Shown: positions 1 through 64,000 of the stretch, in pieces
How the letters are laid out: every line of letters begins with the position of its first letter
Numbering within the stretch: position 1 is the first letter of the stretch
Source of the DNA: an uncultured Prevotellaceae bacterium
Lineage (GTDB): Bacteria > Bacteroidota > Bacteroidia > Bacteroidales > Bacteroidaceae
NCBI GenBank assembly: GCA_900315095.1
Contig: OMXS01000004.1
Location: forward strand, 114,649 to 178,648
Reading direction: 5' to 3'
DNA length: 64,000 nucleotides
Program-made: the position numbers and the translations under genes
Notes under the pieces: generated by a model
What the model was told of the DNA's origin: nothing
Databases searched by the model: none
What the model saw: only the letters and a program-made list of their open reading frames with translations

Positions 1-410
1 CTGAATTCTTCCTCTGAGAGTTGTGACATGAATATTTGCTGAGTGAACCTGCTGTATCCCGGGTTTTTGTTGCGGTCCTTAATCTCTGCCATTCTCTTTG
101 TGTAATACTCTTCAGTAATGCCAAGAGCATTGCAGAAGTCAGCGGTATCCACTCGTCCCGCTTCTTCGTTCATAATCACCATTATGTCGTATGCGGGCTG
201 GTTGTATACAAGCAGTTTTCCGGTACGGTCGGTGATGCTGCCTCGTGCCGGATAGTCTATTTTCTTCAGAAAAGCGTTGCTGTCGGCGTTCTTTTTATAA
301 TCGTCACTCATTATTTGGAGAGAGAACAAACGGATAAGATAGATGACAACAATCAGAGTTGCCACCCCGCCTATGATATACTTGCGGTATTCTAGTCCGA
401 ATTCTTTCAT
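1..410 (-). CDS. mrdA: Penicillin-binding protein 2 (N-terminal part, cut by window edge)
   Basis: Elongation-specific peptidoglycan transpeptidase of the rod complex, anchored in the inner membrane. Only the first 136 or so residues are in the window. The start at 410 gives a short cytoplasmic N-terminus, one membrane segment (about residues 11-28, rich in I/V/L), then the typical PBP-dimer start with RGSITDRTGKLLVYN. The catalytic domain lies outside. It is the last visible gene of the mreB-mreC-mreD-mrdA order, 57 bases after mreD; rodA would be expected next, beyond the edge. Identity rests on this motif plus operon context. Confidence 0.9.
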   Translation of the reverse strand, partial: MKEFGLEYRKYIIGGVATLIVVIYLIRLFSLQIMSDDYKKNADSNAFLKKIDYPARGSITDRTGKLLVYNQPAYDIMVIMNEEAGRVDTADFCNALGITEEYYTKRMAEIKDRNKNPGYSRFTQQIFMSQLSEEEF

Positions 411-467
411 CCTAATGACAGTCACTTGTGCCGTAGCATGTAACGGCAACCGAAAAAACAGAAACCT

Positions 468-965
468 TTAGCGCCTCAGATGTTCGATGACAAACACCAG
501 AACGGCAGTTATCAGCATGCTTCCCACCACGCATTTCGCCCATTCCAGCCAGTTGAAGAACGTGAACATCTCGAGCGAGTAGTAAGTGAGACAGTAGATG
601 AGCAGCAACAGCAGCATGTAGTAGATGTAAGACATATAACCCATGTTAAGAAGCGAGGGTTTGAAGTTTTCTTCGCTGTCGCGCTGCATGAAAAGCTCAA
701 GAATGTATGGCTGCAGCATTCCTACGAGTGTCATTGATGCGGCAGCCACACCTGGAGTGTTGGTAAAAGTGTCAACACTCAGGCCAAGGAAGAAGCACCA
801 AAGCAACTCTGCCCATCGCGGATAGCCGCGAGGGAATGTCAATGCCATATACACATAGAGAAGGGGAGTGGCACAACCCAAGAGATTGATATGGTTGAGC
901 ACCAGTCCCTGCACCAGACATAGCACGATGAACAGAATGATACGTCTTAATATATCTGTAGCCAT
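468..965 (-). CDS. mreD: Rod shape-determining protein MreD
   Basis: Small integral membrane protein of the elongasome, 165 residues, the usual size. It is almost entirely hydrophobic, with five to six predicted membrane segments and few conserved polar positions. Sequence similarity in this family is weak, so the call leans on position: it starts 9 bases after mreC and precedes mrdA in the standard order. It presumably bridges MreC to the PBP2/RodA synthase. Confidence 0.88.
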   Translation of the reverse strand: MATDILRRIILFIVLCLVQGLVLNHINLLGCATPLLYVYMALTFPRGYPRWAELLWCFFLGLSVDTFTNTPGVAAASMTLVGMLQPYILELFMQRDSEENFKPSLLNMGYMSYIYYMLLLLLIYCLTYYSLEMFTFFNWLEWAKCVVGSMLITAVLVFVIEHLRR

Positions 966-974
966 GTGTTCTAG

Positions 975-1841
975 TTAATTGCTTCTCGCAGGCTGGATGG
1001 AGTCTTGCGCGGCACGCATCAGTTTCACACGCTCTTGCAGTTTTGCATCGTTTATCACGCATACGTCGCGCAGATTGCCGAAGTCTGTAGCGAGATTGAT
1101 GCTCAAACGATAAGACATGCCATCGGGAGAGTTGTATGTACGATGAATTTTTCCCACATGAACGCCGGGCGGGAACAATGCCGAGTAACCGCTTGTGACG
1201 ATATCGTCGCCGCCGTTGAAGCGTGCATGGCGCGGAATATCATCTACAAAAGCCATCTTGCTGTTGCCGCCTTCCCATCGCAAAACACCAAAATATCCGC
1301 GCTTTGCAATCATCACGCTAATGTTAGAATGAGTGTTCAGCACGGGAATAATGACGCTATAGTGAGGCGAAACGAGGTAAACCACACCCACGATGCCTGT
1401 ACCGCTTACCACACCCATGTCGGGATGGATGCCGTCGAGACTGCCCTTGTCGATGGTTATTAGGTTGTCTGCCTTGTTTACGGAGTTGCTCACCACCTTA
1501 GCAGGGATAAGACGGTACTGGTCAAGTAGTTGCACCTGCGTGCTTTGCAATAGGGCAGAGTCGTCTCTCTCGCGTGTCAGCATCTCAGAGAGTTGCGCCA
1601 CTTGACGCTCAAGATAAACGTTGCGCAGAGTCAACTGCTCATTCATCTTGCCCATGCTGAGGAACGACTCTACTGAAGCATTCGCCTCGTTCAATTTTCC
1701 TGTCACAACATTTGCTGATGTAAACCAAACGCTACCATGATAGCTGTTGAACTGGAAGAGGAGTACGAAACTCACCGCTTCCAGCACAACAAACAGTAGC
1801 CAATGGTTATATTTAACCAGAAATGCCCACAGGTTATTCAT
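975..1841 (-). CDS. mreC: Rod shape-determining protein MreC
   Basis: Bitopic periplasmic scaffold of the elongasome, 288 residues. It has a short cytoplasmic tail, one membrane helix at about residues 11-30, a coiled-coil stretch at about 60-100 and then the beta-rich MreC core, with GIVGVVYLVSPHYSVI and a later GDDIVTSG segment typical of the family. It lies 105 bases after mreB and just ahead of mreD. It links MreB filaments inside with PBP2 outside. Confidence 0.93.
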   Translation of the reverse strand: MNNLWAFLVKYNHWLLFVVLEAVSFVLLFQFNSYHGSVWFTSANVVTGKLNEANASVESFLSMGKMNEQLTLRNVYLERQVAQLSEMLTRERDDSALLQSTQVQLLDQYRLIPAKVVSNSVNKADNLITIDKGSLDGIHPDMGVVSGTGIVGVVYLVSPHYSVIIPVLNTHSNISVMIAKRGYFGVLRWEGGNSKMAFVDDIPRHARFNGGDDIVTSGYSALFPPGVHVGKIHRTYNSPDGMSYRLSINLATDFGNLRDVCVINDAKLQERVKLMRAAQDSIQPARSN

Positions 1842-1946
1842 CTAATAATTCATTTGACGGGCGCACACGGAGTAACGCCTCTACATCATATCGGACGTAC
1901 ACCGGGCACGTCACTACAACTCCTTACTCCTGTTCCTGAATGAAAG

Positions 1947-2972
1947 TTATCTCATGAGGAATGAGAAGCGGTCAACATTCTTAAGTGCAATGCCAGCACC
2001 CTTTGCCACACTATGCAATGGGTCTTCTGCGATGTGGAACTGAATGTTGATCTTGTCGGTGAGTCGCTTGTCGAGACCGCGCAGCAAAGCACCGCCACCA
2101 GTAAGATAGATGCCGTTCTTCACGATGTCGGCATACAACTCTGGAGGAGTGGCCTCAAGTGCAGAGAGCACGGCGTTCTCAATCTTTGCGATAGTCTTGT
2201 CGATGCAATGGGCAATCTCCTGATAGCATACAGGCACCTCCATAGGCAGCGCTGTGATGCGGTTTGGTCCATGTACGACATAGTCCTCTGGTGCCTCATC
2301 GCCCAGGTCGGTAAGTGCAGAACCTACGTTTATCTTGATTCGCTCAGCCATACGCTCGCTGACCTTCACGTTGTGCTGGCGGCTCATGTATTCCTGAATG
2401 TCGCTTGTCAGTTCGTCACCTGCCACGCGGATAGAGTTGTTGCTCACGATGCCGCCCAGAGAGATGACTGCAATCTCGGTGCTACCGCCGCCGATGTCCA
2501 CAATCATGTTACCTTCTGGAGCCTCAACGTCGATACCTATACCGATAGCTGCTGCCATCGGCTCGAAGATGAGGTAAACATCGCGACCGTCTGCATGCTC
2601 TGCAGAGTCGCGCACAGCGCGCAGTTCAACCTCGGTAGAGCCTGAAGGCACACCGATAACCATACGCAATGAAGGAGAACCGAAGAAACGGCGACCCGAG
2701 TGAACCATCTTGATGAGGCCGCGCATCATCTGCTCGCAGGCAGAGAAGTCGGCAATCACACCGTCGCGAAGCGGACGTATGGTGCGGATGTTCTCGTGCG
2801 TCTTCTCGTACATCATCTTTGCTCTCTCGCCCACCGCAATCATCTTGTCGGTGCGGCGGTCCAATGCGACCACAGAAGGCTCGTCAACCACAATCTTATC
2901 ATCGCTGATAATGATGGTGTTGGCGGTGCCAAGGTCCATTGCAATTTCCTGGATGAATGAAAAAAATCCCAT
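1947..2972 (-). CDS. mreB: Rod shape-determining protein MreB, actin-like
   Basis: Bacterial actin homologue that organises lateral wall synthesis; 341 residues, normal length. Visible nucleotide-binding motifs are DLGTANT (phosphate 1), VDIGGGSTEIAV (phosphate 2) and the adenosine-loop LTGGGALLRGLD. The N-terminal hydrophobic/amphipathic start (MGFFSFIQEIAM) would attach it to the membrane. It follows purH after 82 bases and leads mreCD-mrdA on the same strand, the usual Bacteroidales arrangement. Confidence 0.97.
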   Translation of the reverse strand: MGFFSFIQEIAMDLGTANTIIISDDKIVVDEPSVVALDRRTDKMIAVGERAKMMYEKTHENIRTIRPLRDGVIADFSACEQMMRGLIKMVHSGRRFFGSPSLRMVIGVPSGSTEVELRAVRDSAEHADGRDVYLIFEPMAAAIGIGIDVEAPEGNMIVDIGGGSTEIAVISLGGIVSNNSIRVAGDELTSDIQEYMSRQHNVKVSERMAERIKINVGSALTDLGDEAPEDYVVHGPNRITALPMEVPVCYQEIAHCIDKTIAKIENAVLSALEATPPELYADIVKNGIYLTGGGALLRGLDKRLTDKINIQFHIAEDPLHSVAKGAGIALKNVDRFSFLMR

Positions 2973-3018
2973 ATTTGAAAAACGATTTTAATTCTTTTAC
3001 TCTGTTTTAGGTCTTTCT

Positions 3019-3047
3019 AGGACATCCCAGGAGTCCTAGGCTGTCCT
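3019..3047. other. Imperfect palindrome between purH and mreB
   Basis: The 82-base purH-mreB spacer contains an imperfect inverted repeat whose outer arms are AGGACA and TGTCCT, with TCCTAGG repeats inside. No T-run follows on the minus strand, so a terminator is not supported. An attenuator, an mRNA processing hairpin or a small repeat are all possible. Confidence 0.35.
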
Positions 3048-3054
3048 AAATGCT

Positions 3055-3654
3055 TTACTTCTTGGCAAACCAAGCGTTGATAGCGGTGTCATAATGACTG
3101 CTCACGCCGAACGCCTTGCATGCGAAGTCGCGGCGCTGCTCACGTGTTGTCTCTGCTCCCTGCTTGTTCAGGATGTCGAGAAGTTCGCCATACTGTGCCT
3201 TGCTTGGAATGATAATTACGTCGGCAAAGTTCTTTGCGGCAGCGCGAATGAGCGAAATACCGCCGATGTCAATCTTCTCAATGATGTCCTGCTCGCTGCT
3301 TGTAGTGTCGGCAACGGTTTGCTCGAATGGGTAGAGGTCGACGATAACGAGGTCGATTTCAGGAATTTCATATTCCTTCATCTGTTCCTTGTCGCCCTCA
3401 TTGTCGCGACGTGCCAGTATTCCGCCAAATATTTTGGGGTGCAACGTCTTTACTCTGCCGCCGAGAATCGACGGGTATGTGGTGACGCTCTCCACGGTCT
3501 GGCATTCATAACCAAGCGACTCGATGAACTTCTGTGTTCCACCGGTCGATAAAAACTTAACTCCCTCTGCATTCAACTTGGCAAGCAGTTCGTCCAGACC
3601 ATCTTTATGGAAAACTGATACCAATGCTGTCTTAATTTGTTTTGTTCCAGCCAT
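3055..3654 (-). CDS. purH: IMP cyclohydrolase (stand-alone N-terminal half of PurH)
   Basis: Last step of de novo purine synthesis, FAICAR to IMP. The protein is 199 residues and corresponds only to the MGS-like cyclohydrolase domain, with the STGGT motif, TLHPKIFGGILARR and IGGISLIRAAAKN. The usual bacterial PurH is about 510 residues with an AICAR formyltransferase domain at the C-terminus; here the frame closes cleanly after DTAINAWFAKK. The 82 bases up to mreB leave no room for a decayed second half, so the formyltransferase must be encoded elsewhere if the pathway is complete. The gene heads the mre operon, as full-length purH does in other Bacteroidales. Confidence 0.9.
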   Translation of the reverse strand: MAGTKQIKTALVSVFHKDGLDELLAKLNAEGVKFLSTGGTQKFIESLGYECQTVESVTTYPSILGGRVKTLHPKIFGGILARRDNEGDKEQMKEYEIPEIDLVIVDLYPFEQTVADTTSSEQDIIEKIDIGGISLIRAAAKNFADVIIIPSKAQYGELLDILNKQGAETTREQRRDFACKAFGVSSHYDTAINAWFAKK

Positions 3655-3768
3655 TCGTTGTACTTATTTATAAATTGAGTTTGCAAAATTACGAAAAATT
3701 CGTAACTTCACCACATAAAAGAAAGAAAAAATCAAAAAAATGGCTGCTTATTTGTCACATGTCAAGAA

Positions 3769-4611
3769 TCAGAAAGTGGCATCATCGGGGTCAGGACCCA
3801 TGCGAATGAAGTCCAATCCATCAATCCTTTGCACGTCTTCGCTGCTTATTTCAAAGTTAAACACCTGATAGTTCTCCTCGATGCGCGACTGCTTGGTTGA
3901 CTTAACCAGCGGAACTATGTCGTGCTGCATCACCCAGCGTATTATGAGTTGTGCCACCGTGCTGCCGTACTTCTCAGCAAGTCCCATAAGCATCTCGTCG
4001 AAGATGAGGCCACCGCGTCCCAACGGGCTCCATGCTTCCACCGTGATGTCGTGCTCATTGCAATAGTCCACACATTCCTTTTGCAACAATCCTGGGTGGA
4101 ACTCTATCTGGTCGACAGCTGGTTTCACCGTTGCTTTCTCCATCAGACGCTCTATGTGATGCGGCATGAAGTTGCTCAGTCCTATGGCTTTGATGCGTCC
4201 TTCTTCATAGAGTTCTTCCATTGCGCGCCACGTTTCTTGGTTCATCTTGCTCGCCTTCTTGCCGAACTGCTTCTCGTTGGCGGGCCAATGGATTAGGTAG
4301 AGGTCGAGATATTCCAGCCCGAGGTCGGTAAGTGTCTTCTCGAATGCGCGCATGGTGCTGTCGTAGCCGCGCTCGGTGTTCCACACCTTGCTTGTCACGA
4401 ACAGTTCCTCTCGTGGCACACCGCATTGGCGGATGCCTTCGCCTACGCCCTTCTCGTTGTCGTATACGGCAGCGGTGTCAATGTGTCTGTAACCCGTTTC
4501 CACCGCCCATTTCACCGCCTGAACGGCCTCTTCGCCGTCTTTCGTCATGAATGTGCCGAAGCCAGGCTGTGGCATCATAACTCCATTATTAAGTAATACG
4601 CTCTTTTCCAT
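3769..4611 (-). CDS. Aldo/keto reductase (AKR family)
   Basis: Cytoplasmic NADPH-dependent reductase of the 2,5-diketo-D-gluconate reductase type, 280 residues. The AKR tetrad is visible: Asp and Tyr in DTAAVYDNE, Lys in VTSKVW, His in LYLIHWP. The C-terminal cofactor-binding stretch contains VPLVKSTKQSRIEEN (family consensus IPKS). The start at MEKSVLLNNG (4611) is chosen over an upstream extension because a consensus promoter lies at 4631-4662 and upstream codons do not resemble the family. The substrate cannot be told from sequence. Confidence 0.93.
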   Translation of the reverse strand: MEKSVLLNNGVMMPQPGFGTFMTKDGEEAVQAVKWAVETGYRHIDTAAVYDNEKGVGEGIRQCGVPREELFVTSKVWNTERGYDSTMRAFEKTLTDLGLEYLDLYLIHWPANEKQFGKKASKMNQETWRAMEELYEEGRIKAIGLSNFMPHHIERLMEKATVKPAVDQIEFHPGLLQKECVDYCNEHDITVEAWSPLGRGGLIFDEMLMGLAEKYGSTVAQLIIRWVMQHDIVPLVKSTKQSRIEENYQVFNFEISSEDVQRIDGLDFIRMGPDPDDATF

Positions 4612-4630
4612 AGGTTTTCCGATTTTTCTG

Positions 4631-4662
4631 CAAATATAAATCAAATTTCTGTAAATGCCAAA
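4631..4662 (-). promoter_or_regulatory. Promoter of the aldo/keto reductase gene
   Basis: On the minus strand TTTG is followed after 20 bases by TATATTTG, matching the Bacteroidota -33/-7 consensus. It places the transcript start about 15 bases before the chosen ATG at 4611 and rules out the longer open frame. Confidence 0.65.
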
Positions 4663-4740
4663 CGAGACGCGAAAAAGATTCTGCATTATCTGAAAGAAGT
4701 ATCCTCGCGCGCGCATATTTATATAATGTGGCTTGCGGTT

Positions 4741-4895
4741 GATGCCTGGTGAGAATGTCATTAGCGTCAAATGAGAGTGCAAGAGATGCCAAGTGAGGGT
4801 GTCAGAGGTATATAAGTGAGGGTGTCAGGAGTGCCAAGTGAGCGAACAAAGTTATTAACTTTGTTGAACAATCTTATTAACTTTGTTGCCCTACT
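4741..4895. repeat. Intergenic short direct repeats and a 21-base palindrome
   Basis: The 511-base spacer 4612-5122 holds no gene. It contains two copies of AAGTGAGGGTGTCAG (about 4791 and 4815), a 21-base perfect-arm palindrome centred on 4855 (arms AACAAAGTTA / TAACTTTGTT), and a second TTATTAACTTTGTTG copy at about 4875. The rest is AT-rich and leads to the promoter at 5055. Confidence 0.6.
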
Positions 4896-5054
4896 TGTAT
4901 CTTCTTGAAATCCAAATATTTACAAGAGGCGTTTTTTGTAGTGTTTTTTCATCTTTTGAGGTTATGTTTTTTGCATTTTCGGTTGTAATTATATAAAGAA
5001 ACGGCAGATATCCGTAAAATGGTCGAAAGAAATGCTGAAAGTCGTCGAAAGTTA

Positions 5055-5086
5055 TTTTGCGTATTACATCTTCGATGTTACCTTTG
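5055..5086 (+). promoter_or_regulatory. Promoter of the outer-membrane barrel gene
   Basis: TTTTG at 5055-5059, 19 bases, then TACCTTTG at 5079-5086: a full match to the Bacteroidota sigma-ABfr consensus. It lies 36 bases before the ATG at 5123. Confidence 0.75.
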
Positions 5087-5122
5087 CGTCAGAAAAATAA
5101 AAACAACAAAAAATAAGTGATT

Positions 5123-7597
5123 ATGAAAGGTATTAGATTTTTGGTTTTAGCAGTTTTATCTGTAATTGTGTTGTCAGCCAGCGGACAGACAACAACAGTA
5201 AAGGGCGTGCTGAAGGACTCCACTTTGAATGAGCCTGAGCCATACGCCACAGTAAGAGTTTTTTCAAAGGGTAACAAGAGCAATCCTGCTGCGATGTTCC
5301 TCACTAAGGATGACGGTTCGTTCAGCCAGGCCGTTGCTGGCAAAGGAAAGTTCACGGTGGTGTTCAGCAGCGTCGGAAAGGTGGATAAGAGCATCTCTAT
5401 AGAATTGGGCTCGCAGGCCACAGTTGACCTTGGCACCGTTTACATCCGTGAGAATGCCACCGCGCTTCAGGGTGTTGAGATTATCGCCCAAAAGCCTTTG
5501 GTGAAGATGGAGGTCGACAAGATGAGTTACAATGTTGCCGAAGATGCCGACTCAAAGGCGTCAACCGTGCTCGACATGCTGCGCAAAGTACCTATGGTAA
5601 CGGTCGACGGACAGGATAACATCACCGTGAACGGCTCTTCATCGTTTAAGATTTATGTTGACGGCAAGCCCAACGTGATGTTCCAGTCGAACCCCTCGAT
5701 GGTGTTCAAGAGCATGCCTGCTTCGGCGGTTAAGAACATCGAGGTGATAACAAACCCCGGAGCCAAGTATGAGGCAGAGGGTGTTGGCGGCGTGCTCAAC
5801 ATCATCATGAACCGCATGGACCCTGTTGCAATGCAGAGCCTCGACGGAATGACCGGAACAGTAAGGGCAAGTGTGGGTACGAAGAGTGCAGGAGGCGGCG
5901 TGTTCCTCAGCGGACAGAAGGGCAAACTGTCGTATAGTGCAAACTCTTTCTATCAGCAGTCGTTCCCGATGGAGACCGGCATCGAGGGCAGCCAGACCAA
6001 CCAGACAGGCACCATCTTGACAAACTCGAGTTCTAAGACAGCGTTGTCGTTCATCATGGGCAATGTCAGTCTGGGTTATGACCTCACTCCTATGAGTTCT
6101 ATCAACGCCACTTTCAGCGTCAACAACATGAGAATGAAGAACACCGGCCACCCAACTACCACTATGCTTGGTTCGATGTATGGCGATGAGGGTTTCACCT
6201 ACGGCTATGACAACGTCTTGCGCAATCGCCGCACTTCTTTGAGTGGAAGCGTTGACTATCAGCAGTTCTTCAACAAGGAGCGCACTCACTCTATTGTATT
6301 AACATATCAAATAAGCAACAGTCCGCTGAAGAACTCGCTTCATAATGTGTTCGGCGGAGAGTCAACATCATTCATCGACCTCACCGACCGCTATTCCGAT
6401 GGTCACGACAACACCACCGATCATATCTTCCAGGTGGACTACTCGCTGCCTCTCGGACAAGGACACAACCTCGACCTCGGTTCGAAACTGCTCCTGCACA
6501 ATGCCACTTCAGACTCTAAATACTATCTGAACGACATCTATAACGAAGCAATGAGCATGGACTATTCGTACAAGAACACCGTGCTTGCAGGCTATGCAGA
6601 GTATAGCGCAAAGTGGAGCAAGTTTGGAGCAAAGGCAGGTATGCGTTACGAGCATACTTGGCAGAAGGTGGAATACCGTCTTGGCACAGGCGCCGACTTC
6701 AGTACCAACTACGGAAGTCTTGTGCCTACAGCATCGCTCTCTTACTCTATTGCGCCGACGCAGAACATCGGTTTGACATATAACATGCGCATCTCGCGTC
6801 CGGGTATCACCTATCTGAACCCTTACGTCAACCGCGCCGATCCTACAACTGTAAGTTATGGTAACTCTGACCTCGACGTTGAGAAGTCTCACAACGTGTC
6901 ATTGGTGTTCAACTCTTTCTCTCAGAAACTCATGCTTAACGCCACATTGCGTTACTCATATTCAGGAAACGGCATCGACCAGTATAGCTTCTATGATGGA
7001 AACATCCTGAACACTACCTACGGAAACATCGTGGAGCGCAACCAGATAGGACTGAATGTCTATGCAAACTGGCTCTTGGCTAAGAACACTCGACTGTTCT
7101 TCAACGGAGGCGTTGACTATTCTAAGATGAACAGCGATATGCTTGGAGTAAGCAACAGCGGATGGCACTTCAACAGCATGGCCGGAGTTCAGCAGACACT
7201 TCCTTGGGACCTGAAACTCGGAGCATATCTCATCAACTCGTCGAAGACTTACACCATGCAGGGATGGAGCACAGGTTTCAACATCGTGACGATGAGTCTG
7301 TCGAAGACATTCTTTGATGACAAGCTGAGCGTGGGCATCCAGGCGCTGACAGGTCTGTCGAGTGGTGGAAACATAAAGATGGACACCTATTCAAAGGGTA
7401 AGGACTTCGAGATGAGGCAGAACATACATGTGCCAATAAAGAGCATCAGCCTCACGGTTTCATACACCTTCGGAAAGAAGAACCAGCAGATGAAGCAGCA
7501 TCGTTCACGTGTTGAGAACGACTACATCGAGCAGCAGTCGCAGGGCGAAATGCTCAACAACGTGGGCGGCGGAATGCAACAGCAGCAACCGCAGTAA
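5123..7597 (+). CDS. Outer-membrane beta-barrel protein, TonB-receptor-like
   Basis: Protein of 824 residues starting with a signal peptide (FLVLAVLSVIVLSASGQ). Residues about 22-110 form a carboxypeptidase-regulatory-like beta-sandwich, about 115-220 a plug-like domain (VDKMSYNVAEDAD, TNPGAKYEAEGVGGVLNI), and the remainder a long barrel with alternating aromatic strands as in the OMP_b-brl_3 family. The tail is Gln-rich (MQQQQPQ). The start is the ATG at 5123; a GTG two codons earlier is less likely. It stands just ahead of a LytS/LytTR two-component pair that may regulate it. No SusD partner is present, so it is not a standard SusCD glycan importer; the ligand is unknown. Confidence 0.88.
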   Translation: MKGIRFLVLAVLSVIVLSASGQTTTVKGVLKDSTLNEPEPYATVRVFSKGNKSNPAAMFLTKDDGSFSQAVAGKGKFTVVFSSVGKVDKSISIELGSQATVDLGTVYIRENATALQGVEIIAQKPLVKMEVDKMSYNVAEDADSKASTVLDMLRKVPMVTVDGQDNITVNGSSSFKIYVDGKPNVMFQSNPSMVFKSMPASAVKNIEVITNPGAKYEAEGVGGVLNIIMNRMDPVAMQSLDGMTGTVRASVGTKSAGGGVFLSGQKGKLSYSANSFYQQSFPMETGIEGSQTNQTGTILTNSSSKTALSFIMGNVSLGYDLTPMSSINATFSVNNMRMKNTGHPTTTMLGSMYGDEGFTYGYDNVLRNRRTSLSGSVDYQQFFNKERTHSIVLTYQISNSPLKNSLHNVFGGESTSFIDLTDRYSDGHDNTTDHIFQVDYSLPLGQGHNLDLGSKLLLHNATSDSKYYLNDIYNEAMSMDYSYKNTVLAGYAEYSAKWSKFGAKAGMRYEHTWQKVEYRLGTGADFSTNYGSLVPTASLSYSIAPTQNIGLTYNMRISRPGITYLNPYVNRADPTTVSYGNSDLDVEKSHNVSLVFNSFSQKLMLNATLRYSYSGNGIDQYSFYDGNILNTTYGNIVERNQIGLNVYANWLLAKNTRLFFNGGVDYSKMNSDMLGVSNSGWHFNSMAGVQQTLPWDLKLGAYLINSSKTYTMQGWSTGFNIVTMSLSKTFFDDKLSVGIQALTGLSSGGNIKMDTYSKGKDFEMRQNIHVPIKSISLTVSYTFGKKNQQMKQHRSRVENDYIEQQSQGEMLNNVGGGMQQQQPQ

Positions 7598-7605
7598 CCA
7601 ATAAG

Positions 7606-7655
7606 TTACATACCTCACCTCAGCCCTTGGGCAAGTGGTGGGGTATGTAATTTCT
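7606..7655 (+). terminator. Terminator after the barrel gene
   Basis: Long hairpin with arms TTACATACC(T)CACC and GGTG(G)GGTATGTAA followed by TTTCT, starting 9 bases after the stop codon at 7597. It separates the barrel gene from the kinase gene. Confidence 0.6.
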
Positions 7656-7731
7656 GTCATATTGCGAGAAATCTGAAAAATAAACAATAATAATCAAGCA
7701 ACAAATAACAAAAATTACTATCTTTGCACCA

Positions 7732-8772
7732 ATGAATAAAGTTAAGAAGAACGACCTTTTGACGCTGATGATGCAGATACTGGTGTGGGCATTAATTTTC
7801 ATATTGCCTGCACTAACAGCGTATTTGAGCACATGGCATGTGGACACCGCGATGACCACATTCAAGATGCTTAACGGTATGTTGAGGTCGCCGCTGATAT
7901 TATATTTCGTGAATTATTACATCCTTTGGCGTTGGCTCTTCGACAAACATCATTATGTGACATTCGTCTTTGCCAATATTGTCATTATTGGAATAACCAA
8001 CATGGGATTGTTCTTTTATAGGCAGTATGCTGCAAGCAATGGAATAGATTTGCCTATCGACGCTTGGGTTTACTGGGGACTTGGCATTTTCATCTATTTC
8101 TTGCTTATCGTGGCCGTGATAGTGGTTGCTATCGTGCAACGCCATCTCATAAAGGCTCGTAGGATAAAGCAACTGTTGGAGGAGGAAAAACAAAAGAGCA
8201 CCGAGGCGGAACTGGCTTGGCTGAAGAGTCAGATAAACCCTCACTTCCTCTTTAACACTCTTAACAACATTTCGAGTCTCACGCAGATAGACGCCGACAA
8301 GGCGCAGGATGCAATAGCACAGCTGAGCGACCTGCTACGTTATGCCATGTACGAGACCAACAAACCTATGGTGGCAGTAAATGGAGAGGTGGAGTTCATG
8401 CGCAACTACATCGAACTGATGCGCCTTCGTTGCAATGAGCGTACTTCTGTGAATTCTGAGTTCAGCATCGAAAACAACGATGCAAAGGTGGCCCCGCTAT
8501 TGTTCATATCGCTTGTGGAGAATGCTTTCAAGCATGGAGTGAGCAGCAGCAAACCGTCGAGCATCAATATCAGCATGACAGAGAGCGACGGCGCAATCAC
8601 CTTCTGTTGCGATAACACAAACTATCCTAAGAGCGATAGCGACCGTAGCGGCAGCGGAATAGGGATAGAGAATACACGCCGACGCCTCGAACTGCTCTAT
8701 GCTGGCAAGTATGAATGGGAGCAGTCGCTTGAAAACGACATCTATCACGTCTGCGTGAAGATAATTGAATAA
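7732..8772 (+). CDS. LytS/YehU-type sensor histidine kinase
   Basis: Inner-membrane kinase of the His_kinase (PF06580) class, 346 residues. Four membrane segments lie within about residues 13-140 and no large extracytoplasmic domain is visible. A short coiled linker leads to the phospho-acceptor motif NPHFLFNTLNN (His near residue 170) and a C-terminal ATPase with LVENAFKHG and GSGIGIEN. TATCTTTG at 7719-7726 lies only five bases before the ATG, so the message is probably leaderless. The partner regulator starts 20 bases downstream. The stimulus is unknown. Confidence 0.93.
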   Translation: MNKVKKNDLLTLMMQILVWALIFILPALTAYLSTWHVDTAMTTFKMLNGMLRSPLILYFVNYYILWRWLFDKHHYVTFVFANIVIIGITNMGLFFYRQYAASNGIDLPIDAWVYWGLGIFIYFLLIVAVIVVAIVQRHLIKARRIKQLLEEEKQKSTEAELAWLKSQINPHFLFNTLNNISSLTQIDADKAQDAIAQLSDLLRYAMYETNKPMVAVNGEVEFMRNYIELMRLRCNERTSVNSEFSIENNDAKVAPLLFISLVENAFKHGVSSSKPSSINISMTESDGAITFCCDNTNYPKSDSDRSGSGIGIENTRRRLELLYAGKYEWEQSLENDIYHVCVKIIE

Positions 8773-8792
8773 TAGTAATTCGTAATACAAAT

Positions 8793-9500
8793 ATGACTTG
8801 CATTATAGTAGATGACGAACCTCTGGCAGTAAAACTCATTGAGTCGTATGTGGCAAAGACACCCGACCTCAAACTCTTGGGTTCTTACACCGACTCGGTA
8901 GAGGCAATAACAGCGATAAAGGAGAATCCTGCGGACCTCTTGTTTCTCGACATTCAGATGCCGGATATCAACGGTATGGAACTGGCACGGCTTATTCCTG
9001 AGAAGACTCGTGTGATATTCACCACAGCATTCAAGGAATATGCTTTCGAGAGTTATGAGGTGAGTGCACTCGATTTCCTCTTGAAACCAATACGCTATAA
9101 CAAGTTCATCGCTGCTGTTGAGAAGGCACGCAAATGGTTTTCGCACGAAACAGAATCCGCACCTGCACCATCCGAGCGCGATAGTGTCTTCATTCGTGTT
9201 GATGGAGAACTGCGCCAACTCAATGTTTCAGACATAATGTACGTCAGCGGTATGAAAGACTATGTTGTCTTCTATCTCGACGACGGTTCGAAACTCGTTA
9301 CCCACCTCACCATGAAGGCTGTTGAGGACATGCTGCCTGCTTCCGACTTCCTTCGTATCCACCGCTCATACATAGTGGCCTTGAAGAAAATACGTAGTGT
9401 CGACCGCAACAACTGCGTTTATATCGGCAAGGAAATCATCCACGTCACCGACGCCTTCCGTGAGACTTTCGATGCCTACCTGCAGAAAAACATGTTGTAA
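8793..9500 (+). CDS. LytTR-family response regulator
   Basis: DNA-binding partner of the preceding kinase, 235 residues. The receiver domain (about 1-120) has the acidic pair DDEPLAV near the N-terminus, phospho-acceptor Asp in LLFLDIQMPDING, and Lys in DFLLKPI. The LytTR domain (about 135-235) shows FIRVDGELRQLNVSDIMYV and FLRIHRSYIV. It is co-transcribed with the kinase (20-base gap). Likely targets are nearby promoters such as that of the barrel gene, but no binding-site pair was identified. Confidence 0.95.
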   Translation: MTCIIVDDEPLAVKLIESYVAKTPDLKLLGSYTDSVEAITAIKENPADLLFLDIQMPDINGMELARLIPEKTRVIFTTAFKEYAFESYEVSALDFLLKPIRYNKFIAAVEKARKWFSHETESAPAPSERDSVFIRVDGELRQLNVSDIMYVSGMKDYVVFYLDDGSKLVTHLTMKAVEDMLPASDFLRIHRSYIVALKKIRSVDRNNCVYIGKEIIHVTDAFRETFDAYLQKNML

Positions 9501-9589
9501 GGGACGCAGTCATATTTTGACCACGATGTGAATGATAGGACAGAAGTTGCAAACCTGTTGAAAATAAAGACAATAAGATAAATTAGGAT

Positions 9590-10243
9590 ATGTATATGAA
9601 TTTAGAAGATAGGCTATATCGATTTGAAGGTGCCACCAATGAAAGAGATCTCCAAAAATGTTTTCACGAGTTAGCACAAGCTTTCCTCTATGGTGGATAT
9701 ATCCAAGTACGAAATGATTACAGAATATATATTCGAACCGTAGAGTTTTACTTTCATAGTGAAAAAAAAGATGGTATACATGATCCTATTGTTTATCACC
9801 GGAATATTCGAGATATAAAAGGTAATATTTTGGAAAAAGTTCCTTATTTCCCAACAATGTCTTTACATGCACACTCTTCTGGTTATGACATAACTTTTGA
9901 AAGTGAAGTTGGCGAATATAGATCTTCTGCGTTAATACGTTCATACGAAGTGAAAGATACGGATGAAAAATATTTACTGTGGAATACAGAAAAGGGTATG
10001 TTCATAAAGTCAGAAACTTATGGATTTAATACTCAATCTACGTATCTTTACTTTTTGTTAAACGGTTTTCCTCTTGGTGTCAGTAATGATATTAAATGGG
10101 TGAATTCTCAAAGAGAATCAAGTGAACCTTTTGCGAATATACGCCAAAACGTATTTCAATCAGAAAGTGAATGGAAATATATAAAAACAAGTTCAAAGTG
10201 CGGACGTAAATGGAGTTTCACTCGGAATGAAATAGTCAAATAG
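9590..10243 (+). CDS. Hypothetical protein, AT-rich gene
   Basis: Not recognised. 217 residues, no signal peptide or membrane segment, mixed alpha/beta composition with many aromatic residues (FYFHSEKKDGIHDPIVYHRN, YLYFLLNGFPLGVS). Its codons are clearly more AT-rich than those of flanking genes, as in the next gene, which begins 3 bases after its stop. The two probably form one transferred unit and may act together. Confidence 0.7.
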   Translation: MYMNLEDRLYRFEGATNERDLQKCFHELAQAFLYGGYIQVRNDYRIYIRTVEFYFHSEKKDGIHDPIVYHRNIRDIKGNILEKVPYFPTMSLHAHSSGYDITFESEVGEYRSSALIRSYEVKDTDEKYLLWNTEKGMFIKSETYGFNTQSTYLYFLLNGFPLGVSNDIKWVNSQRESSEPFANIRQNVFQSESEWKYIKTSSKCGRKWSFTRNEIVK

Positions 10244-10246
10244 ATT

Positions 10247-11098
10247 ATGAATAATCCTATAATTTATACATCTAAACGTCTTAGGACAGAAGCTAATACC
10301 GCGTGTGTGGCTAAAGCTATTTTTTCTGCTCTCGATAAATTACATGTTGAGCATCGGGAGTTAAATAACACGCAAGATTATTGGTGTAGGGATTATATGC
10401 CAGTAATGATTTCAGACGATGGAATTTATGTAAAATACAGGTATGAACCAGATTATTTGATAGAAGACGAAAGCTTACATGATTATATAACCCATCAGCA
10501 GGACGCTTGTAGTGAGCTCAATTTGTTTGTCCCAAACGACATGAATATAATTTTTGATGGTGGGAATTATGTTCGTTGTGGGAATAAAGTCATTATGACT
10601 GACAAAATATTTAGCGAGAATCCACAGTGGTCAAATCGCGAAATCATTCAGCATCTGGAACAAATACTTCGTGCTGAAATCATCTTGCTACCTTGGGATA
10701 TGGAGGATCCTTTTGGTCATGCAGACGGGATGGTTGCAGATCTTGGGGATGGGCAAATACTATTGAATGGTTGTTGGAAAAAGCAGGATGAGCCATTTCA
10801 TAGAAGACTAAGGAAAATTTTGGATGCACATTTTAACGTAGAAGAACTTCCCGCATGGGATGGTGACAAGGATTCGTGGTGTTATCTTAATTATCTGCAA
10901 GTTCCTGGCGGCATTTTGCTTCCTTGTCTTTCAGAGAACAATGATAGTAAAGACGATAAAGCAGCTTTGATTTATTTCGAACGATTGTTTCCTAGTTTAG
11001 AAATAATACCTATCTATGCGAAACCACTTGTAAAAGGTAAAGATGGAGGGGGTGCTTTGCATTGTGTTACATGGGAGTATATTTTAAGCAAAGAATAG
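10247..11098 (+). CDS. Agmatine deiminase / peptidyl-arginine deiminase family protein
   Basis: Member of the guanidino-group hydrolases (PAD_porph, PF04371), 283 residues, shorter than the usual agmatine deiminase of 340-370. Family landmarks are present: WCRDYMPV, DGGNYVRC, HADGMVADL with the catalytic His/Asp, and near the C-terminus GGGALHCVTW with the catalytic Cys. There is no signal peptide, so it acts in the cytoplasm. No N-carbamoylputrescine amidohydrolase neighbour is present, so a polyamine role is not shown. It follows the unknown 217-residue gene by 3 bases and shares its AT-rich codon use, suggesting joint transfer. Confidence 0.82.
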   Translation: MNNPIIYTSKRLRTEANTACVAKAIFSALDKLHVEHRELNNTQDYWCRDYMPVMISDDGIYVKYRYEPDYLIEDESLHDYITHQQDACSELNLFVPNDMNIIFDGGNYVRCGNKVIMTDKIFSENPQWSNREIIQHLEQILRAEIILLPWDMEDPFGHADGMVADLGDGQILLNGCWKKQDEPFHRRLRKILDAHFNVEELPAWDGDKDSWCYLNYLQVPGGILLPCLSENNDSKDDKAALIYFERLFPSLEIIPIYAKPLVKGKDGGGALHCVTWEYILSKE

Positions 11099-11116
11099 AA
11101 ATAAAGAACAGATATT

Positions 11117-11737
11117 ATGAAAGTAAACAGGATAAAACTCTATACTTGTTTGATATTCATAATTGTGCTAATCGTCACTTTTATCAATCCTGTATATCCT
11201 CATAATCAACTATTACAGCATGCGGGAACGCTGCTCTTGATGATACCAATTGTACATGACCTGTTGAAAGACAGGATGCCATATCCCGCTTTCTTGGGAA
11301 TAGTCGTTTTTGCGATTTTGCATGTTGTTGGAGCCCGTTATATCTATTCCTACGTTCCATATAAAGAATGGATAATATCTACAGGAATAGTAGATGCAGA
11401 TTTTTTTGGCGGCACGCGTAATCATTATGACAGGTTTGTACATTTCATGTTCGGTTTCTTATTGTTCCCTTATCTTATGTACCTCTGTCGAAAGTGTCTT
11501 AATTTGAATTACATGGTCTCCATTCTGTTCTCTTGGTTTGCCATCCAGACAGGCAGCATGGTGTATGAACTGTTTGAGTGGTTGCTCACTATATTAGTGT
11601 CACCTGAAGAAGCGGACTGTTATAACGGGCAGCAGGGCGATATCTGGGACGCCCAGAAGGATATGGCATTAGCGATGATTGGTTCTACGATTCCTGCATT
11701 ATGGTATATGTGCAAGAGAACCCTAAAGCGGGAATAG
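11117..11737 (+). CDS. DUF2238 (YjdF-like) membrane protein
   Basis: Integral membrane protein of 206 residues with about six hydrophobic segments. It has the conserved features of the YjdF/DUF2238 family: NHYDRFVHFMFG in the middle, YELFEW, and near the C-terminus GQQGDIWDAQKDMALAMIG. Conserved Asp/His/Glu residues inside the membrane region hint at an active site, but no biochemical role is established. It begins 18 bases after the deiminase and may be co-transcribed with it. Confidence 0.85.
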   Translation: MKVNRIKLYTCLIFIIVLIVTFINPVYPHNQLLQHAGTLLLMIPIVHDLLKDRMPYPAFLGIVVFAILHVVGARYIYSYVPYKEWIISTGIVDADFFGGTRNHYDRFVHFMFGFLLFPYLMYLCRKCLNLNYMVSILFSWFAIQTGSMVYELFEWLLTILVSPEEADCYNGQQGDIWDAQKDMALAMIGSTIPALWYMCKRTLKRE

Positions 11738-11765
11738 AATCCAAAGTGTCGGTAAGAACATAGCC

Positions 11766-12338
11766 TTAGAAACCGAGGAATGCTTTGAGGCCAGGAGCGT
11801 CTTTAAGTTCTTCTTTATCGAGGTAGAAAGCTCCAGGGGGAACTAGCTCCACGTATTTGTCAAGGAACTCGTCCCATGATAGTTTGAAATAAGCAGGCGG
11901 GATAAAGATTGTTCTCGAGGCTCCACCCGAACGGTCACCTGCCTGTAGAAAAACGGAATAACCGCCCTTGACATGAGAACGGAATTCGTAGCATTCCATA
12001 TACCAGCCACGAATCATCGTTCCGCGTGGAATCAGGTCGATTACATTAAAGGTTTCCTTAACGGGATTCACCATTTCTATCCAACTTCCATGATCGTCTA
12101 TGAAACGTTTGATAAACCCTTCGCTGTCGCAATCCAGAACCTTACGTTCAATGTCCGTTTTAGACCATTTGAAATATCTGACGAAAGCATATCTGCCATT
12201 CTCTTTTTTCTCAATGGCATAACTCAAATTTTTCCTGAGCATACTTTTCTCTGCCCAAGGATAAAGCTCTTTCGCTTTTTCAAATGCCTTGTCAATATAG
12301 ACATTTATATCATAACCGTATGGAAACTTCTTGCTCAT
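11766..12338 (-). CDS. Hypothetical protein, orphan
   Basis: Not recognised. 190 residues, soluble, no signal peptide. It starts MSKKFPYGYDINVYID and is rich in charged and aromatic residues. A TATATTTG -7-like box lies at 12358-12365 on the same strand, 19 bases before the start. It stands alone between the DUF2238 gene and the SGNH hydrolase, converging on the former. Small solitary soluble proteins of this kind in Bacteroidales are sometimes immunity proteins, but nothing here proves it. Confidence 0.65.
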   Translation of the reverse strand: MSKKFPYGYDINVYIDKAFEKAKELYPWAEKSMLRKNLSYAIEKKENGRYAFVRYFKWSKTDIERKVLDCDSEGFIKRFIDDHGSWIEMVNPVKETFNVIDLIPRGTMIRGWYMECYEFRSHVKGGYSVFLQAGDRSGGASRTIFIPPAYFKLSWDEFLDKYVELVPPGAFYLDKEELKDAPGLKAFLGF

Positions 12339-12568
12339 AATATTTGCTTTGAGATTGCAAATATAAGAATAAATTATGAAATATCATTCTTAATTATTCA
12401 AAAATGATAGAGGGTAAATAGTCGGATGATGTTTAAATTGGATGTAAAGTAGTTAATAAAGTCTTGTTTCTTTGGAGATTTCATGGAAATATTGTTATTT
12501 TGCAGAGTGAAATGTGAGGAGAAGGGCAAAGAAAATGATTACACTTTAATAATTTAATGTCAAACTAC

Positions 12569-13231
12569 ATGATGAAAAAGTTGTTTTTACTTATGCTGAT
12601 GGCGGTTATGTTTACCTATGCATCAGCGCAGACAAAGAAGGTGTCGGTTCTGGGTGATTCGTACTCTACATTTGTTGGGGTTATCCCTTCCAATTACTCG
12701 TCGTTCTATCCCAACGACCGAAACGACGTAACGAAGATAGAGCAGACGTGGTGGAGTCTCTATGTCAAAGCTAAAGGTTACGCGTTGGAAAAGAATGATT
12801 CGTGGGGCGGCACAACCATCTGCGGTACAGGATATGGCGGGATGAACTCGTCGTATAGTAATTTTATTTCACGCGTGGACAGTCTTGGTAATCCTGACAT
12901 CATCTTTGTTTTCGGCGGCACCAACGACGCATGGGCTAACTCTCCAATGGGCGAGTATCAGTACTCGGATTGGACTAAGGACGATTGCAAGTATTTCCGT
13001 CCTGCGCTTGCATGTCTGACCGATATGCTTCAGAAACGTTATGCCCAGGCCGAAATCTGTTTCATCTTGAACTCGGAGTTGAGAGAACCCGTCAACGAGT
13101 CAATGCGTGAAGTTTGCAAGCATTATAATGTGAAACTCGTAGAACTCCACGATATCGAGAAACAGAACGGTCACCCGTCGATAAACGGCATGAAGAGCAT
13201 TTGCGACCAGTTGTTGGAAGCAGGTTTATAA
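12569..13231 (+). CDS. Secreted SGNH/GDSL hydrolase
   Basis: Predicted esterase of about 220 residues with a signal peptide (KKLFLLMLMAVMFTYASAQ). SGNH blocks: block I GDSYS with the nucleophile Ser, block III GGTND with the Asn, and a C-terminal block V region NGHPS with the catalytic His. Start chosen at the MMKK pair (12569/12572) because the signal peptide begins there; an ATG at 12557 is also possible. The gene precedes a CE1-like esterase by 32 bases, so the two may remove acyl groups from plant polysaccharide together. The exact substrate is not determined. Confidence 0.85.
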   Translation: MMKKLFLLMLMAVMFTYASAQTKKVSVLGDSYSTFVGVIPSNYSSFYPNDRNDVTKIEQTWWSLYVKAKGYALEKNDSWGGTTICGTGYGGMNSSYSNFISRVDSLGNPDIIFVFGGTNDAWANSPMGEYQYSDWTKDDCKYFRPALACLTDMLQKRYAQAEICFILNSELREPVNESMREVCKHYNVKLVELHDIEKQNGHPSINGMKSICDQLLEAGL

Positions 13232-13263
13232 GCGTAGGATGTGACAATTATAAATTAGCACCT

Positions 13264-14400
13264 ATGAAGATAAGAAAAGTTGTCTTTCTGTTGTTGGCAC
13301 TCTGTTGTTGCAATAATGTTGGAGCACAAGAGTTTATTGTTCCGCAGACAAACATCAATACTCAGGGATATCCTCATGTCTTATCAGACAATAGTGTAGA
13401 GTTCAGAATACGCTCTATTGAAGACCTGGGTCAGATGAAAGTCTCGCTTGACCCTGCGTGCCGCTTTGAGAAACAGCCTGATGGTTCTTGGATGGCACGT
13501 ACCAAGCCTCTTGTGCCTGGATTCCACTATTACTGGTTCAACATAGGAGGCATGGATATCTCCGACCCTGCCAGCAAGAGTTATTTCGGTTGTGGAAGGA
13601 TGACAAGTGCCATTGACATACCTGAGGATGGTTGTGATTTCTATTACATCAAGGATGTGCCGCACGGCAAGGTCAGCATAGTCACATATTACTCGAAAGT
13701 GAGGAAGTCTTACGCCACGATGTATGTCTATACTCCCGCGAGCTATTCGGAGGGCAGCAAACGCTATCCGGTGTTGTATCTCCAACATGGTGGAGGCGAG
13801 GACGAGTCGGGCTGGACTCTTCAGGGCAAGACAAGCAATATCCTCGACAATCTGATTGCCGAAGGCAAGGCAAAGGAGATGATTGTTGTGATGTCGAACG
13901 GCAATATCACGGTTCCGGGAACGGGTTTCGGCTATTCCATTCAGGGAATGAAAGGCTTTGAGGAAGAACTCACCGAAGTGATTGTTCCCTTTGTTGACCA
14001 AAGTTTCAGAACAGTTCCCGATAAGCAAGGCCGTGCGCTTGCAGGTCTTTCTATGGGTGGCGGACAGTCGTTTTTCGTAGGACTTCAGCATACTGAACTC
14101 TTCAGTCATATCGGAGTGTTCAGCACAGGAGTCTTCGGAGGCATCCGTGAGACAAAGTCTTTCGATGCAGAGGAATCAATGCCCGGTCTTATATCTCAAC
14201 ATGAGAAGTATAATCAATCGCTTAGGTTGTTCTATATCTCCGTGGGAACAGACGACCCGCGATTGTCGTCAACCCAGAAAGCAGTCTCTGCTATGCAGCA
14301 GTCAGGACTCGCAATTACCTTCAACACATTCCCAGGCGACCATGAGTGGCAGGTATGGCGGAAATCTCTCCATGACTTTGCTCAGAAACTGTTTAGATAA
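13264..14400 (+). CDS. Secreted CE1-type esterase with N-terminal E-set domain
   Basis: 378 residues with a signal peptide ending near VGAQ. Residues about 25-125 form the immunoglobulin-like E-set domain found before feruloyl/acetyl esterases (GYPHVLSDNSVEFRIRS; FHYYWFNIGG). The alpha/beta hydrolase follows with YLQHGGGEDESGW (oxyanion region), nucleophile elbow GLSMGGG, acid Asp in SVGTDD and catalytic His in FPGDHEWQVWR. This architecture is typical of xylan-associated feruloyl or acetyl esterases in Bacteroidetes. The start at 13264 is fixed by the signal peptide. Confidence 0.87.
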   Translation: MKIRKVVFLLLALCCCNNVGAQEFIVPQTNINTQGYPHVLSDNSVEFRIRSIEDLGQMKVSLDPACRFEKQPDGSWMARTKPLVPGFHYYWFNIGGMDISDPASKSYFGCGRMTSAIDIPEDGCDFYYIKDVPHGKVSIVTYYSKVRKSYATMYVYTPASYSEGSKRYPVLYLQHGGGEDESGWTLQGKTSNILDNLIAEGKAKEMIVVMSNGNITVPGTGFGYSIQGMKGFEEELTEVIVPFVDQSFRTVPDKQGRALAGLSMGGGQSFFVGLQHTELFSHIGVFSTGVFGGIRETKSFDAEESMPGLISQHEKYNQSLRLFYISVGTDDPRLSSTQKAVSAMQQSGLAITFNTFPGDHEWQVWRKSLHDFAQKLFR

Positions 14401-14411
14401 GAGACGTGTTT

Positions 14412-14816
14412 ATGGAAATAGCGTATAAAGATATTCACGAGTTCAGCAAAGAAGAACTGGAGGACTTGTTCCTTTCCGTAGGATGGTCGTCAGGTCATTT
14501 CCCTGATAAACTTGTCATAGCAATGCGCAATTTCAGCACAGTTTATTCTGCATGGGATGGTGACAAACTTGTAGGTATGGTATGTGCAATGGATGATGGA
14601 ATAATGACGGCATATATTCATTATATGCTCGTTCGTCCGGAATATCATCAGCAAGGCATCGGACATAAACTGCTTGAGATGATGAAAGAGCATTACAAGT
14701 CATACCTTCGTATTGCCCTGATTGCTTATAATGAGGAACTAGGTTTCTATGAATCATGTGGTTTCAAGAAGGCGGAGGATGCAAGTCCGATGTTCATCAC
14801 CAGTCTTTGGACGTAA
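14412..14816 (+). CDS. GNAT-family N-acetyltransferase
   Basis: Cytoplasmic acetyltransferase of 134 residues. The acetyl-CoA binding motif is LVRPEYHQQGIGHKLLE (R/Q-x-x-G-x-G), followed by NEELGFYESCGFKKAE typical of the C-terminal GNAT half. It starts 11 bases after the esterase stop and could be co-transcribed. The acceptor substrate is unknown. Start is the ATG at 14412; a GTG two codons earlier is also open. Confidence 0.88.
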   Translation: MEIAYKDIHEFSKEELEDLFLSVGWSSGHFPDKLVIAMRNFSTVYSAWDGDKLVGMVCAMDDGIMTAYIHYMLVRPEYHQQGIGHKLLEMMKEHYKSYLRIALIAYNEELGFYESCGFKKAEDASPMFITSLWT

Positions 14817-14981
14817 GCGACTGAAAGAACCCTTGCTGTACTCGCGGATGGAGAAGGTGACTCGTGCGAATGTGGTGATCTGTCTGTAATTGTTCAGCGA
14901 TGTCGCTTTTGCCCATATCCTTATGTGCGAGATATGTCGCCGAAATGGATTTGAGGTTTTTCATGGAAATTAATAGTAACA

Positions 14982-15011
14982 AGAAAGCCGAGGTGTTTGT
15001 CTCGGCTTTCT
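14982..15011 (-). terminator. Terminator after the HicB-like gene
   Basis: Perfect 11-base stem AGAAAGCCGAG / CTCGGCTTTCT with an 8-base loop, lying 1 base beyond the stop of the minus-strand gene at 15013 and followed on that strand by TTGTTACTATT. It may also stop plus-strand transcripts from the acetyltransferase side. Confidence 0.6.
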
Positions 15012-15012
15012 C

Positions 15013-15417
15013 TTATACGAATTTTACTTCTTTCAATTCTTCAGCAAATTGATGAATGGAGTGCTGCATTTTTTCTTTCGTCCTAGCGGACGGCACGCGG
15101 CGCCCTGTTACGTAGTGGCTCAACTGTCCTTGGTTGATGCCCGTGATTCGTGACAGACCTGCGAGCGAGAAGGCTTTAGAGTAATAAGAAAGGAATGACG
15201 CCATGTCATACTCATAGTCGAACTCTGCTTCTTCAAATTCTTTTCCCTCTTCTGCATAGTGCTTTTTCATGTCTTCGTAACCATTCTTGAAGCATTCGAT
15301 TGCTTCTTCAGCGGTTTTCCCTGTACCAGTAACAAGATAGCTCATATCGTCATCGTCCATATAGACGCTATAGTTACCGTCACCGGCTCGCTCGATTATT
15401 GCTTTTACTCTTCTCAT
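15013..15417 (-). CDS. HicB-like antitoxin/regulator with C-terminal helix-turn-helix
   Basis: 134 residues. The N-terminal half (about 1-60) resembles the HicB partial RNase-H fold (IIERAGDGNYSVYMDDDDM, GTGKTAEEAIECFKNG). The C-terminal half has an XRE-like helix-turn-helix, FSLAGLSRITGINQGQLSHYVTG, suited to DNA binding. No HicA toxin lies beside it, so it is either a solitary regulator or an orphan antitoxin. Start chosen at MRRVKAII because the longer frame would run through the tRNA-Lys terminator at 15461-15486. Confidence 0.82.
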   Translation of the reverse strand: MRRVKAIIERAGDGNYSVYMDDDDMSYLVTGTGKTAEEAIECFKNGYEDMKKHYAEEGKEFEEAEFDYEYDMASFLSYYSKAFSLAGLSRITGINQGQLSHYVTGRRVPSARTKEKMQHSIHQFAEELKEVKFV

Positions 15418-15460
15418 ATTTTTCTTAGTTAGTTCGTTGTTTAGAGCCCGCATAAACAAG

Positions 15461-15486
15461 AAAAGCATCCTGAGAAGGATGCTTTT
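15461..15486 (-). terminator. Terminator of tRNA-Lys
   Basis: Hairpin AAAAGCATCC / GGATGCTTTT with a 6-base loop, two bases beyond the 3' end of the tRNA on the minus strand, followed by CTTGTTT. Confidence 0.75.
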
Positions 15487-15487
15487 G

Positions 15488-15560
15488 TGATCCGTTTGGG
15501 GCTCGAACCCAAGACCCCAACATTAAAAGTGTTGTGCTCTACCAGCTGAGCTAACGGATC
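15488..15560 (-). tRNA. tRNA-Lys (anticodon TTT)
   Basis: 73 bases read on the minus strand. The acceptor arm GATCCGT pairs with ACGGATC, discriminator A; D arm GCTC/GAGC; anticodon stem CAACA/TGTTG with loop CTTTTAA (anticodon TTT); T arm with TTCGAGC. CCA is not encoded. A consensus promoter sits upstream at 15592-15623 and a terminator directly downstream, so it is a single-gene unit. Confidence 0.97.
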
Positions 15561-15591
15561 GACCTTAAATGGTTGCTTATGAAAGCGGGTG

Positions 15592-15623
15592 CAAAGGTAC
15601 GATGTTTTTTTGAAACGGCAAAA
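15592..15623 (-). promoter_or_regulatory. Promoter of tRNA-Lys
   Basis: On the minus strand TTTTG (15619-15623), exactly 19 bases, then TACCTTTG (15592-15599): a textbook Bacteroidota promoter. It abuts the stop codon of the AI-2E permease gene at 15624. Confidence 0.8.
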
Positions 15624-16862
15624 TTATTCGGTGCTTTTTTTATTATCTTCTGTTGCGGTAGTGGTTGTTGTGGCATCGGCATTTGTCGTTTCTGCCGCTT
15701 TGGCGCTCATCTCTTTCAAAGCTTCCTTTCGCTTTAATATTCTGCTGAAGATGCTTTTCCGAGGTTCATTAAGCTTCTCTTCCTCCTCCTCTTCGTCTTC
15801 CTCTTTCGTGATGTAGCGCTTATAGTAGGCCATGATGATTGTGGTGAGAGGCAGAGCTATGATGAGTCCGATGAAACCGAGGAGCGCGCCCCATACAGAC
15901 AGGGAAAGCAGCAGTATGGCTGGGTTCAGACGCATTGCTTTGCCCATGATTTTTGGAGTCACGATGAGGTCGATAATTACCTGCACAATGCAGAACACGG
16001 CAACGGCAGCACCGAGAATCATCCAGAAGTTCTGTCCTGTGTCAACCGCCTTGAGCAGAGCCAGGAATGCTGTAGGGATAAGCGCGAAGGTATGCAGGTA
16101 TGGCACGAGGTCCATTATTCCGATGAGTATTCCGAGGCCTATTGCCATTGGGAAGTCGATGATGGTGAATCCTATGCAGAAGAGTATTCCCATGATGAGT
16201 GCCACGAGACTTTGTCCACGGATGTAGTTGTTCAGTTCACGCTCAACATCGCTTGCCAACCCTTGCCAGAAGGGGCGGCTCTTTTTCGGGAATATGCGTA
16301 TCCAGTTGCTGGTGAGATATTCATAGTCGAGCAGGATGAAGAACATATATAATAAGGTGATGAGCGATGCCACTACGCTTATTATGATGTTCGCGGTTTG
16401 CCCGAGCATGTTGAACACTCCCGGCACCAAGCTCTTTATGGCGTCGGTCACGTCTTTCTGCTTCAAGAGGTCTTGTATCTGCTGGTTGTTCTCTCGCAAC
16501 CACTCCTGTATTGCCTGTGATATGTTGTTGGTGTCTGTCTTGTCCTGGACATAGCGTGTGATAAGCACTCCCAGTTTCTCGAATTGCTCTATCATCGGCG
16601 GGAAAATGAGGTAGCACACCCCGAAAATCACGGCGATAATAAATATCAGCGTCACCACGATGCTCAGCGCGCGCGTTGGCACATGAAGTTTATACTGAGT
16701 GAACTTCACGAGCGGGTGTATGAGGTATGCCAGCAACCATGCAACAAAGAACGGCAGCAGCACATTGCTGAGATAGTCAATGACAAATATTACCGCTATT
16801 ATTATTAGTGCGGTGATAATCCATCTTATCAGTCGGTCGAAAGTTATTTTTTGCTCAAACAT
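15624..16862 (-). CDS. AI-2E family transporter (TqsA/PerM-like permease)
   Basis: Inner-membrane protein of 412 residues with seven to eight membrane helices in the AI-2E transporter pattern: an N-terminal helix pair, a periplasmic/amphipathic region around 95-165, then a C-terminal helical block containing GILIGIMDLVPYLHTFALIPTAFL and LIVTPKIMGKAMRLNPAILLLS. A charged poly-Glu stretch (EEDEEEEEEK) and an Ala/Thr-rich tail follow. The family exports small molecules or acts as a Na+/H+ antiporter in some members; substrate uncertain here. Start at MFEQKITF (16862) since upstream codons do not resemble the family. Confidence 0.9.
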   Translation of the reverse strand: MFEQKITFDRLIRWIITALIIIAVIFVIDYLSNVLLPFFVAWLLAYLIHPLVKFTQYKLHVPTRALSIVVTLIFIIAVIFGVCYLIFPPMIEQFEKLGVLITRYVQDKTDTNNISQAIQEWLRENNQQIQDLLKQKDVTDAIKSLVPGVFNMLGQTANIIISVVASLITLLYMFFILLDYEYLTSNWIRIFPKKSRPFWQGLASDVERELNNYIRGQSLVALIMGILFCIGFTIIDFPMAIGLGILIGIMDLVPYLHTFALIPTAFLALLKAVDTGQNFWMILGAAVAVFCIVQVIIDLIVTPKIMGKAMRLNPAILLLSLSVWGALLGFIGLIIALPLTTIIMAYYKRYITKEEDEEEEEEKLNEPRKSIFSRILKRKEALKEMSAKAAETTNADATTTTTATEDNKKSTE

Positions 16863-16897
16863 ATTGGAGTTGTGAGTTTCGAATTGCGAAATTTGAA

Positions 16898-17479
16898 TTA
16901 TGAATTTTCGTTCTCTGCTTTCTGATAGCACTCACGGCAGAGCGGTTCGTACTCTTGAGTCTCTCCGAGCAGCACGCGCTTGTCGCTTGCCACAAGGCGG
17001 TGGCTGACATACGCCTGCGAACCACATTTCACGCAGATGGCATGCACCTTCGTCACGTCGTCGGCGATGGCACAAAGAGCAGGCATCGGGCCGAACGGTT
17101 TGCCTTTGAAGTCCATATCGAGTCCGGCAATGATTACTCTTATGCCGCGGTTGGCCAGTTGGTTGCACACGTCTACGAGGCCGTTGTCAAGGAACTGTGC
17201 CTCGTCGATGCCAATCACCTCGTTCTCGCCTGCCAGCAGCAGTATCGAGCCCGACGAGTCAATCGGCGTGCTCTGTATGGTGTTTTGGTCGTGGCTCACC
17301 ACATCTACATCCGAATAGCGCGTATCTATCGAGGGCTTGAATATCTCCACCTGTTGTTTCGCGAACTTCGCGCGCTTCAGTCGGCGGATAAGTTCCTCGG
17401 TCTTTCCCGAGAACATCGACCCGCATATCACTTCTATTCTTCCGTGACGGCGAAACTCGCCTGTTATGTTGTCTGTCAT
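16898..17479 (-). CDS. tdk: Thymidine kinase
   Basis: Type II thymidine kinase of the pyrimidine salvage pathway, 193 residues, standard length. P-loop [12 protein letters not shown] near the N-terminus, catalytic/Mg region [10 protein letters not shown], and a structural zinc site made by CVKC and CREC in the C-terminal third. It lies 35 bases upstream of the AI-2E permease start on the same strand, so the two could be co-transcribed. A TATTTTTG box lies upstream at about 17505-17512. Confidence 0.97.
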
Positions 17480-17544
17480 TGCCTATTTCTTTTTATTTCT
17501 CTGCAAAAATACAAATTGCAATTCAAAGGAGCAAGTTTTTATGA

Positions 17545-17715
17545 AATTTTATAGGTAGTGACTATCTTACTTGTGGCTCCTGACATTGCTATGAGTGCTT
17601 TCTGGCATCGTCAGTTGTATTTCCTGGGTGCAATAAGAACTGCATGTGCCGGACTGCTGTGTTGCTCTGTTGCACTACGGGAAGCCTGCGAGAGGCCGTG
17701 GTGTATGTTTAAAAA
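17545..17715 (+). ncRNA. Candidate structured RNA, possibly a 6S (Bacteroidales-1 type) RNA
   Basis: The tdk-rsmI spacer contains a GC-richer block with nested complementary segments in correct order: GGCT, AGTGC, CAGT, CCTGG, TGCA, an eight-base loop, then TGCA, CCGG, ACTG, GCACT, AGCC. That forms one long interrupted hairpin with bulges, the general shape of 6S RNA. A 64-codon open frame through it shows no protein features. No convincing TAnnTTTG box lies directly upstream, and the orientation is uncertain because the fold is near-symmetric. Identity as 6S is inference; ends are approximate. Confidence 0.4.
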
Positions 17716-17725
17716 ATGTAATTTG

Positions 17726-17757
17726 TTTGGAAGTTTAATATGTTTGTACTAACTTTG
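17726..17757 (+). promoter_or_regulatory. Promoter of rsmI
   Basis: TTTG at 17726-17729, 20 bases, TAACTTTG at 17750-17757. The ATG at 17767 follows only 9 bases after the -7 box, so the leader is at most a few bases long. This excludes an upstream start at 17740. Confidence 0.7.
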
Positions 17758-17766
17758 CCCCCTGTT

Positions 17767-18441
17767 ATGGGCATATTATATGTTGTTCCCACCCCTGTGG
17801 GTAATATGGAGGACATGACGCTGCGGGCCATCCGCATCTTGAAGGAGGCCGACCTCGTGCTTGCCGAAGACACCCGCACGTCGGGCATCTTGCTGAAGCA
17901 TTTCGAGATAAAGAACCAGCTGATGTCTCACCATAAGTTCAATGAGCACGGCACCAGCGCCGGCATCGTTGAGCGCTTGCGGGCAGGAGCGACAATAGCA
18001 CTTATCAGCGACGCGGGAACTCCCGGCATCAGCGACCCAGGCTTCTATCTCGTTCGCGAGGCGGTGAATGCAGGTGTCGAGGTGCAATGCCTTCCGGGTG
18101 CTACGGCGATGATTCCGGCGCTGGTGTCAAGCGGCTTGCCTTGTGACCGTTTTTGCTTCGAGGGATTCCTTCCGCAGAAGAAAGGGCGTCAGTCGCGCAT
18201 CAAGGCTCTTGCCGATGAAGAGCGCACGATGGTGTTCTATGAGTCGCCCTATAGGGTGGTGAAGTTGCTTGAGCAGCTTGCAGAGGTGTTTGGAGGCGAG
18301 CGCCGTGTAAGTGCCTGCCGCGAGATATCCAAGGTGCACGAGGAGAGTGTTCGTGGCACGCTGACAGAGGTGATAGCCCATTTCAAGGAGCATGAGCCGC
18401 GCGGCGAGTTTGTCGTTGTCGTGGCGGGAAAAGAAGACTGA
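17767..18441 (+). CDS. rsmI: 16S rRNA (cytidine1402-2'-O)-methyltransferase
   Basis: SAM-dependent methyltransferase that 2'-O-methylates C1402 in the decoding centre of 16S rRNA, 224 residues, shorter than E. coli RsmI (about 286). Tetrapyrrole-methylase-fold motifs are VVPTPVGNMEDMTLRA at the N-terminus, ALISDAGTPGISDPG (SAM-binding loop) and VVKLLEQLAEVFG further on. The C-terminal extension of some homologues is missing, as is common in Bacteroidetes. Start at MGILYVVPTP from promoter position and family alignment. Confidence 0.94.
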   Translation: MGILYVVPTPVGNMEDMTLRAIRILKEADLVLAEDTRTSGILLKHFEIKNQLMSHHKFNEHGTSAGIVERLRAGATIALISDAGTPGISDPGFYLVREAVNAGVEVQCLPGATAMIPALVSSGLPCDRFCFEGFLPQKKGRQSRIKALADEERTMVFYESPYRVVKLLEQLAEVFGGERRVSACREISKVHEESVRGTLTEVIAHFKEHEPRGEFVVVVAGKED

Positions 18442-18495
18442 CGCGCTCCGTAATAATTGTAGATTAATCAAATCATGTTTTTAATCAAATAAGAA

Positions 18496-19341
18496 ATGAA
18501 GAAATTGTTGTTTTTTGCAGTTGCTGTTTTGACTTTGGCTGCATGTACAGGTAACAAAGTGTCTGATGCTCCGGGTGCCACAATGAGCGACTCGCTGCAG
18601 AGAATTGTTGAACAGAAAGAGAACGAAATCAATGATATCATGGGAACCCTCAATGACATCAATGAGGGATTGCGTGAAATCAGCGAGGCAGAAGGTCGTG
18701 TCACTCTCGCACGTTCAGGTGAGGGCGCTAATCAGAAGCAGAAGATTCAGGAGGACATCAAGTTCATCCAGGAGCGCATGAACCAGAACCGTGAGTTGCT
18801 CGACAAGCTGCGCAAGCAGTTGAGAGAGAGCACATTCAAGGGCGACCAGCTGAAGCGTACCGTTGAGAACCTTACAAAGCAGCTTGAGCAGAAAGACATC
18901 GAGTTGCAGAACCTGCGCGAGGAACTCGACAAGAAGGACATTCACATCACCGAGCTCGACGAGACCATCTCTAACCTCAACACCGATGTGACAAACCTGA
19001 AGACTGAGAGTGAGCAGAAGAGTGCCACTATCTCTAACCAGGACCAGCAGCTGAACACCGCATGGTTCGTCTTCGGAACAAAGAAGGAACTCAAGGAGCA
19101 GGGTATCCTCGACGGCGGCCGCGTGCTTCAGGGCAACTTCAACAAGAGCTACTTCACCAAGATAGACATCCGCGTACAGAAGGAGATAAAGCTCTATTCT
19201 AAGAAGGCTGAGATGAAGACCTCACATCCGTCAAGCAGTTATGTGCTTGAAAAGGACGCAAAGGGACAGTATGTGCTGCGCATCACCGACCCGCAGACAT
19301 TCTGGAGCACGAGCAAGTATCTTGTTATAGAGGTTAAATAA
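18496..19341 (+). CDS. Coiled-coil lipoprotein, Cbp1 collagen-binding-adhesin-like
   Basis: 281 residues. A lipoprotein signal ends LTLAAC with Cys17. Residues about 35-190 are an almost unbroken heptad coiled coil rich in Glu, Lys, Gln and Leu (QKIQEDIKFIQERMNQ; LREELDKKDIHITELDETI). The C-terminal third is a compact domain beginning TAWFVFGTKKELKEQGIL. This architecture matches Bacteroidetes proteins named after Cbp1, a collagen-binding adhesin of B. fragilis; collagen binding is not shown by the sequence itself. It follows rsmI by 54 bases on the same strand. Confidence 0.82.
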   Translation: MKKLLFFAVAVLTLAACTGNKVSDAPGATMSDSLQRIVEQKENEINDIMGTLNDINEGLREISEAEGRVTLARSGEGANQKQKIQEDIKFIQERMNQNRELLDKLRKQLRESTFKGDQLKRTVENLTKQLEQKDIELQNLREELDKKDIHITELDETISNLNTDVTNLKTESEQKSATISNQDQQLNTAWFVFGTKKELKEQGILDGGRVLQGNFNKSYFTKIDIRVQKEIKLYSKKAEMKTSHPSSSYVLEKDAKGQYVLRITDPQTFWSTSKYLVIEVK

Positions 19342-19356
19342 TACGGTAAAAGGAAT

Positions 19357-19806
19357 TCACCTTTTGCTTTTAAAGAAATCAAGCATCAGTTGGCGGCATT
19401 CTTCTTCTAGGATGCCGCCAATTGCGTTTGCACGGGGGTGCAGCACGTTGGGGGCATAGCGGCGGTATCCTCGTTTCTCATCGGCAGCGCCGTAAACGAT
19501 GCGTGGCACCTGTGCCCATCCTATAGCACCAGCGCACATAGGGCAGGGCTCAACCGTTACATACAAGGTGCAGTCGGTGAGGTACTTTCCGCCTAACGCA
19601 TTCGCAGCCGCTGTTATTGCCAGCATCTCGGCATGAGCCGTCACGTCGTTAAGCGTCTCAGTCTGGTTATGTGCCCGTGAGATAATCCTTCCTTTGGCAA
19701 CAACAACTGCCCCGATAGGAATCTCTCCCTCCTCCAATGCCTGCCGCGCCTCGTCAAGCGCGCGTCGCATATATTGCTCGTCTTTCTGTATTTCCTCGTT
19801 TGTCAT
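19357..19806 (-). CDS. tadA: tRNA-specific adenosine deaminase (TadA-like nucleoside deaminase)
   Basis: Zinc-dependent deaminase of 149 residues that converts A34 to inosine in tRNA-Arg(ACG). The zinc/catalytic motif is TAHAEMLAI (His and proton-shuttling Glu) with PCPMCAGAI supplying two Cys. N-terminal YMRRALDEARQALEEGEIPIGAVVV is the standard family opening. Converges with the Cbp1-like gene. A guanine deaminase is a remote alternative in the same superfamily, but length and motif spacing favour TadA. Confidence 0.93.
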   Translation of the reverse strand: MTNEEIQKDEQYMRRALDEARQALEEGEIPIGAVVVAKGRIISRAHNQTETLNDVTAHAEMLAITAAANALGGKYLTDCTLYVTVEPCPMCAGAIGWAQVPRIVYGAADEKRGYRRYAPNVLHPRANAIGGILEEECRQLMLDFFKSKR

Positions 19807-19824
19807 AGTGCAAAAAAATAGTAC

Positions 19825-20034
19825 TTATACAATCCTCTCAATTATCATTTCAGAGGAGTCTTCTTCAAGTGAATTATACTCATCATAATGGATATGGCTT
19901 CCAACTTCTGCATCTGCTAAGTCCGTCAAATGTCTGGCCAAAGAGAGCAAACCCTCTTTGTTGGCAGAAATAACTACTGTGTTTTCTTCAACTTTGACTT
20001 TGATAGTAAATCCGTCTTCCCATTCAATATTCAT
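19825..20034 (-). CDS. Imm32-family immunity protein (orphan)
   Basis: 69 residues, matching the compact Imm32 immunity fold of polymorphic toxin systems: a beta-hairpin start, NKEGLLSLARHLTDLAD, then GSHIHYDEYNSLEEDSSEMIIE. Imm32 proteins neutralise cognate toxins; no toxin gene is within reach. It is preceded on its strand by a promoter segment at 20041-20099 that is duplicated in front of the next gene. It lies 18 bases from tadA and could be read through into it. Family assignment is from remembered conserved motifs. Confidence 0.7.
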   Translation of the reverse strand: MNIEWEDGFTIKVKVEENTVVISANKEGLLSLARHLTDLADAEVGSHIHYDEYNSLEEDSSEMIIERIV

Positions 20035-20040
20035 AATATT

Positions 20041-20099
20041 CGATTTGTCTGTTTATTTGCAAAAGTAGATAAAAATCTCAAGTCATGCGAGTCTTTTTA
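20041..20099 (-). promoter_or_regulatory. Promoter segment of the Imm32 gene, copy A of a duplication
   Basis: On the minus strand TACTTTTG followed by CAAATAAACAGA leads into the Imm32 gene. About 55 bases are roughly 80 percent alike to 20656-20715, including the shared block TTTGCAAAAGTAG and AAAAATCTCAA. Confidence 0.55.
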
Positions 20100-20115
20100 G
20101 TAATAAGGCATACTC

Positions 20116-20634
20116 TTAATCAACTTCAGACCTCCAGTATGCTTCGTCCTTAACAACAGGTCCCTGCAACCCAAACGAAATGTAATCTAGCCCATCATTA
20201 TCCCTGAAAGAGAATCCATGGGCATTAAAGCCATCCCATTGTATTTTTAGTAAACCCTCGTTGAGGTCCCAGAAATGGTCAATCTCATGAGGTTTAGGGG
20301 TTATGCCATAACCATTGTAGTCGAAACCGGGTTCCTTATGTAGGTCGCTTTTCACTTGCTCAAAAACTGCTAGTGCTTCATCTTCGGTGCATTTACGTAC
20401 TGTACGAATGATGATTGATACTACCTTGTTGTTGGCTTCCCTTATGTTCAAACAGCAGATTCCCAGTCCCTCAATGCTTCCTCCGTAAACTGTCGCGGAG
20501 GAGTCGTTGTCAGCAACAGTAAACCCTTGTTCCAATAACATCTGCGTTAATTCCTCTATAAGGAGACCAACGTATATTCCTTTTACCTTGAGTCTACCGT
20601 CCTCTACTGTAAAAATGTGATTATTGTACACCAT
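20116..20634 (-). CDS. Hypothetical protein, possible immunity protein
   Basis: Not recognised. 172 residues, soluble, no signal peptide. It begins MVYNNHIFTVEDGRLKVKGI and contains a central acidic-helical section and an aromatic C-terminus (DEAYWRSEVD). It lies 81 bases upstream of the Imm32 gene on the same strand, and its own upstream DNA is a diverged copy of the Imm32 promoter segment. That arrangement resembles arrays of solitary immunity genes, which is the only functional hint. Confidence 0.65.
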   Translation of the reverse strand: MVYNNHIFTVEDGRLKVKGIYVGLLIEELTQMLLEQGFTVADNDSSATVYGGSIEGLGICCLNIREANNKVVSIIIRTVRKCTEDEALAVFEQVKSDLHKEPGFDYNGYGITPKPHEIDHFWDLNEGLLKIQWDGFNAHGFSFRDNDGLDYISFGLQGPVVKDEAYWRSEVD

Positions 20635-20655
20635 ATGATTAAACTGTTTGCTAAA

Positions 20656-20715
20656 TTCCGATTATCTGTCTATATTTGCAAAAGTAGGCAAAAATCTCAA
20701 TCCAAGCAAATCTAT
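20656..20715 (-). promoter_or_regulatory. Promoter segment, copy B of the duplication
   Basis: Diverged copy of 20041-20099 located just before the gene at 20634. It carries the same TACTTTTG box on the minus strand. The duplication of promoter plus small gene suggests stepwise gain of cassettes. Confidence 0.5.
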
Positions 20716-20835
20716 GGGGATAAATAAAGTTAAGTCATGCTCTTTGTTCGATTATTGTACTTATGTTGTTTCATTCAAAATGAATGGAAAACATTTGTAA
20801 TTACATAGCCTTGCGTTCAAAGGCCTCGTAGAGAA

Positions 20836-21180
20836 ATAACATGTTACAGTCTCAGTCTCAGTCTCAATCCAAAATAAAAGGCACTATGCACATCGTTGAC
20901 ACCTCCTTTTTTACTTGTAACTACTTAATAATCAATAATATATATAGTATAGAAGACAAGTTGGAGGGTACCTTTTAAAACGACTGAGACTCTGAGACGG
21001 AGACTGCCAATAGTTATAAAGTGCTACAAATCAATGTGTTACAAAAAGTCGAACGCAATCACAAGTCTTCCACAGTCTCAAACAAGTGCATTTTTCTTCT
21101 CTAAAAGGCCTCAAAATACATGCTTGAGACGCTTGTTTTGGTGTTTTCCCTTACGTTTTTCGCTCGTCTCAGAGTTGCAG
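20836..21180. repeat. GTCTCA hexamer cluster in a 600-base non-coding region
   Basis: The stretch 20716-21322 holds no credible gene. It contains eight copies of GTCTCA or its complement: three in direct tandem at 20849-20866, inverted copies at 20985 and 20993, then 21075 (direct), 21125 (inverted) and 21166 (direct). An AT-rich block with AATAATCAATAATATATATAG separates the first two groups. The layout (short motif clusters facing inverted ones around an AT-rich core) resembles the GGTCACA array at 58808-59366. Confidence 0.6.
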
Positions 21181-21322
21181 AAATTCATGCTTTGCGACCA
21201 TATTTGCATATAATTGCCCAACTTTTTGATGATTTCAGGGCAATACCTTTTTTCATTCATTAGTTTTTCTTTCAAAGAGAATGGTTAATCAGGATATTTT
21301 TTGTAACTTTGTAGTCGATATT

Positions 21323-22045
21323 ATGATACAACCGAAGTACATCTATTTGGAGGAGGTGGGTTCCACTAACGATTTCCTGCGCCAGTATGAAGGTGATGAG
21401 GAGATGGTGGTGGCATGGACCGACTTTCAGCACGCAGGGCGTGGACAGGGCGCAAACCATTGGGAGAGTGAGTGCGGAAAGAATCTCACTTTTAGCATTC
21501 TGATTCATCCCGACAATGTGCTTGCCCACGAGCAGTACATCATCTCGATGGCGGTGGCTGCCACTATGCGCAAGTATCTCTCGCAGGTGCTCAGCGAAGA
21601 GGTGTATATCAAGTGGCCTAACGACATCTATGTGGGCGACCAGAAGGTGGGCGGCATACTGATAGAGAACCGCTTGGCTGGCAGCCATATTAGGGATTGT
21701 GTCATAGGCATAGGACTGAATGTGAACCAGAAGGAGTTCAAGAGCGAAGCGCCCAACCCCGTTTCCATGCTGCAACTGGAAGGGAAGGAATGGGACCGCG
21801 AGGAGGTTCTGCGAGGTATCATCGACCTCTTCGTGTGGCAACTGGAGCATTTCCGCCGCGACAAGATACGTGAGAAATACCGCCGTCATTTGTATCGTCG
21901 TGAAGGGTTCCATAACTACCGCGACGCAAAGGGCGACTTTGAGGCAGAATTGGTGACGGTGGAGGATGACGGACATCTTGTTTTACGCGACAAGGCAGGC
22001 AACCTGCGCAGTTACGCATTCAAGGAAGTGCAGTTTGTGATATAA
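21323..22045 (+). CDS. birA: Biotin--[acetyl-CoA-carboxylase] ligase
   Basis: Monofunctional (class I) biotin protein ligase of 240 residues, without the N-terminal repressor domain. Biotinyl-AMP site: TDFQHAGRGQGANHW and the KWPNDIY motif; VGGILIEN and GIGLNVNQ are also conserved. It activates biotin and attaches it to biotin carboxyl carrier proteins. Start at MIQPKYIYLEE: TAACTTTG (21304-21311) lies 11 bases before it, so a longer frame starting at 21281 is excluded. Confidence 0.95.
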   Translation: MIQPKYIYLEEVGSTNDFLRQYEGDEEMVVAWTDFQHAGRGQGANHWESECGKNLTFSILIHPDNVLAHEQYIISMAVAATMRKYLSQVLSEEVYIKWPNDIYVGDQKVGGILIENRLAGSHIRDCVIGIGLNVNQKEFKSEAPNPVSMLQLEGKEWDREEVLRGIIDLFVWQLEHFRRDKIREKYRRHLYRREGFHNYRDAKGDFEAELVTVEDDGHLVLRDKAGNLRSYAFKEVQFVI

Positions 22046-22113
22046 TATAATAATGTCGAAATAACGGAATACCGTAATTCCGTAATACCGAAATAACTAA
22101 ATAAGAATAGGCT

Positions 22114-22824
22114 ATGGCAAGATTCAAAAGGATTCTATTGAAATTATCAGGCGAGAGCCTGATGGGCAAGCAGGGACACGGCATCGACCCGGAGCGTCTG
22201 GGCGACTATGCGCGTCAGATTAAGGAAATCAGCGAGATGGGTGTGCAGATAGGCATCGTCATCGGCGGCGGCAACATCTTCCGCGGGCTCAGCGGGGCAC
22301 AGAAGGGCTTCGACCGCGTGAAGGGCGACCAGATGGGAATGCTGGCAACGGTGATTAACTCGCTCGCTCTGAGCAGCGCCCTCTCGGCAATCGACTGTAA
22401 GAACAAGGTGCTCACGGCGATACGTATGGAGCCGATAGGCGAGTTCTACAGCAAATGGCGTGCCATAGATGCGCTGGAGCAGGGATTCGTGTGCATCTTC
22501 TCTGCAGGCACAGGAGCGCCGTATTTCACTACCGATACCGGTTCTTCGCTGCGCGGACTGGAGATAGAGGCCGACGTGATGCTCAAGGGAACACGCGTTG
22601 ACGGCATCTATACCGCTGACCCCGAGAAAGACCCTACGGCAACGAAGTTCACAGACATCACCTACGACGAGGTGCTGGCACGCAATCTGAAGGTGATGGA
22701 CCTCAGCGCCATCTGTATGTGCAACGACAACAATCTGCCCATCTATGTCTTCAACATGGATGTTGTGGGCAACCTCAAAAAGGTTATCGATGGCGAGGAA
22801 ATAGGCACTTTGGTTCACCATTGA
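22114..22824 (+). CDS. pyrH: Uridylate kinase (UMP kinase)
   Basis: Amino-acid-kinase-fold enzyme phosphorylating UMP to UDP, 236 residues, standard size. Motifs: LKLSGESLMG at the N-terminus, VIGGGNIFRG, TRVDGIYTADPEKDP and ICMCNDNNLPIYVFNM near the C-terminus. It follows birA by 68 bases, a spacer with short repeats of the type CCGTAAT. A strong terminator follows at 22864. Confidence 0.97.
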   Translation: MARFKRILLKLSGESLMGKQGHGIDPERLGDYARQIKEISEMGVQIGIVIGGGNIFRGLSGAQKGFDRVKGDQMGMLATVINSLALSSALSAIDCKNKVLTAIRMEPIGEFYSKWRAIDALEQGFVCIFSAGTGAPYFTTDTGSSLRGLEIEADVMLKGTRVDGIYTADPEKDPTATKFTDITYDEVLARNLKVMDLSAICMCNDNNLPIYVFNMDVVGNLKKVIDGEEIGTLVHH

Positions 22825-22863
22825 TGCCGTTTCGCATCCCGAAAGATGCCTAATCGCATAGCA

Positions 22864-22899
22864 AAAGGGCATGAATCGCAACCTGATTCATGCCCTTTC
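22864..22899 (+). terminator. Terminator after pyrH
   Basis: A 14-base near-perfect stem (AAAGGGCATGAATC / GATTCATGCCCTTT) with a 7-base loop, 40 bases past the pyrH stop. The T-run is short, but the A-run on the 5' side also makes it usable from the opposite strand, where DUF4834 ends. Confidence 0.65.
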
Positions 22900-22945
22900 G
22901 TATTACAATAAAGCACGTTTGGCGAACTAACAACGCCGTTCTTGC

Positions 22946-23221
22946 CTATTCGTCAACCTCTGTGAAATCGACGTACTCGCCTTCGTTGTCCTTGAAGATT
23001 TTGCGGTTTGCCTGCTCTGGAGAGCGCGCGTCGATGACGCCTTCTTGATTGCCGTAAGTGCGGTTGCTTCCGCTGCGTTGTTGTGAGCGCCCGCTCTTGC
23101 TTCCGCCCGTGAATGTACGGGTGAAACTATTCACCTTGCGGTAGAGCCAGAAGAAAACAAGAGCCACCGCAACGATGATGATAATTATCGTTATGAGTAT
23201 AAGTTTCAGGAAAGCCGTCAT
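22946..23221 (-). CDS. DUF4834 family small membrane protein
   Basis: 91 residues: one N-terminal membrane helix (residues about 5-27, mostly I/V/L/F) followed by a Ser/Gly/Arg-rich linker and an acidic end (KDNEGEYVDFTEVDE). This is the pattern of DUF4834, a Bacteroidales family usually found after pssA, as here (5-base gap). Function unknown; co-transcription with pssA and psd suggests an envelope role. Confidence 0.82.
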   Translation of the reverse strand: MTAFLKLILITIIIIIVAVALVFFWLYRKVNSFTRTFTGGSKSGRSQQRSGSNRTYGNQEGVIDARSPEQANRKIFKDNEGEYVDFTEVDE

Positions 23222-23226
23222 ATCTT

Positions 23227-23952
23227 TTAGTTTTCTTGTTTTTTACTGCCGAGTTTCCATACGATGACGGAAAGCGCGACATACCATGCTATGATTATCG
23301 CAATGCCCACGAACCCGAAGAAGCCGAGCAGAGGGATGCATGTCATCAAGAATATGTATTTCACTTCGTTTCCCTGCCAGCTCCAATGCTTGAACTTAAG
23401 TGCGAACATGGGGATTTCGGATATCAGCAGGTAGCACGAGAACAGAAGCATGGGCAGAAGGACGTATATGGTCCAGTCGTAACGCTCGAGATACGCCCCA
23501 AGACCAACGATGAGCGCGCCCCAATAGAGTGCGTTGGCAGGTGTTGGCAACCCTATGAATCCCATTGTCTGTCGCTCGTCGAGGTTGAACTTAGCCAGTC
23601 GGAGTGCCGAGAATGCCGCCATCAAGAATGCCGCATAAGGCAGGAATGGGCGCAGAGGCTCGAGTAGGGGAGGGTAGTTGAGTGTTGAGAACAGCGTGAA
23701 AACCATCGTTGATGGTGCCACGCCGAAAGTAACGTCGTCGGCAAGAGAGTCGAGTTCTTTTCCAATAGGAGAACTTACGCCGAGCAGACGTGCAGACATA
23801 CCGTCGAAAAAGTCGAACACCGCGCCGATGATGATGAAGAGCAGCGCCATCTTCTGGTCTCCTCCGAAGGCGTATGCGGTGGCGATGCAACCGCTGATGA
23901 GGTTGCAGCATGTAATCGAGTTGGGTATGTTGCGTGTTATGATGTTTGCCAT
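23227..23952 (-). CDS. pssA: CDP-diacylglycerol--serine O-phosphatidyltransferase
   Basis: Inner-membrane enzyme making phosphatidylserine from CDP-DAG and serine, 241 residues. The CDP-alcohol phosphotransferase signature D-G-x2-A-R-x8-G-x3-D-x3-D is complete (DGMSAR followed by GKELDSLADD). About six to seven membrane segments. It starts 5 bases after psd, and together they form the two-step phosphatidylethanolamine pathway. Confidence 0.96.
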   Translation of the reverse strand: MANIITRNIPNSITCCNLISGCIATAYAFGGDQKMALLFIIIGAVFDFFDGMSARLLGVSSPIGKELDSLADDVTFGVAPSTMVFTLFSTLNYPPLLEPLRPFLPYAAFLMAAFSALRLAKFNLDERQTMGFIGLPTPANALYWGALIVGLGAYLERYDWTIYVLLPMLLFSCYLLISEIPMFALKFKHWSWQGNEVKYIFLMTCIPLLGFFGFVGIAIIIAWYVALSVIVWKLGSKKQEN

Positions 23953-23957
23953 ATGTG

Positions 23958-24644
23958 TTATATGCGTGCTATTACTGTTTGGTCGCCTGTGGTAGATTGG
24001 TTCATCTTAACACACACCTGGCAGTCGGCAGGCAGGAAAACATCAACCCTAGAACCGAGCTTTATGAATCCCAGGTGCTCGTCGATGTAGCAATCCTCGT
24101 CCTCCTTAGCATATGTAACGATGCGTCGCGCCATCGCGCCCGCTATCTGTCTTACCAGTACTTCACGGCCGTCGTCCAGTTCAATCATGATGTCTGCGTG
24201 CTCGTTTTCCTCGCTTGCTTTGGGCAGCCACGCCTTGTGGTAGTTGCCGTTGAAGTGTTTCACGAACTTCACTCTTCCGTCAACGGGGAACCAGTTGGCG
24301 TGAACGTTAAGCGGGCTCATGAATATGCTTATCATCATACGGCGGTCGTGGAAGTAAGTTTGTTCCTCCACTTCCTCTATAACCACCACTTTTCCGTCAG
24401 CGGGTGCCACAGCTATTCCTGTGGTGTCGCCGTCGTAGAATCTCTTCGGGCATCTGTAGAAATTCACCACGATGAGGTATATCGCTCCGAAGATGGCGGT
24501 GAATGTCCAGAATGGTATTTTGGTGTCGAACGCTCTCCACAGGATGACTGCGACAGCTATGATGAGGAATCCCCCATAGAGCAGAGTGTCGGTGCCTTCT
24601 CGGTGTAGTCTGACGTTCTTAAGTTTCTTTATTCTTTTTCCCAT
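23958..24644 (-). CDS. psd: Phosphatidylserine decarboxylase proenzyme
   Basis: Pyruvoyl enzyme converting phosphatidylserine to phosphatidylethanolamine, 228 residues, of the short PSD-A type. Two membrane segments lie near the N-terminus (about 22-60). Conserved [20 protein letters not shown] and the self-cleavage site LGSRVDVF, whose Ser becomes the pyruvoyl group. Start at MGKRIKKL (24644), supported by TACCTTTG on the minus strand at about 24676-24683. It is first gene of psd-pssA-DUF4834, divergent from dnaE. Confidence 0.95.
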
Positions 24645-24721
24645 AATTGTATGTATGTACACAATTCGCGTGCAAAGGTACGAAATATTATTGACAAAGA
24701 GTAATTTTTCGGCGCTTTTTG

Positions 24722-24753
24722 TTTGGTGATGTGGATAAAAAGCAGTAACTTTG
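24722..24753 (+). promoter_or_regulatory. Promoter of dnaE
   Basis: TTTG at 24722-24725, 20 bases, TAACTTTG at 24746-24753, 30 bases before the dnaE ATG. It shares the 139-base divergent spacer with the psd promoter. Confidence 0.7.
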
Positions 24754-24783
24754 ACGCTCAAAACGGAAAAGAAATAGCACCAA

Positions 24784-27700
24784 ATGGAAGACTTTATACA
24801 CCTGCACGTTCATACTTATTATTCTATTCTTGACGGCCAGTCGAAGATTAAGAGTCTGGTTGACAAGGCTATAGCCGACGGCCAGCGCGGCATGGCCATT
24901 ACCGACCACGGCGACATGTATGGCATAAAGGAGTTTCACGACTATGTGAACGGAGTGAACAAGAAACGCAAGAAGGAAGGACTAGAACCCTTCAAGCCCA
25001 TCTTCGGCTGTGAGATGTATGTGGCAAAGAACGGTCCAAAGGAGCAGAAGGAAGGCAAACAAGACCAAGGTGGCTACCATCTCATTGTGCTTGCGAAGAA
25101 CGAGACGGGATACAGAAACCTTATTAAAATAGTCAGCAACGCGTGGGTTGACGGTTTTTACATGCGTCCAAGAACCGACCGTGCCGACCTTGAAAGCCAT
25201 CACGAAGGACTCATAGTGTGCTCGGCGTGCATTGCGGGAGAGGTGCCTGCCAAGATACTAAAAGACGACATAGCGGGAGCTCGCGAAGCCATCGAGTGGC
25301 ACAAGCGCGTATTTGGCGACGACTATTACCTAGAGTTGCAACGCCATGAGGTGAAAGACCCTACGATAAGGGCCAATCGCGAGACATTCCCTCTTCAGCA
25401 AAAGGCCAACAAGGTGATTATAGAACTTGCTCATGAATACGGCATCAAGCTCGTTTGCACCAACGATGCCCACTTCGTGGACAAGGAGAACGCTGAGGCT
25501 CACGACCACTTGCTGTGCCTCTCTACAGGCAAGGATATCGACGACCCTGAACGTATGCTCTACTCGAAACAGGAGTGGTTTAAGACCAAAGAGGAGATGT
25601 GGGAGGTGTTCAACGATGTTCCTGAGGCGATGGCAAACACTATCGAGATTCTGGACAAGGTGGAGACATATAGCCTCGACAACGACCCCATCATGCCGTT
25701 CTTCCCTATTCCCGAGTCGTTCGGAACGGAGGAGGGGTGGCGAAAGAAATTCACAGAGCAACAACTTTACGATGAGTTCACCTCTGACGAGAACGGGGAG
25801 AACCAACTGTCGTCAGAAGAGGGCGAGAAGAAGATAAAGAAACTCGGCGGATACGACAAGATTTACCGCATCAAGTTCGAGGCTGACTATCTTGCAAAAC
25901 TTGCATACGAGGGCGCAAAGAAACGTTACGCGGAACTTACCGACGAGATTCTTGACCGCATAAAGTTCGAGTTGCACATCATGAAGACTATGGGATTCCC
26001 AGGTTACTTCCTCATTGTGCAGGACTTCATCAACTCTGCCCGCGACGAACTGGGTGTGATGGTGGGACCTGGTCGAGGTTCGGCGGCAGGAAGTGTTGTT
26101 GCCTATTGTCTCGGAATAACGAAGATTGACCCTCTGAAATATGACCTTCTGTTCGAGCGTTTCCTTAACCCCGACCGTATCTCCCTGCCCGATATCGATA
26201 CTGACTTCGACGATGACGGGCGCGGAAAGGTGCTTAAATGGGTGGAGGACAAATATGGCCACGAGAACTGCGCGCATATCATCACCTACGCCACGATGGC
26301 AACGAAGAACTCGCTGAAGGACGTGGCGCGAGTGGAGAAGGTGCCAATAGCGGTGTCGAACGCTTTGTGCAAGGCAATTCCCGACCGCCTGCCCGACGGC
26401 ATGAAGATGAACTTGCCGAATGCAATAAAGTGCACCAAGGAACTGCAGGAGGCAGAGGTGAGTGACGACCAAGCGCTGTCTAACACTATAAAATATGCCA
26501 AAATGCTGGAGGGAACGGTGCGAGGCACGGGCATTCACGCCTGTGGTTTCATCATCTGCCGCGACCCTATTAGCGACCATGTGCCACTTTCCACCGCCGA
26601 CGACCCCGATTTCAAGGGAACGAAAACCAACTGCACTCAGTATGACGGTCATGTGATAGAATCTACAGGACTCATCAAGATGGACTTCCTCGGACTTAAA
26701 ACGCTGTCGGAGTTGAAGGAGGCATGTGCTAACATCAAGATGACACGAGGCATAGATGTTGACCTTGACAATATCCCTATCGACGACCCCAAGACCTATC
26801 AACTCTATCAGCAAGGGCGCACCATAGGCACGTTCCAGTTTGAGTCGAGCGGCATGCAGAAATACTTGCGCGAACTGAAGCCGACAGTATTCGAGGATCT
26901 CATCGCAATGAACGCCCTCTATCGTCCCGGTCCTATGGGTTACATCCCTCAGTTTATCCGCCGTAAGCACGGAGAGGAGCCCATAACTTACGATATACCC
27001 GTTATGGAGAAATACCTGAAAGACACGTACGGCATCACCGTCTATCAGGAGCAAGTGATGTTGTTGTCACGACTATTGGCCGACTTCACAAGAGGTGAGA
27101 GTGACGCTCTTCGTAAAGCGATGGGTAAGAAGAAAAAGGACATCGTAGATGCAATGAAGCCTAAGTTCATTGAGGGCGGCAAGAAGAATGGTCACGATCC
27201 AAAGATTCTCGAGAAGATTTGGGGCGACTGGGAGGCTTTTGCTTCCTATGCGTTCAACAAGTCGCATGCCGCATGCTATTCGTGGGTGGCTTTCCAGACG
27301 GCTTATCTCAAGGCAAACTACCCGGCGGAGTTCATGGCTGCCATCATGAGTCGCCGCAAGGATGACATCAAGGAAATAACAAAGCTGATGGATGAATGCA
27401 AGGCGATGGGAATACATACTATGGGACCTGATGTCAACGAGAGTTTCTTGAAGTTTGGTGTTAACCAGAAAGGAGAGATACGTTTCGGGCTCGGAGGAGT
27501 AAAAGGCATGGGAGAGTCAGCTGCAAACGCCATCATTGAGGAGCGCGAGAAGAACGGACAGTTCTCGTCGCTGTTCGACTTTGCAGAGCGAATGGGTATT
27601 AATGTAAACCGCAAGGCATACGAGGTGCTGGCACTTAGTGGCGGTTTTGATAGTTTCGGAATAAAGCGCGAGCAGTTCTTTGCTCTATCCAATAAGGGTG

Positions 27701-28491
27701 AGATGTTTATTGACTCGTTGGTGCGTTATGGTCAGAACTACATGAGTGCAAAGCAACAGATGGAGCACTCGCTTTTCGGCGACTTTGGTGACGTGGAGAT
27801 TGTTCATCCGAAAATTCCCGATGCAGAGTCTTGGAGTTCGATAGAGCGTCTTAACAAGGAGCGCGAACTTGTAGGCATCTATCTCTCTGCCCATCCGCTC
27901 GACGACTATTCGGTGGTGCTGAAGAAACTATGCAACACTCATTGTGCTGAACTCGAAAACAAAGAGGAGTTAGCGAAACGACAGGAACTGACACTTGGCG
28001 GCATAGTGACCGGCGTCAGAACACGCTTTGACAAGAATGGTAATCCATGCGGTTTTGTCACCATCGAAGACTATGAAGGTTCTGGGGAGATGCCGTTCTT
28101 CGGCGAGGACTGGGGCAAATGGAGTGGTATGCTTCAAGAGGGCAACACGGTGTATGTCACGGCCAAGTGTGTCCAGCGTTTTGCCAATAGTACTTATGTA
28201 AAATTCGTTGTAAGCAACATACAATTCTTGAGAACCGTGAAAGAGAACCGCATCGACCATATCACTATCACTATGCGCTCTACCGACCTCGACGAGGAAG
28301 GCGTTGAGGAACTATGCAGCGTCTTTGACGAGTATCCGGGCAATGTGGGAGTCTATTTTAAGATAGTAGATGTGCTTACAAACACTTATGTCACGTTGCG
28401 GTCGAGAACGAAGAATGTGGAACTTACCCACGAGCTGATTAGTTATCTTGACGAAAACGAGAAATTCAAGTATAACATAGAGACAAATTGA
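24784..28491 (+). CDS. dnaE: DNA polymerase III subunit alpha
   Basis: Replicative polymerase, 1235 residues, the usual length for Bacteroidetes. The PHP domain opens the protein ([15 protein letters not shown]). The palm carries catalytic acids in [13 protein letters not shown] after [18 protein letters not shown]. Other conserved stretches are [28 protein letters not shown] and [15 protein letters not shown]. The C-terminal OB-fold ([15 protein letters not shown]) binds DNA or partner subunits. trxA follows after 100 bases, a conserved pairing. Confidence 0.98.
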
Positions 28492-28591
28492 CATGCTGCT
28501 CTCGCCTGCGTGGTGTAAATTGCTGTTGGCATGCTCTTTGTAATAGGTTTTTATAGATAAATATTGTTGAACAAATAAACAAACAAGCAAA

Positions 28592-28906
28592 ATGGAAGTA
28601 AATATCACACAAGAGAACTTTGAGAGTTACAAGAATGGCTCGTTGCCATTGGTAGTTGATTTCTGGGCAACATGGTGTGGGCCTTGCCGCATGATTGGTC
28701 CAATTGTTTCACAACTGGCAGAGGAGTTTGACGGCAAACTCGTTGTAGGCAAGTGCGATGTGGAGGAGAATGACGATGTGGCAGCAGAACTGGGCATCCG
28801 CAACATCCCTACAATCATCTTCTTCAAGAACGGCGTTGAGGTTGACCGCCATGTGGGTTCTGCTCCTGCCGGTGTGCTTCGCCAGAAGTTCGAGGCTCTG
28901 CTTTAA
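28592..28906 (+). CDS. trxA: Thioredoxin
   Basis: Cytoplasmic thiol-disulfide oxidoreductase, 104 residues. Active site WCGPC in VVDFWATWCGPCRM and the cis-Pro region RNIPTIIFFKNG. No signal peptide. Downstream of dnaE on the same strand and closed by a terminator at 28948. Confidence 0.97.
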   Translation: MEVNITQENFESYKNGSLPLVVDFWATWCGPCRMIGPIVSQLAEEFDGKLVVGKCDVEENDDVAAELGIRNIPTIIFFKNGVEVDRHVGSAPAGVLRQKFEALL

Positions 28907-28947
28907 AAGATATCAGAGCTTTGCTAATACTGATTAATAAAAAGTAT

Positions 28948-28987
28948 AATAGCCTGTTTCGTAATCGAAATAGGCTATTTGTTTTTT
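28948..28987 (+). terminator. Terminator after trxA
   Basis: Stem AATAGCCTGTTTCG / CGAAATAGGCTATT (one mismatch) with a TAAT loop, followed by TTGTTTTTT. Strong intrinsic terminator. Confidence 0.85.
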
Positions 28988-29007
28988 AATAAAGTGTAGA
29001 CGTATGG

Positions 29008-29418
29008 TTAGAAACTGATTACTCTTGAACCATCTTCTGCCTCCTCGATGGTTACTTTCGTTGCATCTTCTGGCAATAAGTCCTCAATCAGTTCCGGCCA
29101 CTCGATGAAGCAGAGGTTGCCGCTATAGAAATATTCTTCGTATCCCATATCGTAGACTTCCTCTATTTTCTTGATGCGGTAGAAATCGAAGTGATAGATG
29201 GTGTCCTCCTCGCTGGTTTCATACTCATTGACGATGGCGAACGTGGGCGATGTTATTACATCGTCAACTCCCATCTCCTCGCATATTGCCTTTATGAACG
29301 TAGTCTTGCCGGCGCCCATCTTACCATAGAAGGCGAACACCTTGCCTGCGGGCATATTGTCGATGAACTCACGTGCCGCACTCCTTATTTCATTGATGTC
29401 TTTAATCTTTATTTCCAT
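29008..29418 (-). CDS. tsaE: tRNA threonylcarbamoyladenosine biosynthesis ATPase TsaE
   Basis: P-loop ATPase of 136 residues working with TsaB, TsaD and TsaC to make t6A37 in ANN-reading tRNAs. Walker A is FYGKMGAGKTTFIKAI; SPTFAIVNEY and the Walker-B-like HFDFYRIKK follow; LCFIEWPE is typical of the C-terminal part. It is last gene of the aroA-porW-porX-tsaE run. Confidence 0.95.
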   Translation of the reverse strand: MEIKIKDINEIRSAAREFIDNMPAGKVFAFYGKMGAGKTTFIKAICEEMGVDDVITSPTFAIVNEYETSEEDTIYHFDFYRIKKIEEVYDMGYEEYFYSGNLCFIEWPELIEDLLPEDATKVTIEEAEDGSRVISF

Positions 29419-29464
29419 TACTTTTTACTTGTTGTTATAATCATCACCAAACAACCATCACCCA

Positions 29465-31030
29465 TCACTTTCTTTTTCTACCTCGCAAGGTAACTAATGG
29501 CACAATCATTTCCTCCATTGAAATTCCACCGTGCTGGAACGTGTCCTTGTAGTAGGAAACGTAGTAGTTGTAGTTATTAGGGTAGGCGAGGAACGAATTG
29601 CCTGTTGCGAAAACGTACGACGTGCTAAGGTTAGGTGTCGGCAACTGTGCCTGAGCTGGGTTCTTTATGGTAAACACTTCTTTCGGGTTGTAACTGAGGT
29701 TCTTGCCCAGTTTATATCTAAGATTGGTGTTAGTGTTGCGGTCTCCGATGATTTTCACGGGTTTGCTTGCGCGTATGCTTCCGTGGTCGGTGGTGATGAC
29801 TACGGTGAAATCTGTCTGTGCCAAAGCCTTTAGGAGTTCTGACATTACGGAATGACGGAACCAACTGAGTGTTATCGAGCGGTATGCCGACTCGTTGTTT
29901 GCCAGTTCGCGCACCATCTTCGACTCCGTACGCGCGTGACTCAGCATGTCGATGAAGTTTATTACCACCACGTTGAGGTCGTTCTGCTTCATCTGGTTGA
30001 ACTGTCCGAGGAAACGCTCGGCACCATTGGAGTCGTTAATCTTATGGTATGAGAACGTATCGCGGCGGCGGAATCGCTCTATCTGTGTTCTCACCAGCGG
30101 TTCCTCATTGAGGTTCTTGCCTTCTTCCTCGTCTTCATCCACCCACAACTCGGGGAACATCTCAGCTATCTTCGTAGGCATCAGACCGCTGAAAATGGCA
30201 TTGCGCGCATATTGCGTTGCTGTCGGGAGAATACTGAAATATGTCTCTTCCTCGATGTCGAACATGTCGCCAATCTCCTGTGCAAGCACTCGCCATTGGT
30301 CGTATCGGAAGTTGTCTATCACGATGAGGAACACCTTTTCGCCGCTGGAGAGCAGCGGGAAAATCTTCTTTTTGAAGATGTCGGGACTCATTGTGGGGCG
30401 GTCAGCCGTTTGCATCGTTTTGGGGTCCACCCATTCGAGATAGTTGTTCTTTATGAATTTCACGAAACCGTTGTTGGCTTCCTCCTTCTGCATCTGCAAC
30501 ATCTCGTTCATGTTGCTCTCGGCACTGGTCAGTTCCAGTTCCCAGCGCACCAGCAGTTTATAAACGTTTGTCCAATCGTCAGCAGTGCGGCAGTTGGCTA
30601 TCTGCATCGCGATGTTCTGGAAGTTCTGTTGGTAACCGCTTTGAGTCACCTCTGCCACTATCTCTCGCTGGTGGATGTTCTTCTTCAGGGTGAGCAATAT
30701 CTGGACGGGGTTGACTGGCTTGATGAGATAGTCGGCGATTTTCGAACCGATAGCTTGGTCCATGATGTTCTCCTCCTCGCTCTTGGTTACCATCACGACA
30801 GGGGTTGCGGGCTGAATCTCTTTCAGTTTCTGAAGTGTTTCAAGTCCGCTAATGCCTGGCATCATCTCGTCGAGCAGAATGAGGTCAAAAGTGCGCTGGT
30901 TGCATTGGTCGATGGCATCGGTGCCGTTAGTCACCGTCACCACCTCATATCCTTTCTTCTCAAGGAACATGATGTGCGCACGAAGAAGCTCTATCTCGTC
31001 ATCAACCCAAAGTAGTAGTCCGTTGCTCAT
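29465..31030 (-). CDS. porX: PorX: type IX secretion response regulator with PglZ domain
   Basis: 521 residues. An N-terminal receiver domain (about 1-125) has acidic DDE near the start, phospho-acceptor Asp in LILLDEMMPG and Lys in DYLIKPVNP. A helical linker follows, then an alkaline-phosphatase-superfamily PglZ domain (about 205-515) with VIDNFRYDQWR and ITTDHGSIRA metal-site motifs. In P. gingivalis PorX and its kinase PorY (with SigP) control type IX secretion genes, and the PglZ domain is a zinc-dependent nucleotide phosphodiesterase. It follows porW by 53 bases. The PorY kinase is not in the window. Confidence 0.94.
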   Translation of the reverse strand: MSNGLLLWVDDEIELLRAHIMFLEKKGYEVVTVTNGTDAIDQCNQRTFDLILLDEMMPGISGLETLQKLKEIQPATPVVMVTKSEEENIMDQAIGSKIADYLIKPVNPVQILLTLKKNIHQREIVAEVTQSGYQQNFQNIAMQIANCRTADDWTNVYKLLVRWELELTSAESNMNEMLQMQKEEANNGFVKFIKNNYLEWVDPKTMQTADRPTMSPDIFKKKIFPLLSSGEKVFLIVIDNFRYDQWRVLAQEIGDMFDIEEETYFSILPTATQYARNAIFSGLMPTKIAEMFPELWVDEDEEEGKNLNEEPLVRTQIERFRRRDTFSYHKINDSNGAERFLGQFNQMKQNDLNVVVINFIDMLSHARTESKMVRELANNESAYRSITLSWFRHSVMSELLKALAQTDFTVVITTDHGSIRASKPVKIIGDRNTNTNLRYKLGKNLSYNPKEVFTIKNPAQAQLPTPNLSTSYVFATGNSFLAYPNNYNYYVSYYKDTFQHGGISMEEMIVPLVTLRGRKRK

Positions 31031-31083
31031 ATTCTTATTGTTGAAGATTAAACTAATAACTCCTAACTTCTAACTCCTAACTC

Positions 31084-34000
31084 TTAGAATCCATCGAGGT
31101 CGTAATATTCGTCCTCAATGTCGAATTCGTTATTGTTGTTTTTGTTGTTTTTCTGAGGCGTTTCGGGTGCATCGCCGAAGTCATCGAAGTAGATGACATC
31201 TTCATCGGTCTCCGTTTCCTCTTGCGCCTCTGGCTGTTCAGGTTCTTCAGGTGTCTCTGTCTGTTGAGGCTGAGGTGTTGTAGTCGTTGCTGGTTGCGGT
31301 TTCTGCGGAACCTCAGGTGTCTCAGGCATCTCAGGAGTTACAGGAGTTTCTGGAACGTTCGGAGTTTCTGGGATGACAAGTGTTTCGGGAACATCCGTAT
31401 TCTCAGGAGTTTCTGGGATGTCCGGAATAATCAGGTTGTCGAGGTTCTCAGGTGTCACGGTTGTGGCGGGTTCTGGAATTTCCTCTATAACCGTTTCTGT
31501 CTCGTTTGTTGTCGGCTCTGGGATTTCCTGGATAACTGTTTCCGTCTCCGTAGCAATAGGCTCTGTGGTTTCCTCAATTATAGTACCAGTTTGCTCTACG
31601 GCAGGAACATCGGGTTCGGGCACGGTGGTGCCTTCCGTTGGAGCCTGGTTGTCCTCAGGAATAATATTATTCTCAGGAGCGGCGGCATCAATGCCCTCGT
31701 CGATGGTTGTTCCTTCTTCTATAGTAGTGCTGTTGTCCTCACCGTTATAGAAGCCGTCTTCATTCTCTGGCGGTGCGGGTTGCTCCACTGGCCGTTCGTA
31801 TTCTATTTCGGCAGGTTCGGTAAGCAGTTGCAGGGTTGAAGGTTTCAGCGGACTGTAGTTCTTCTCGAAGAACTTGTCATAGTCCTTATAACTGAAGTTT
31901 GTTCCGAGCAGCGGCAGGTTGGCCTCGCTGATGATTATTCCGCGTGCTTTCTTTATCAACCTCGTCACCGGTTCATACTTATAGAGCATGCGGGCATATT
32001 GCAGGGCTTCGTCGTAGGTGCGGAACCCTGTTATCTGCATGCGGTGGAGCCCTTCAAAGTCGTCGATGGTCATGTCGAAGTTACGCACCATGAAGTTGGT
32101 GAAGTTATAGCGAGCCATCTCGAAGAGCAGTTGGTTCTCCTGTATGGAGTCGGGGTTATAGATAAGCATGAATAGATGTGGCGCCAAACGGTCAGCAACG
32201 AACTTTCGTGCCTGTATTGAGTCACTATCGTTGAGCACAATGCTGCGGCGCTCCCATACGTCTCCGATGTCGAACTTGCCTCCGCGCAGCTGTCGCCCAG
32301 CCTTTACTCCGTTGATAATCATTCCAGCCAGTTCGCTTATGCGGCTGTTAGGATAGTTCTTCACCACCTCATTCATGTCCTCGAGACACCCCTCAGCATC
32401 GCCGCTGTTCAGTTTGCTCAATCCTCCTATGAAGATGAACTTGTCGCGGTTGGCACCCAATGGGAATCTCGATTTAGATGTCTCGGCATTTCTTCTCACT
32501 TCTCCCAGTCGGTCGGCCTTGAAAGCCTCGTAGGTGGCTGCATAGAGCGAGTCCTCAATCATCGTTCCGAAGCGTGCGTTCTCCTCGTAGTGAGGATCGG
32601 AAAGCAACGTTGTCCATTGGCTTTCGGGATATTTGTCCTTAAGTTTTGCAAGATACGACTGTGCCACTCCTGGCATTCCCATTCGTTGATAGAGCAGATA
32701 AAGATGATAATAGACATCATCCATGTGCTCGTATTCAGGATATTGGTTGTCGAGTCTCACGAGGTGTTTCTCGCTCAACTTAAGGAAGTCGAGTTTATCC
32801 TTGAATATGACGCCCGCATGATAGAGTCCGTCCATTATGATGAGGTTGCTTGCCTGCACCTGCTCTTCGGAGAACGGTATCTGTGCGAGGTAATACTCAC
32901 GCTTGTGCGGATCGTTCTGCGCGCTGTCCACCTTGCTCTCTGCTATCGAGTCGGCTGCTGCCTCTGCTGCCATTAGCGAGTCCCGTTGCTCGTCGGTCAG
33001 TTGCGAGTAGTCATCTTGCGCCACTACCGTTCGGTTCACTCGTTGCCAATCGTCAACATTCTCTCGACGCCCCCATTGCTTCTGGAAAGCCGCCTTACCC
33101 TGATTCACCGCCATCTGGTTGTAGAAGTACCATAATCCGTTTTGCGTTTGAGCCGTCTGCTGTTGTGCTTGCTGGTCTCGGCCAGTGTTTCCCTGGTTCT
33201 GAGCCTGCTGTTGTTGTGCTTGTTGCTCTTGTTGAGCCTTGCGCTCCTCTTTCTCCTTCTTCTTCAGAGCCTCTATTACGCGGTCGATGGCAGCGTTTCG
33301 GTCAGTTTCAGACATCTTTGCAAGTGCTTGCAGAGAGTCTTGCAGATGAATGGCATCGGTGTATGGCACCAGTTCGTCGAGCACCTTAGAGCGGTATGCC
33401 AGCGCCTCGTAGTCTTTGCGGTCCTTGTCGAGCAATCCTATCGCCTCTCCGTAGCATCGCTTGGCATCGCTGAATTTCTCTCGCGCCCAGTAGAGGTCGC
33501 CCAATTTCAACAGCAACACACCTTTTTCTATTCCTGTCCTTGTGGCTTTTGTGTTACCCTTCTCATATGCCTCTATGGCCTTTGCGGTATCATTGTCAAG
33601 CAGGTAGATATTACCCATTGCGTAATACACTTGGTCGAGATAGTCCTTGTTGTTGTCCGAGGCAGCCATTCGCTTCAGCTTGCTTATCATCTGCTTTGTT
33701 TTGCCGCTGGCCATCACCTCGGTCATTGCTATGCGAGCGTTGAAGTCGAGTTCGTAAGGCGGGTTCAGTCGCAACACTCGTTTGAATGCCTTGTAAGCGA
33801 GTTCGTTGTGTCCCAGTTCAGCCTCCAACTGTCCCATGAGATACCATTCGCGTGCCTTCTGCTTGCGTCTCATCTCATGGCGTATCACCTTGCGCAGATA
33901 AGGTATGGCTTGCTCTATCTGGTTGGTGTGGATGTAATAGTCGGCATAGGTGTAGTCCCACTCTTTCACGGCGCGCCAGTCAAGCGAGTCACGTCGCATC

Positions 34001-34587
34001 TTTGTTATCACGTCCTCGGCGTCGTACATGAAGTCTGACTCGATGTAGCACTTTGCCAGCCATGCTCGTGCTTTTCCGTAGATAGCGGGTTGCGTGGCAT
34101 AGAGCCGGCTCATGTATGAGAATGTTGAAGCCGCCTCATCGAAGTCGCCTTTATGGAATTGTGAGCGTCCCATGAGCATCCACGCTTTCCAGAGGAACGG
34201 ATTATACTCGCGGCGGTTGAGCCACTCCTTGTCCTTGTCCGTTTTCTTGCGGCTCTTGTTCCATTCGGGCTTTCGCTTGATGCTATGTTGTTTTATCGCC
34301 TTTTTCGATTTCTCTATGGCGCGCTCGAAGTTTCCTTTGCCCAATTCACGGCTGTTCTTGTTGCTTACTGTGTAAAGTGGAATTCGCTCGGTGAAGTTGT
34401 CCTTGTTGCCCTGTTCTTTCTCGAGTGAGCCGTCAATATATGCCATTGCACCGTTATAATAAGTGTTATATCGGGCGTTGAAAGAATGCCACCAGCGACT
34501 TGCCGACGTGTTCTTCGACGTAGAACATGCCGTGAAAAAAAGTGTCACCACAATGGCAACGGCAATATATTGCTCTCTTACCTTCAT
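31084..34587 (-). CDS. porW: PorW/SprE: type IX secretion TPR lipoprotein
   Basis: 1167-residue lipoprotein (signal ending FFTAC, Cys21) acting in the periplasm. Tandem TPR-like helical pairs run through about residues 90-420 (WKAWMLMGRSQFHKGDFDEAA; AREWYLMGQLEAELGHNELAYKA) and again from about 560 to 900. In between is a Gln/Ala-rich segment (about 450-490) and NGLWYFYNQ. In P. gingivalis and F. johnsoniae PorW/SprE is needed for type IX secretion and links the PorKN ring to the translocon. The last 230 residues are a degenerate Pro/Glu/Thr repeat tail (PETPNVPETPVTP) ending in an acidic segment. Encoded between aroA and porX. Confidence 0.9.
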   Translation of the reverse strand: MKVREQYIAVAIVVTLFFTACSTSKNTSASRWWHSFNARYNTYYNGAMAYIDGSLEKEQGNKDNFTERIPLYTVSNKNSRELGKGNFERAIEKSKKAIKQHSIKRKPEWNKSRKKTDKDKEWLNRREYNPFLWKAWMLMGRSQFHKGDFDEAASTFSYMSRLYATQPAIYGKARAWLAKCYIESDFMYDAEDVITKMRRDSLDWRAVKEWDYTYADYYIHTNQIEQAIPYLRKVIRHEMRRKQKAREWYLMGQLEAELGHNELAYKAFKRVLRLNPPYELDFNARIAMTEVMASGKTKQMISKLKRMAASDNNKDYLDQVYYAMGNIYLLDNDTAKAIEAYEKGNTKATRTGIEKGVLLLKLGDLYWAREKFSDAKRCYGEAIGLLDKDRKDYEALAYRSKVLDELVPYTDAIHLQDSLQALAKMSETDRNAAIDRVIEALKKKEKEERKAQQEQQAQQQQAQNQGNTGRDQQAQQQTAQTQNGLWYFYNQMAVNQGKAAFQKQWGRRENVDDWQRVNRTVVAQDDYSQLTDEQRDSLMAAEAAADSIAESKVDSAQNDPHKREYYLAQIPFSEEQVQASNLIIMDGLYHAGVIFKDKLDFLKLSEKHLVRLDNQYPEYEHMDDVYYHLYLLYQRMGMPGVAQSYLAKLKDKYPESQWTTLLSDPHYEENARFGTMIEDSLYAATYEAFKADRLGEVRRNAETSKSRFPLGANRDKFIFIGGLSKLNSGDAEGCLEDMNEVVKNYPNSRISELAGMIINGVKAGRQLRGGKFDIGDVWERRSIVLNDSDSIQARKFVADRLAPHLFMLIYNPDSIQENQLLFEMARYNFTNFMVRNFDMTIDDFEGLHRMQITGFRTYDEALQYARMLYKYEPVTRLIKKARGIIISEANLPLLGTNFSYKDYDKFFEKNYSPLKPSTLQLLTEPAEIEYERPVEQPAPPENEDGFYNGEDNSTTIEEGTTIDEGIDAAAPENNIIPEDNQAPTEGTTVPEPDVPAVEQTGTIIEETTEPIATETETVIQEIPEPTTNETETVIEEIPEPATTVTPENLDNLIIPDIPETPENTDVPETLVIPETPNVPETPVTPEMPETPEVPQKPQPATTTTPQPQQTETPEEPEQPEAQEETETDEDVIYFDDFGDAPETPQKNNKNNNNEFDIEDEYYDLDGF

Positions 34588-34635
34588 TCTTTCATGTAAA
34601 AATCATCCAGAGCAGAGATTATAATCTATCAACTA

Positions 34636-35025
34636 TCAATTGGCAATTATCAACATCACCTCGTCCTTTACCTGGTCGGGCAGGCTTACACGGCGCAAGG
34701 TAAGGCTTCGGCACCAGTCTTTCACCTCCTCGGTTTTCATGGTATAGAGCACCTCGCGGAACATTTCCGCCTCGTCGTCGGTGTAGGAGTCTGACTGCCG
34801 TTCCTTGAATTTGTCCAGTTCCTCGTCGTCGAAATACTCTATAGGTTTCGTGGCCGCCTCCATCATGCATTCCTGCTCGCACCGTGGGTCGTTACCGTTG
34901 CATGTGGCGCAGGTTGCCGTACTATTACTAATAACGTCTGAACTGCCGTCTTTATTGTGTGACAGCAGACCCAGTATGGCGGCAATGACGCCCAGCGCTA
35001 TTAATGCTATTACGAGATAGAGCAT
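34636..35025 (-). CDS. Small membrane-anchored Cys-rich protein
   Basis: About 129 residues, not recognised as a named family. One N-terminal membrane helix (MLYLVIALIALGVIAAILGLL), then a short Cys cluster C-x2-C-x6-C-x3-C (CATCNGNDPRCEQEC) that could bind a metal or form disulfides, an acidic helical middle and a basic C-terminus. Start at the ATG 35025, which gives the helix at once; a TTG further up is less likely. It lies between aroA (27-base gap) and porW, so it may be an envelope factor related to type IX secretion; that is inference from position only. Confidence 0.72.
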   Translation of the reverse strand: MLYLVIALIALGVIAAILGLLSHNKDGSSDVISNSTATCATCNGNDPRCEQECMMEAATKPIEYFDDEELDKFKERQSDSYTDDEAEMFREVLYTMKTEEVKDWCRSLTLRRVSLPDQVKDEVMLIIAN

Positions 35026-35052
35026 ATATTCATGTTGAACAAACGCCAACTG

Positions 35053-36306
35053 TCAATTATCAATTTCCTCAATCGTGAAGCCCGCCTGCTTCATGTGCTC
35101 CCAGAAGTCGGGGTAACTTTTGGTCACCACCTCCGGATTGTTAATCATCAGTCCAGGAAACTTAATCGCCGCTGCCGCGAAAGCCATTGCCATGCGATGG
35201 TCCTCGTAGGTGTCTATGGGTTCCATTGTGGGTTCGCACAGTTCTCCGTCCCAAATCAGTTCGGAGTCGTTGGCATCTTTGACCACATATCCCAGTTTCC
35301 GCATCTCCTTTTCAATTGCTTCGATGCGGTCAGTCTCCTTTATGCGCAACGTGGAGAGGCCTGTGAAGTGGAAAGGCATGTTCATCATGGCACATGTCAC
35401 GGCGAATGTTTGTGTCAGGTCTGGCTGTCCTGAGAAATCAAAGTCGAGTTTCGGCAGCATTGAGAGCATCACTTTCAGAGTTACTTCAGTAGGCTCGGTC
35501 TTGATGTCGTCCTTGAACGAGGTCTTCACACCGAGCATCGAGAACAGGTAGCGCAGCCCTGAGTCGCCTTGGCGTGAGGCATCGATAAGGCCCGAGAGTT
35601 TCACCTCGCTCATGAAGTCGCCCATAATGGCCATCATCTCATACCAGTAGGAAGCCGCGCTCCAGTCGTTCTCTATCAAGAACTGCCGCTCGCGGTATCC
35701 TGATGGCTCTGCCACGATGGTTTTCACGTCGCTCCATTCCACCTTTGCTCCGTAGTCGTGCATGGTGTGTAGCGTGAGGTCGATGTATGGTCTTGATATG
35801 ATGTCGCCTGTCAGTTGCAGTTCCAAGCCGCCTTTCAGCACGGGACCAATCATGAGCAACGCCGAGATGTATTGCGAACTAACATTGCCGGGAATCTCCA
35901 CTCTGCCGCCTTTGAGCGCCTTGCCTTTTATTTTCAATGGTGGGAATCCTTCCTCGCCTAGGTATTCAATGTTGGCCCCGAGATATCTCAGAGCGTCAAC
36001 CAGCACCTTGATTGGCCTGTGCTTCATGCGCTCTGTGCCCGTCAGTATATGCTCGCCTGGCGTCACCGATAGGTATGCCGTCATAAATCGCATTGCCGTG
36101 CCCGCCGCCTTGATGTCTATCTCGTAAGGATTGTCGCGCAATGCCTTCACTATTACGTCTGTGTCATCACAGTTGCTAAGGTTGTCGGGCATCTTCTTTG
36201 CCCCTGCCAGCGCGCTTATCACTAGTGCACGGTTGCTGATGCTTTTGCTTGCCGGCAATTTTATGCTTGTTTTAATATGCTTTGGCGCAGTAATCTTGTA
36301 TATCAT
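35053..36306 (-). CDS. aroA: 3-phosphoshikimate 1-carboxyvinyltransferase (EPSP synthase)
   Basis: Shikimate-pathway enzyme joining PEP to shikimate-3-phosphate, 417 residues. Conserved LPASKSISNRALVISAL, GTAMRFMTAYLS (substrate loop), RIKETDRIEAIEKEMRKLG and DHRMAMAFA are visible. Start at MIYKITAPK (36306): TATTTTTG lies upstream on the minus strand at 36352-36359. The last codons overlap an intergenic-type repeat (AATTGATAATTGACAG), so the C-terminus EEIDN may have been altered by that repeat. It leads the run aroA, Cys-rich protein, porW, porX, tsaE. Confidence 0.95.
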   Translation of the reverse strand: MIYKITAPKHIKTSIKLPASKSISNRALVISALAGAKKMPDNLSNCDDTDVIVKALRDNPYEIDIKAAGTAMRFMTAYLSVTPGEHILTGTERMKHRPIKVLVDALRYLGANIEYLGEEGFPPLKIKGKALKGGRVEIPGNVSSQYISALLMIGPVLKGGLELQLTGDIISRPYIDLTLHTMHDYGAKVEWSDVKTIVAEPSGYRERQFLIENDWSAASYWYEMMAIMGDFMSEVKLSGLIDASRQGDSGLRYLFSMLGVKTSFKDDIKTEPTEVTLKVMLSMLPKLDFDFSGQPDLTQTFAVTCAMMNMPFHFTGLSTLRIKETDRIEAIEKEMRKLGYVVKDANDSELIWDGELCEPTMEPIDTYEDHRMAMAFAAAAIKFPGLMINNPEVVTKSYPDFWEHMKQAGFTIEEIDN

Positions 36307-36603
36307 TTCAAAAGATATTCTTATTTTTTCTTTTGTTTCCTTTTTGACTTGCAAAAATACAAATATTATTTTTAATAAGAACATCTTTTCCACATTATTA
36401 TTGTACTCTCATCCCACTTTTAATGCTTTTTACATATCTCCAATGCCCACCAACTATCATCCGCCACCCATCTTTTTACTTAAAAGTGTTAAATTTTGCC
36501 ACCCGTTATAACATTTTATCACAAAAATAACACTACATATCGTTTTTTTTCATATATTTGCGGTGATAAACTGCTTGTGTTCAAAATCTAATTAAGTCTT
36601 ATT

Positions 36604-37464
36604 ATGAAAAAACAGAAACCCACACAAGGTGCACTCAAGCGCCTGCTCGCTTTGTACAATGGGGAAGAGTTGACACTAAGCGAGACACAGACACGACTGT
36701 TTGACAAAATGAAGCGTGAGGGAGTAATCGTGCCGGCATCGCAACACGGCTCGAGAACCACCTATAAGGCTGTGGGACTGGAGCGACTTAAGCAGTATCT
36801 TTCAGAAGAACTAAGCATACAAGACCTGCAGAGTTTTCACGACTTCATCTTCGCAGAGTCAAACAAACAGCACAAGACAGAAACACCGGAGATGCAAGGA
36901 GAGCAGCGCAGCCTGAAACCAAGTCCGATGGAAGGCTTTCTCGTGACATCCGTGGAGCCCATCAGAGCACAGGTAGGCGGGCGTCACTTCACTATCGATC
37001 CCCCTCAGGGCATCTTTCTCTGCATCTACGAATACAAGATGTTTAGCGTGCCGCGCGATGTGCTCATAGTGGGTGTGGAGAACGTCAAGGTGTTCCATCG
37101 CATACGCAGTTATCTCAACCTCTTCCCGCAGAAGAAAATACTCTTTGTACACCGTCATCCGGGAGGCGCAGAACTGGCGCAATGGCTCAAGACGGTGAGC
37201 AACCAGTATATCCACTTTGCCGACTTCGACCTCGCCTCCATTTACACCTTCCAGCACGACATATACTCGCGCATTGGCGAGAGAGCCTCCTTCCTCGTGC
37301 CTCGTAACATTGACGAACTGATAGGGCGGGGAAGCAGGGCGCGATATGACACTCAGCAGCCGCACTACCGCAATGTGCCGATAACCGACCTGCGCCTGAA
37401 ACGCCTTGTGGAACTCATAGACACTCAACACCGATGCTACTCGCCGGAGGAGGACATGGGGTGA
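36604..37464 (+). CDS. TOPRIM-like protein, JetD/DUF2220-related, with N-terminal winged helix
   Basis: 286 residues, no close named relative recalled. Residues about 1-75 look like a winged-helix DNA-binding module (RLLALYNGEELTLSETQTRLF, HGSRTTYKAVG). The C-terminal half resembles the TOPRIM domain of DUF2220 proteins such as JetD, the nuclease of the Wadjet anti-plasmid system: a conserved Glu in LIVGVENVKVFH, then KKILFVHRHPGGAELAQWL and the DxD in HFADFDLASIY. JetA, JetB and JetC are absent. The gene has its own TATATTTG box at 36553-36560. DNA or RNA cleavage is inference. Confidence 0.5.
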   Translation: MKKQKPTQGALKRLLALYNGEELTLSETQTRLFDKMKREGVIVPASQHGSRTTYKAVGLERLKQYLSEELSIQDLQSFHDFIFAESNKQHKTETPEMQGEQRSLKPSPMEGFLVTSVEPIRAQVGGRHFTIDPPQGIFLCIYEYKMFSVPRDVLIVGVENVKVFHRIRSYLNLFPQKKILFVHRHPGGAELAQWLKTVSNQYIHFADFDLASIYTFQHDIYSRIGERASFLVPRNIDELIGRGSRARYDTQQPHYRNVPITDLRLKRLVELIDTQHRCYSPEEDMG

Positions 37465-37532
37465 TAATTGATAGTTCTTTCTCCACTAGGTTAATAATTG
37501 ATAGTCAAAATCACAAAACTAAAATAAACAAC

Positions 37533-38174
37533 ATGAAAAGGTCCTTTATTATTATCGCAGCAATGATGCTAACAATGATTACCGCCAGCGCAAAAAAAGT
37601 GACGGTGACAATAGACGGAACGGTTTATCGCACACAAGAAAAAATCTATCTCATAGTAGATGAAGACACCGCAAACGCCGTGGTAGTGCCCGTGCAGAAC
37701 GGACAATTCACGGTGACCACTACCGTCGATGCCAATTCAATAATACGACTGCATGAGACCAAGGAATGGCCCGAGAGAGCCGAGTTTGTTATCATACCCG
37801 ACAGCAAGCACATCATCGCTGACCTAAACTCTTCAACAATAGAAGGATCGCCAATGTCCCAGCGCTTGCGCACGGCATTAAGCGCGATAAAGAGAGAAGA
37901 CCCTGAGGGATTCCACATCGATGTATTTTCCGATGACCCCGAGGCATGGAGACAGGCACAAGAGGCAGGCGAAAGCATGAGGCGGCAAATGAGGGAAACC
38001 CAGCGAACTGTGGCATTTCAACAGATGCGTGGGAACAGCAAAAACATCATCCCTGCATGGATTGCCTACTGCTACTACAGCCTCCTCGAGCCCGAAGTGG
38101 AACTAATGCTCAAGGACAAAAAGCAAAAATGGACGAAGCATCCGATACTCATGAAAATACAAGGCAGCGATTGA
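37533..38174 (+). CDS. Secreted DUF4369-like protein
   Basis: 213 residues with a signal peptide (IIIAAMMLTMITASA). The N-terminal part (TVTIDGTVYRTQEKIYLIVDE; VVVPVQNGQFTVTT; SIIRLHE) resembles the DUF4369 domain found before thioredoxin domains in Bacteroidetes thiol:disulfide proteins. The thioredoxin domain is missing; the rest is helical and charged. Start chosen at the signal peptide. An orphan between the TOPRIM-like gene and GH43; role unknown. Confidence 0.72.
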   Translation: MKRSFIIIAAMMLTMITASAKKVTVTIDGTVYRTQEKIYLIVDEDTANAVVVPVQNGQFTVTTTVDANSIIRLHETKEWPERAEFVIIPDSKHIIADLNSSTIEGSPMSQRLRTALSAIKREDPEGFHIDVFSDDPEAWRQAQEAGESMRRQMRETQRTVAFQQMRGNSKNIIPAWIAYCYYSLLEPEVELMLKDKKQKWTKHPILMKIQGSD

Positions 38175-38386
38175 TGTCGAAATGCTTTTTCGCGATTCAT
38201 GCCTTTTTGCACGTTGCTTGATGTACCTTTTGGCTTGCCACTAGCATACTGGTGAGCATGTGAGAGGTGGCCTCTGACGGTGCAAGAGGTGCCTAATGGG
38301 GATGTTAGATGAAAAAAGTGTGAAAAATACGTTTGTTTGAGAAAATAATAGTATCTTTGCAAAATGAATGACTTACACTATTTATT
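38175..38386 (+). other. Intergenic region with repeat-like text and GH43 promoter box
   Basis: The first part (CGCGATTCATGCCTTTTTGC onward) and the tail GTGAGAGGTGGCCTCTGACGG are made of short recurring tokens similar in style to 4741-4840 and 22830-22900. TATCTTTG at 38352-38359 is the likely -7 box for the GH43 gene; a -33 TTTG is only 16 bases upstream of it. Confidence 0.4.
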
Positions 38387-40126
38387 ATGTATAAAAAATT
38401 ACTCATGACAGCGGTTGCCGTGGCGGCATGCCTGCAGCCGAAAGCACAAACACTAGCCCCTGACTACAAGGGAACAAGTAGTAACAATCCTATCAGCGCC
38501 TGCGTGTTCTGCGCAGACCCGACGGCCTTGGAATACAACGGACGATTGTATGTCTATGGCAGCAATGACCATCAGCAGTTTATCGCTAATGGCAAGCAGG
38601 GTGAAAACACGTATGGCGACATCAAGTCGTTAGTGGTGTTCTCTACCGACGATATGGTGAACTGGACTTTCCATGGCACTATCGATGTGGCTAAAATTTG
38701 CTCATCGTGGGTGACAAGCCCATGGTATCAAGGCTTTGGAGTTTCGTGGGCTCCATCGGTGACCTGGCGCACAACAGAAGACGGAACAGACGAGTTCTTC
38801 CTATATTTCTGCAACAGCAGCCACGGTGTTGGCGTGCTGAAGGCCAACTCTCCTATTGGTCCTTGGAAATCACCTAACAACAAGCTGTTGGTACATTACG
38901 ACACGCCGGGCGCAAATCCATCAGGAACAAATGCTAATTTCGACCCAGGCGTAGTAATTGATGAGAACGGCGTGGGCTGGCTCTCTTTCGGTGGCCTTGG
39001 TCCCAGCACGATTATGCCCGATGCAGCTCGTATAGTGAAACTGAAACCTTCGATGACTGAATTAGACGGTGCGGCTGTAAAGATACATGCCCCCTATCAC
39101 TTCGAGGCCAATGAGCTGAACGTGATAAACGGCAAGTACGTTTACACCTATTGCTCTAACTGGGCCGACCGCACAGACGCCGAATGGACCGCCTACAAGG
39201 CAGAGCACGGCATTAGCGCGGCAAAGCCGGACAAGTGCACAATGTGCTATATGGTTTCTGACAATCCCACAGACCCGGATTCTTGGGTTTACAAGGGTGT
39301 CTACGGACCGCATCCAGGCATGGGAACAAACAACAACCACTCGCATCTGCAGAAGTTCCAGGGAGAATATTATCATATCTATCATGGCGCTCCTTTGATG
39401 CTGAAATTGAGAGAGGCAGGTGTTATTGACAATAACTGTGGCATATTCCGCTCAATCTGTGTGAACAAGGCATCGGTGAACGAGAGCTCGCAAAACATTT
39501 CTACGGTTACGCCAACCATCGAGGGTGTCACCGCTATAAAGTACCTTGACCCTTACCAATGGCAGGAGGCAGAGACTACGGCAAGCTGCGGTGGCGTGGA
39601 GTATGAGGACTTCACCAACGTGAAAAAAGACACGCGCATCAGCAGGCTTGGCAACGATGCATCGTCGAACATGCAGGCTAACATGAAGAGTGGCTCGTGG
39701 ATTTCGCAACGTAGTGTAGACTTCGGTGCAAATGGTGCTGCCAAGTTTACTATTCGCGCCAAGGGAACCGCCCAAATAGAATTGCGCTTTTCAAGAGCAG
39801 GACGCGCGGCGAACACCATAGAGTTCTCATCAACCGAGATGGAGGAACAGACCTTCGAGGTTGACGCCAGCAAGTTCAAGGGCGTGAAAAACAACTTCTT
39901 CGTGGCAGTTCGCGAAGCTACCGATTTCTATGTGGATGCTTGGAAGTTTAGCGATGAAAGTTCAACTAGTATCGTCGAGATTGAAAACGGCACACCAGCC
40001 AAAGTGCAGCGCTATGACCTCTCGGGACGCCGCCTGTCTGAGGCTCCGCAGCATCGAGGAATCGTTATAGAGCAATACACCGATGAGAACGGCGTTAAGC
40101 ATAGCCGCAAGATATTGTCGGAATAG
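38387..40126 (+). CDS. GH43 glycoside hydrolase with CBM6 and C-terminal sorting-like tail
   Basis: Secreted enzyme of 579 residues resembling arabinoxylan arabinofuranohydrolases. A signal peptide ends near QPKAQ. The five-bladed propeller (about 30-375) has the base Asp in CADPTALEYNG, the modulating Asp in NFDPGVVIDENG and the acid Glu in HFEANELNVING. A CBM6-like domain (about 395-520; YQWQEAETTASCGGVEY) binds xylan chains in homologues. The tail RYDLSGRRL ... RKILSE matches the Bacteroidetes C-terminal sorting-like pattern. It converges on a GH30 gene, suggesting joint arabinoxylan breakdown. Linkage specificity is inferred. Confidence 0.88.
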   Translation: MYKKLLMTAVAVAACLQPKAQTLAPDYKGTSSNNPISACVFCADPTALEYNGRLYVYGSNDHQQFIANGKQGENTYGDIKSLVVFSTDDMVNWTFHGTIDVAKICSSWVTSPWYQGFGVSWAPSVTWRTTEDGTDEFFLYFCNSSHGVGVLKANSPIGPWKSPNNKLLVHYDTPGANPSGTNANFDPGVVIDENGVGWLSFGGLGPSTIMPDAARIVKLKPSMTELDGAAVKIHAPYHFEANELNVINGKYVYTYCSNWADRTDAEWTAYKAEHGISAAKPDKCTMCYMVSDNPTDPDSWVYKGVYGPHPGMGTNNNHSHLQKFQGEYYHIYHGAPLMLKLREAGVIDNNCGIFRSICVNKASVNESSQNISTVTPTIEGVTAIKYLDPYQWQEAETTASCGGVEYEDFTNVKKDTRISRLGNDASSNMQANMKSGSWISQRSVDFGANGAAKFTIRAKGTAQIELRFSRAGRAANTIEFSSTEMEEQTFEVDASKFKGVKNNFFVAVREATDFYVDAWKFSDESSTSIVEIENGTPAKVQRYDLSGRRLSEAPQHRGIVIEQYTDENGVKHSRKILSE

Positions 40127-40155
40127 CAGAAACCAGAAACCAACAGACGTAAAAA

Positions 40156-40190
40156 ATCCCGTCATCAACTCTTGATGGCGGGATTCTTTT
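40156..40190. terminator. Bidirectional terminator between GH43 and GH30
   Basis: Stem AATCCCGTCATCAA / TTGATGGCGGGATT (one mismatch) with loop CTC, preceded by an A-run and followed by CTTTT, so it can serve both converging genes. Confidence 0.8.
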
Positions 40191-40210
40191 ATTTGTCTTG
40201 TATATTAGGA

Positions 40211-41743
40211 TTAACGCCTCATAAGGATTTTCCGGGAAGTGCCGTCGGCACTCTTCTCGATGCATAATCCTTGTGGGTTCTCGAGCCTTCGCCCTTGCAG
40301 GTCGTAATAGGTCTTGTCTTCCTCATCATAGTCGTATTCTTCTGACGACTTGATGTCCTGAATGGCATTGCTGACGTTGTCGATGATGAAGATGTATGTG
40401 TTCAGGCTGCGTGCAGGCTTCGGCAAAGACAGCTTGTTTGTGGGGTTGTCTATGGTGATTGGTGTCTCCTGACAGAGTTGGCTCTGCTCGTTGCCTGTTG
40501 AAAGCAAGTGAGTGCCGCTCTTCACGGGGTAGGGCAGATCCAGAGTCAGGTTGGTGGTATTGGCTGTGGTGTCGATACACATCACGATGAGCGAGTCGCC
40601 CTTGATGTATGCCGAGAACTCACGGGCAGCCTCTGCGCCAGAAGTCATGTCTTTCGACGTGGCGAGACGTGTTGAGCCTGTGACATGCTTTGAGAAGTGG
40701 GACAATACATAGGCGCGTGGCAACAGAGCGTTCTTCACGTTCTCCGGGCCATACTGTTCTTCACCCGTTCCAATGAATGCCCAATGGGCGCGCATATACC
40801 AGTAGATGTATCCTGTGCATCCTGCCAACATGCACTCGTTAAGTTCCTCGGCAAAGAGCAGTTGCTCGTGCCAGTTGGGCAGACGGTTGCCGATGTTGTC
40901 GGTAGAAGAGTGCTCGGTCATCCACACCTCCTTGCCGTATTGCGTGGGAAGAATGGCAGAGTTCTTCATGTAGTTGAGCGGTGCATGGCCATAGATGTGA
41001 CCAGCCACGATGTCTATCTGTTCGCGGCATGTGGGGTCTTGCATCAGCGGGTCGGTATAGTTCTGCGTGAAACCAAGGCTCTCGCCGCTGATAAGTTTTA
41101 CCCCTGAAAAGGTCTCCCTGTCGAGCATGTGTGCGTAGTTTTTGACTAGTCTCACCAAGTCCTCAGGGTCATATAGACATCCAGAATAGTCTACCCACCA
41201 GTCAGGCTCGTTCTGAATGGAAACGGCATCAACGTCAACGTCATGGTCCTTCATCCATTGCAGATAGGTGTTCAGCCACGGGAAGAACTTGTCATAGCAG
41301 TCTTCGCGAAGTTTGCCCTTCTGGTAACCCTGCTCTTCAGAGTTTCCACCTTGCGCCGTGCCGTTGGTCTTGTATTCTCCTGGAGGTGACCAAGGAGTTC
41401 CGAATACTATACCGCCGCGATTCTTAACAATCTTGGCTGAGGGCAGAGAACCATTCCAGTCATAGTCGCCCCAGTTGTCGCCGGTGAAACTTGGAGAAAT
41501 CTCCATGCGCATGATGTTGAGTCCGATTTTCGACCTGCGACCGTAAAGTTTGCTTGTAGGTTGTGTATCGGTACCAAACGGTTTCATTGCTCCGTCGCAA
41601 CATGCAGCGCCAAAACCTGTGATTTTTTGGCAAGGCGTGTCGTATACGATCAATTTAACGGTGGGTGGGGCATCATGCTTGCCATCAGCGTAACTGCCAA
41701 TTGCGGCAGCACTTAATAATAACAAAGTAAAAAATCTGTTCAT
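40211..41743 (-). CDS. GH30 xylanase-like glycoside hydrolase
   Basis: Secreted enzyme of 510 residues similar to GH30 subfamily 8 glucuronoxylanases. The signal peptide ends near GSYA. The (beta/alpha)8 barrel carries the acid/base Glu in VSIQNEPDWW and the nucleophile Glu in VWMTEHSSTD, with KITGFGAACCDGAM at the N-terminal edge typical of the family. A C-terminal beta-sandwich follows. The tail YYDLQGRRLENPQG ... RKILMRR is a sorting-like motif as in the GH43 protein. Start at 41743, fixed by signal peptide and promoter. Possible cleavage of glucuronoxylan main chain; other GH30 activities cannot be excluded. Confidence 0.88.
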   Translation of the reverse strand: MNRFFTLLLLSAAAIGSYADGKHDAPPTVKLIVYDTPCQKITGFGAACCDGAMKPFGTDTQPTSKLYGRRSKIGLNIMRMEISPSFTGDNWGDYDWNGSLPSAKIVKNRGGIVFGTPWSPPGEYKTNGTAQGGNSEEQGYQKGKLREDCYDKFFPWLNTYLQWMKDHDVDVDAVSIQNEPDWWVDYSGCLYDPEDLVRLVKNYAHMLDRETFSGVKLISGESLGFTQNYTDPLMQDPTCREQIDIVAGHIYGHAPLNYMKNSAILPTQYGKEVWMTEHSSTDNIGNRLPNWHEQLLFAEELNECMLAGCTGYIYWYMRAHWAFIGTGEEQYGPENVKNALLPRAYVLSHFSKHVTGSTRLATSKDMTSGAEAAREFSAYIKGDSLIVMCIDTTANTTNLTLDLPYPVKSGTHLLSTGNEQSQLCQETPITIDNPTNKLSLPKPARSLNTYIFIIDNVSNAIQDIKSSEEYDYDEEDKTYYDLQGRRLENPQGLCIEKSADGTSRKILMRR

Positions 41744-41771
41744 TGTCTTGAGTGAATTAGTAGTTCGGGTG

Positions 41772-41802
41772 CAAAGGTACAAAAAGTAGTGGGCATGACA
41801 AT
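41772..41802 (-). promoter_or_regulatory. Promoter of the GH30 gene
   Basis: On the minus strand ATTG, 19 bases, TACCTTTG: good match to the Bacteroidota consensus, 28 bases before the ATG at 41743. Confidence 0.7.
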
Positions 41803-41937
41803 AGAAATTGTTTCTCTTTTTCTTTACCGTATATCTCATATTCTTTCTTCAATTTTTCCAAACATGCATATTTTTCATCGTTTGTTCTTCATTAAAGCAT
41901 GCTTAATTCTTTCTTTTCGGGCTGAGATAGAGAGGGT

Positions 41938-41978
41938 TATAAAAGAAACAGGGGCGAGTCTCGCGACTTGTCCCTGTT
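41938..41978 (-). terminator. Terminator after lpxA
   Basis: On the minus strand stem AACAGGGACAAGTC / GACTCGCCCCTGTT (mismatched once) with a GCGA loop, followed by TCTTTTAT, 33 bases beyond the lpxA stop. It closes the efflux-lpxA unit. Confidence 0.75.
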
Positions 41979-42011
41979 GTGATGTTATTACTTAAGTAAA
42001 TAGGTATGAAT

Positions 42012-42785
42012 TTATAGCTTGCTTATAATGCCGAGGTTGGTTGCGCGGATGAATGACACGATGTTGCGCACCTCATCGCCATCGGGCACCTGCTGCTCTA
42101 CCTGCATCACAGCATCGAAGACGCTTGTCTGGCCGTGGAAAATGAGACGGTAGGCGTTTGCTATGTGGTTCTGTGTCTTCTGGTCAACACCGTGGTTGGA
42201 GAGTACCTGCGAGTTGAGTCCGCTGTATTTCACGGGGTTGCCGTTGGCCACGATGTATGGCGGCACGTCTTTGCTGATGCGGCATCCGCTGCTTATCATG
42301 GCTGCTATGCCTACGCGCACGCCTGGGTTGACGATGACGTTGGATGAGAGTATAACGCTGTTATGGAACTCGGTGTCGCCGGCTATCTTGGTACCGTAAC
42401 CAAAGACGCATCCGTCACCTATAGTGCAGTCGTGCGAAATATGCACTCCTTCCATGATGAAGTTGCGGTTTCCAACGCGAGTGATGCCCTCCTTGAAAGT
42501 GGCACGGTTGATGACGACGTTCTCGCGTATGATGTTGTTCTCTCCTATTTCAACGCGTGTCATGTCGCCCTTGTAGTTGAAGTCTTGCGGTATGGCTCCG
42601 ATTACTGTTCCTTGATGTATCTTGTTGCCCTTTCCAAGTGTGGAGCCTCTCATAATGCTCACGAAGGGGTAGATGACACAGTCGTCTCCAATGACGACAT
42701 CGTCTTCGATATATGCGAAGGGGTAGATGGTTACTCCGCTACCTATTTTCGCGTTGGGGCTGATTACTGCTTTTTCGCTGATCAT
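42012..42785 (-). CDS. lpxA: UDP-N-acetylglucosamine O-acyltransferase
   Basis: First enzyme of lipid A synthesis, moving a 3-hydroxyacyl chain from ACP to UDP-GlcNAc; 257 residues, normal length. The N-terminal two thirds are hexapeptide repeats of a left-handed beta-helix (ISPNAKIGSGVTIYPFAYIEDDVVIGDD), with the catalytic His in EGVHISHDCTIGDG; a helical C-terminus follows. It lies 65 bases after the efflux outer-membrane gene on the same strand, not next to lpxC/fabZ or lpxD as is usual in Bacteroidales. Confidence 0.96.
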   Translation of the reverse strand: MISEKAVISPNAKIGSGVTIYPFAYIEDDVVIGDDCVIYPFVSIMRGSTLGKGNKIHQGTVIGAIPQDFNYKGDMTRVEIGENNIIRENVVINRATFKEGITRVGNRNFIMEGVHISHDCTIGDGCVFGYGTKIAGDTEFHNSVILSSNVIVNPGVRVGIAAMISSGCRISKDVPPYIVANGNPVKYSGLNSQVLSNHGVDQKTQNHIANAYRLIFHGQTSVFDAVMQVEQQVPDGDEVRNIVSFIRATNLGIISKL

Positions 42786-42850
42786 AATTTAATTATGAGT
42801 TTTTATTTACGAATTTTAATTTATTCTCGCCTCGATGAGCTTCTGTTCTC

Positions 42851-44233
42851 TTACTTTGCACCTCCTCCGAGTGCTTGGTAGAGACTCACCACTGCCTGCA
42901 TCTTGTTGAAATCATCGGTTACCTGTGATATCTCAGCGTTGAGGAGTGAGTTCTGTGCCTGTATCACCTCGAGGTATGTGCTTGATGACTGGGATACGAG
43001 CATCTTGGTGTGCTCAACGTTGAGTTTAAGCACTTCCACTTGATGGGCGTCAAGTTCGCTCTTGGCTTTGTTGGCATTGTATTTCACGAGTGCGTTGCTT
43101 ACCTCGCTGCCAGCCTGTAATATGGCGTTTTGCCATGTGTTGTATGCCTGCTGGTATTTCATCTCGGCAACGCGTAGGCCGGCGGTCAGCTGTCCGTTCA
43201 TGAAGATAGGCTGCACCAGTGATGCCACTGCCGATGCCAGTATCTTTCCGGGGTTGACTATCATGCCGTGATTGTTGGTATAGGCACCGTTTGCGCTGAT
43301 GGTGATGCTTGGATAGAAGCGCGAGCGTGCGGTGTTTATGTCGTAGAAGCACTGCGCGAGGTTCATCTCGGCATAGTGTATGTCAGCGCGGTTGGCGAGC
43401 AGTTGCATTTCCACTCCTGTGGAGAACTCTGATGGTAGCTCTTGGTCTTTGAAGTTTCCTCGTGCTATGCCTTGTGCCGGTTGTCCGATGAGTATCGAGA
43501 GTGCGTTCTCCGTCTCGCATATCTGGCGCTTCATGTCTTCTGCCTGTGCCAGTACGTTATAGTAGGCTGCCTCTGCACTCTGCACGCTGGTGGAACGGTA
43601 GCGTCCCAACTCCATCTGCAGTTTCATCATGTCCCAGGTGTCCTTTGTTAGTGCCGCCATGTCATCGATAATCTCCTGTTGACGGTCGAGCATGAGCAGC
43701 GTGTAATAAAGGTTCGCGATGTTGCACACCAGTTGTGTTTTCACCACCACCTGATAGTCTTTCGTGGCGAGGAGCGCCATCTGTGTTGAGCGTTTTTGGT
43801 TGAGCAGGTTGCCGAAGAGGTCGATGCTCCACGAGGCGTTGATAGGCAGTGAGTAGGTCTGAGTTGCCTTGCCAAAGTCCCACGAGGATATGCTAGCCTG
43901 TGGTGTGAAGGTGAATTGCGGCACAAAGGCCAGTTTAGCCACCTTTAGTTGCTCCTCTACCATCTTGACGTTGAGGGCAGCGTTGAGCATGTTGACGTTA
44001 TGGTCGATTCCTTGCTGTATGAGCGCTTGCAGCAGAGGGTCGGTGAATACCTGCCGCCATGGCAGGTTGCCGAACGAGGTAGTGTCATTCACTAACAGCG
44101 AGTCGGCACCGTCAGTCCACTGGCGTATCACTCCATCGGTGTTCACGTCAGGTCGCTCGTATTTGCTGTAGAGTCCGCAACTGCTCATCAGCAGGGCAGT
44201 AGCAAACATCATGATTATTGTGTTCTTTTTCAT
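42851..44233 (-). CDS. Outer-membrane efflux lipoprotein (TolC/OprM type)
   Basis: Outer-membrane channel of a tripartite RND pump, 460 residues. Lipoprotein signal ends LMSSC (Cys19). Two OEP repeats each with long periplasmic helices; typical text includes NHNVNMLNAALNVKMVEEQL, RADIHYAEMNLAQCFYDINTARSR (split over positions 280-305) and the C-terminal AQNSLLNAEISQVTDDFNKM. It follows the permease gene after 88 bases, a spacer filled by an inverted-repeat element. Start at MKKNTII. Confidence 0.93.
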   Translation of the reverse strand: MKKNTIIMMFATALLMSSCGLYSKYERPDVNTDGVIRQWTDGADSLLVNDTTSFGNLPWRQVFTDPLLQALIQQGIDHNVNMLNAALNVKMVEEQLKVAKLAFVPQFTFTPQASISSWDFGKATQTYSLPINASWSIDLFGNLLNQKRSTQMALLATKDYQVVVKTQLVCNIANLYYTLLMLDRQQEIIDDMAALTKDTWDMMKLQMELGRYRSTSVQSAEAAYYNVLAQAEDMKRQICETENALSILIGQPAQGIARGNFKDQELPSEFSTGVEMQLLANRADIHYAEMNLAQCFYDINTARSRFYPSITISANGAYTNNHGMIVNPGKILASAVASLVQPIFMNGQLTAGLRVAEMKYQQAYNTWQNAILQAGSEVSNALVKYNANKAKSELDAHQVEVLKLNVEHTKMLVSQSSSTYLEVIQAQNSLLNAEISQVTDDFNKMQAVVSLYQALGGGAK

Positions 44234-44239
44234 TGTCAT

Positions 44240-44323
44240 TATTGGGTGTTGGATGCTGGGTGTTGGGTGATGGTGGCGGAATTGTTAGCCAACACTCATC
44301 ACCTTACACCCATCACCTATTTT
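44240..44323. repeat. Dispersed inverted-repeat element (GGGTGTTGGGTGATGG type)
   Basis: Nearly the whole spacer between the permease and channel genes. The left side is built from GGGTGTTGG and GGGTGATGG units and the right side from CCAACACTCATCACC and CACCCATCACC, so the two sides can pair around GCGGAATTGT. Related text occurs at 53827-53915, inside cca at 50104-50222, and in half-copy form at 29444-29468. Confidence 0.65.
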
Positions 44324-47300
44324 ATTTTACATAGTCTTTATTCTGAATGTCGAGCGGACGGCTGTATTGCAGCAGTTCGGTGTCAACCTTTGCATTGTCA
44401 TCGTCAAACTGCATAGGCTTGAACTTCTCCTGCAATGACTGGAAGATGACAAACAATGTAGGCACCACAATGATTTGTAGTATGGTACCGATAAGCATAC
44501 CGCCCACGGCAGCTGCTCCCAGTGTCTGGTTACCATTCTTGCCCACACCTGAAGCGAACATCATAGGCAACAGACCGACTACCATAGCCAGAGAGGTCAT
44601 CAATATAGGACGCAGACGGGCTGCGGCACCCAGCACTGCCGACCATGTTATTGCCATACCTGTCTGACGGCGCTCAAGGGCGAACTGTACAATAAGGATG
44701 GCATTCTTTGCCAAAAGACCTATCAGCATGATGAGTGAAATCTGCATGTATATGTCGTTGGAGTGTCCAAACACCATTGTGAACAGGAAGCAGCCTGCCA
44801 GTCCGAACGGAACTGAAAGCAATACGGCAAGCGGCAGCAGGTATGACTCATACTGTGCAGAGAGGATAAGGTAGATGAATACGAAGCACAACAGGAAGAT
44901 GATGGCTGTCGTGTTGCTTGCCTTTGCCTCCTCACGTGTCAATCCCTGATAGTCGAATGTGTAGCCAGCGGGCAGCACTTCGGCGCCAACTTCCTGGCAA
45001 GCCTTCAAGGCTTCACCGGTAGAGTAGCCGTCTGCCACCGTTGCTGTCACGTTGATAGCCGTGAACAGGTTGAAACGGTTGATGTTCGTAGGACCATATA
45101 CACGTTCCAGACTACAGTATTCTTGCACTGGTGACATGCCGTTAGGGGTGCGCACGTAGATGTTGTTGAGCGACTCGGGTGACATGCGTGACTCTGGAGT
45201 ACCTTGAATCATCACACGGTACAACTTTCCATAGCTGTTGAAGTTAGATGCGTAAAGACCACCATAGTAACCCTGCAGCGTTGAGAGCACGGTTGTTGGC
45301 GATATGCCTGCCTGCTTACACTTGGCAACATTGATGTTTACCATATACTGCGGGTAGTTCGGGTTATATGATGTCATTGCCATCTGGAACTCAGGACGTT
45401 TGTTCAGCGCCTCCAGATATTCCTTAACAATGCCGAAGAATTTGTTCAGGTCACCACCGGTACGGTCCTGCATAACAAGTGACACGCCTGAGCTTGCAGA
45501 GAAACCAGGAATCATAGGCGGTGCGAATGCAAGTATCTGAGCGTCTTTAATATGCGCAGTCTTCAAGAAAATCTGTGCTATGACACCTGTCGATTCATAC
45601 GGGTTGAGGAAGAAACGATAGATGCCATCGCCTTGCCATAGTCCGCTGAGCTTCCACCAGAATCCTTTTTGGCGCTCGGAGAACGGTTTCAGCTTAATGA
45701 TAAATGTGGCTTGGTCTGAACCTGCACCAGCAATGAAGTTGTAGCCTTGTATCTGCTCACGGTTCATGATGGCGGGGTCAGCAGCCAGAATGGAGTCGAC
45801 ATAGGCCACCACTTCCTTGGTGCGTGCCTCTGATGTGGCAGGTGGCATGGAGATGGTACAGAAAAGTGTACCTGTATCCTCGTCAGGCACCAGTCCTGTC
45901 TTGGTTGTATAGAAGGTGAAAGCCAGCACAACGATACCTACTACTACGGCACCGATGATTAACAAAGGCTTGCGTACCAGTTTCTCCAACAGTCTCTTGT
46001 ATTTGCCGATGGTGGTCTCAAATGCGGTGTTGAATGACTTGTGGAACTTGTCCACGCGTGACATCTTCCTCTCCTTGCCGTCTTTGTCGTGTGGCTTTAG
46101 GAAGATAGCACACAGCGCAGGTGACAGAGTCAAGGCGTTCAATGCCGAGATAATGATTGATACGGCCATTGTTACACCGAACTCACGATAGAACGTACCG
46201 CTGGTACCGCCTATAAATGATACAGGCACGAACACGGCTGCCATCACCAGTGTAATGGAGATGATGGCTCCAGAGATCTCGTTCATGGCATCGATACTGG
46301 CTGTCAGCGATGACTTATAACCTAAGTCGAGTTTCGCATGCACCGCCTCAACAACCACGATGGCATCATCGACCACGATGGCAATAGCCAAGAGCAAGGC
46401 CGAGAGCACCAGAAGGTTGATGGAGAAGCCCATTAGGTTGAGGAAGAAGAATGTACCGATGAGTGACACAGGTACGGCGATCAACGGAATCAGCGTTGAG
46501 CGCATGTCCTGTAGGAAGATATAAACCACGATGAACACCAATGCGAGTGTCATGAACAGCGTGAACACCACCTCCTCGATAGAGGCGTAGAGGAACTCTG
46601 TAACGTCATAGTTTATCTTTACTTTCATGCCCGGTGGCATCAGTTTCTGTTGCTCCTCCAGCTCGGCCTTTACCTGCTTGGCAATCTCGTTGGCGTTAGA
46701 ACCAGCAACCTGCTGCACCATAGTCATGATAGACGGCATACCATTATTATGCATCGACACGTCATAACCCTCGCCGCCAAGTTCAATATTGGCAACATCC
46801 TTCAGTTTCAGTGTCTGGCCGTTGACATCACTCCTAATAATGATATTGCCAAACTCCTCGACACTCCTGAAACGTCCGGTATAGCGCATGGCGTATTCAT
46901 AGGACACCGGTGACTGCTGTCCGAATTTACCCGGTGCGGCCTCGATGTTCTGTTCTGCCAGCATTGCTGCAATGTCACTTGGCATCAGGTTGTGCTCTTT
47001 CAGCACCTCAGGTTTCAGCCATATACGCATGGCATAGGTCTTTGAACTGAAGCTTGAAGCGTCACCCACACCTTGGATACGCTTCATTGCAGGCACAAGG
47101 TTGATGGCGTTATAGTTAGTAAGGAACTTGTCGTCATAACGGCCATCGGAGGTCAGTGAGTACATTATCACCTGTGATGACTGACGTTTTACGACGCGCA
47201 CACCAATCTGGTTTACTTCTGCAGGCAGCAGTGCAGCAGCCTGACTGACACGGTTCTGTACGTTTACCGCACACATGTCAGGGTTCATGCCTTGTTTGAA

Positions 47301-47579
47301 CATCACCTGAATCATGGCGGAGCCAGACGATGCAGTGGAGGTGATATAGTCCATGCCCTCCACACCGTTGATGCTCTCTTCCAGAGGTGTGATGACTGCA
47401 TTCTTCACCGTCTCGGCGTCAGCACCAGGGTAGCTGGTGATGACCACAATGTTTGGCGGTGCTATATTGGGGTATTGCTCTATAGGTAGCGACACCAGTC
47501 CGATGGCACCTAACAGAACGATGACTATTGAGATCACCGTCGATAGTACCGGACGTTTAATAAAGTGTGTAAAAGTCAT
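44322..47579 (-). CDS. RND efflux permease (HAE1/AcrB type)
   Basis: Proton-driven inner-membrane drug exporter, 1085 residues. Twelve membrane helices in two repeats with two large periplasmic loops. Proton-relay acids are the Asp pair in AIVVDDAIVVVEAVH (TM4) and Lys in GLLAKNAILIVQFALERR (TM10). N-terminal FIKRPVLSTVISIVIVLLGAIG is typical HAE1. The middle gene of adaptor-permease-channel, 34 bases after the adaptor. The substrate range is not predictable from sequence. Confidence 0.97.
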   Translation of the reverse strand: MTFTHFIKRPVLSTVISIVIVLLGAIGLVSLPIEQYPNIAPPNIVVITSYPGADAETVKNAVITPLEESINGVEGMDYITSTASSGSAMIQVMFKQGMNPDMCAVNVQNRVSQAAALLPAEVNQIGVRVVKRQSSQVIMYSLTSDGRYDDKFLTNYNAINLVPAMKRIQGVGDASSFSSKTYAMRIWLKPEVLKEHNLMPSDIAAMLAEQNIEAAPGKFGQQSPVSYEYAMRYTGRFRSVEEFGNIIIRSDVNGQTLKLKDVANIELGGEGYDVSMHNNGMPSIMTMVQQVAGSNANEIAKQVKAELEEQQKLMPPGMKVKINYDVTEFLYASIEEVVFTLFMTLALVFIVVYIFLQDMRSTLIPLIAVPVSLIGTFFFLNLMGFSINLLVLSALLLAIAIVVDDAIVVVEAVHAKLDLGYKSSLTASIDAMNEISGAIISITLVMAAVFVPVSFIGGTSGTFYREFGVTMAVSIIISALNALTLSPALCAIFLKPHDKDGKERKMSRVDKFHKSFNTAFETTIGKYKRLLEKLVRKPLLIIGAVVVGIVVLAFTFYTTKTGLVPDEDTGTLFCTISMPPATSEARTKEVVAYVDSILAADPAIMNREQIQGYNFIAGAGSDQATFIIKLKPFSERQKGFWWKLSGLWQGDGIYRFFLNPYESTGVIAQIFLKTAHIKDAQILAFAPPMIPGFSASSGVSLVMQDRTGGDLNKFFGIVKEYLEALNKRPEFQMAMTSYNPNYPQYMVNINVAKCKQAGISPTTVLSTLQGYYGGLYASNFNSYGKLYRVMIQGTPESRMSPESLNNIYVRTPNGMSPVQEYCSLERVYGPTNINRFNLFTAINVTATVADGYSTGEALKACQEVGAEVLPAGYTFDYQGLTREEAKASNTTAIIFLLCFVFIYLILSAQYESYLLPLAVLLSVPFGLAGCFLFTMVFGHSNDIYMQISLIMLIGLLAKNAILIVQFALERRQTGMAITWSAVLGAAARLRPILMTSLAMVVGLLPMMFASGVGKNGNQTLGAAAVGGMLIGTILQIIVVPTLFVIFQSLQEKFKPMQFDDDNAKVDTELLQYSRPLDIQNKDYVK

Positions 47580-47613
47580 GTTATTAACAATTTGACGATT
47601 TACAATATACGAT

Positions 47614-48798
47614 TTACTTCTTCATCCCATTCACGATGTCGCCAGCCGTCATCGCCTTTGCCTGTTCGCTAATTTTCTGTTTGTAGCGTTCTTGGGTTAT
47701 TGGGATAATCTCCATACCGTCACTCAACTTCGTTACACCGTTTGTAACATACTTGTCACCAATGTTCAAGCCACTAGTAACGATGAAGTTCTTGCCGTCG
47801 TTCTGTGGGTCAACGGTGATTTCGGTGTACTTAACTTTGTTGTCTTTTCCTACGAGATATACGAATATCTTGTCCTGAACCTCTACTGTCACGCTCTGCG
47901 GGATTATAATCGCACTGCTCTCAGAGCGTGGGATAATGATAGAACCTGAACTTCCCGATTTCAGCAAACGCTGTGGGTTGGGGAAACGTGCTATCATCTG
48001 GATGCTACCCGTGGCGGGATCAACCACACCACTAGCCTTTGCTAGACGACCTGTCTCTACATATGTGCTGCCATCGGCAAGTTGAAGTCTAAGGTCTGGG
48101 TAACTTTCTATTGCTGCCTGTATGCTGCCTGCGTTCTTCGTCATGTTAAGAACGTCTCTCTCGGTCATTGAGAAATACGCCTCGATGGTGCTGATGTTAG
48201 ATACCGTTGTCAGTGCAGGCGTGCTTGAGGCACTTACCATTGCGCCTTCCTTGTATGGCAGATTGCCTATCACTCCGGAAGTAGGACTTTTCACGTAGCA
48301 GAAACTCAGTGTCTCCCTTGCAGATGCAAGGGAAGCGCGTGCCTGTGCAAGTTGTGCCAATGCACTTTCATAGCTGTTCTTAGAACTTTGCAGTTCGAAA
48401 TCTCCAATCACCTTGTTCTCATGGAGTTTCTGGCTGTTCTCGTATGCAAGCTTCTGCGTGTTGCATTGTGCTGTGGCTGTGTTTACTGCAGCCTGGGCCT
48501 GACGTACGGCAGCCTGATAAGTGGCATTGTCGATAACGAAGAGCAGTTGTCCAGCGCCAACGGTCTGACCTTCCTTTACATACACTTTCGTGATGAAGCC
48601 TGCCACTTTAGGACGTATCTCCACATCCTGGATTCCTTTCAGTGAGGCAGGATAGGATGTCTGCATCGTAGTACTTTGGTTTGTCACGGTCTCGACGGGA
48701 TATTCGTTGTCGCCGAAGTTCATGCCGCCATTATTTCCGCCACACGAAGCGAGCATGGCGGTAACAGCAGCGAACAGTAAGAATTTCTTTTTCTTCAT
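47614..48798 (-). CDS. RND efflux periplasmic adaptor (membrane fusion protein)
   Basis: 394-residue lipoprotein (signal ending MLASC, Cys19) linking permease and channel. Visible parts are the barrel-sandwich start VEIRPKVAGFITKVYVKEGQTV, a coiled-coil hairpin (QAAVNTATAQCNTQ, LAQARASLASARET), the lipoyl return YVKSPTSGVIGNLPYKEG and a C-terminal beta-barrel. First gene of the operon behind a consensus promoter at 48888. Start at MKKKKFLL; the longer frame upstream is excluded by signal-peptide logic. Confidence 0.95.
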   Translation of the reverse strand: MKKKKFLLFAAVTAMLASCGGNNGGMNFGDNEYPVETVTNQSTTMQTSYPASLKGIQDVEIRPKVAGFITKVYVKEGQTVGAGQLLFVIDNATYQAAVRQAQAAVNTATAQCNTQKLAYENSQKLHENKVIGDFELQSSKNSYESALAQLAQARASLASARETLSFCYVKSPTSGVIGNLPYKEGAMVSASSTPALTTVSNISTIEAYFSMTERDVLNMTKNAGSIQAAIESYPDLRLQLADGSTYVETGRLAKASGVVDPATGSIQMIARFPNPQRLLKSGSSGSIIIPRSESSAIIIPQSVTVEVQDKIFVYLVGKDNKVKYTEITVDPQNDGKNFIVTSGLNIGDKYVTNGVTKLSDGMEIIPITQERYKQKISEQAKAMTAGDIVNGMKK

Positions 48799-48887
48799 AC
48801 CTATTTTATTTATTTTGTCTGTTTTGTTGTTCTTTTCTATTAAACCTCTCAATGAAAACTTATGCAGGAAAATTAGTTTTCAAAGTG

Positions 48888-48917
48888 CAAAGTTATGAAA
48901 TTTATCATTACGTTCAA
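48888..48917 (-). promoter_or_regulatory. Promoter of the efflux-lpxA operon
   Basis: On the minus strand ATTG, 19 bases, TAACTTTG. It sits in the 136-base gap after the cca stop and 90 bases before the adaptor ATG, so an untranslated leader of about 85 bases is expected. No TetR/MarR regulator gene is adjacent. Confidence 0.7.
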
Positions 48918-48934
48918 TGGTTGCACGCGAATTA

Positions 48935-50482
48935 TTAAATAGAATTAACAATGTTGAGCCCCATGCTCTTTGCCTTTTCTACAAGCAGTTGCATGAGTGG
49001 TTCCCGTTCGTTTGCCACACGGTTGTCGAGCACCGCTTCCTTGAGGCATTTCTTCAGTTCACCCACTTCGCGCGATGGCTGAAGTCCGAACATATGCATT
49101 ATCTCGTTGCCGTCGATTACCGGCTGGAGCAGCCGTTTATAGTCTTTCTCTTTCAGTTCCACGAGCTTCTCGCGCACCATGCGGAAATTATCGCGGAAAC
49201 GGGCCTTTCGCACCTCGTTCTTAGATGTGATGTCTGCTTCGCACAGTGTCATTAGGTCGTCGATGTCGTCGCCAGCATCGTTTAACAGTCGTCGCACGGC
49301 ACTGTCAGTCACCTCCTCGTCGGCGATAACGATGGGGCGCATGTGAAGGTCGACAAGTTTCTGCACGTATTTCATCTTGGCATCGAGAGGCAGTTTCAGT
49401 CGTCTGAATATCTGCGGCACCATCTTCGCTCCAATGAAATTATGGTTGTGAAAAGTCCATCCCGTTGCATTATCCCATCGTTTCGACTTGGGTTTCCCGA
49501 TGTCGTGCAGAAGTGCCGCCCAACGCAGCCAAAGCGAGTCTTCTGGAGCTGCCTGTGCCACGTTGTCGAGCACCTCCAGAGTGTGGTAGAAGTTGTTCTT
49601 GTGAGCCCGTCCGTTGCGTGTCTCCACGGCGTCAAGCAGGCACAGTTCGGGCAGAATCTCCTGCAGAAGCCCTGAGCGGTAGAGGTCATAGATGCCGCGG
49701 CTGGGTTTGTCGGTCATCATTATTTTGTTCAGTTCGTCCTGTATTCGCTCGTTGCTGATAATCTTCAGTCGGTGAGCATTCCTCAACAGGGCGTCGAAGG
49801 TCTCGTCTTCGATGTTGAATTTCAACTGTGCCGCGAATCTCACGCATCGAAGCATGCGCAGAGGGTCGTCGGAAAAGGTGATATCGGGGTCAAGCGGAGT
49901 GCGTATGATGCCGTCCTCCATGTCATAGATGCCGTCAAAAGGGTCTACGAGTTCTCCGAAGCGATTGCTGTTGAGGCATATAGCAAGCGCATTGATGGTG
50001 AAGTCGCGGCGGTTTTGGTCATCCTCTAGAGTTCCGTCTTCTACAATAGGCTTTCGCGAGTCGCGGTTGTAACTCTCTTTGCGGGCTCCCACGAATTCAA
50101 CCTCCAGTGGGTGCTGGGTGTTGGGTGACGGGTGTTGGCGATCACTATTATTGTCCACCATGCTATTATCAATTGCCAAGCCTCCATCACCAAACGCCCG
50201 ACTTCCGTCACCCATCACCTTCACTTGTGCCGTCCCAAAGTTGCGGAACACAGAGAGGTGGGCGCGCCTGCCAAGACGTTTCTTCAGTTCGGTGGCGACG
50301 GCAATGCCACTTCCCACAACCACCACGTCGATGTCGTTAGATGGGCGCTCGAGGAATATGTCGCGAACGTAGCCGCCCACAACGTAACATTCCACTCCGA
50401 GCAAGTCGGCTACCTCTGAAATCCTATGAAATATGTCTTTATCGAGTATATTCGCCAATTCGGCGTCGCTATACATTCTCAT
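48935..50482 (-). CDS. cca: CCA tRNA nucleotidyltransferase with HD domain and an in-frame insert
   Basis: Adds or repairs the 3' CCA end of tRNAs; about 515 residues. The head domain has YVVGGYVRDIFLERPSNDID (nucleotidyltransferase GG and DxD acids) and RRDFTINALA; the neck RMLRCVRFAAQL; a C-terminal HD domain WAALLHDIGKPKS. Between FGTAQVKV and EVEFVGARKES, where relatives have only three or four residues, about 38 extra residues are encoded by a palindromic repeat at 50104-50222. Start at 50482: the promoter -7 box at 50502-50509 puts the ATG at 50500 at or upstream of the transcript start. Confidence 0.93.
   Translation of the reverse strand: MRMYSDAELANILDKDIFHRISEVADLLGVECYVVGGYVRDIFLERPSNDIDVVVVGSGIAVATELKKRLGRRAHLSVFRNFGTAQVKVMGDGSRAFGDGGLAIDNSMVDNNSDRQHPSPNTQHPLEVEFVGARKESYNRDSRKPIVEDGTLEDDQNRRDFTINALAICLNSNRFGELVDPFDGIYDMEDGIIRTPLDPDITFSDDPLRMLRCVRFAAQLKFNIEDETFDALLRNAHRLKIISNERIQDELNKIMMTDKPSRGIYDLYRSGLLQEILPELCLLDAVETRNGRAHKNNFYHTLEVLDNVAQAAPEDSLWLRWAALLHDIGKPKSKRWDNATGWTFHNHNFIGAKMVPQIFRRLKLPLDAKMKYVQKLVDLHMRPIVIADEEVTDSAVRRLLNDAGDDIDDLMTLCEADITSKNEVRKARFRDNFRMVREKLVELKEKDYKRLLQPVIDGNEIMHMFGLQPSREVGELKKCLKEAVLDNRVANEREPLMQLLVEKAKSMGLNIVNSI
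50104..50222. repeat. Inverted-repeat element inserted in frame within cca
   Basis: About 119 bases whose ends are mutually complementary: GGGTGACGG-type text near 50121-50132 against CCGTCACCC at about 50205-50213, with GGGTGCTGGGTGTTGGG units on one side and CACCCATCACC on the other. The middle contains ATTATCAATTGCCAAG, another intergenic-repeat token of this genome. It is translated without stop codons as a Gly/Asp/Asn/Ser/His/Pro-rich loop. It belongs to the same family as the spacers at 44240 and 53827. Confidence 0.75.
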
Positions 50483-50501
50483 AAATTGCTCAATTTGCAT
50501 G

Positions 50502-50533
50502 CAAAGATACGGCAAAAAAGGCGGAATACAAAA
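50502..50533 (-). promoter_or_regulatory. Promoter of cca
   Basis: On the minus strand TTTTTG, exactly 19 bases, TATCTTTG: consensus Bacteroidota promoter. The transcript start falls near 50495, which decides the cca start codon as 50482 (or 50476). Confidence 0.75.
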
Positions 50534-50649
50534 AGAAAGGAACCTTTTTTGGACACAAAGACATAAGTTTTCGGACATAAAGATGCACATTTCAGATTTA
50601 TTGTATAACTTTGCAACGTTATAACGCAGATAGAACGACAGAAAGAATT

Positions 50650-51108
50650 ATGAAAAAAACAATTATATTGATGATGCTGGCTGCAGTTGCACTGGTATCG
50701 TGCAAGCAGACGGATGCTCAAGAGAAGGCAATGGGGTTGTTGAAACAAGCACAACAGCAGTATGAGGAAGGACAGTTTGACGCTGCTCTTGCCAGCATCG
50801 ACTCTTTGCGACGTGTCTATCCTAATGCCATCGAGGTGCGTCAGCGTGCTCTAACACTCTATCAGGATGTATGCCTGAAGCAGGCACAGCAGAACGTGGA
50901 ACGTATGGATGCCGAGCTGCAGGAGTTGAAAACGGATTATAACACGCAGAAGAAGATGGCCGAACTGCATCATTCTGAGGGCACAGCAACGGAGGAAGAA
51001 CTGATGCGTGTGAACATGCTGAGGCTGAAACGTGACTCTCTGCAGACGCGTTTCGACACCGAGTGTGCCAAGGTGAAACTGATAAGGCAGAAACAGAAAG
51101 AAGGGTGA
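50650..51108 (+). CDS. Small coiled-coil lipoprotein
   Basis: 152 residues, unnamed. Lipoprotein signal ends AVALVSC (Cys18). A TPR-like helical pair (AMGLLKQAQQQYEEGQFDAALASID) is followed by a coiled coil (QQNVERMDAELQELKTDYNTQ; LRLKRDSLQTRFDTE). TAACTTTG at 50605-50612 is the probable -7 box. Divergent from cca; likely a periplasmic or outer-membrane-attached helper. Function unknown. Confidence 0.8.
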   Translation: MKKTIILMMLAAVALVSCKQTDAQEKAMGLLKQAQQQYEEGQFDAALASIDSLRRVYPNAIEVRQRALTLYQDVCLKQAQQNVERMDAELQELKTDYNTQKKMAELHHSEGTATEEELMRVNMLRLKRDSLQTRFDTECAKVKLIRQKQKEG

Positions 51109-51217
51109 TGACGCCCGATTATTGCGATAGCAATAGGGCTAATTGTGTTTTTTAACGTGATTCTCTTCGCTATATCGGAAAAATACATTAATTTTGCACC
51201 CAAATTTTAAAAGTATA

Positions 51218-51769
51218 ATGTGTAACAAGGCAAGCAACACAGAGCAACAGTTCAGAGCGGTAATGAAAGAATGCCGCGAACTGTTCTCGAAAAAACTTCA
51301 CGACTACGGTGCTTCATGGCGTATCCTGCGCCCGTCATCGCTTACCGACCAGCTGTTCATCAAGGCAAAGCGCATACGCTCGCTCGAGATAAAGAAAGAG
51401 TCGCTGGTGGGCGAGGGCATACGGCCAGAGTTCATCGCCCTGATAAACTATGGAATCGTGGGGCTCATACAGTTGGAGCGTGGTTACGTTGACTCTGTTG
51501 ACTTGTCGCCCGAGGACGCGATGGCGCTCTACGATGCCCATGCCGACGAGGCGTTGCAACTGATGCTTCGCAAGAATCACGACTACGACGAGGCGTGGCG
51601 CTCGATGCGCGTTAGCAGTTACACAGACTTTATACTTACCAAATTGCAGCGCATAAAGGAGATTGAAGACCTTGCTGGCAACACTCTCGTGAGCGAGGGC
51701 ATCGATGCCAACTATATGGACATCATCAACTATGCTGCATTCGGTGTGATTAAGTTGAGCGAATGGTGA
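51218..51769 (+). CDS. DUF1599 family protein
   Basis: 183 residues made of two similar halves, each containing K/N-x-H-D-Y-x2-(A/S)-W-R ([13 protein letters not shown] and [13 protein letters not shown]) and a later E-G-I-(R/D)-(P/A)-x-(F/Y) followed by an NYG/NYA helix. This is the duplicated DUF1599 fold, distantly like all-alpha nucleotide pyrophosphatases, but no activity is established. TAATTTTG lies at 51189-51196. Its stop overlaps the next gene's start by seven bases, indicating translational coupling. Confidence 0.88.
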
Positions 51770-53823
51770 AACTGCTCGTGAATATCTGCCGGTTGGTTGT
51801 TGCCGTGACGTTTATCTTTTCAGGATTTGTCAAGGCAATTGACCCGCTAGGCACACAATATAAGATTGAAGACTATGCCGAGGCTGCGGGATTACTGAGC
51901 CTGACTTACCCATGGGCAACGCTGGGACTCTCGGTGGCTCTTTCAGCATTGGAGTTCTGCTTGGGTGTTTTCCTGCTGTTTGCCATCCATCGCCGCATGG
52001 TGTCACGTATAACGGTGGTGTTCATGGCGGTGATGACGCTTGTGACACTCTGGATCTGGATTGGCGACCCCGTGAAAGATTGCGGATGCTTCGGCGATGC
52101 GGTACATCTGAGCAACGGTCAGACATTGCTGAAGAACATAGTGTTGCTGGCATGTGCGGTGGTGCTCGTTTGGCGTCCGCGTGACATGGTGAGGTTCATC
52201 AGCCGGACAAACCAGTGGATAGTGATAAACTACACCGTGCTGTTCATAGTGCTGGTAAGCATATACTGCCTCTACCACCTGCCGCTGTTCGACTTCCGTC
52301 CGTATCATGTGGGTGCCGACATCAAGAAAGGCATGGAGATGCCCGAGGGAGTGAAGGGACCGGAGTTCGAGACAACGTTCATTATGGAGAAGGACGGCGT
52401 GAGGAAAGAGTTCTCTTTGGAGAATTATCCCGATTCCACATGGACGTTCATCGACAGCAAGACGGTGCAGACAAGCGAGGGATATGTTCCACCTATCCAC
52501 GACTTCTCGATAACCACACAGGGCGAAGGGGAGGACATCACCGAGGAGGTGCTTGCAGACAAAGGGTACACCTTCCTGCTTGTGGCACCGCAACTGGAGA
52601 AAGCCGACGACTCAAACTTCGGCGATATAGATAGGATTCACGAATATGCAGCTGATGGCGGCATGCGATTCATAGGACTCACGGCGAGCAGCGACGATGC
52701 CATCAGCCGATGGCGCGAGATGACAGGAGCAGAGTATGATTTCTGCATCACCGACGGCACGACGCTGAAGACAATCATCAGAAGCAACCCAGGACTTGTG
52801 CTGCTAAAGGAAGGTAGAGTGGTGGGGAAGTGGAGTCACAACGACCTCCCAGACCCTCAGTCGGAGGAGTTCAAAAGTCTTCTCGCTGACGGTTCTGCCG
52901 AAGGCACGGTGCAGACGGCAAAGAAACTGCTCAAGGTAACGCTTTGGTTCTTCATACCGCTGTTGTTGCTCACGCTTGCCGACCGCCTGTGGGCGTGGAC
53001 CCGCTGGGTGAGGAAAAAGGAAAAGTCAAATAAGTTATATAAACTCTTAAACAAAAAGAAGACAATGAGAAAGAAAATTGTAGCAGGTAACTGGAAAATG
53101 AACCTCAACCTGCAGGAAGGTGTGGCTCTGGCAAAAGAGCTTAACGATGCACTCACAGCAGAGAAGCCAAATTGCGGTGTCATCATCTGCACTCCTTTCA
53201 TTCACCTTGCCTCTGTGGCACATGTAATTAATCAGGACGTTCTGGCACTTGGTGCTGAGAACTGCGCTGACAAGGAGAAGGGTGCTTACACAGGTGAGGT
53301 AAGCGCAGAAATGGTAAAGAGCACTGGTGCCCAGTATGTAATACTCGGCCACTCGGAGCGTCGCGGATACTATAACGAGACACCTGAGATTCTCAAGGAG
53401 AAGGTGCTGCTCGCACTGAAGAACGACCTGAAGGTTATCTTCTGCATCGGCGAAAGCCTTGAGGAGCGCGAGGCAAACAAGCAGAACGAGGTGGTAAAGG
53501 CAGAACTCGAGGGTTCAGTGTTCAACCTCTCTGAGGAAGACTTCCGCAAGATTGTCATCGCTTACGAGCCAATCTGGGCTATCGGAACAGGCAAGACTGC
53601 TACTTCTGACCAGGCAGAGGAGATTCACGCATACATCCGTTCTATCATCGCTGAGAAGTACGGACAGGGCGTGGCAGACGACACAACCATCCTCTACGGC
53701 GGCTCTTGCAAGGCAAGCAATGCTCCTGAACTGTTCGCTAAGCCCGACATCGACGGCGGACTCATCGGTGGCGCTTCACTGAAGGCTGCTGACTTCAAGG
53801 GCATCATCGACGCTTGGAAATAA
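51763..53823 (+). CDS. BT_3928-type DoxX/MauE membrane protein fused in frame to TpiA
   Basis: Open frame of 686 residues without a stop. Residues 1-165 form four membrane helices of the DoxX/MauE type with [13 protein letters not shown] (Cys pair). Residues about 185-395 are a thioredoxin-like periplasmic domain ([31 protein letters not shown]) and about 395-415 a last membrane helix. In other Bacteroidales this protein ends here and tpiA is separate. Here a 19-residue Lys/Asn/Leu-rich linker ([20 protein letters not shown]) runs into Met435, the TpiA start. Either a true membrane-tethered fusion or a one-base error in the A-runs near 53010-53030 hiding a stop. Confidence 0.75.
53065..53823 (+). 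CDS. tpiA: Triosephosphate isomerase
   Basis: Glycolytic enzyme interconverting DHAP and glyceraldehyde-3-phosphate, 252 residues counted from the ATG at 53065. All key residues are present: Lys in AGNWKMNLN, catalytic His in ILGHSERR, catalytic Glu in [14 protein letters not shown], phosphate loop YGGSCKASN and GLIGGASL. It can start independently at 53065 even though the upstream membrane-protein frame continues into it. Part of the DUF1599, BT_3928, tpiA, SPOR, folE cluster. Confidence 0.96.
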
Positions 53824-53826
53824 ATT

Positions 53827-53915
53827 CCTTGGGTGTTAGGTGTTGGGTGTTGGTGAAATTCCACCACCCATCACCTATAACCCATCACCTATAACCCAAC
53901 AATCCCACCACCTAT
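53827..53915. repeat. Dispersed inverted-repeat element between tpiA and the SPOR gene
   Basis: Fills the spacer: GGGTGTTAGGTGTTGGGTGTTGG on the left (three GGTGTT units), then GAAATTCC as turn, and CCACCACCCATCACC plus three ACCCATCACCTATA-like units on the right. The sides can pair. Same family as 44240-44323 and the cca insert. Confidence 0.65.
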
Positions 53916-53924
53916 CAGCTAAAT

Positions 53925-54560
53925 ATGAAACATCTTTTACTGACATTGTTTTTGGCAATAGCAGGAATTGAGGTTGCTGAAGCACAGAATTTCATACAGC
54001 ACTTGCAGCAAAAGCAGCAAGGGCAAGGGGTTGTCACCGTTAACGAGAATGCGGGGATTGACAGCCTGGTGAACAACATTCAGCCCGCAGCACCAGTGAA
54101 GAAACCTGACACTGCTGCCAAGAAGGACAACGAAAAGAAAGACGACAAGGCGAAGAGCGACTCCACAAAGACGGAGCCGACAACAAAACCCGACTCTACC
54201 AAGACCGAAGGCGAGAGAGTGAGAGTGGAACATCATAAGCCTGAGGTCGATGAGAACGCTCCCGTGGACACCAGGAAGAAGGTGATGAAGCGTGGACGAC
54301 ATGTCAACGGTTTCAGAATACAGGTGTACAGAGGTGGTGGCACGCGCGATGCAAAGCAGAAGGCTCAGTCGGTTGGAAACCAGCTGAAGAACAAGTTCCC
54401 CGGACAACCCGTATACACACATTTCTATTCGCCCAACTGGACCGTCCGCATGGGTAACTTCAAGACTCAGGAAGAGGCGGTGAAGATGTTGAAGCAGGTG
54501 AAGAAAGCTGGGTTCGGCTCGGCGACACTGGTGAGAGGACCAATAACAGTATCACAATAA
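53925..54560 (+). CDS. SPOR domain-containing secreted protein
   Basis: 211 residues with a signal peptide ending near EVAEAQ. A Lys/Asp/Ser/Thr-rich linker (about 65-110; KKDNEKKDDKAKSDSTK) leads to a C-terminal SPOR domain (about 130-210; GFRIQVYRGGGTRDAKQKA, YTHFYSPNWTVRMGNF), which binds denuded peptidoglycan glycans at division sites. Follows tpiA and lies 3 bases before folE. Confidence 0.9.
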   Translation: MKHLLLTLFLAIAGIEVAEAQNFIQHLQQKQQGQGVVTVNENAGIDSLVNNIQPAAPVKKPDTAAKKDNEKKDDKAKSDSTKTEPTTKPDSTKTEGERVRVEHHKPEVDENAPVDTRKKVMKRGRHVNGFRIQVYRGGGTRDAKQKAQSVGNQLKNKFPGQPVYTHFYSPNWTVRMGNFKTQEEAVKMLKQVKKAGFGSATLVRGPITVSQ

Positions 54561-54563
54561 GAC

Positions 54564-55157
54564 ATGAATCCAGAAACAGAATACCGCGAGGGACTTGAGG
54601 AACTCGCAGAGCACTACAAGCGAGTGCTTGAACTCATCGGCGAAGACACCGAGAGAGATGGATTGCTGAAGACACCGATGCGTGTGGCCAAGGCAATGCA
54701 GATATTGACTCGAGGATACGCTCAGGATGCGCACAAGGTGCTCACCGACGCGCTCTTCGAGGAGAAATACAACCAGATGGTGATAGTGAAGGACATCGAC
54801 TTCTTCTCTATGTGCGAGCATCACATGCTGCCGTTCTACGGCAAGGTGCATGTGGCTTACATACCTAACGGATACATCACGGGTCTCTCAAAGATAGCAC
54901 GGGTGGTTGACATCTACAGCCATCGACTTCAGGTACAGGAGCGTCTGACACAGCAGATAAAGGACTGCATCCAGAACACCCTCCATCCACTCGGAGTGAT
55001 GGTAGTGGTAGAGGCAAAACACATGTGCATGCAGATGCGCGGGGTGGAGAAGCAGACAGCCATCACCACCACGAGCGACTTCAGTGGGGCATTCAACCAG
55101 GCTAAGACGCGTGAGGAGTTCATGAACCTCCTTCACAGTGAGGGTAAGCATATTTAA
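54564..55157 (+). CDS. folE: GTP cyclohydrolase I
   Basis: First step of tetrahydrofolate synthesis, GTP to 7,8-dihydroneopterin triphosphate; 197 residues. Zinc ligands in [15 protein letters not shown] (Cys and His) and the second Cys in [28 protein letters not shown] is conserved. Starts 3 bases after the SPOR gene and is probably translationally coupled. A hairpin at 55187 closes the cluster. Confidence 0.97.
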
Positions 55158-55186
55158 TACATTACGGTTAAATAATGTAAAATGTC

Positions 55187-55228
55187 TGCGCTGCCAATGC
55201 AACATATAGCAAGGCAGCGCATTTATAT
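55187..55228 (+). terminator. Terminator after folE
   Basis: Stem TGCGCTGCC / GGCAGCGCA with a 17-base loop, followed by TTTATAT; weak T-run. Confidence 0.5.
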
Positions 55229-55259
55229 AAAGTAAAAGTTAACTTAAAACATAAACGAA

Positions 55260-55874
55260 ATGAAAAGTATAAAGTATTTTGCGATGTTCCTTCTTACGGG
55301 ACTGTTCTCATTGTCCATGGCATCATGCCTTTACGATGATGATGACGACTCACAGAAAAAAATCAGTCCTGCCTATTATACTCAAATCAGTGGCAGTTAC
55401 ATGGGGTCAGTGCAGTATTACGTTGACGACCTGACAACTCCAAAAAAAGTGGAGGGAATCGCCACTGTTATCACCGCCGATTCCACTATCAAGGTGACGG
55501 GACTGCCCGCAGAGGCATTCGTTAAGAATATCAGCAATGATGATATTAGGAACGCCCTTTTAGCCCAGCCGACCCCGGAACTTACATCCCGTTTCCTCAT
55601 TTACAATGCATATGACGAAGGTCTTGACTTCATGACTTACCCTTTGACGGTAGAGTTCAAGAATGTAATGGTCGGAGAGTCTTCCCACGACTATCAGATA
55701 CGTCTTCTCTATCCGTCTCTGACAAGTGGTTATGCTAATGCTAAATGTTCTGTAGTTGGTTTCTATATGTACCCGGCAGCCCTTTACGAGGGAGACACTA
55801 TGATAGAGCAGTTTGTGACAAACACAGGCGAGGTTGGAAAGGAAGATATCATGTATATAGAAGGAATACGATAA
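55260..55874 (+). CDS. DUF4840-like lipoprotein
   Basis: 204 residues. Lipoprotein signal ends MASC (Cys23) followed by an acidic run LYDDDDDS. The body is beta-rich (YYTQISGSYMGSVQYYV; VEFKNVMVGESSHDYQIRLLYP) with no catalytic motif, consistent with the DUF4840 family of Bacteroidales surface or periplasmic lipoproteins. Single gene with its own terminator. Function unknown. Confidence 0.78.
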   Translation: MKSIKYFAMFLLTGLFSLSMASCLYDDDDDSQKKISPAYYTQISGSYMGSVQYYVDDLTTPKKVEGIATVITADSTIKVTGLPAEAFVKNISNDDIRNALLAQPTPELTSRFLIYNAYDEGLDFMTYPLTVEFKNVMVGESSHDYQIRLLYPSLTSGYANAKCSVVGFYMYPAALYEGDTMIEQFVTNTGEVGKEDIMYIEGIR

Positions 55875-55881
55875 ATCAAAT

Positions 55882-55918
55882 AATCCTCTTCCCCGAAAGG
55901 GAGGAGGATTATTTTTTT
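55882..55918 (+). terminator. Terminator after the DUF4840-like gene
   Basis: Stem AATCCTCTTCCC / GGGAGGAGGATT (one mismatch) with a tight CGAAA loop and a run of seven T. Strong. Confidence 0.85.
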
Positions 55919-55951
55919 GCATGCCATACCTCTGAGTAGAGTTTATGGCAT

Positions 55952-57184
55952 TTAACTCTTAATCAGTCTGAAGGACACCACGTCACGGCTCTTTACTGTC
56001 AGTTTGCGGTCCACCTTGTTCTTCTTCGATGTCTTGCCCTCTGTCTTGTGTGTCCAGAGGTTATATACCTTATATATAATATTGTCGAACGAAGTGCTCT
56101 TTCCGCTGACATCGGTGTCGGTGAAATTGAAGTCTTGCCAGTTGAGTTCCACCGTCACGTCGCTCCTTGTGGGGTTGAGTATGGTGAATGCCCAGTCGCC
56201 GTTCTTCAGAGGTTTGAACCAGAACGACAGCCCGTCGAGGTCGCAGTAGTGCAGGCCTTGAACGCCCAGCGGGTCTTGGTCGATGGCAATCATCTCCTTG
56301 TTGAGTATGATGCGGCGTGTGGCATCGCTCATGTTGCGCAGGTCGTTGCCTAGAATCAGCGGACTTGCCATCATGCACCACATAGTGAAGTGAGCGCGGT
56401 CCTCGTTCTCTGTCATTCCGTTGCCCACCTCCAGCATGTCGGGGTCGTTCCAGTGGCCTGGTCCTGCATACTGACGCAGAGAGTCGTTGAAGTTGATGCA
56501 TTGCATCACGCCGAACTGTGTGTAGCCGGGGAATACGCGCAGAGAGTCGAAGTCGCACCAGATGTCTGGCGTGGTGCGCCATGAGTGACCCACGTCGCGA
56601 GCCCATTTCCACGGGTGACTGTTGCCCCATTCGCACATGCTCAGCAGTATCGGACGACCAGCGGCATGCAGGGCATCGCTGATTAGCGTGTAGGCTCCCT
56701 TGGGGTTGATGTTGGGAGTGTTGCACCAGTCGTATTTCAGGTAGTCAATGCCCCAGCGCGCATACTGGATGGCATCCTGATACTCGTGTCCCAATGAGCC
56801 AGGGTAGCCGCCACATGTCTCGGTGCCTGCATCGCTGTAGATACCCATCTTCAGTCCCTTGCTATGCACATAGTCGGCAAGAGCCTTCATCCCGCTTGGG
56901 AATTTCTTCGCGTCCACTTGTATGAAACCGTCGGCATCGCGTTTGCCGTGCCAGCAGTCGTCGATGTTCAGATAGGTGTAACCTGCCTCTAGCAGACCTT
57001 CCTCCACCATTGCGTCGGCAATGCCCTTAATCACTTCCTCCGAGATGTTGCCCTGAAACTTGTTCCAGGAGTTCCATCCCATCTGTGGCGTCTCCGCCAG
57101 ATTCTCCCATTTCTGTGCCGTTGCCTGTACTGCCGCTGTTGCGAGCATGATGCAAAGCAAGGCTGTTCTTGTCAGTTTTCTCAT
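55952..57184 (-). CDS. Alpha-galactosidase, GH27
   Basis: Secreted or periplasmic enzyme of 410 residues releasing alpha-1,6-galactose. Signal peptide ends ATAQ. GH27 landmarks: TPQMGWNSWNKF, YLNIDDCWHG, nucleophile Asp in YLKYDWCNTP, acid/base Asp in RTTPDIWCDFDS, and PDMLEVGNGM. A C-terminal antiparallel beta-domain follows; unlike the neighbouring hydrolases it has no sorting-like tail, so it may stay in the periplasm. It follows the GH26 gene by 125 bases and would strip galactose side chains from galactomannan. Confidence 0.95.
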   Translation of the reverse strand: MRKLTRTALLCIMLATAAVQATAQKWENLAETPQMGWNSWNKFQGNISEEVIKGIADAMVEEGLLEAGYTYLNIDDCWHGKRDADGFIQVDAKKFPSGMKALADYVHSKGLKMGIYSDAGTETCGGYPGSLGHEYQDAIQYARWGIDYLKYDWCNTPNINPKGAYTLISDALHAAGRPILLSMCEWGNSHPWKWARDVGHSWRTTPDIWCDFDSLRVFPGYTQFGVMQCINFNDSLRQYAGPGHWNDPDMLEVGNGMTENEDRAHFTMWCMMASPLILGNDLRNMSDATRRIILNKEMIAIDQDPLGVQGLHYCDLDGLSFWFKPLKNGDWAFTILNPTRSDVTVELNWQDFNFTDTDVSGKSTSFDNIIYKVYNLWTHKTEGKTSKKNKVDRKLTVKSRDVVSFRLIKS

Positions 57185-57309
57185 GTTTTTTTTATGGTTA
57201 TAATTTAAGTTTCTGAAAATCATCCAACTCCCATGAATGTATTGTCCTTTATCTCCGTGGCGTAGCCACATATCTTCTTATAACTCCTTCTATCGACAAT
57301 ACGAATGCC

Positions 57310-58518
57310 TTATCTCACCACAAATTTCTGTCCGTTAAGGATGTAGATGCCGCGTCGTGAAGGCATGTCGGGATAGGTTGTGACGGGCCTTCCCAGCATG
57401 TCGTACACCCTGTTGTCGCCATTATCCGCGCTTTCCGTTAATGGTGTTGCGATGCCTGATGTGAAGTCAGGCAGTTCGTCGCGTGTTAATATGAAGTCGC
57501 ATGCCAGCGCATCCTGCCAGAAAGCGATGTTGCAATTCTGGTGCTCGGTGCTGTTGAAGTTCGGCGACGAAGGGTTGTTCGTTCGGTTGTAGTCGTACCA
57601 CGGCATGAAATAACTCCAGTAGAGCCCTGCCGCCCATTGCTCCGAAATCTTCGGTATGTTGCCGCACTCGGTCACGGCGAGCAGCTTGTCAGGATAGTTC
57701 GACTTCATCATTTGGTATAGGCTCTTCATGCTGTTAATGTCATGATTGTAGAAGTCATAACCCACGATGTCAACATATTCATCGCCCGGGTACCATTGCT
57801 TCGAGTCGCCCGTGGTGAACACCCATATCAGGTTGGTAAGCCCGTGATGGTTCACCATGCGGTCGTACATCACCTTCCACAGTTGCACAAACGCCGCCGG
57901 ACCGTCTGCGCCCCACCAGAACCACGCCCTGTGCCAGTTGACGTTAGGGTATTGTTCCGACCAGTTGCCCTGCGCCTCGTGCAACGGACGCCAGAGTATG
58001 GGGATGTGCTGCTGTGCCAGTGGTTTCATCCATTCCGCCACCTGGTCGATGTCGCTAATCATCTTCTGATAACCCTCTGACGTGGGATAGAAGATGTCCG
58101 ACGGACTGAAACTCGTCTGCGTCGCCTCGGTGCCACAGTTGAAACTCCAGTCGGTGCCGTTGTTGGCCTTCATGTTCCAGTGCCACATGGCAGCCACTAT
58201 GCCTCCGGCGTCGCTCCATCCCAATGCTATAGCGGGGTTGCCGTAGTCAATCCATCCTCCCGTCGAAGAGAACGGCGCGTGTATGTAGTCGAAGCAGTTC
58301 AGAGCTGGATACTTCCCTGTGTGCTTGTACACCCAGTCTGCCTCGTTGGTGTTGTAGTTCACGTTTGCCATTGCGCCCGACAGCATCTTCACGCCTACGT
58401 TCTGCTCCATGTATGTCAGCAACGCCACCGCCTCATGCGAGCGTTGTTCCCATTTCGCTGATGCCTCGTTTGCAAATACGATTAGCAAGATTACAATTGT
58501 CAGTATTATTCTTTTCAT
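57310..58518 (-). CDS. Beta-mannanase, GH26, with C-terminal sorting-like tail
   Basis: Secreted enzyme of 402 residues. Signal peptide ends EASA. The acid/base Glu is in ILWRPLHEAQGNW, the aromatic HRAWFWWGADGP segment is typical of GH26, and the nucleophile Glu is in LLAVTECGNIP. The tail YDMLGRPVTTYPDMPSRRG to KFVVR matches the Bacteroidetes sorting-like pattern. With the GH27 gene downstream it forms a two-gene galactomannan unit lacking SusC/SusD. Promoter at 58621-58652 gives a leader of about 100 bases. Confidence 0.94.
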   Translation of the reverse strand: MKRIILTIVILLIVFANEASAKWEQRSHEAVALLTYMEQNVGVKMLSGAMANVNYNTNEADWVYKHTGKYPALNCFDYIHAPFSSTGGWIDYGNPAIALGWSDAGGIVAAMWHWNMKANNGTDWSFNCGTEATQTSFSPSDIFYPTSEGYQKMISDIDQVAEWMKPLAQQHIPILWRPLHEAQGNWSEQYPNVNWHRAWFWWGADGPAAFVQLWKVMYDRMVNHHGLTNLIWVFTTGDSKQWYPGDEYVDIVGYDFYNHDINSMKSLYQMMKSNYPDKLLAVTECGNIPKISEQWAAGLYWSYFMPWYDYNRTNNPSSPNFNSTEHQNCNIAFWQDALACDFILTRDELPDFTSGIATPLTESADNGDNRVYDMLGRPVTTYPDMPSRRGIYILNGQKFVVR

Positions 58519-58620
58519 TTTTAGATATGTTATTAGTTCTCGTCAAAGAGGTGTCCGTTCGTTACCCTCTTTCCCTTTAATGCAGTTAGTTCTCGTTTCC
58601 GCCTTTCCCCATTCCGCTTG

Positions 58621-58652
58621 CAAAGATACAGCAAGAAACGCAATAATGCAAA
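58621..58652 (-). promoter_or_regulatory. Promoter of the GH26-GH27 unit
   Basis: On the minus strand TTTG, 20 bases, TATCTTTG. It faces away from the repeat array at 58808-59366. Confidence 0.7.
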
Positions 58653-58807
58653 TATAATACAACGTTTTTTACCGTGTATAACCATCTTTCGCCATACGAA
58701 ACATGGCGTTTCATGACGTGAAAGGGCACAAGTGAGCAGGTTATTCCTTACTTTTTGAGCGACGAATAGTCGTTTGCGCGTTCTGCATTTTTCTATGTCA
58801 TAGCGAA

Positions 58808-59366
58808 ACGGTCACATGGTCACGGTCACATGGTCACAGTTGTGACCGTGTGACCGCTGTGAGGGACGAGAGACTGCTGTGTTGTATGTAATACATTGAT
58901 ATACAATCATTTACAAGACGTGGTGAGATTGCGCTACTGACTATCTGGTCACACTCACGGTCACACAGTTACGGTCACATGGTCACAGCTGTGACCATGT
59001 GACCGCAGAGCGTAAGAATAACATAAAAGAATATGTAACATATTGATATACAGACATTTATAACGATATATAGATAATGTTGCTGCGAAAAAATGGTCAC
59101 ACGGTCACAGCTGTGACCATGTGACCGCTGGGAGAGGGAAATAGACGTGTAATTGTATAACATGTTGATATACAGATATTTACAAGAAAAACTTGTAAAA
59201 TTTCATTGGGATGTATTGGTCACACGGTCACAGCTGTGACCATGTGACCGCAGAGAAAAGAACATGTATATAACTGTATAATATATTGATATACAATTAC
59301 TTATATATAATTTAATATTGTGCTACGGACTGAATGGTCACATGGTCACAGCTGTGACCGTGACCG
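58808..59366. repeat. Iteron-like array: five GGTCACA palindromes with conserved spacers
   Basis: The 936-base region 58519-59454 has no gene. Five palindromic blocks with core GTCACAGCTGTGAC (GTCACAGTTGTGAC in the first) start at 58833, 58982, 59104, 59227 and 59345, that is 149, 122, 123 and 118 bases apart. Each is bordered by extra GGTCAC and GTGACC units (24 in total: 14 direct, 10 inverted). Four spacers each carry ATTGATATAC or a one-base variant, at about 58895, 59042, 59164 and 59285, then a TTTA-rich stretch. The array ends 89 bases before the next gene. Such phased, AT-flanked palindromes are typical of replication origins or autorepressor operators. Confidence 0.85.
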
Positions 59367-59454
59367 TTTTTGCTTTGATTTTTTCACGAGCGAATAAGAT
59401 TTTCAGCGTTCTTTTTATTACTTTTGCAAAACGATAACATGAAAAGCAAACGAT

Positions 59455-60894
59455 ATGACAACAGAAGAAATCAAGAGAATGGTTGATGATGGGCGGGCAG
59501 AGCAACTCACAGCACAGTTGTGCCGTCACTGGGAGGTGGCCGCTGAAAGATTGGGCGGGCTGGCACAGGAGTTGTCCGCTGGTATGGACACCTGTGTTGA
59601 GGCCGAAATCTATGCTGCTATGATGCGGATGCAGGGTAGTGTGACGGCGCTAATAGAACTGAACAAGATGCCTACAGCCTACCTGTTTTCAGAGTATCTC
59701 GACCGTATTGGCAGAACCGTGTCAGACACCAGCATCCGCCAGTCGGTGATGGCGCTGACAGAACGGATGATGGGCGAGAAGCAGAGCAAGCAGAAAGGCT
59801 CTTTTTTCGACATTATAATAAAGGCGCTGGCACAACACGCTGTCCTGCCGGCAGAAAAGCAAGAGGATATTCTCCAGAAGGCATCACCCATGCAGCACGT
59901 CTTGTCCGTCTGTGCCCAGCACCTGAAACCGGAGGACCTGATGATGGTGATGTCTGTCATTCAGAACATGAATAGCGCCAGCGACAACCAGGAAGATGCC
60001 GTCAGGCAAATCACGGATATGCGGCAGGCGATGGACGAGCTCAACAATAAGATGAGCGAGAGTCTGCAGATGATGCTGATATGGCTTGTCGTTCTCACAC
60101 TTTTGCCTGGGATGATGGTGAGTATGATGCAGCAAAGCCGCACCAACAGCAAGGCGATGGCCCGCCTTTTCAATAAGGTACTCCTGCGCGTGCGCGAGAG
60201 CACCGAGTGGTGGAACTATTGGAGGGACCGACGTGAGACGCTCCGTGTGGTGAGTGACAGCAGTTCTTGGAAAGACATAATGACGGCAGAGCGCACCAAG
60301 GAGCGTGAGGCGCTGGGACAGGTGCGTGGAGGTCTCTTTGCCAAATGGACCACCGACCGCGATGCCTTCGATGCTGAGTTCCTTGAAGTAGGTTTGAGCG
60401 ATGATGATTTGCGGTGCTTTATCTTCCATCTGGCAGCCCTCTCAGAGATTGCAAGAGAACTGGAGCCCACGACGAAGTTCGGCGAGGAACAGTTGGTGCT
60501 CAACGATGAGCAGCGTGTGGGCGGGGCTGTTATGGCTGCTGCCCAAAAACTTCATGACCTGGTGGCTGCTGCCTGGTTCCCTCACTACGATGCCATGTGG
60601 CAGGAACTGATAGCGAACGATGAAATCTTCGCCCGTCTGAAAGTGACGCGTAAGAGTCCCCACAACAACCTGTTCACCGCCCGTTTCTTCTGCCATCTGG
60701 TGGGAGAAATGAAGAAAAGTGCAGTCTTCGGTGCCCATTCCGATGGCGATTTGGCTGAAAAACTGACAAGCAAGCGCTATGTAGGCACTTTCAGGAAGAA
60801 TATCCAGGAAGGCATGGGGGCAGAAACAGAAACGACAAGAAATGCTTTTAACACTATATACCTGAAATACAACGCCTTAGCACGCCATAAGTAG
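59455..60894 (+). CDS. Unknown coiled-coil/membrane protein of the repeat-array module
   Basis: Not recognised. 479 residues: a helical N-terminal half (about 1-200) with a heptad stretch QITDMRQAMDELNNKMSESL directly before one strong hydrophobic segment (LMMLIWLVVLTLLPGMMVSMM region, about 202-222), then a helical, Trp-containing C-terminal half (ESTEWWNYWRDRRE) ending in GTFRKNIQEGMG and FNTIYLKYNAL. A TACTTTTG box lies at 59419-59426. It stands between the iteron-like array and the primase-helicase gene (68-base gap) and is probably co-transcribed with it. A role in replication, partition or defence is open. Confidence 0.75.
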   Translation: MTTEEIKRMVDDGRAEQLTAQLCRHWEVAAERLGGLAQELSAGMDTCVEAEIYAAMMRMQGSVTALIELNKMPTAYLFSEYLDRIGRTVSDTSIRQSVMALTERMMGEKQSKQKGSFFDIIIKALAQHAVLPAEKQEDILQKASPMQHVLSVCAQHLKPEDLMMVMSVIQNMNSASDNQEDAVRQITDMRQAMDELNNKMSESLQMMLIWLVVLTLLPGMMVSMMQQSRTNSKAMARLFNKVLLRVRESTEWWNYWRDRRETLRVVSDSSSWKDIMTAERTKEREALGQVRGGLFAKWTTDRDAFDAEFLEVGLSDDDLRCFIFHLAALSEIARELEPTTKFGEEQLVLNDEQRVGGAVMAAAQKLHDLVAAAWFPHYDAMWQELIANDEIFARLKVTRKSPHNNLFTARFFCHLVGEMKKSAVFGAHSDGDLAEKLTSKRYVGTFRKNIQEGMGAETETTRNAFNTIYLKYNALARHK

Positions 60895-60962
60895 TAGTTG
60901 CACTAAGGCCAAAACAATCCCACTTTGAAGGTGCAACCTCCCTTGCGACCTTTGCCGTAGAT

Positions 60963-63158
60963 ATGATTAATATCGCAACATCATTTAGCGGCAAGCCTCG
61001 CAAGGCGAGCATGGCTGCTTACCGTCAACTGTTGGCGGAGAATCACGTAGAGGAAATCCTCGCAGACGTGAAGCAGAATCATAATTTGGATCGTAAGAAG
61101 GAACTGCCCGTGTGGCTTCCTCTTGCGGAGTGTTTTAAGAATGGTACGCGCAAGGCCGAAGATGCCGTTCCCTCAGGGCTCTACTTCCTCGACATCGACG
61201 AGAAGGGCCTGACGGAGACTCTTTGGAAGAAGGTGCAGGCGGAAAACCTCATTGAGGAGTTCCGTATCGTCTACTTTGCCGAGAGTGCAGGTGGGGGAAC
61301 CCATATCTGGGCTTGGCGCACGCCAGGACTTTCTATCGAGGAGGACATCCAAAGGCTGGCGAGTCGCCTGGGTGTCAACTACGACTCGCATGTGACAGAT
61401 TTGGCACGCTGCTGCTTCATGGTCAGCGAGCAGTATGTGAAGTTGCTCGACCCTAGCGTATTCGAAGCCTCCCCAAGCCCCTCCGAAGGAGGGGATGTTT
61501 GGTTACCTAATGAGGCAGTAAATGACGCAGATGATATGGATGTTGAATCGTCCGTCAGCATATCAACATCCCCTCCTTCTTCGGAGGGGCTTGGGGAGGC
61601 TTTCAGTGGCACCTTTCATGGCATTCCTTACGAAAAGATTGTGCAGGCCCTGCTCTGGAAACTGGGTTATGGCGATGCTCCTGTCGAGGGTGAGCGCAAC
61701 ATGGCTCTTTACACAATGAGCCGCTACCTGCGCTTCATCTGCGACTTTGACGAGCAGAAACTCTTTGCCATAATGCCTCATTGGGGACTTGCCGATCATG
61801 AGGTGATGTCAACAATCAAGAGTGCTGTTGGAAGCGTTCGTCCTTCCGGTCTCCCTTCGCAGATGCAGGATGTACTCACGTCATTGGGGACGGCGATGGA
61901 GGTGGAAACGGAGAAAACCGAAGAGTCGCCCGTCACGCCTGTCGATGATAAGTTGCCCGGAATCCTTCAAGACTTGTCCGACCATGCTCCCGAGGAGTTC
62001 CGCGAGGCTACGCTGATGGCGGCGATGCCCATGCTGGGCACGTTGGCAACAGGCATCCGTGCAAGGTATCGCGACGGCAAGATGAACTCAGCCAGTTTCA
62101 TCGTTGACATCGAGGCTCCACAGGCCACAGGAAAGTCGTTCGTAGATAGTGAGTTCGAACTGCTGATGGACCCCATCATAAAGCAGGATGAGGTAGAATG
62201 GCAGAAGGAGATGGCCTACTCGTTGGCCAAGAAGAATGGCGAAGAGGTGAAGAATCCCTGTTCGCAGATTCGCATCATCGAGCCTAATATCGGTGTGTCG
62301 GCCTTCCTCGAGCGTGCTCTCTATGCCAAAGGCAAGCATCTCTTCACTTATGCTCCAGAGATAGAGACGGTGCAGAAGAACAACCGAGGTGGCGCGTGGA
62401 CGGAGAAGAACGACCTCTTCCGACTGGCCTACGACAACAAACCTTGGGGACAGCACCGCATCTCGAAGGACTCGTTCTCGGGTAAGGTAACGCTCTATTA
62501 TAATATGGTGATGTGCGGAACACCCAACAAGTGCCGCGCTTTCTTTGCCGATGCCGAGAGCGGACTGGTGAGCCGCGTGACACCTGTGGTGCTGCCCGAT
62601 TTGGTGGGAGCCCGTATGCCTCAGTTCAAGACCTGGACGAAGGATGAGGTGGAACGTGTGAAGCGCCAATGTCTATGCCTGATGGACGAAGAGGGCGAGG
62701 TCAGTCTGCCTCTCATCAACCAAGCCATTGAGAAATGGGACGAGGGGAAGCGCCAGGAGTATCTTCAGACGCTGCGCTACTCGCTCGATGTGTTGCGCCG
62801 TCGTGCCGCCCTCAATGGCTTCCGTGCCGGCATCATCGCCTATCTGCTCGAAGGCCGTAAGGAAACGGAGCGTGCCGTTAAGTTCGCCCTGTGGTTTGCC
62901 GAGCGTTGTCTGCACTACCAACTGCAGATCTATGGCGACAAGATCGACGCCCTACACAATAGTGCGCTTAGCACTCAGGCCTCAAAGGGTAATGTCCGCT
63001 ACTTGGATGCGCTGCCCAAGGAGTTCACGAAAGAAGATTTGGTGGGCCTTCGTCTGGCCAATAACGAGTCGCCTGTGGTGAAGACCATCATCTACCGCTG
63101 GGTAAAAGAAAACCAAATCCTGAAAATCGGCACCAACCTCTGGCAGAAGGTAGGTTAA
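60963..63158 (+). CDS. Primase-helicase-like protein: BT4734-type N-terminus plus DUF3987
   Basis: 731 residues. The N-terminal domain (about 1-165) has primase-polymerase-like motifs: LYFLDIDEKG (DxD), ESAGGGTHIWA and DLARCCFMVS, as in the BT4734/VirE-N family. Residues about 220-640 form a DUF3987 helicase-like region with a Walker-A-like EAPQATGKSF and later acidic and Arg motifs. A winged-helix-like end (TKEDLVGLRLANNES) follows. Such proteins belong to mobile or satellite elements of Bacteroidetes. Residues about 169-213 are encoded by an in-frame inverted-repeat insert (61467-61600). No integrase is in the window. Confidence 0.85.
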   Translation: MINIATSFSGKPRKASMAAYRQLLAENHVEEILADVKQNHNLDRKKELPVWLPLAECFKNGTRKAEDAVPSGLYFLDIDEKGLTETLWKKVQAENLIEEFRIVYFAESAGGGTHIWAWRTPGLSIEEDIQRLASRLGVNYDSHVTDLARCCFMVSEQYVKLLDPSVFEASPSPSEGGDVWLPNEAVNDADDMDVESSVSISTSPPSSEGLGEAFSGTFHGIPYEKIVQALLWKLGYGDAPVEGERNMALYTMSRYLRFICDFDEQKLFAIMPHWGLADHEVMSTIKSAVGSVRPSGLPSQMQDVLTSLGTAMEVETEKTEESPVTPVDDKLPGILQDLSDHAPEEFREATLMAAMPMLGTLATGIRARYRDGKMNSASFIVDIEAPQATGKSFVDSEFELLMDPIIKQDEVEWQKEMAYSLAKKNGEEVKNPCSQIRIIEPNIGVSAFLERALYAKGKHLFTYAPEIETVQKNNRGGAWTEKNDLFRLAYDNKPWGQHRISKDSFSGKVTLYYNMVMCGTPNKCRAFFADAESGLVSRVTPVVLPDLVGARMPQFKTWTKDEVERVKRQCLCLMDEEGEVSLPLINQAIEKWDEGKRQEYLQTLRYSLDVLRRRAALNGFRAGIIAYLLEGRKETERAVKFALWFAERCLHYQLQIYGDKIDALHNSALSTQASKGNVRYLDALPKEFTKEDLVGLRLANNESPVVKTIIYRWVKENQILKIGTNLWQKVG
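61467..61600. repeat. In-frame insertion with 33/36-base inverted repeats inside the primase gene
   Basis: The left arm (61467-61499) and the reverse complement of the right arm (61565-61600) are identical except for three extra bases. Each begins GCCTCCCCAAGCCCCTCC and contains the self-complementary CCCCTCCGAAGGAGGGG. The 65 bases between show no similarity to the arms. The whole 134 bases are open in the gene's frame and encode a Ser/Pro/Gly/Asp-rich linker between the primase-like and helicase-like domains. Confidence 0.85.
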
Positions 63159-63175
63159 GCAAGCAAGAATGGAGT

Positions 63176-63322
63176 GTGTCAAAATTGAGGGAGTGCGCTA
63201 CGCGCAGAAATCTTTCAAATCTTAACAAAATCTATCAATCTGTGTTTCAATACTTTGTTTGATTTGTTTTTGATTTTGTATGATTTCTCGTCTCAAGGGC
63301 GACTAACAATTCATTTTGACAC
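63176..63322. mobile_element. Candidate MITE with GTGTCAAAAT terminal inverted repeats
   Basis: GTGTCAAAAT at 63176-63185 is matched by ATTTTGACAC at 63313-63322, giving a 147-base non-coding unit directly after the primase gene. The inside has a GCGC/GCGC mini-hairpin and AT-rich text, no open frame. A clear target duplication was not found. Could be a solo inverted-repeat terminator instead. Confidence 0.4.
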
Positions 63323-63381
63323 GCCCTCTTCAGATTCTCGTACACTTATGGCTGGCGTGTCTTGAAATATCCCAGCGGTGG

Positions 63382-63417
63382 GAGTGGTTATCTCATAACC
63401 ACTCTTTGTTTTTTTTG
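63382..63417 (+). terminator. Terminator of the primase module
   Basis: Perfect stem GAGTGGTTAT / ATAACCACTC with a CTC loop followed by TTTGTTTTTTTT. Strong plus-strand terminator 223 bases after the primase stop. Confidence 0.85.
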
Positions 63418-63491
63418 CCCATCATGAATATCCTATGGCGTGCACTTCATTCTGAGGCCTAATTGTATATAAATGCCTAAATAAATATAAA

Positions 63492-63521
63492 ACACCGATA
63501 GCAAGATTCTTGCCATCGGTG
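63492..63521 (-). terminator. Terminator of the MBG-domain gene
   Basis: Stem ACACCGATAGCAAG / CTTGCCATCGGTGT (one mismatch) with an ATT loop, followed on the minus strand by TTTATATTT. It lies 43 bases beyond the stop at 63565. Confidence 0.7.
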
Positions 63522-63564
63522 TTCTTGTTTTCAGTTATTGTTGATTTCTGTGTATTACATGTTG

Positions 63565-64000
63565 CTATTTAACAACATATTTCTTTCCATTGATTATGTA
63601 TATTCCTTGTGGTAGTTCATTGGGAGAAACAACATCTTTCTTATACAACACTCCACTAATGCTATACACATCAACGCGTTTTCCATCAACAAAAATTCTT
63701 TCAATACCAGAAACCTGTTCAACTGTTAGTACACCGCTAACGTACGATATCTCGTAGTTCTGTGCCTCCGCTCCGGACACCGTTATGTCATACTCTCCTG
63801 GCGCGCTTGCCTCCGTTGCATCGCAAGAGAACACAGGCTGCTTGGTGAGAACCGACGATGTCTCATTGTTCTTGAAGCCCTCGTATTCAGCCTCGAACGT
63901 CGGGTTCTCCTCTCCCTGCTTCCTTGTGTAGCTCTTTGCTGTTATTGTCAGCGGCGACTTCTCTATTGTAAGCGTTCCGTTGATGTAAGTGTCGTTGTAG
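63565..64000 (-). CDS. MBG-domain surface protein, C-terminal part (cut by window edge)
   Basis: The last 145 or so residues are visible and the frame is open to the window end. A complete MBG-type (MBG_2) repeat lies here: TITAKSYTRKQGEENPTFEA, YEGFKNNETSS, APGEYDITVSG, YEISYVSGVLTVEQ; the end of another repeat (YNDTYINGTLTIEK) precedes it. The protein ends with the sorting-like tail VDVYSISGVLYKK to KKYVVK. Likely a large secreted or surface protein with several MBG repeats. A GTG at 63834 is an internal codon, not a start. Confidence 0.85.
   Translation of the reverse strand, partial: YNDTYINGTLTIEKSPLTITAKSYTRKQGEENPTFEAEYEGFKNNETSSVLTKQPVFSCDATEASAPGEYDITVSGAEAQNYEISYVSGVLTVEQVSGIERIFVDGKRVDVYSISGVLYKKDVVSPNELPQGIYIINGKKYVVK

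Follow-up and report, generated by a model that had tools for sequence, protein, structure and literature searches.

The palindrome array at positions 58809-59366 of the window, the 64,000-nt stretch of a Prevotella genome analysed here (GCA_900315095.1, contig OMXS01000004.1; genome label G000), is one of six loci of a short chromosomal element in that genome and is situated upstream of two genes, the second of which encodes a primase-helicase. We consider there to be about an even chance that the element is a dispersed, REPIN/BIME-like and origin-like unit that is read and matched by the primase-helicase, with the window array as its home copy. In the mechanism we propose, each element would consist of a palindrome, an IHF/HU-type bend site and a palindrome, with one to four spacers and often with adjoining 22-bp direct repeats, and the home copy would keep its genes alongside. 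The C-terminal winged helix of the primase-helicase would bind the palindromes, residue 711 would set whether the heptamer GGTCACA or GGTTACA is read, and bending by IHF or HU may join two palindromes. The site could thereby serve the module as a start for primase-helicase action and probably for the control of gene 1. Gene-less copies of the site would have spread to other intergenic places, possibly copied by the module, and would be retained or copied for as long as they fit the resident protein, in the manner of REPINs and their RAYT.

In the window, five 16-bp cores (GGTCACANNTGTGACC) start at 58832, 58981, 59103, 59226 and 59344, with start-to-start spacings of 149, 122, 123 and 118 bp. 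With up to two mismatches allowed, the core is matched six times in the window (the sixth at 40987, with 2 mismatches), against a mean of 0.16 and a maximum of 1 in shuffles. Each core is part of a longer palindrome, about 31-34 bp in length, with no strand assigned and with two GGTCACA-type half-sites per arm: palindrome 1, which has additional GGTCAC half-sites to the left (58809-58856, core 58832-58847); palindrome 2, a perfect 34-bp inverted repeat (58972-59005, core 58981-58996); palindrome 3 (59095-59127, core 59103-59118); palindrome 4 (59218-59250, core 59226-59241); and palindrome 5, which has the terminal form GTGACCGTGACCG (59336-59366, core 59344-59359). A second motif, TTGATATAC, is found in phase between 58889 and 59294, once per spacer (four copies; 0.44 expected, shuffle maximum 2). 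Read as YAANNNNTTGATW, it is what we take to be an IHF-type site; the copies lie on the plus strand at 58889-58904 (spacer 1, followed by TAC, TAATACATTGATATAC), 59036-59051 (spacer 2), 59158-59173 (spacer 3) and 59279-59294 (spacer 4). Both the five palindromic blocks and the in-phase motif had been proposed by an earlier, sequence-only reading of this DNA and both are confirmed, each core starting one base before the proposed position. Between palindrome 5 and gene 1, a TAnnTTTG box on the plus strand (59419-59426) is presumably a Bacteroidetes -7-like promoter box. A hairpin followed by a T-run, a likely terminator read by eye at 63382-63404 (no strand assigned), is also present in locus L200; it had been placed at the end of the primase-helicase gene, but lies about 220 bp past the stop codon.

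Across the loci collected, the unit is composed of palindrome, IHF-type site and palindrome. Core-to-core distance falls within 110-130 bp in 63 of 82 units and is exactly 121 bp in 34, spacer sequences diverge, and the exact IHF consensus is present in 32 of the 63 units (shuffle mean 0.44); the conserved spacing and the IHF-type sites suggest a role at the DNA level. By the criteria used for MITEs, terminal inverted repeats are present and a transposase ORF is absent, the element ends being AAACGGTCAC / GTGACCGTTT.

Both genes claimed to follow the array are present, on the plus strand. Gene 1 (59455-60894) encodes a 479-aa protein modelled as all-helical, for which no family scored over its curated cut-off and no fold match was obtained at E <= 0.001; the best family match, PseD of NCBIfam, was rejected as noise (E 0.003; 16 bits, with the cut-off at 670). 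The second gene (60963-63158) encodes a 731-aa PrimPol-type primase fused to a DUF3987/MCM-like AAA+ helicase. All AEP primase motifs, defined as hhhDhD, sxH and hD in the part of PMC5862659 available to us, are present (LDID at 76, GGTH at 111, TD at 145-146), and the helicase carries QATGKS at 387. The sequence-only assignment to DUF3987/BT4734 was correct in kind, but the Pfam scores stay below what the curated thresholds demand (22.6 bits where 27 is needed, 13.7 where 22.4 is needed; similar in G022). Helicase relatives of some kind occur in 85 of the 151 genomes of the genus. In the available part of PMC5862659, the DUF3987 portion of AEP primase-DUF3987 fusions is a predicted helicase for mobile-element replication, with no target site given and no cognate dispersed palindrome mentioned. 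The present protein differs in that its DUF3987 part is predicted to model like MCM and to end in a winged helix (residues ~680-731; 63000-63155, plus strand), the predicted palindrome reader. One close group of such fusions now has a concrete candidate target.

Palindromes are located directly upstream of the module in 19 of 19 evaluable loci (three further modules lie where contigs end), among them 9 of 9 modules found by a protein search blind to the repeats. The array is thus tied to its module, as the sequence-only reading had expected of homologous modules, and the expected use of another heptamer is also borne out in some related genomes. In all 19 loci the home array is situated just upstream of gene 1, in several of them 12-20 bp from its ATG. 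The array is not restricted to the module: the full helicase gene is present at one of the six G000 loci, and the other five, at unrelated sites, carry no module genes, an outcome that the earlier reading had itself named as contradicting it. In same-genus genomes the array was found in 13 of 151, and repeat-bearing genomes elsewhere have from 1 to about 10 loci. Repeats of any kind are present in 11 of the 13 genomes with the module and in 7 of the remaining 138 (p 1.4e-10, kinship ignored); these seven, which lack a close module, include G094, a genome 99% complete. Because four of the 11 (G006, G022, G025 and G071) show the home array alone, copies beyond it give a fairer count; such copies occur in 7 of the 13 genomes with the module and in 7 of the remaining 138 (p 1.5e-5), or in 6 of 13 without G007 (p 1.5e-4), kinship again being ignored. 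A search by gene 1 detected a relative in 10 of the 19 repeat-bearing genomes reached through loci; that many genomes with repeats show no module counts against the mechanism proposed above. In 13 of the 19 modules an HU-like gene immediately precedes the array, and in one it lies downstream; it was rejected as a constant partner, with no match in G000, G028 and several module-less repeat genomes (e.g., G094). A link between spacing class and gene-1 type, suggested by G018 (divergent gene 1, 21%, with 279 bp), was dropped because G161 shares this gene-1 type but has 122 bp.

The sequence-only reading had proposed a minimal, chromosomally parked replicon, in which palindromes, IHF sites and 22-bp iterons would form an origin and operator, the module would supply the initiator, and solo arrays would be scars of lost copies. 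Several features are consistent with it: the array-module linkage, the IHF-type sites, the adjoining primase-helicase with its predicted MCM-like fold, a 22-bp repeat lag, seen next to the palindromes in 15 of the 19 modules, the variation between genomes of the genes past the module 3' end (seen by eye), and a remnant in G007 comprising an array and the helicase 3' end. Against it stand the five gene-less arrays among the six in G000, the absence of any match of the helicase or gene 1 in the plasmid collection and of close gene-1 relatives among viral contigs, and the near-identical solo copies in P. communis described below; in addition, a scan for 22-bp repeats detected none in the window module, and no integrase or relaxase was recognised among the module genes. 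The helicase gave two weak matches in the phage collection, at 26-27% identity. Taken as a whole, the parked replicon appears unlikely. The 22-bp lag itself barely exceeds shuffles in the L272 module (24 against 23), and such repeats are present in 66 of 85 long intergenic regions with the element. Their status as a strict part of it is weakened because they also occur in 10 of 49 such regions without the element and, in a P. communis sample, in 7 of 43 intergenic regions without palindromes. An earlier control, with any lag in 6 of 263 segments 1.5-2.5 kb away, was too weak, the segments probably being mostly coding. At least one long region counted as element-free contains a decayed element (L110).

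The heptamer at each locus is GGTCACA (C) or GGTTACA (T). On the helicase tree, the T heptamer requires five changes (five again on recomputation), three of which are forced by well-supported branches. Residue 711, encoded in the window at 63093-63095 (plus strand) as Tyr and placed in the predicted recognition helix 707-715 of the winged helix, is the sole helicase column that separates the two groups: C modules have 12 Tyr and 1 Trp, with one C row lacking the residue, and T modules have Cys in 5 of 5. The rule also fits G105 (Tyr, C elements) and the G007 remnant (Cys, T element), and the helicases of G112 and G157 differ at six positions, including Y711C. His711 in G033 was considered as a third specificity and set aside: no element was found in this genome, which is 83% complete and whose module contig ends upstream. 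The module heptamer recurs at the dispersed loci, with C in 23 of 26 in module-C genomes and T in 11 of 14 in module-T genomes (p 4e-5 in a tally made by hand without the L268 T core of G169; p 1e-4 with it); the mismatches are three C loci in T genomes and three T loci in G018.

The residue-711 test was post hoc. Some separating column exists for 91 of 6188 label subsets overall and, when five tree changes are required, for 12 of 3651, and label shuffles gave 331 of 2000 under a loose criterion and 293 of 20000 under a strict one; the outcome varies because the criterion differs (loose, strict, or strict with the same tree changes). The strict shuffle and subset tests left out G028, the G007 remnant, G033 and G101; the loose and strict tests alike lacked G155 and G167, and the gene-1 test beside the residue-711 comparison left out L208, L267 and L269. 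Since the key letters of the palindrome change together with helicase residue 711, the window primase-helicase is, judging from these sequence comparisons, probably the palindrome reader. We hypothesize a one-residue specificity, Tyr711 with GGTCACA and Cys711 with GGTTACA, which is directly testable.

One recent copy is seen in P. communis, where a stretch of 362 bp is identical at two sites separated by 292 kb and the flanks are unrelated; two solo copies in this species are near-identical across 417 aligned bp and have unrelated neighbouring genes. Against copying by the module, no nuclease or transposase was recognised among its genes, and no target-site duplication was seen at the P. communis or G165 copies. 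Four G000 sites were tried in G028 and none gave a clean empty site: alignable flank was present at three, at one of which both flanks are close and the array is absent but the deletion is wider than the array, and at the remaining alignable sites the G028 alignment stops near the site. As a tentative possibility, with clearly less than an even chance, the family may be spread by the primase-helicase and not by a transposase: the PrimPol-MCM-like protein would read the sites and start synthesis, the product would re-insert elsewhere, and the solo copies would coevolve with the protein.

Similar architectures are known from other bacteria. E. coli BIME-1, RIB or RIP elements (REP-IHF-REP; a RIB-IHF paper by Boccard and Prentki is cited in PMC12306157) have the same order of palindrome, IHF site and palindrome, whereas the present element has another sequence, belongs to another phylum, prefers a 121-bp spacing and is linked to a primase-helicase. 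Iteron origins (R6K, RK2, F, pSC101) contain ~22-bp direct repeats, an IHF site and inverted repeats before an initiator gene; in contrast, the present array is chromosomal, varies in repeat sequence by site, is also dispersed without genes, and adjoins genes that have no match in the plasmid collection. BrickBuilt and 464/PgRS of Porphyromonas gingivalis are Bacteroidia MITEs that contain tandem repeats of 23 or 41 nt, number ~10-20 copies and have terminal repeats resembling IS5-family ISPg elements; the BrickBuilt ends (GAGACCTTTGCA / CGCAAAGGTCTC) do not match those of the present element, and neither a GGTCACA palindrome nor a primase-helicase is mentioned in the part of the source available (PMC4596501). 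Among the matches listed by a literature search, mostly of papers open without subscription, there was no description of the element.

REPINs, as described in the accessible part of PMC8266576, are short extragenic pairs of inverted palindromes whose cognate RAYT gene is mostly single-copy beside REPs, with protein and palindrome coevolving. The present element likewise consists of two inverted palindromes around a spacer and occupies several extragenic sites per genome. It could accordingly be an ordinary REPIN/BIME driven by a RAYT (a Y1 HUH transposase) or by another enzyme encoded elsewhere, with the helicase merely using the sites, and the G165 elements, which look recently copied although this genome is among the 9 of 19 without a gene-1 relative, would agree with this. 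We regard this reading as distinctly unlikely, given that the heptamer covaries with the helicase, that the copy number is low (~1-10 loci per genome against hundreds) and that no conserved GTAG/CGTC tag was seen by eye in flanks or alignment. The element also differs from REPIN/RAYT systems in its neighbours, which comprise gene 1 and the gene of a PrimPol-MCM-like helicase instead of an HUH Y1 transposase, and in the IHF-type site of its spacer. HUH transposases are the currently proposed spreaders of REPs (PMC8266576, accessible part); if the module also copies its sites, palindromic repeats would have a route of spread without them.

Of 96 placed elements, 2 lie within an ORF, a short one; a further 11 elements, situated at the edges of loci, were unplaced. 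Among 94 placed elements, 57 are in tandem, 21 in convergent and 16 in divergent regions, compared with 62%, 16% and 21% of intergenic length. That the elements are operators of a regulon under the module or the HU-like protein would fit the home array just upstream of gene 1 in every evaluable module and the 33 of 94 placed elements (module loci counted) whose ends lie at most 150 bp ahead of an ORF start. The divergent, promoter-type regions are not preferred, however, and the genes beside the six G000 sites share no theme by eye; gene context does not favour a promoter or operator function, which we judge very unlikely. A role as terminators of transcription or as RNA structural hairpins that involve no protein of their own, to which the foldable palindromes and the slight convergent excess might point, is extremely unlikely in view of the covariation with the helicase residue, the DNA-level role suggested by spacing and IHF-type sites, and an Rfam search that gave only microRNA look-alikes far under gathering scores. 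A further heptamer, GGTAACA, was found in 0 of 151 genomes at up to one mismatch; GGTAACA-type palindromes are visible in loci L085 and L094.

The palindrome array was present as the sequence-only reading had noted it, with five palindromic cores (the central 16 bp of a palindrome) at 58832, 58981, 59103, 59226 and 59344 of the window and four copies of a second motif in phase with the palindromes. Each palindrome is approximately 31–34 bp long and carries two half-sites per arm (GGTCACAY-GGTCACA / TGTGACC-ATGTGACC); at up to two mismatches, six core matches were found in the window against 0.16 expected by chance. The proposal that the array forms part of one module with gene 1 and the primase-helicase describes a real association, but the array is also one member of a family of dispersed elements. 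A core search of the window's own genome recovered six loci, on contigs C13 (4 cores), C20 (2), C26 (4), C49 (3) and C30, the last with 3 cores near 90 kb and 5 cores near 174 kb, the latter being the window; a stray single core match with two mismatches lies on C37. Repeats at unrelated sites without the module, which the sequence-only reading had regarded as contrary to its proposal, were found at the five further loci, where the neighbouring genes are unrelated and, judged by eye, presumably comprise a LysR-type gene, two tRNA genes, a Fic-type gene, a START-like and a membrane protein, and a metalloprotease. This genome has a single full copy of the helicase gene; besides it, the search matched one short stretch and two partial paralogues that are distantly related (23 and 27% identity). 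Across 151 genomes of the genus, the GGTCACA (C) form was detected in 13 at up to two mismatches and the GGTTACA (T) form in 7 at up to one, with either form in a total of 18. A scan of named genomes returned at least 114 stretches with the element; the 80 matches listed from it are in genomes named as Prevotella, Xylanibacter, Prevotellaceae or Bacteroidales, many of them ruminant-derived. No element was found in the viral contigs searched.

The 88 clusters in 86 extracted loci mostly contain two cores (48) or one (29), with more than two in 11; one single-core cluster (L010, 3956) resembles a chance match. In elements that have both outer ends, one end is an inverted copy of the other, in the arrangement AAACGGTCAC-core-ATGTGACC ... 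GGTCACAT-core-GTGACCGTTT. The core-to-core distance is 110–130 bp in 63 of 82 distinct units and exactly 121 bp in 34, and the spacers have diverged strongly, even among copies within one genome. A mid-spacer sequence is retained, YAANNNNTTGATW, which on one strand corresponds to the IHF consensus. The exact consensus occurs on the expected strand in 32 of 63 spacers (at most 3 in 300 shuffles, which average 0.44) and, at up to one mismatch, in 52 versus a shuffled mean of 7.6, counts that are inflated by shared descent and include three spacers of ambiguous orientation; the match starts at positions 53–57 in 46 of the 52. Conservation of the spacing while the spacer sequence diverged argues for a kept geometry of the unit. 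A second unit class has approximately 280 bp between palindromes and a different interior. In 13 of 19 modules (e.g., L206 2815–3435 and its counterparts), the gene immediately upstream of the array belongs to the HU-HIG family, and its product could take the IHF/HU bending role.

Gene-1 homologues of at least 62% identity occur in 9 of the 151 genomes (12 counting distant ones), and a close-group helicase (at least 65%) in 13, with any helicase relative in 85. The suggested tie between array and primase-helicase was borne out: gene 1 is immediately preceded by palindromes in the window and in all nine further close modules with readable upstream DNA, a count outside which fall the modules of G033, G101 and G105, cut by a contig edge. 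The same upstream palindromes accompany nine more modules, drawn from genomes preselected as repeat-bearing. At eight loci with approximately 30%-identical helicases, one with just 0.66 kb upstream, no such palindromes were found. Repeats are present in 11 of 13 module genomes versus 7 of 138 others, four of the 11 showing the home array alone, and copies beyond the home array in 7 of 13 versus 7 of 138; as species are non-independent, p values for this link are a rough guide. Counting against it, among the 19 genomes that carry repeats and were reached through loci, the gene-1 search found a relative in 10 and none in 9. Decayed modules were also observed: in L220 (G007:C113) only the 3′ end of the helicase remains behind the array, in L268 (G169:C105) a GGTTACA palindrome accompanies a gene-1 fragment of 80 residues, and in L276 (G167:C81) a stop codon interrupts the helicase.

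The module array has the T form, with both arms altered, in G006, G007, G138, G157 and G158, the G158 array containing one mixed half-site. Most dispersed loci share the heptamer of the module in their genome, with three exceptions in each group: 23 of 26 loci in module-C genomes have the C form and 11 of 14 in module-T genomes the T form. This hand tally covers genomes with a known home array, which excludes G105; an additional T core in G169 (L268) falls outside it. The T form requires five changes on the helicase tree, three of them forced by well-supported branches, and likewise five on a neighbour-joining tree built without column 711. This column is the sole helicase column separating the two groups: the 13 C rows that include the residue have Tyr (12) or Trp (1), and all five T rows have Cys; the gene 1 alignment contained no separating column. 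Two further cases agree with this rule: G105 has Tyr and C elements, and the remnant in G007 combines Cys with a T element. A column as clean as 711 arises for 91 of 6188 possible groupings and 12 of 3651 groupings with an equal number of changes. The helicases of G112 (C) and G157 (T) differ at 6 positions, Y711C included, and in their modules the array and the codons for gene-1 residues 48–241 have diverged from one genome to the other, while the flanks are mostly 94–100% identical. In this pair (L201 1364–2300 versus L275), the array and mid gene 1 are replaced or fast-evolving in otherwise near-identical modules. The structure model places residue 711 in helix 707–715, with a beta hairpin after it (pLDDT 82–89), a predicted recognition-helix-and-wing layout. 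The G033 helicase (L209, G033:C139, contig end upstream) has His at 711 and may correspond to a third heptamer; none was found in G033.

In the complete genome of P. communis E15-14 (G157), an element at 199.8 kb and another at 491.7 kb match perfectly over 362 bp and at 97% across an alignment of 417 bp; the genes flanking them on either side are unrelated. In G165, halves of GGTTACA elements from separate contigs show 98.9% identity over 91 bp, and the similarity breaks off precisely at the palindrome's outer end. These near-identical copies indicate recent copying of the element; in P. communis, the two palindromes, the IHF site and 22-bp repeats moved as one, without genes. No target-site duplication was seen in either set of copies. 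P. communis has the module; no gene-1 relative was found in G165, and copying there may therefore proceed by other means, or the module may be missing from the assembly. The exact pattern occurs at five G157 loci (C1, 199.8, 460.0, 491.7, 860.8 and 944.4 kb). These span no more than 745 kb of the 3.55-Mb chromosome and share one replichore, if the origin lies near position 1 (GC skew, 20 samples).

Within 280 bp upstream of modules, the best direct-repeat lag is 22 in 15 of 19, the commonest type being GTATAGGCGNACNNTCGTTTG; the window module is an exception, with no 22-bp repeats detected. Repeats flank at least one side of 69 of 87 dispersed elements (lag 21–23 or 42–44) and occur in 66 of 85 intergenic regions with palindromes versus 10 of 49 long ones without. 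Since they also occur in long intergenic regions lacking palindromes (7 of 43 in P. communis), they are enriched at the element and not diagnostic of it. In several rumen Prevotella, long intergenic regions (e.g., G157 C1:730429 and 734117) repeatedly contain 22-bp minisatellites, with many unrelated sequences and a period that stays at 22.

Among 107 elements, 11 sit at the edge of a locus and 2 within short ORFs; the remaining 94, module loci included, fall in tandem (57), convergent (21) and divergent (16) intergenic regions, which make up 62, 16 and 21% of the intergenic length of the same loci. For 33 of the 94, an ORF starts no more than 150 bp downstream of the element's end. On balance, such a context is more in keeping with extragenic insertions that are tolerated than with a promoter regulon. 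The best-supported function is that of a candidate recognition site read by the winged helix of the helicase; the site may serve as an origin, a control site or a copying handle. The primase-helicase linker itself contains an in-frame inverted repeat (window 61466–61601, residues ~168–213) in two copies of CCCCTCC..GGAGGGG type, part of which is matched elsewhere in the genome, and the helicases of relatives carry different inserts at the same linker position.
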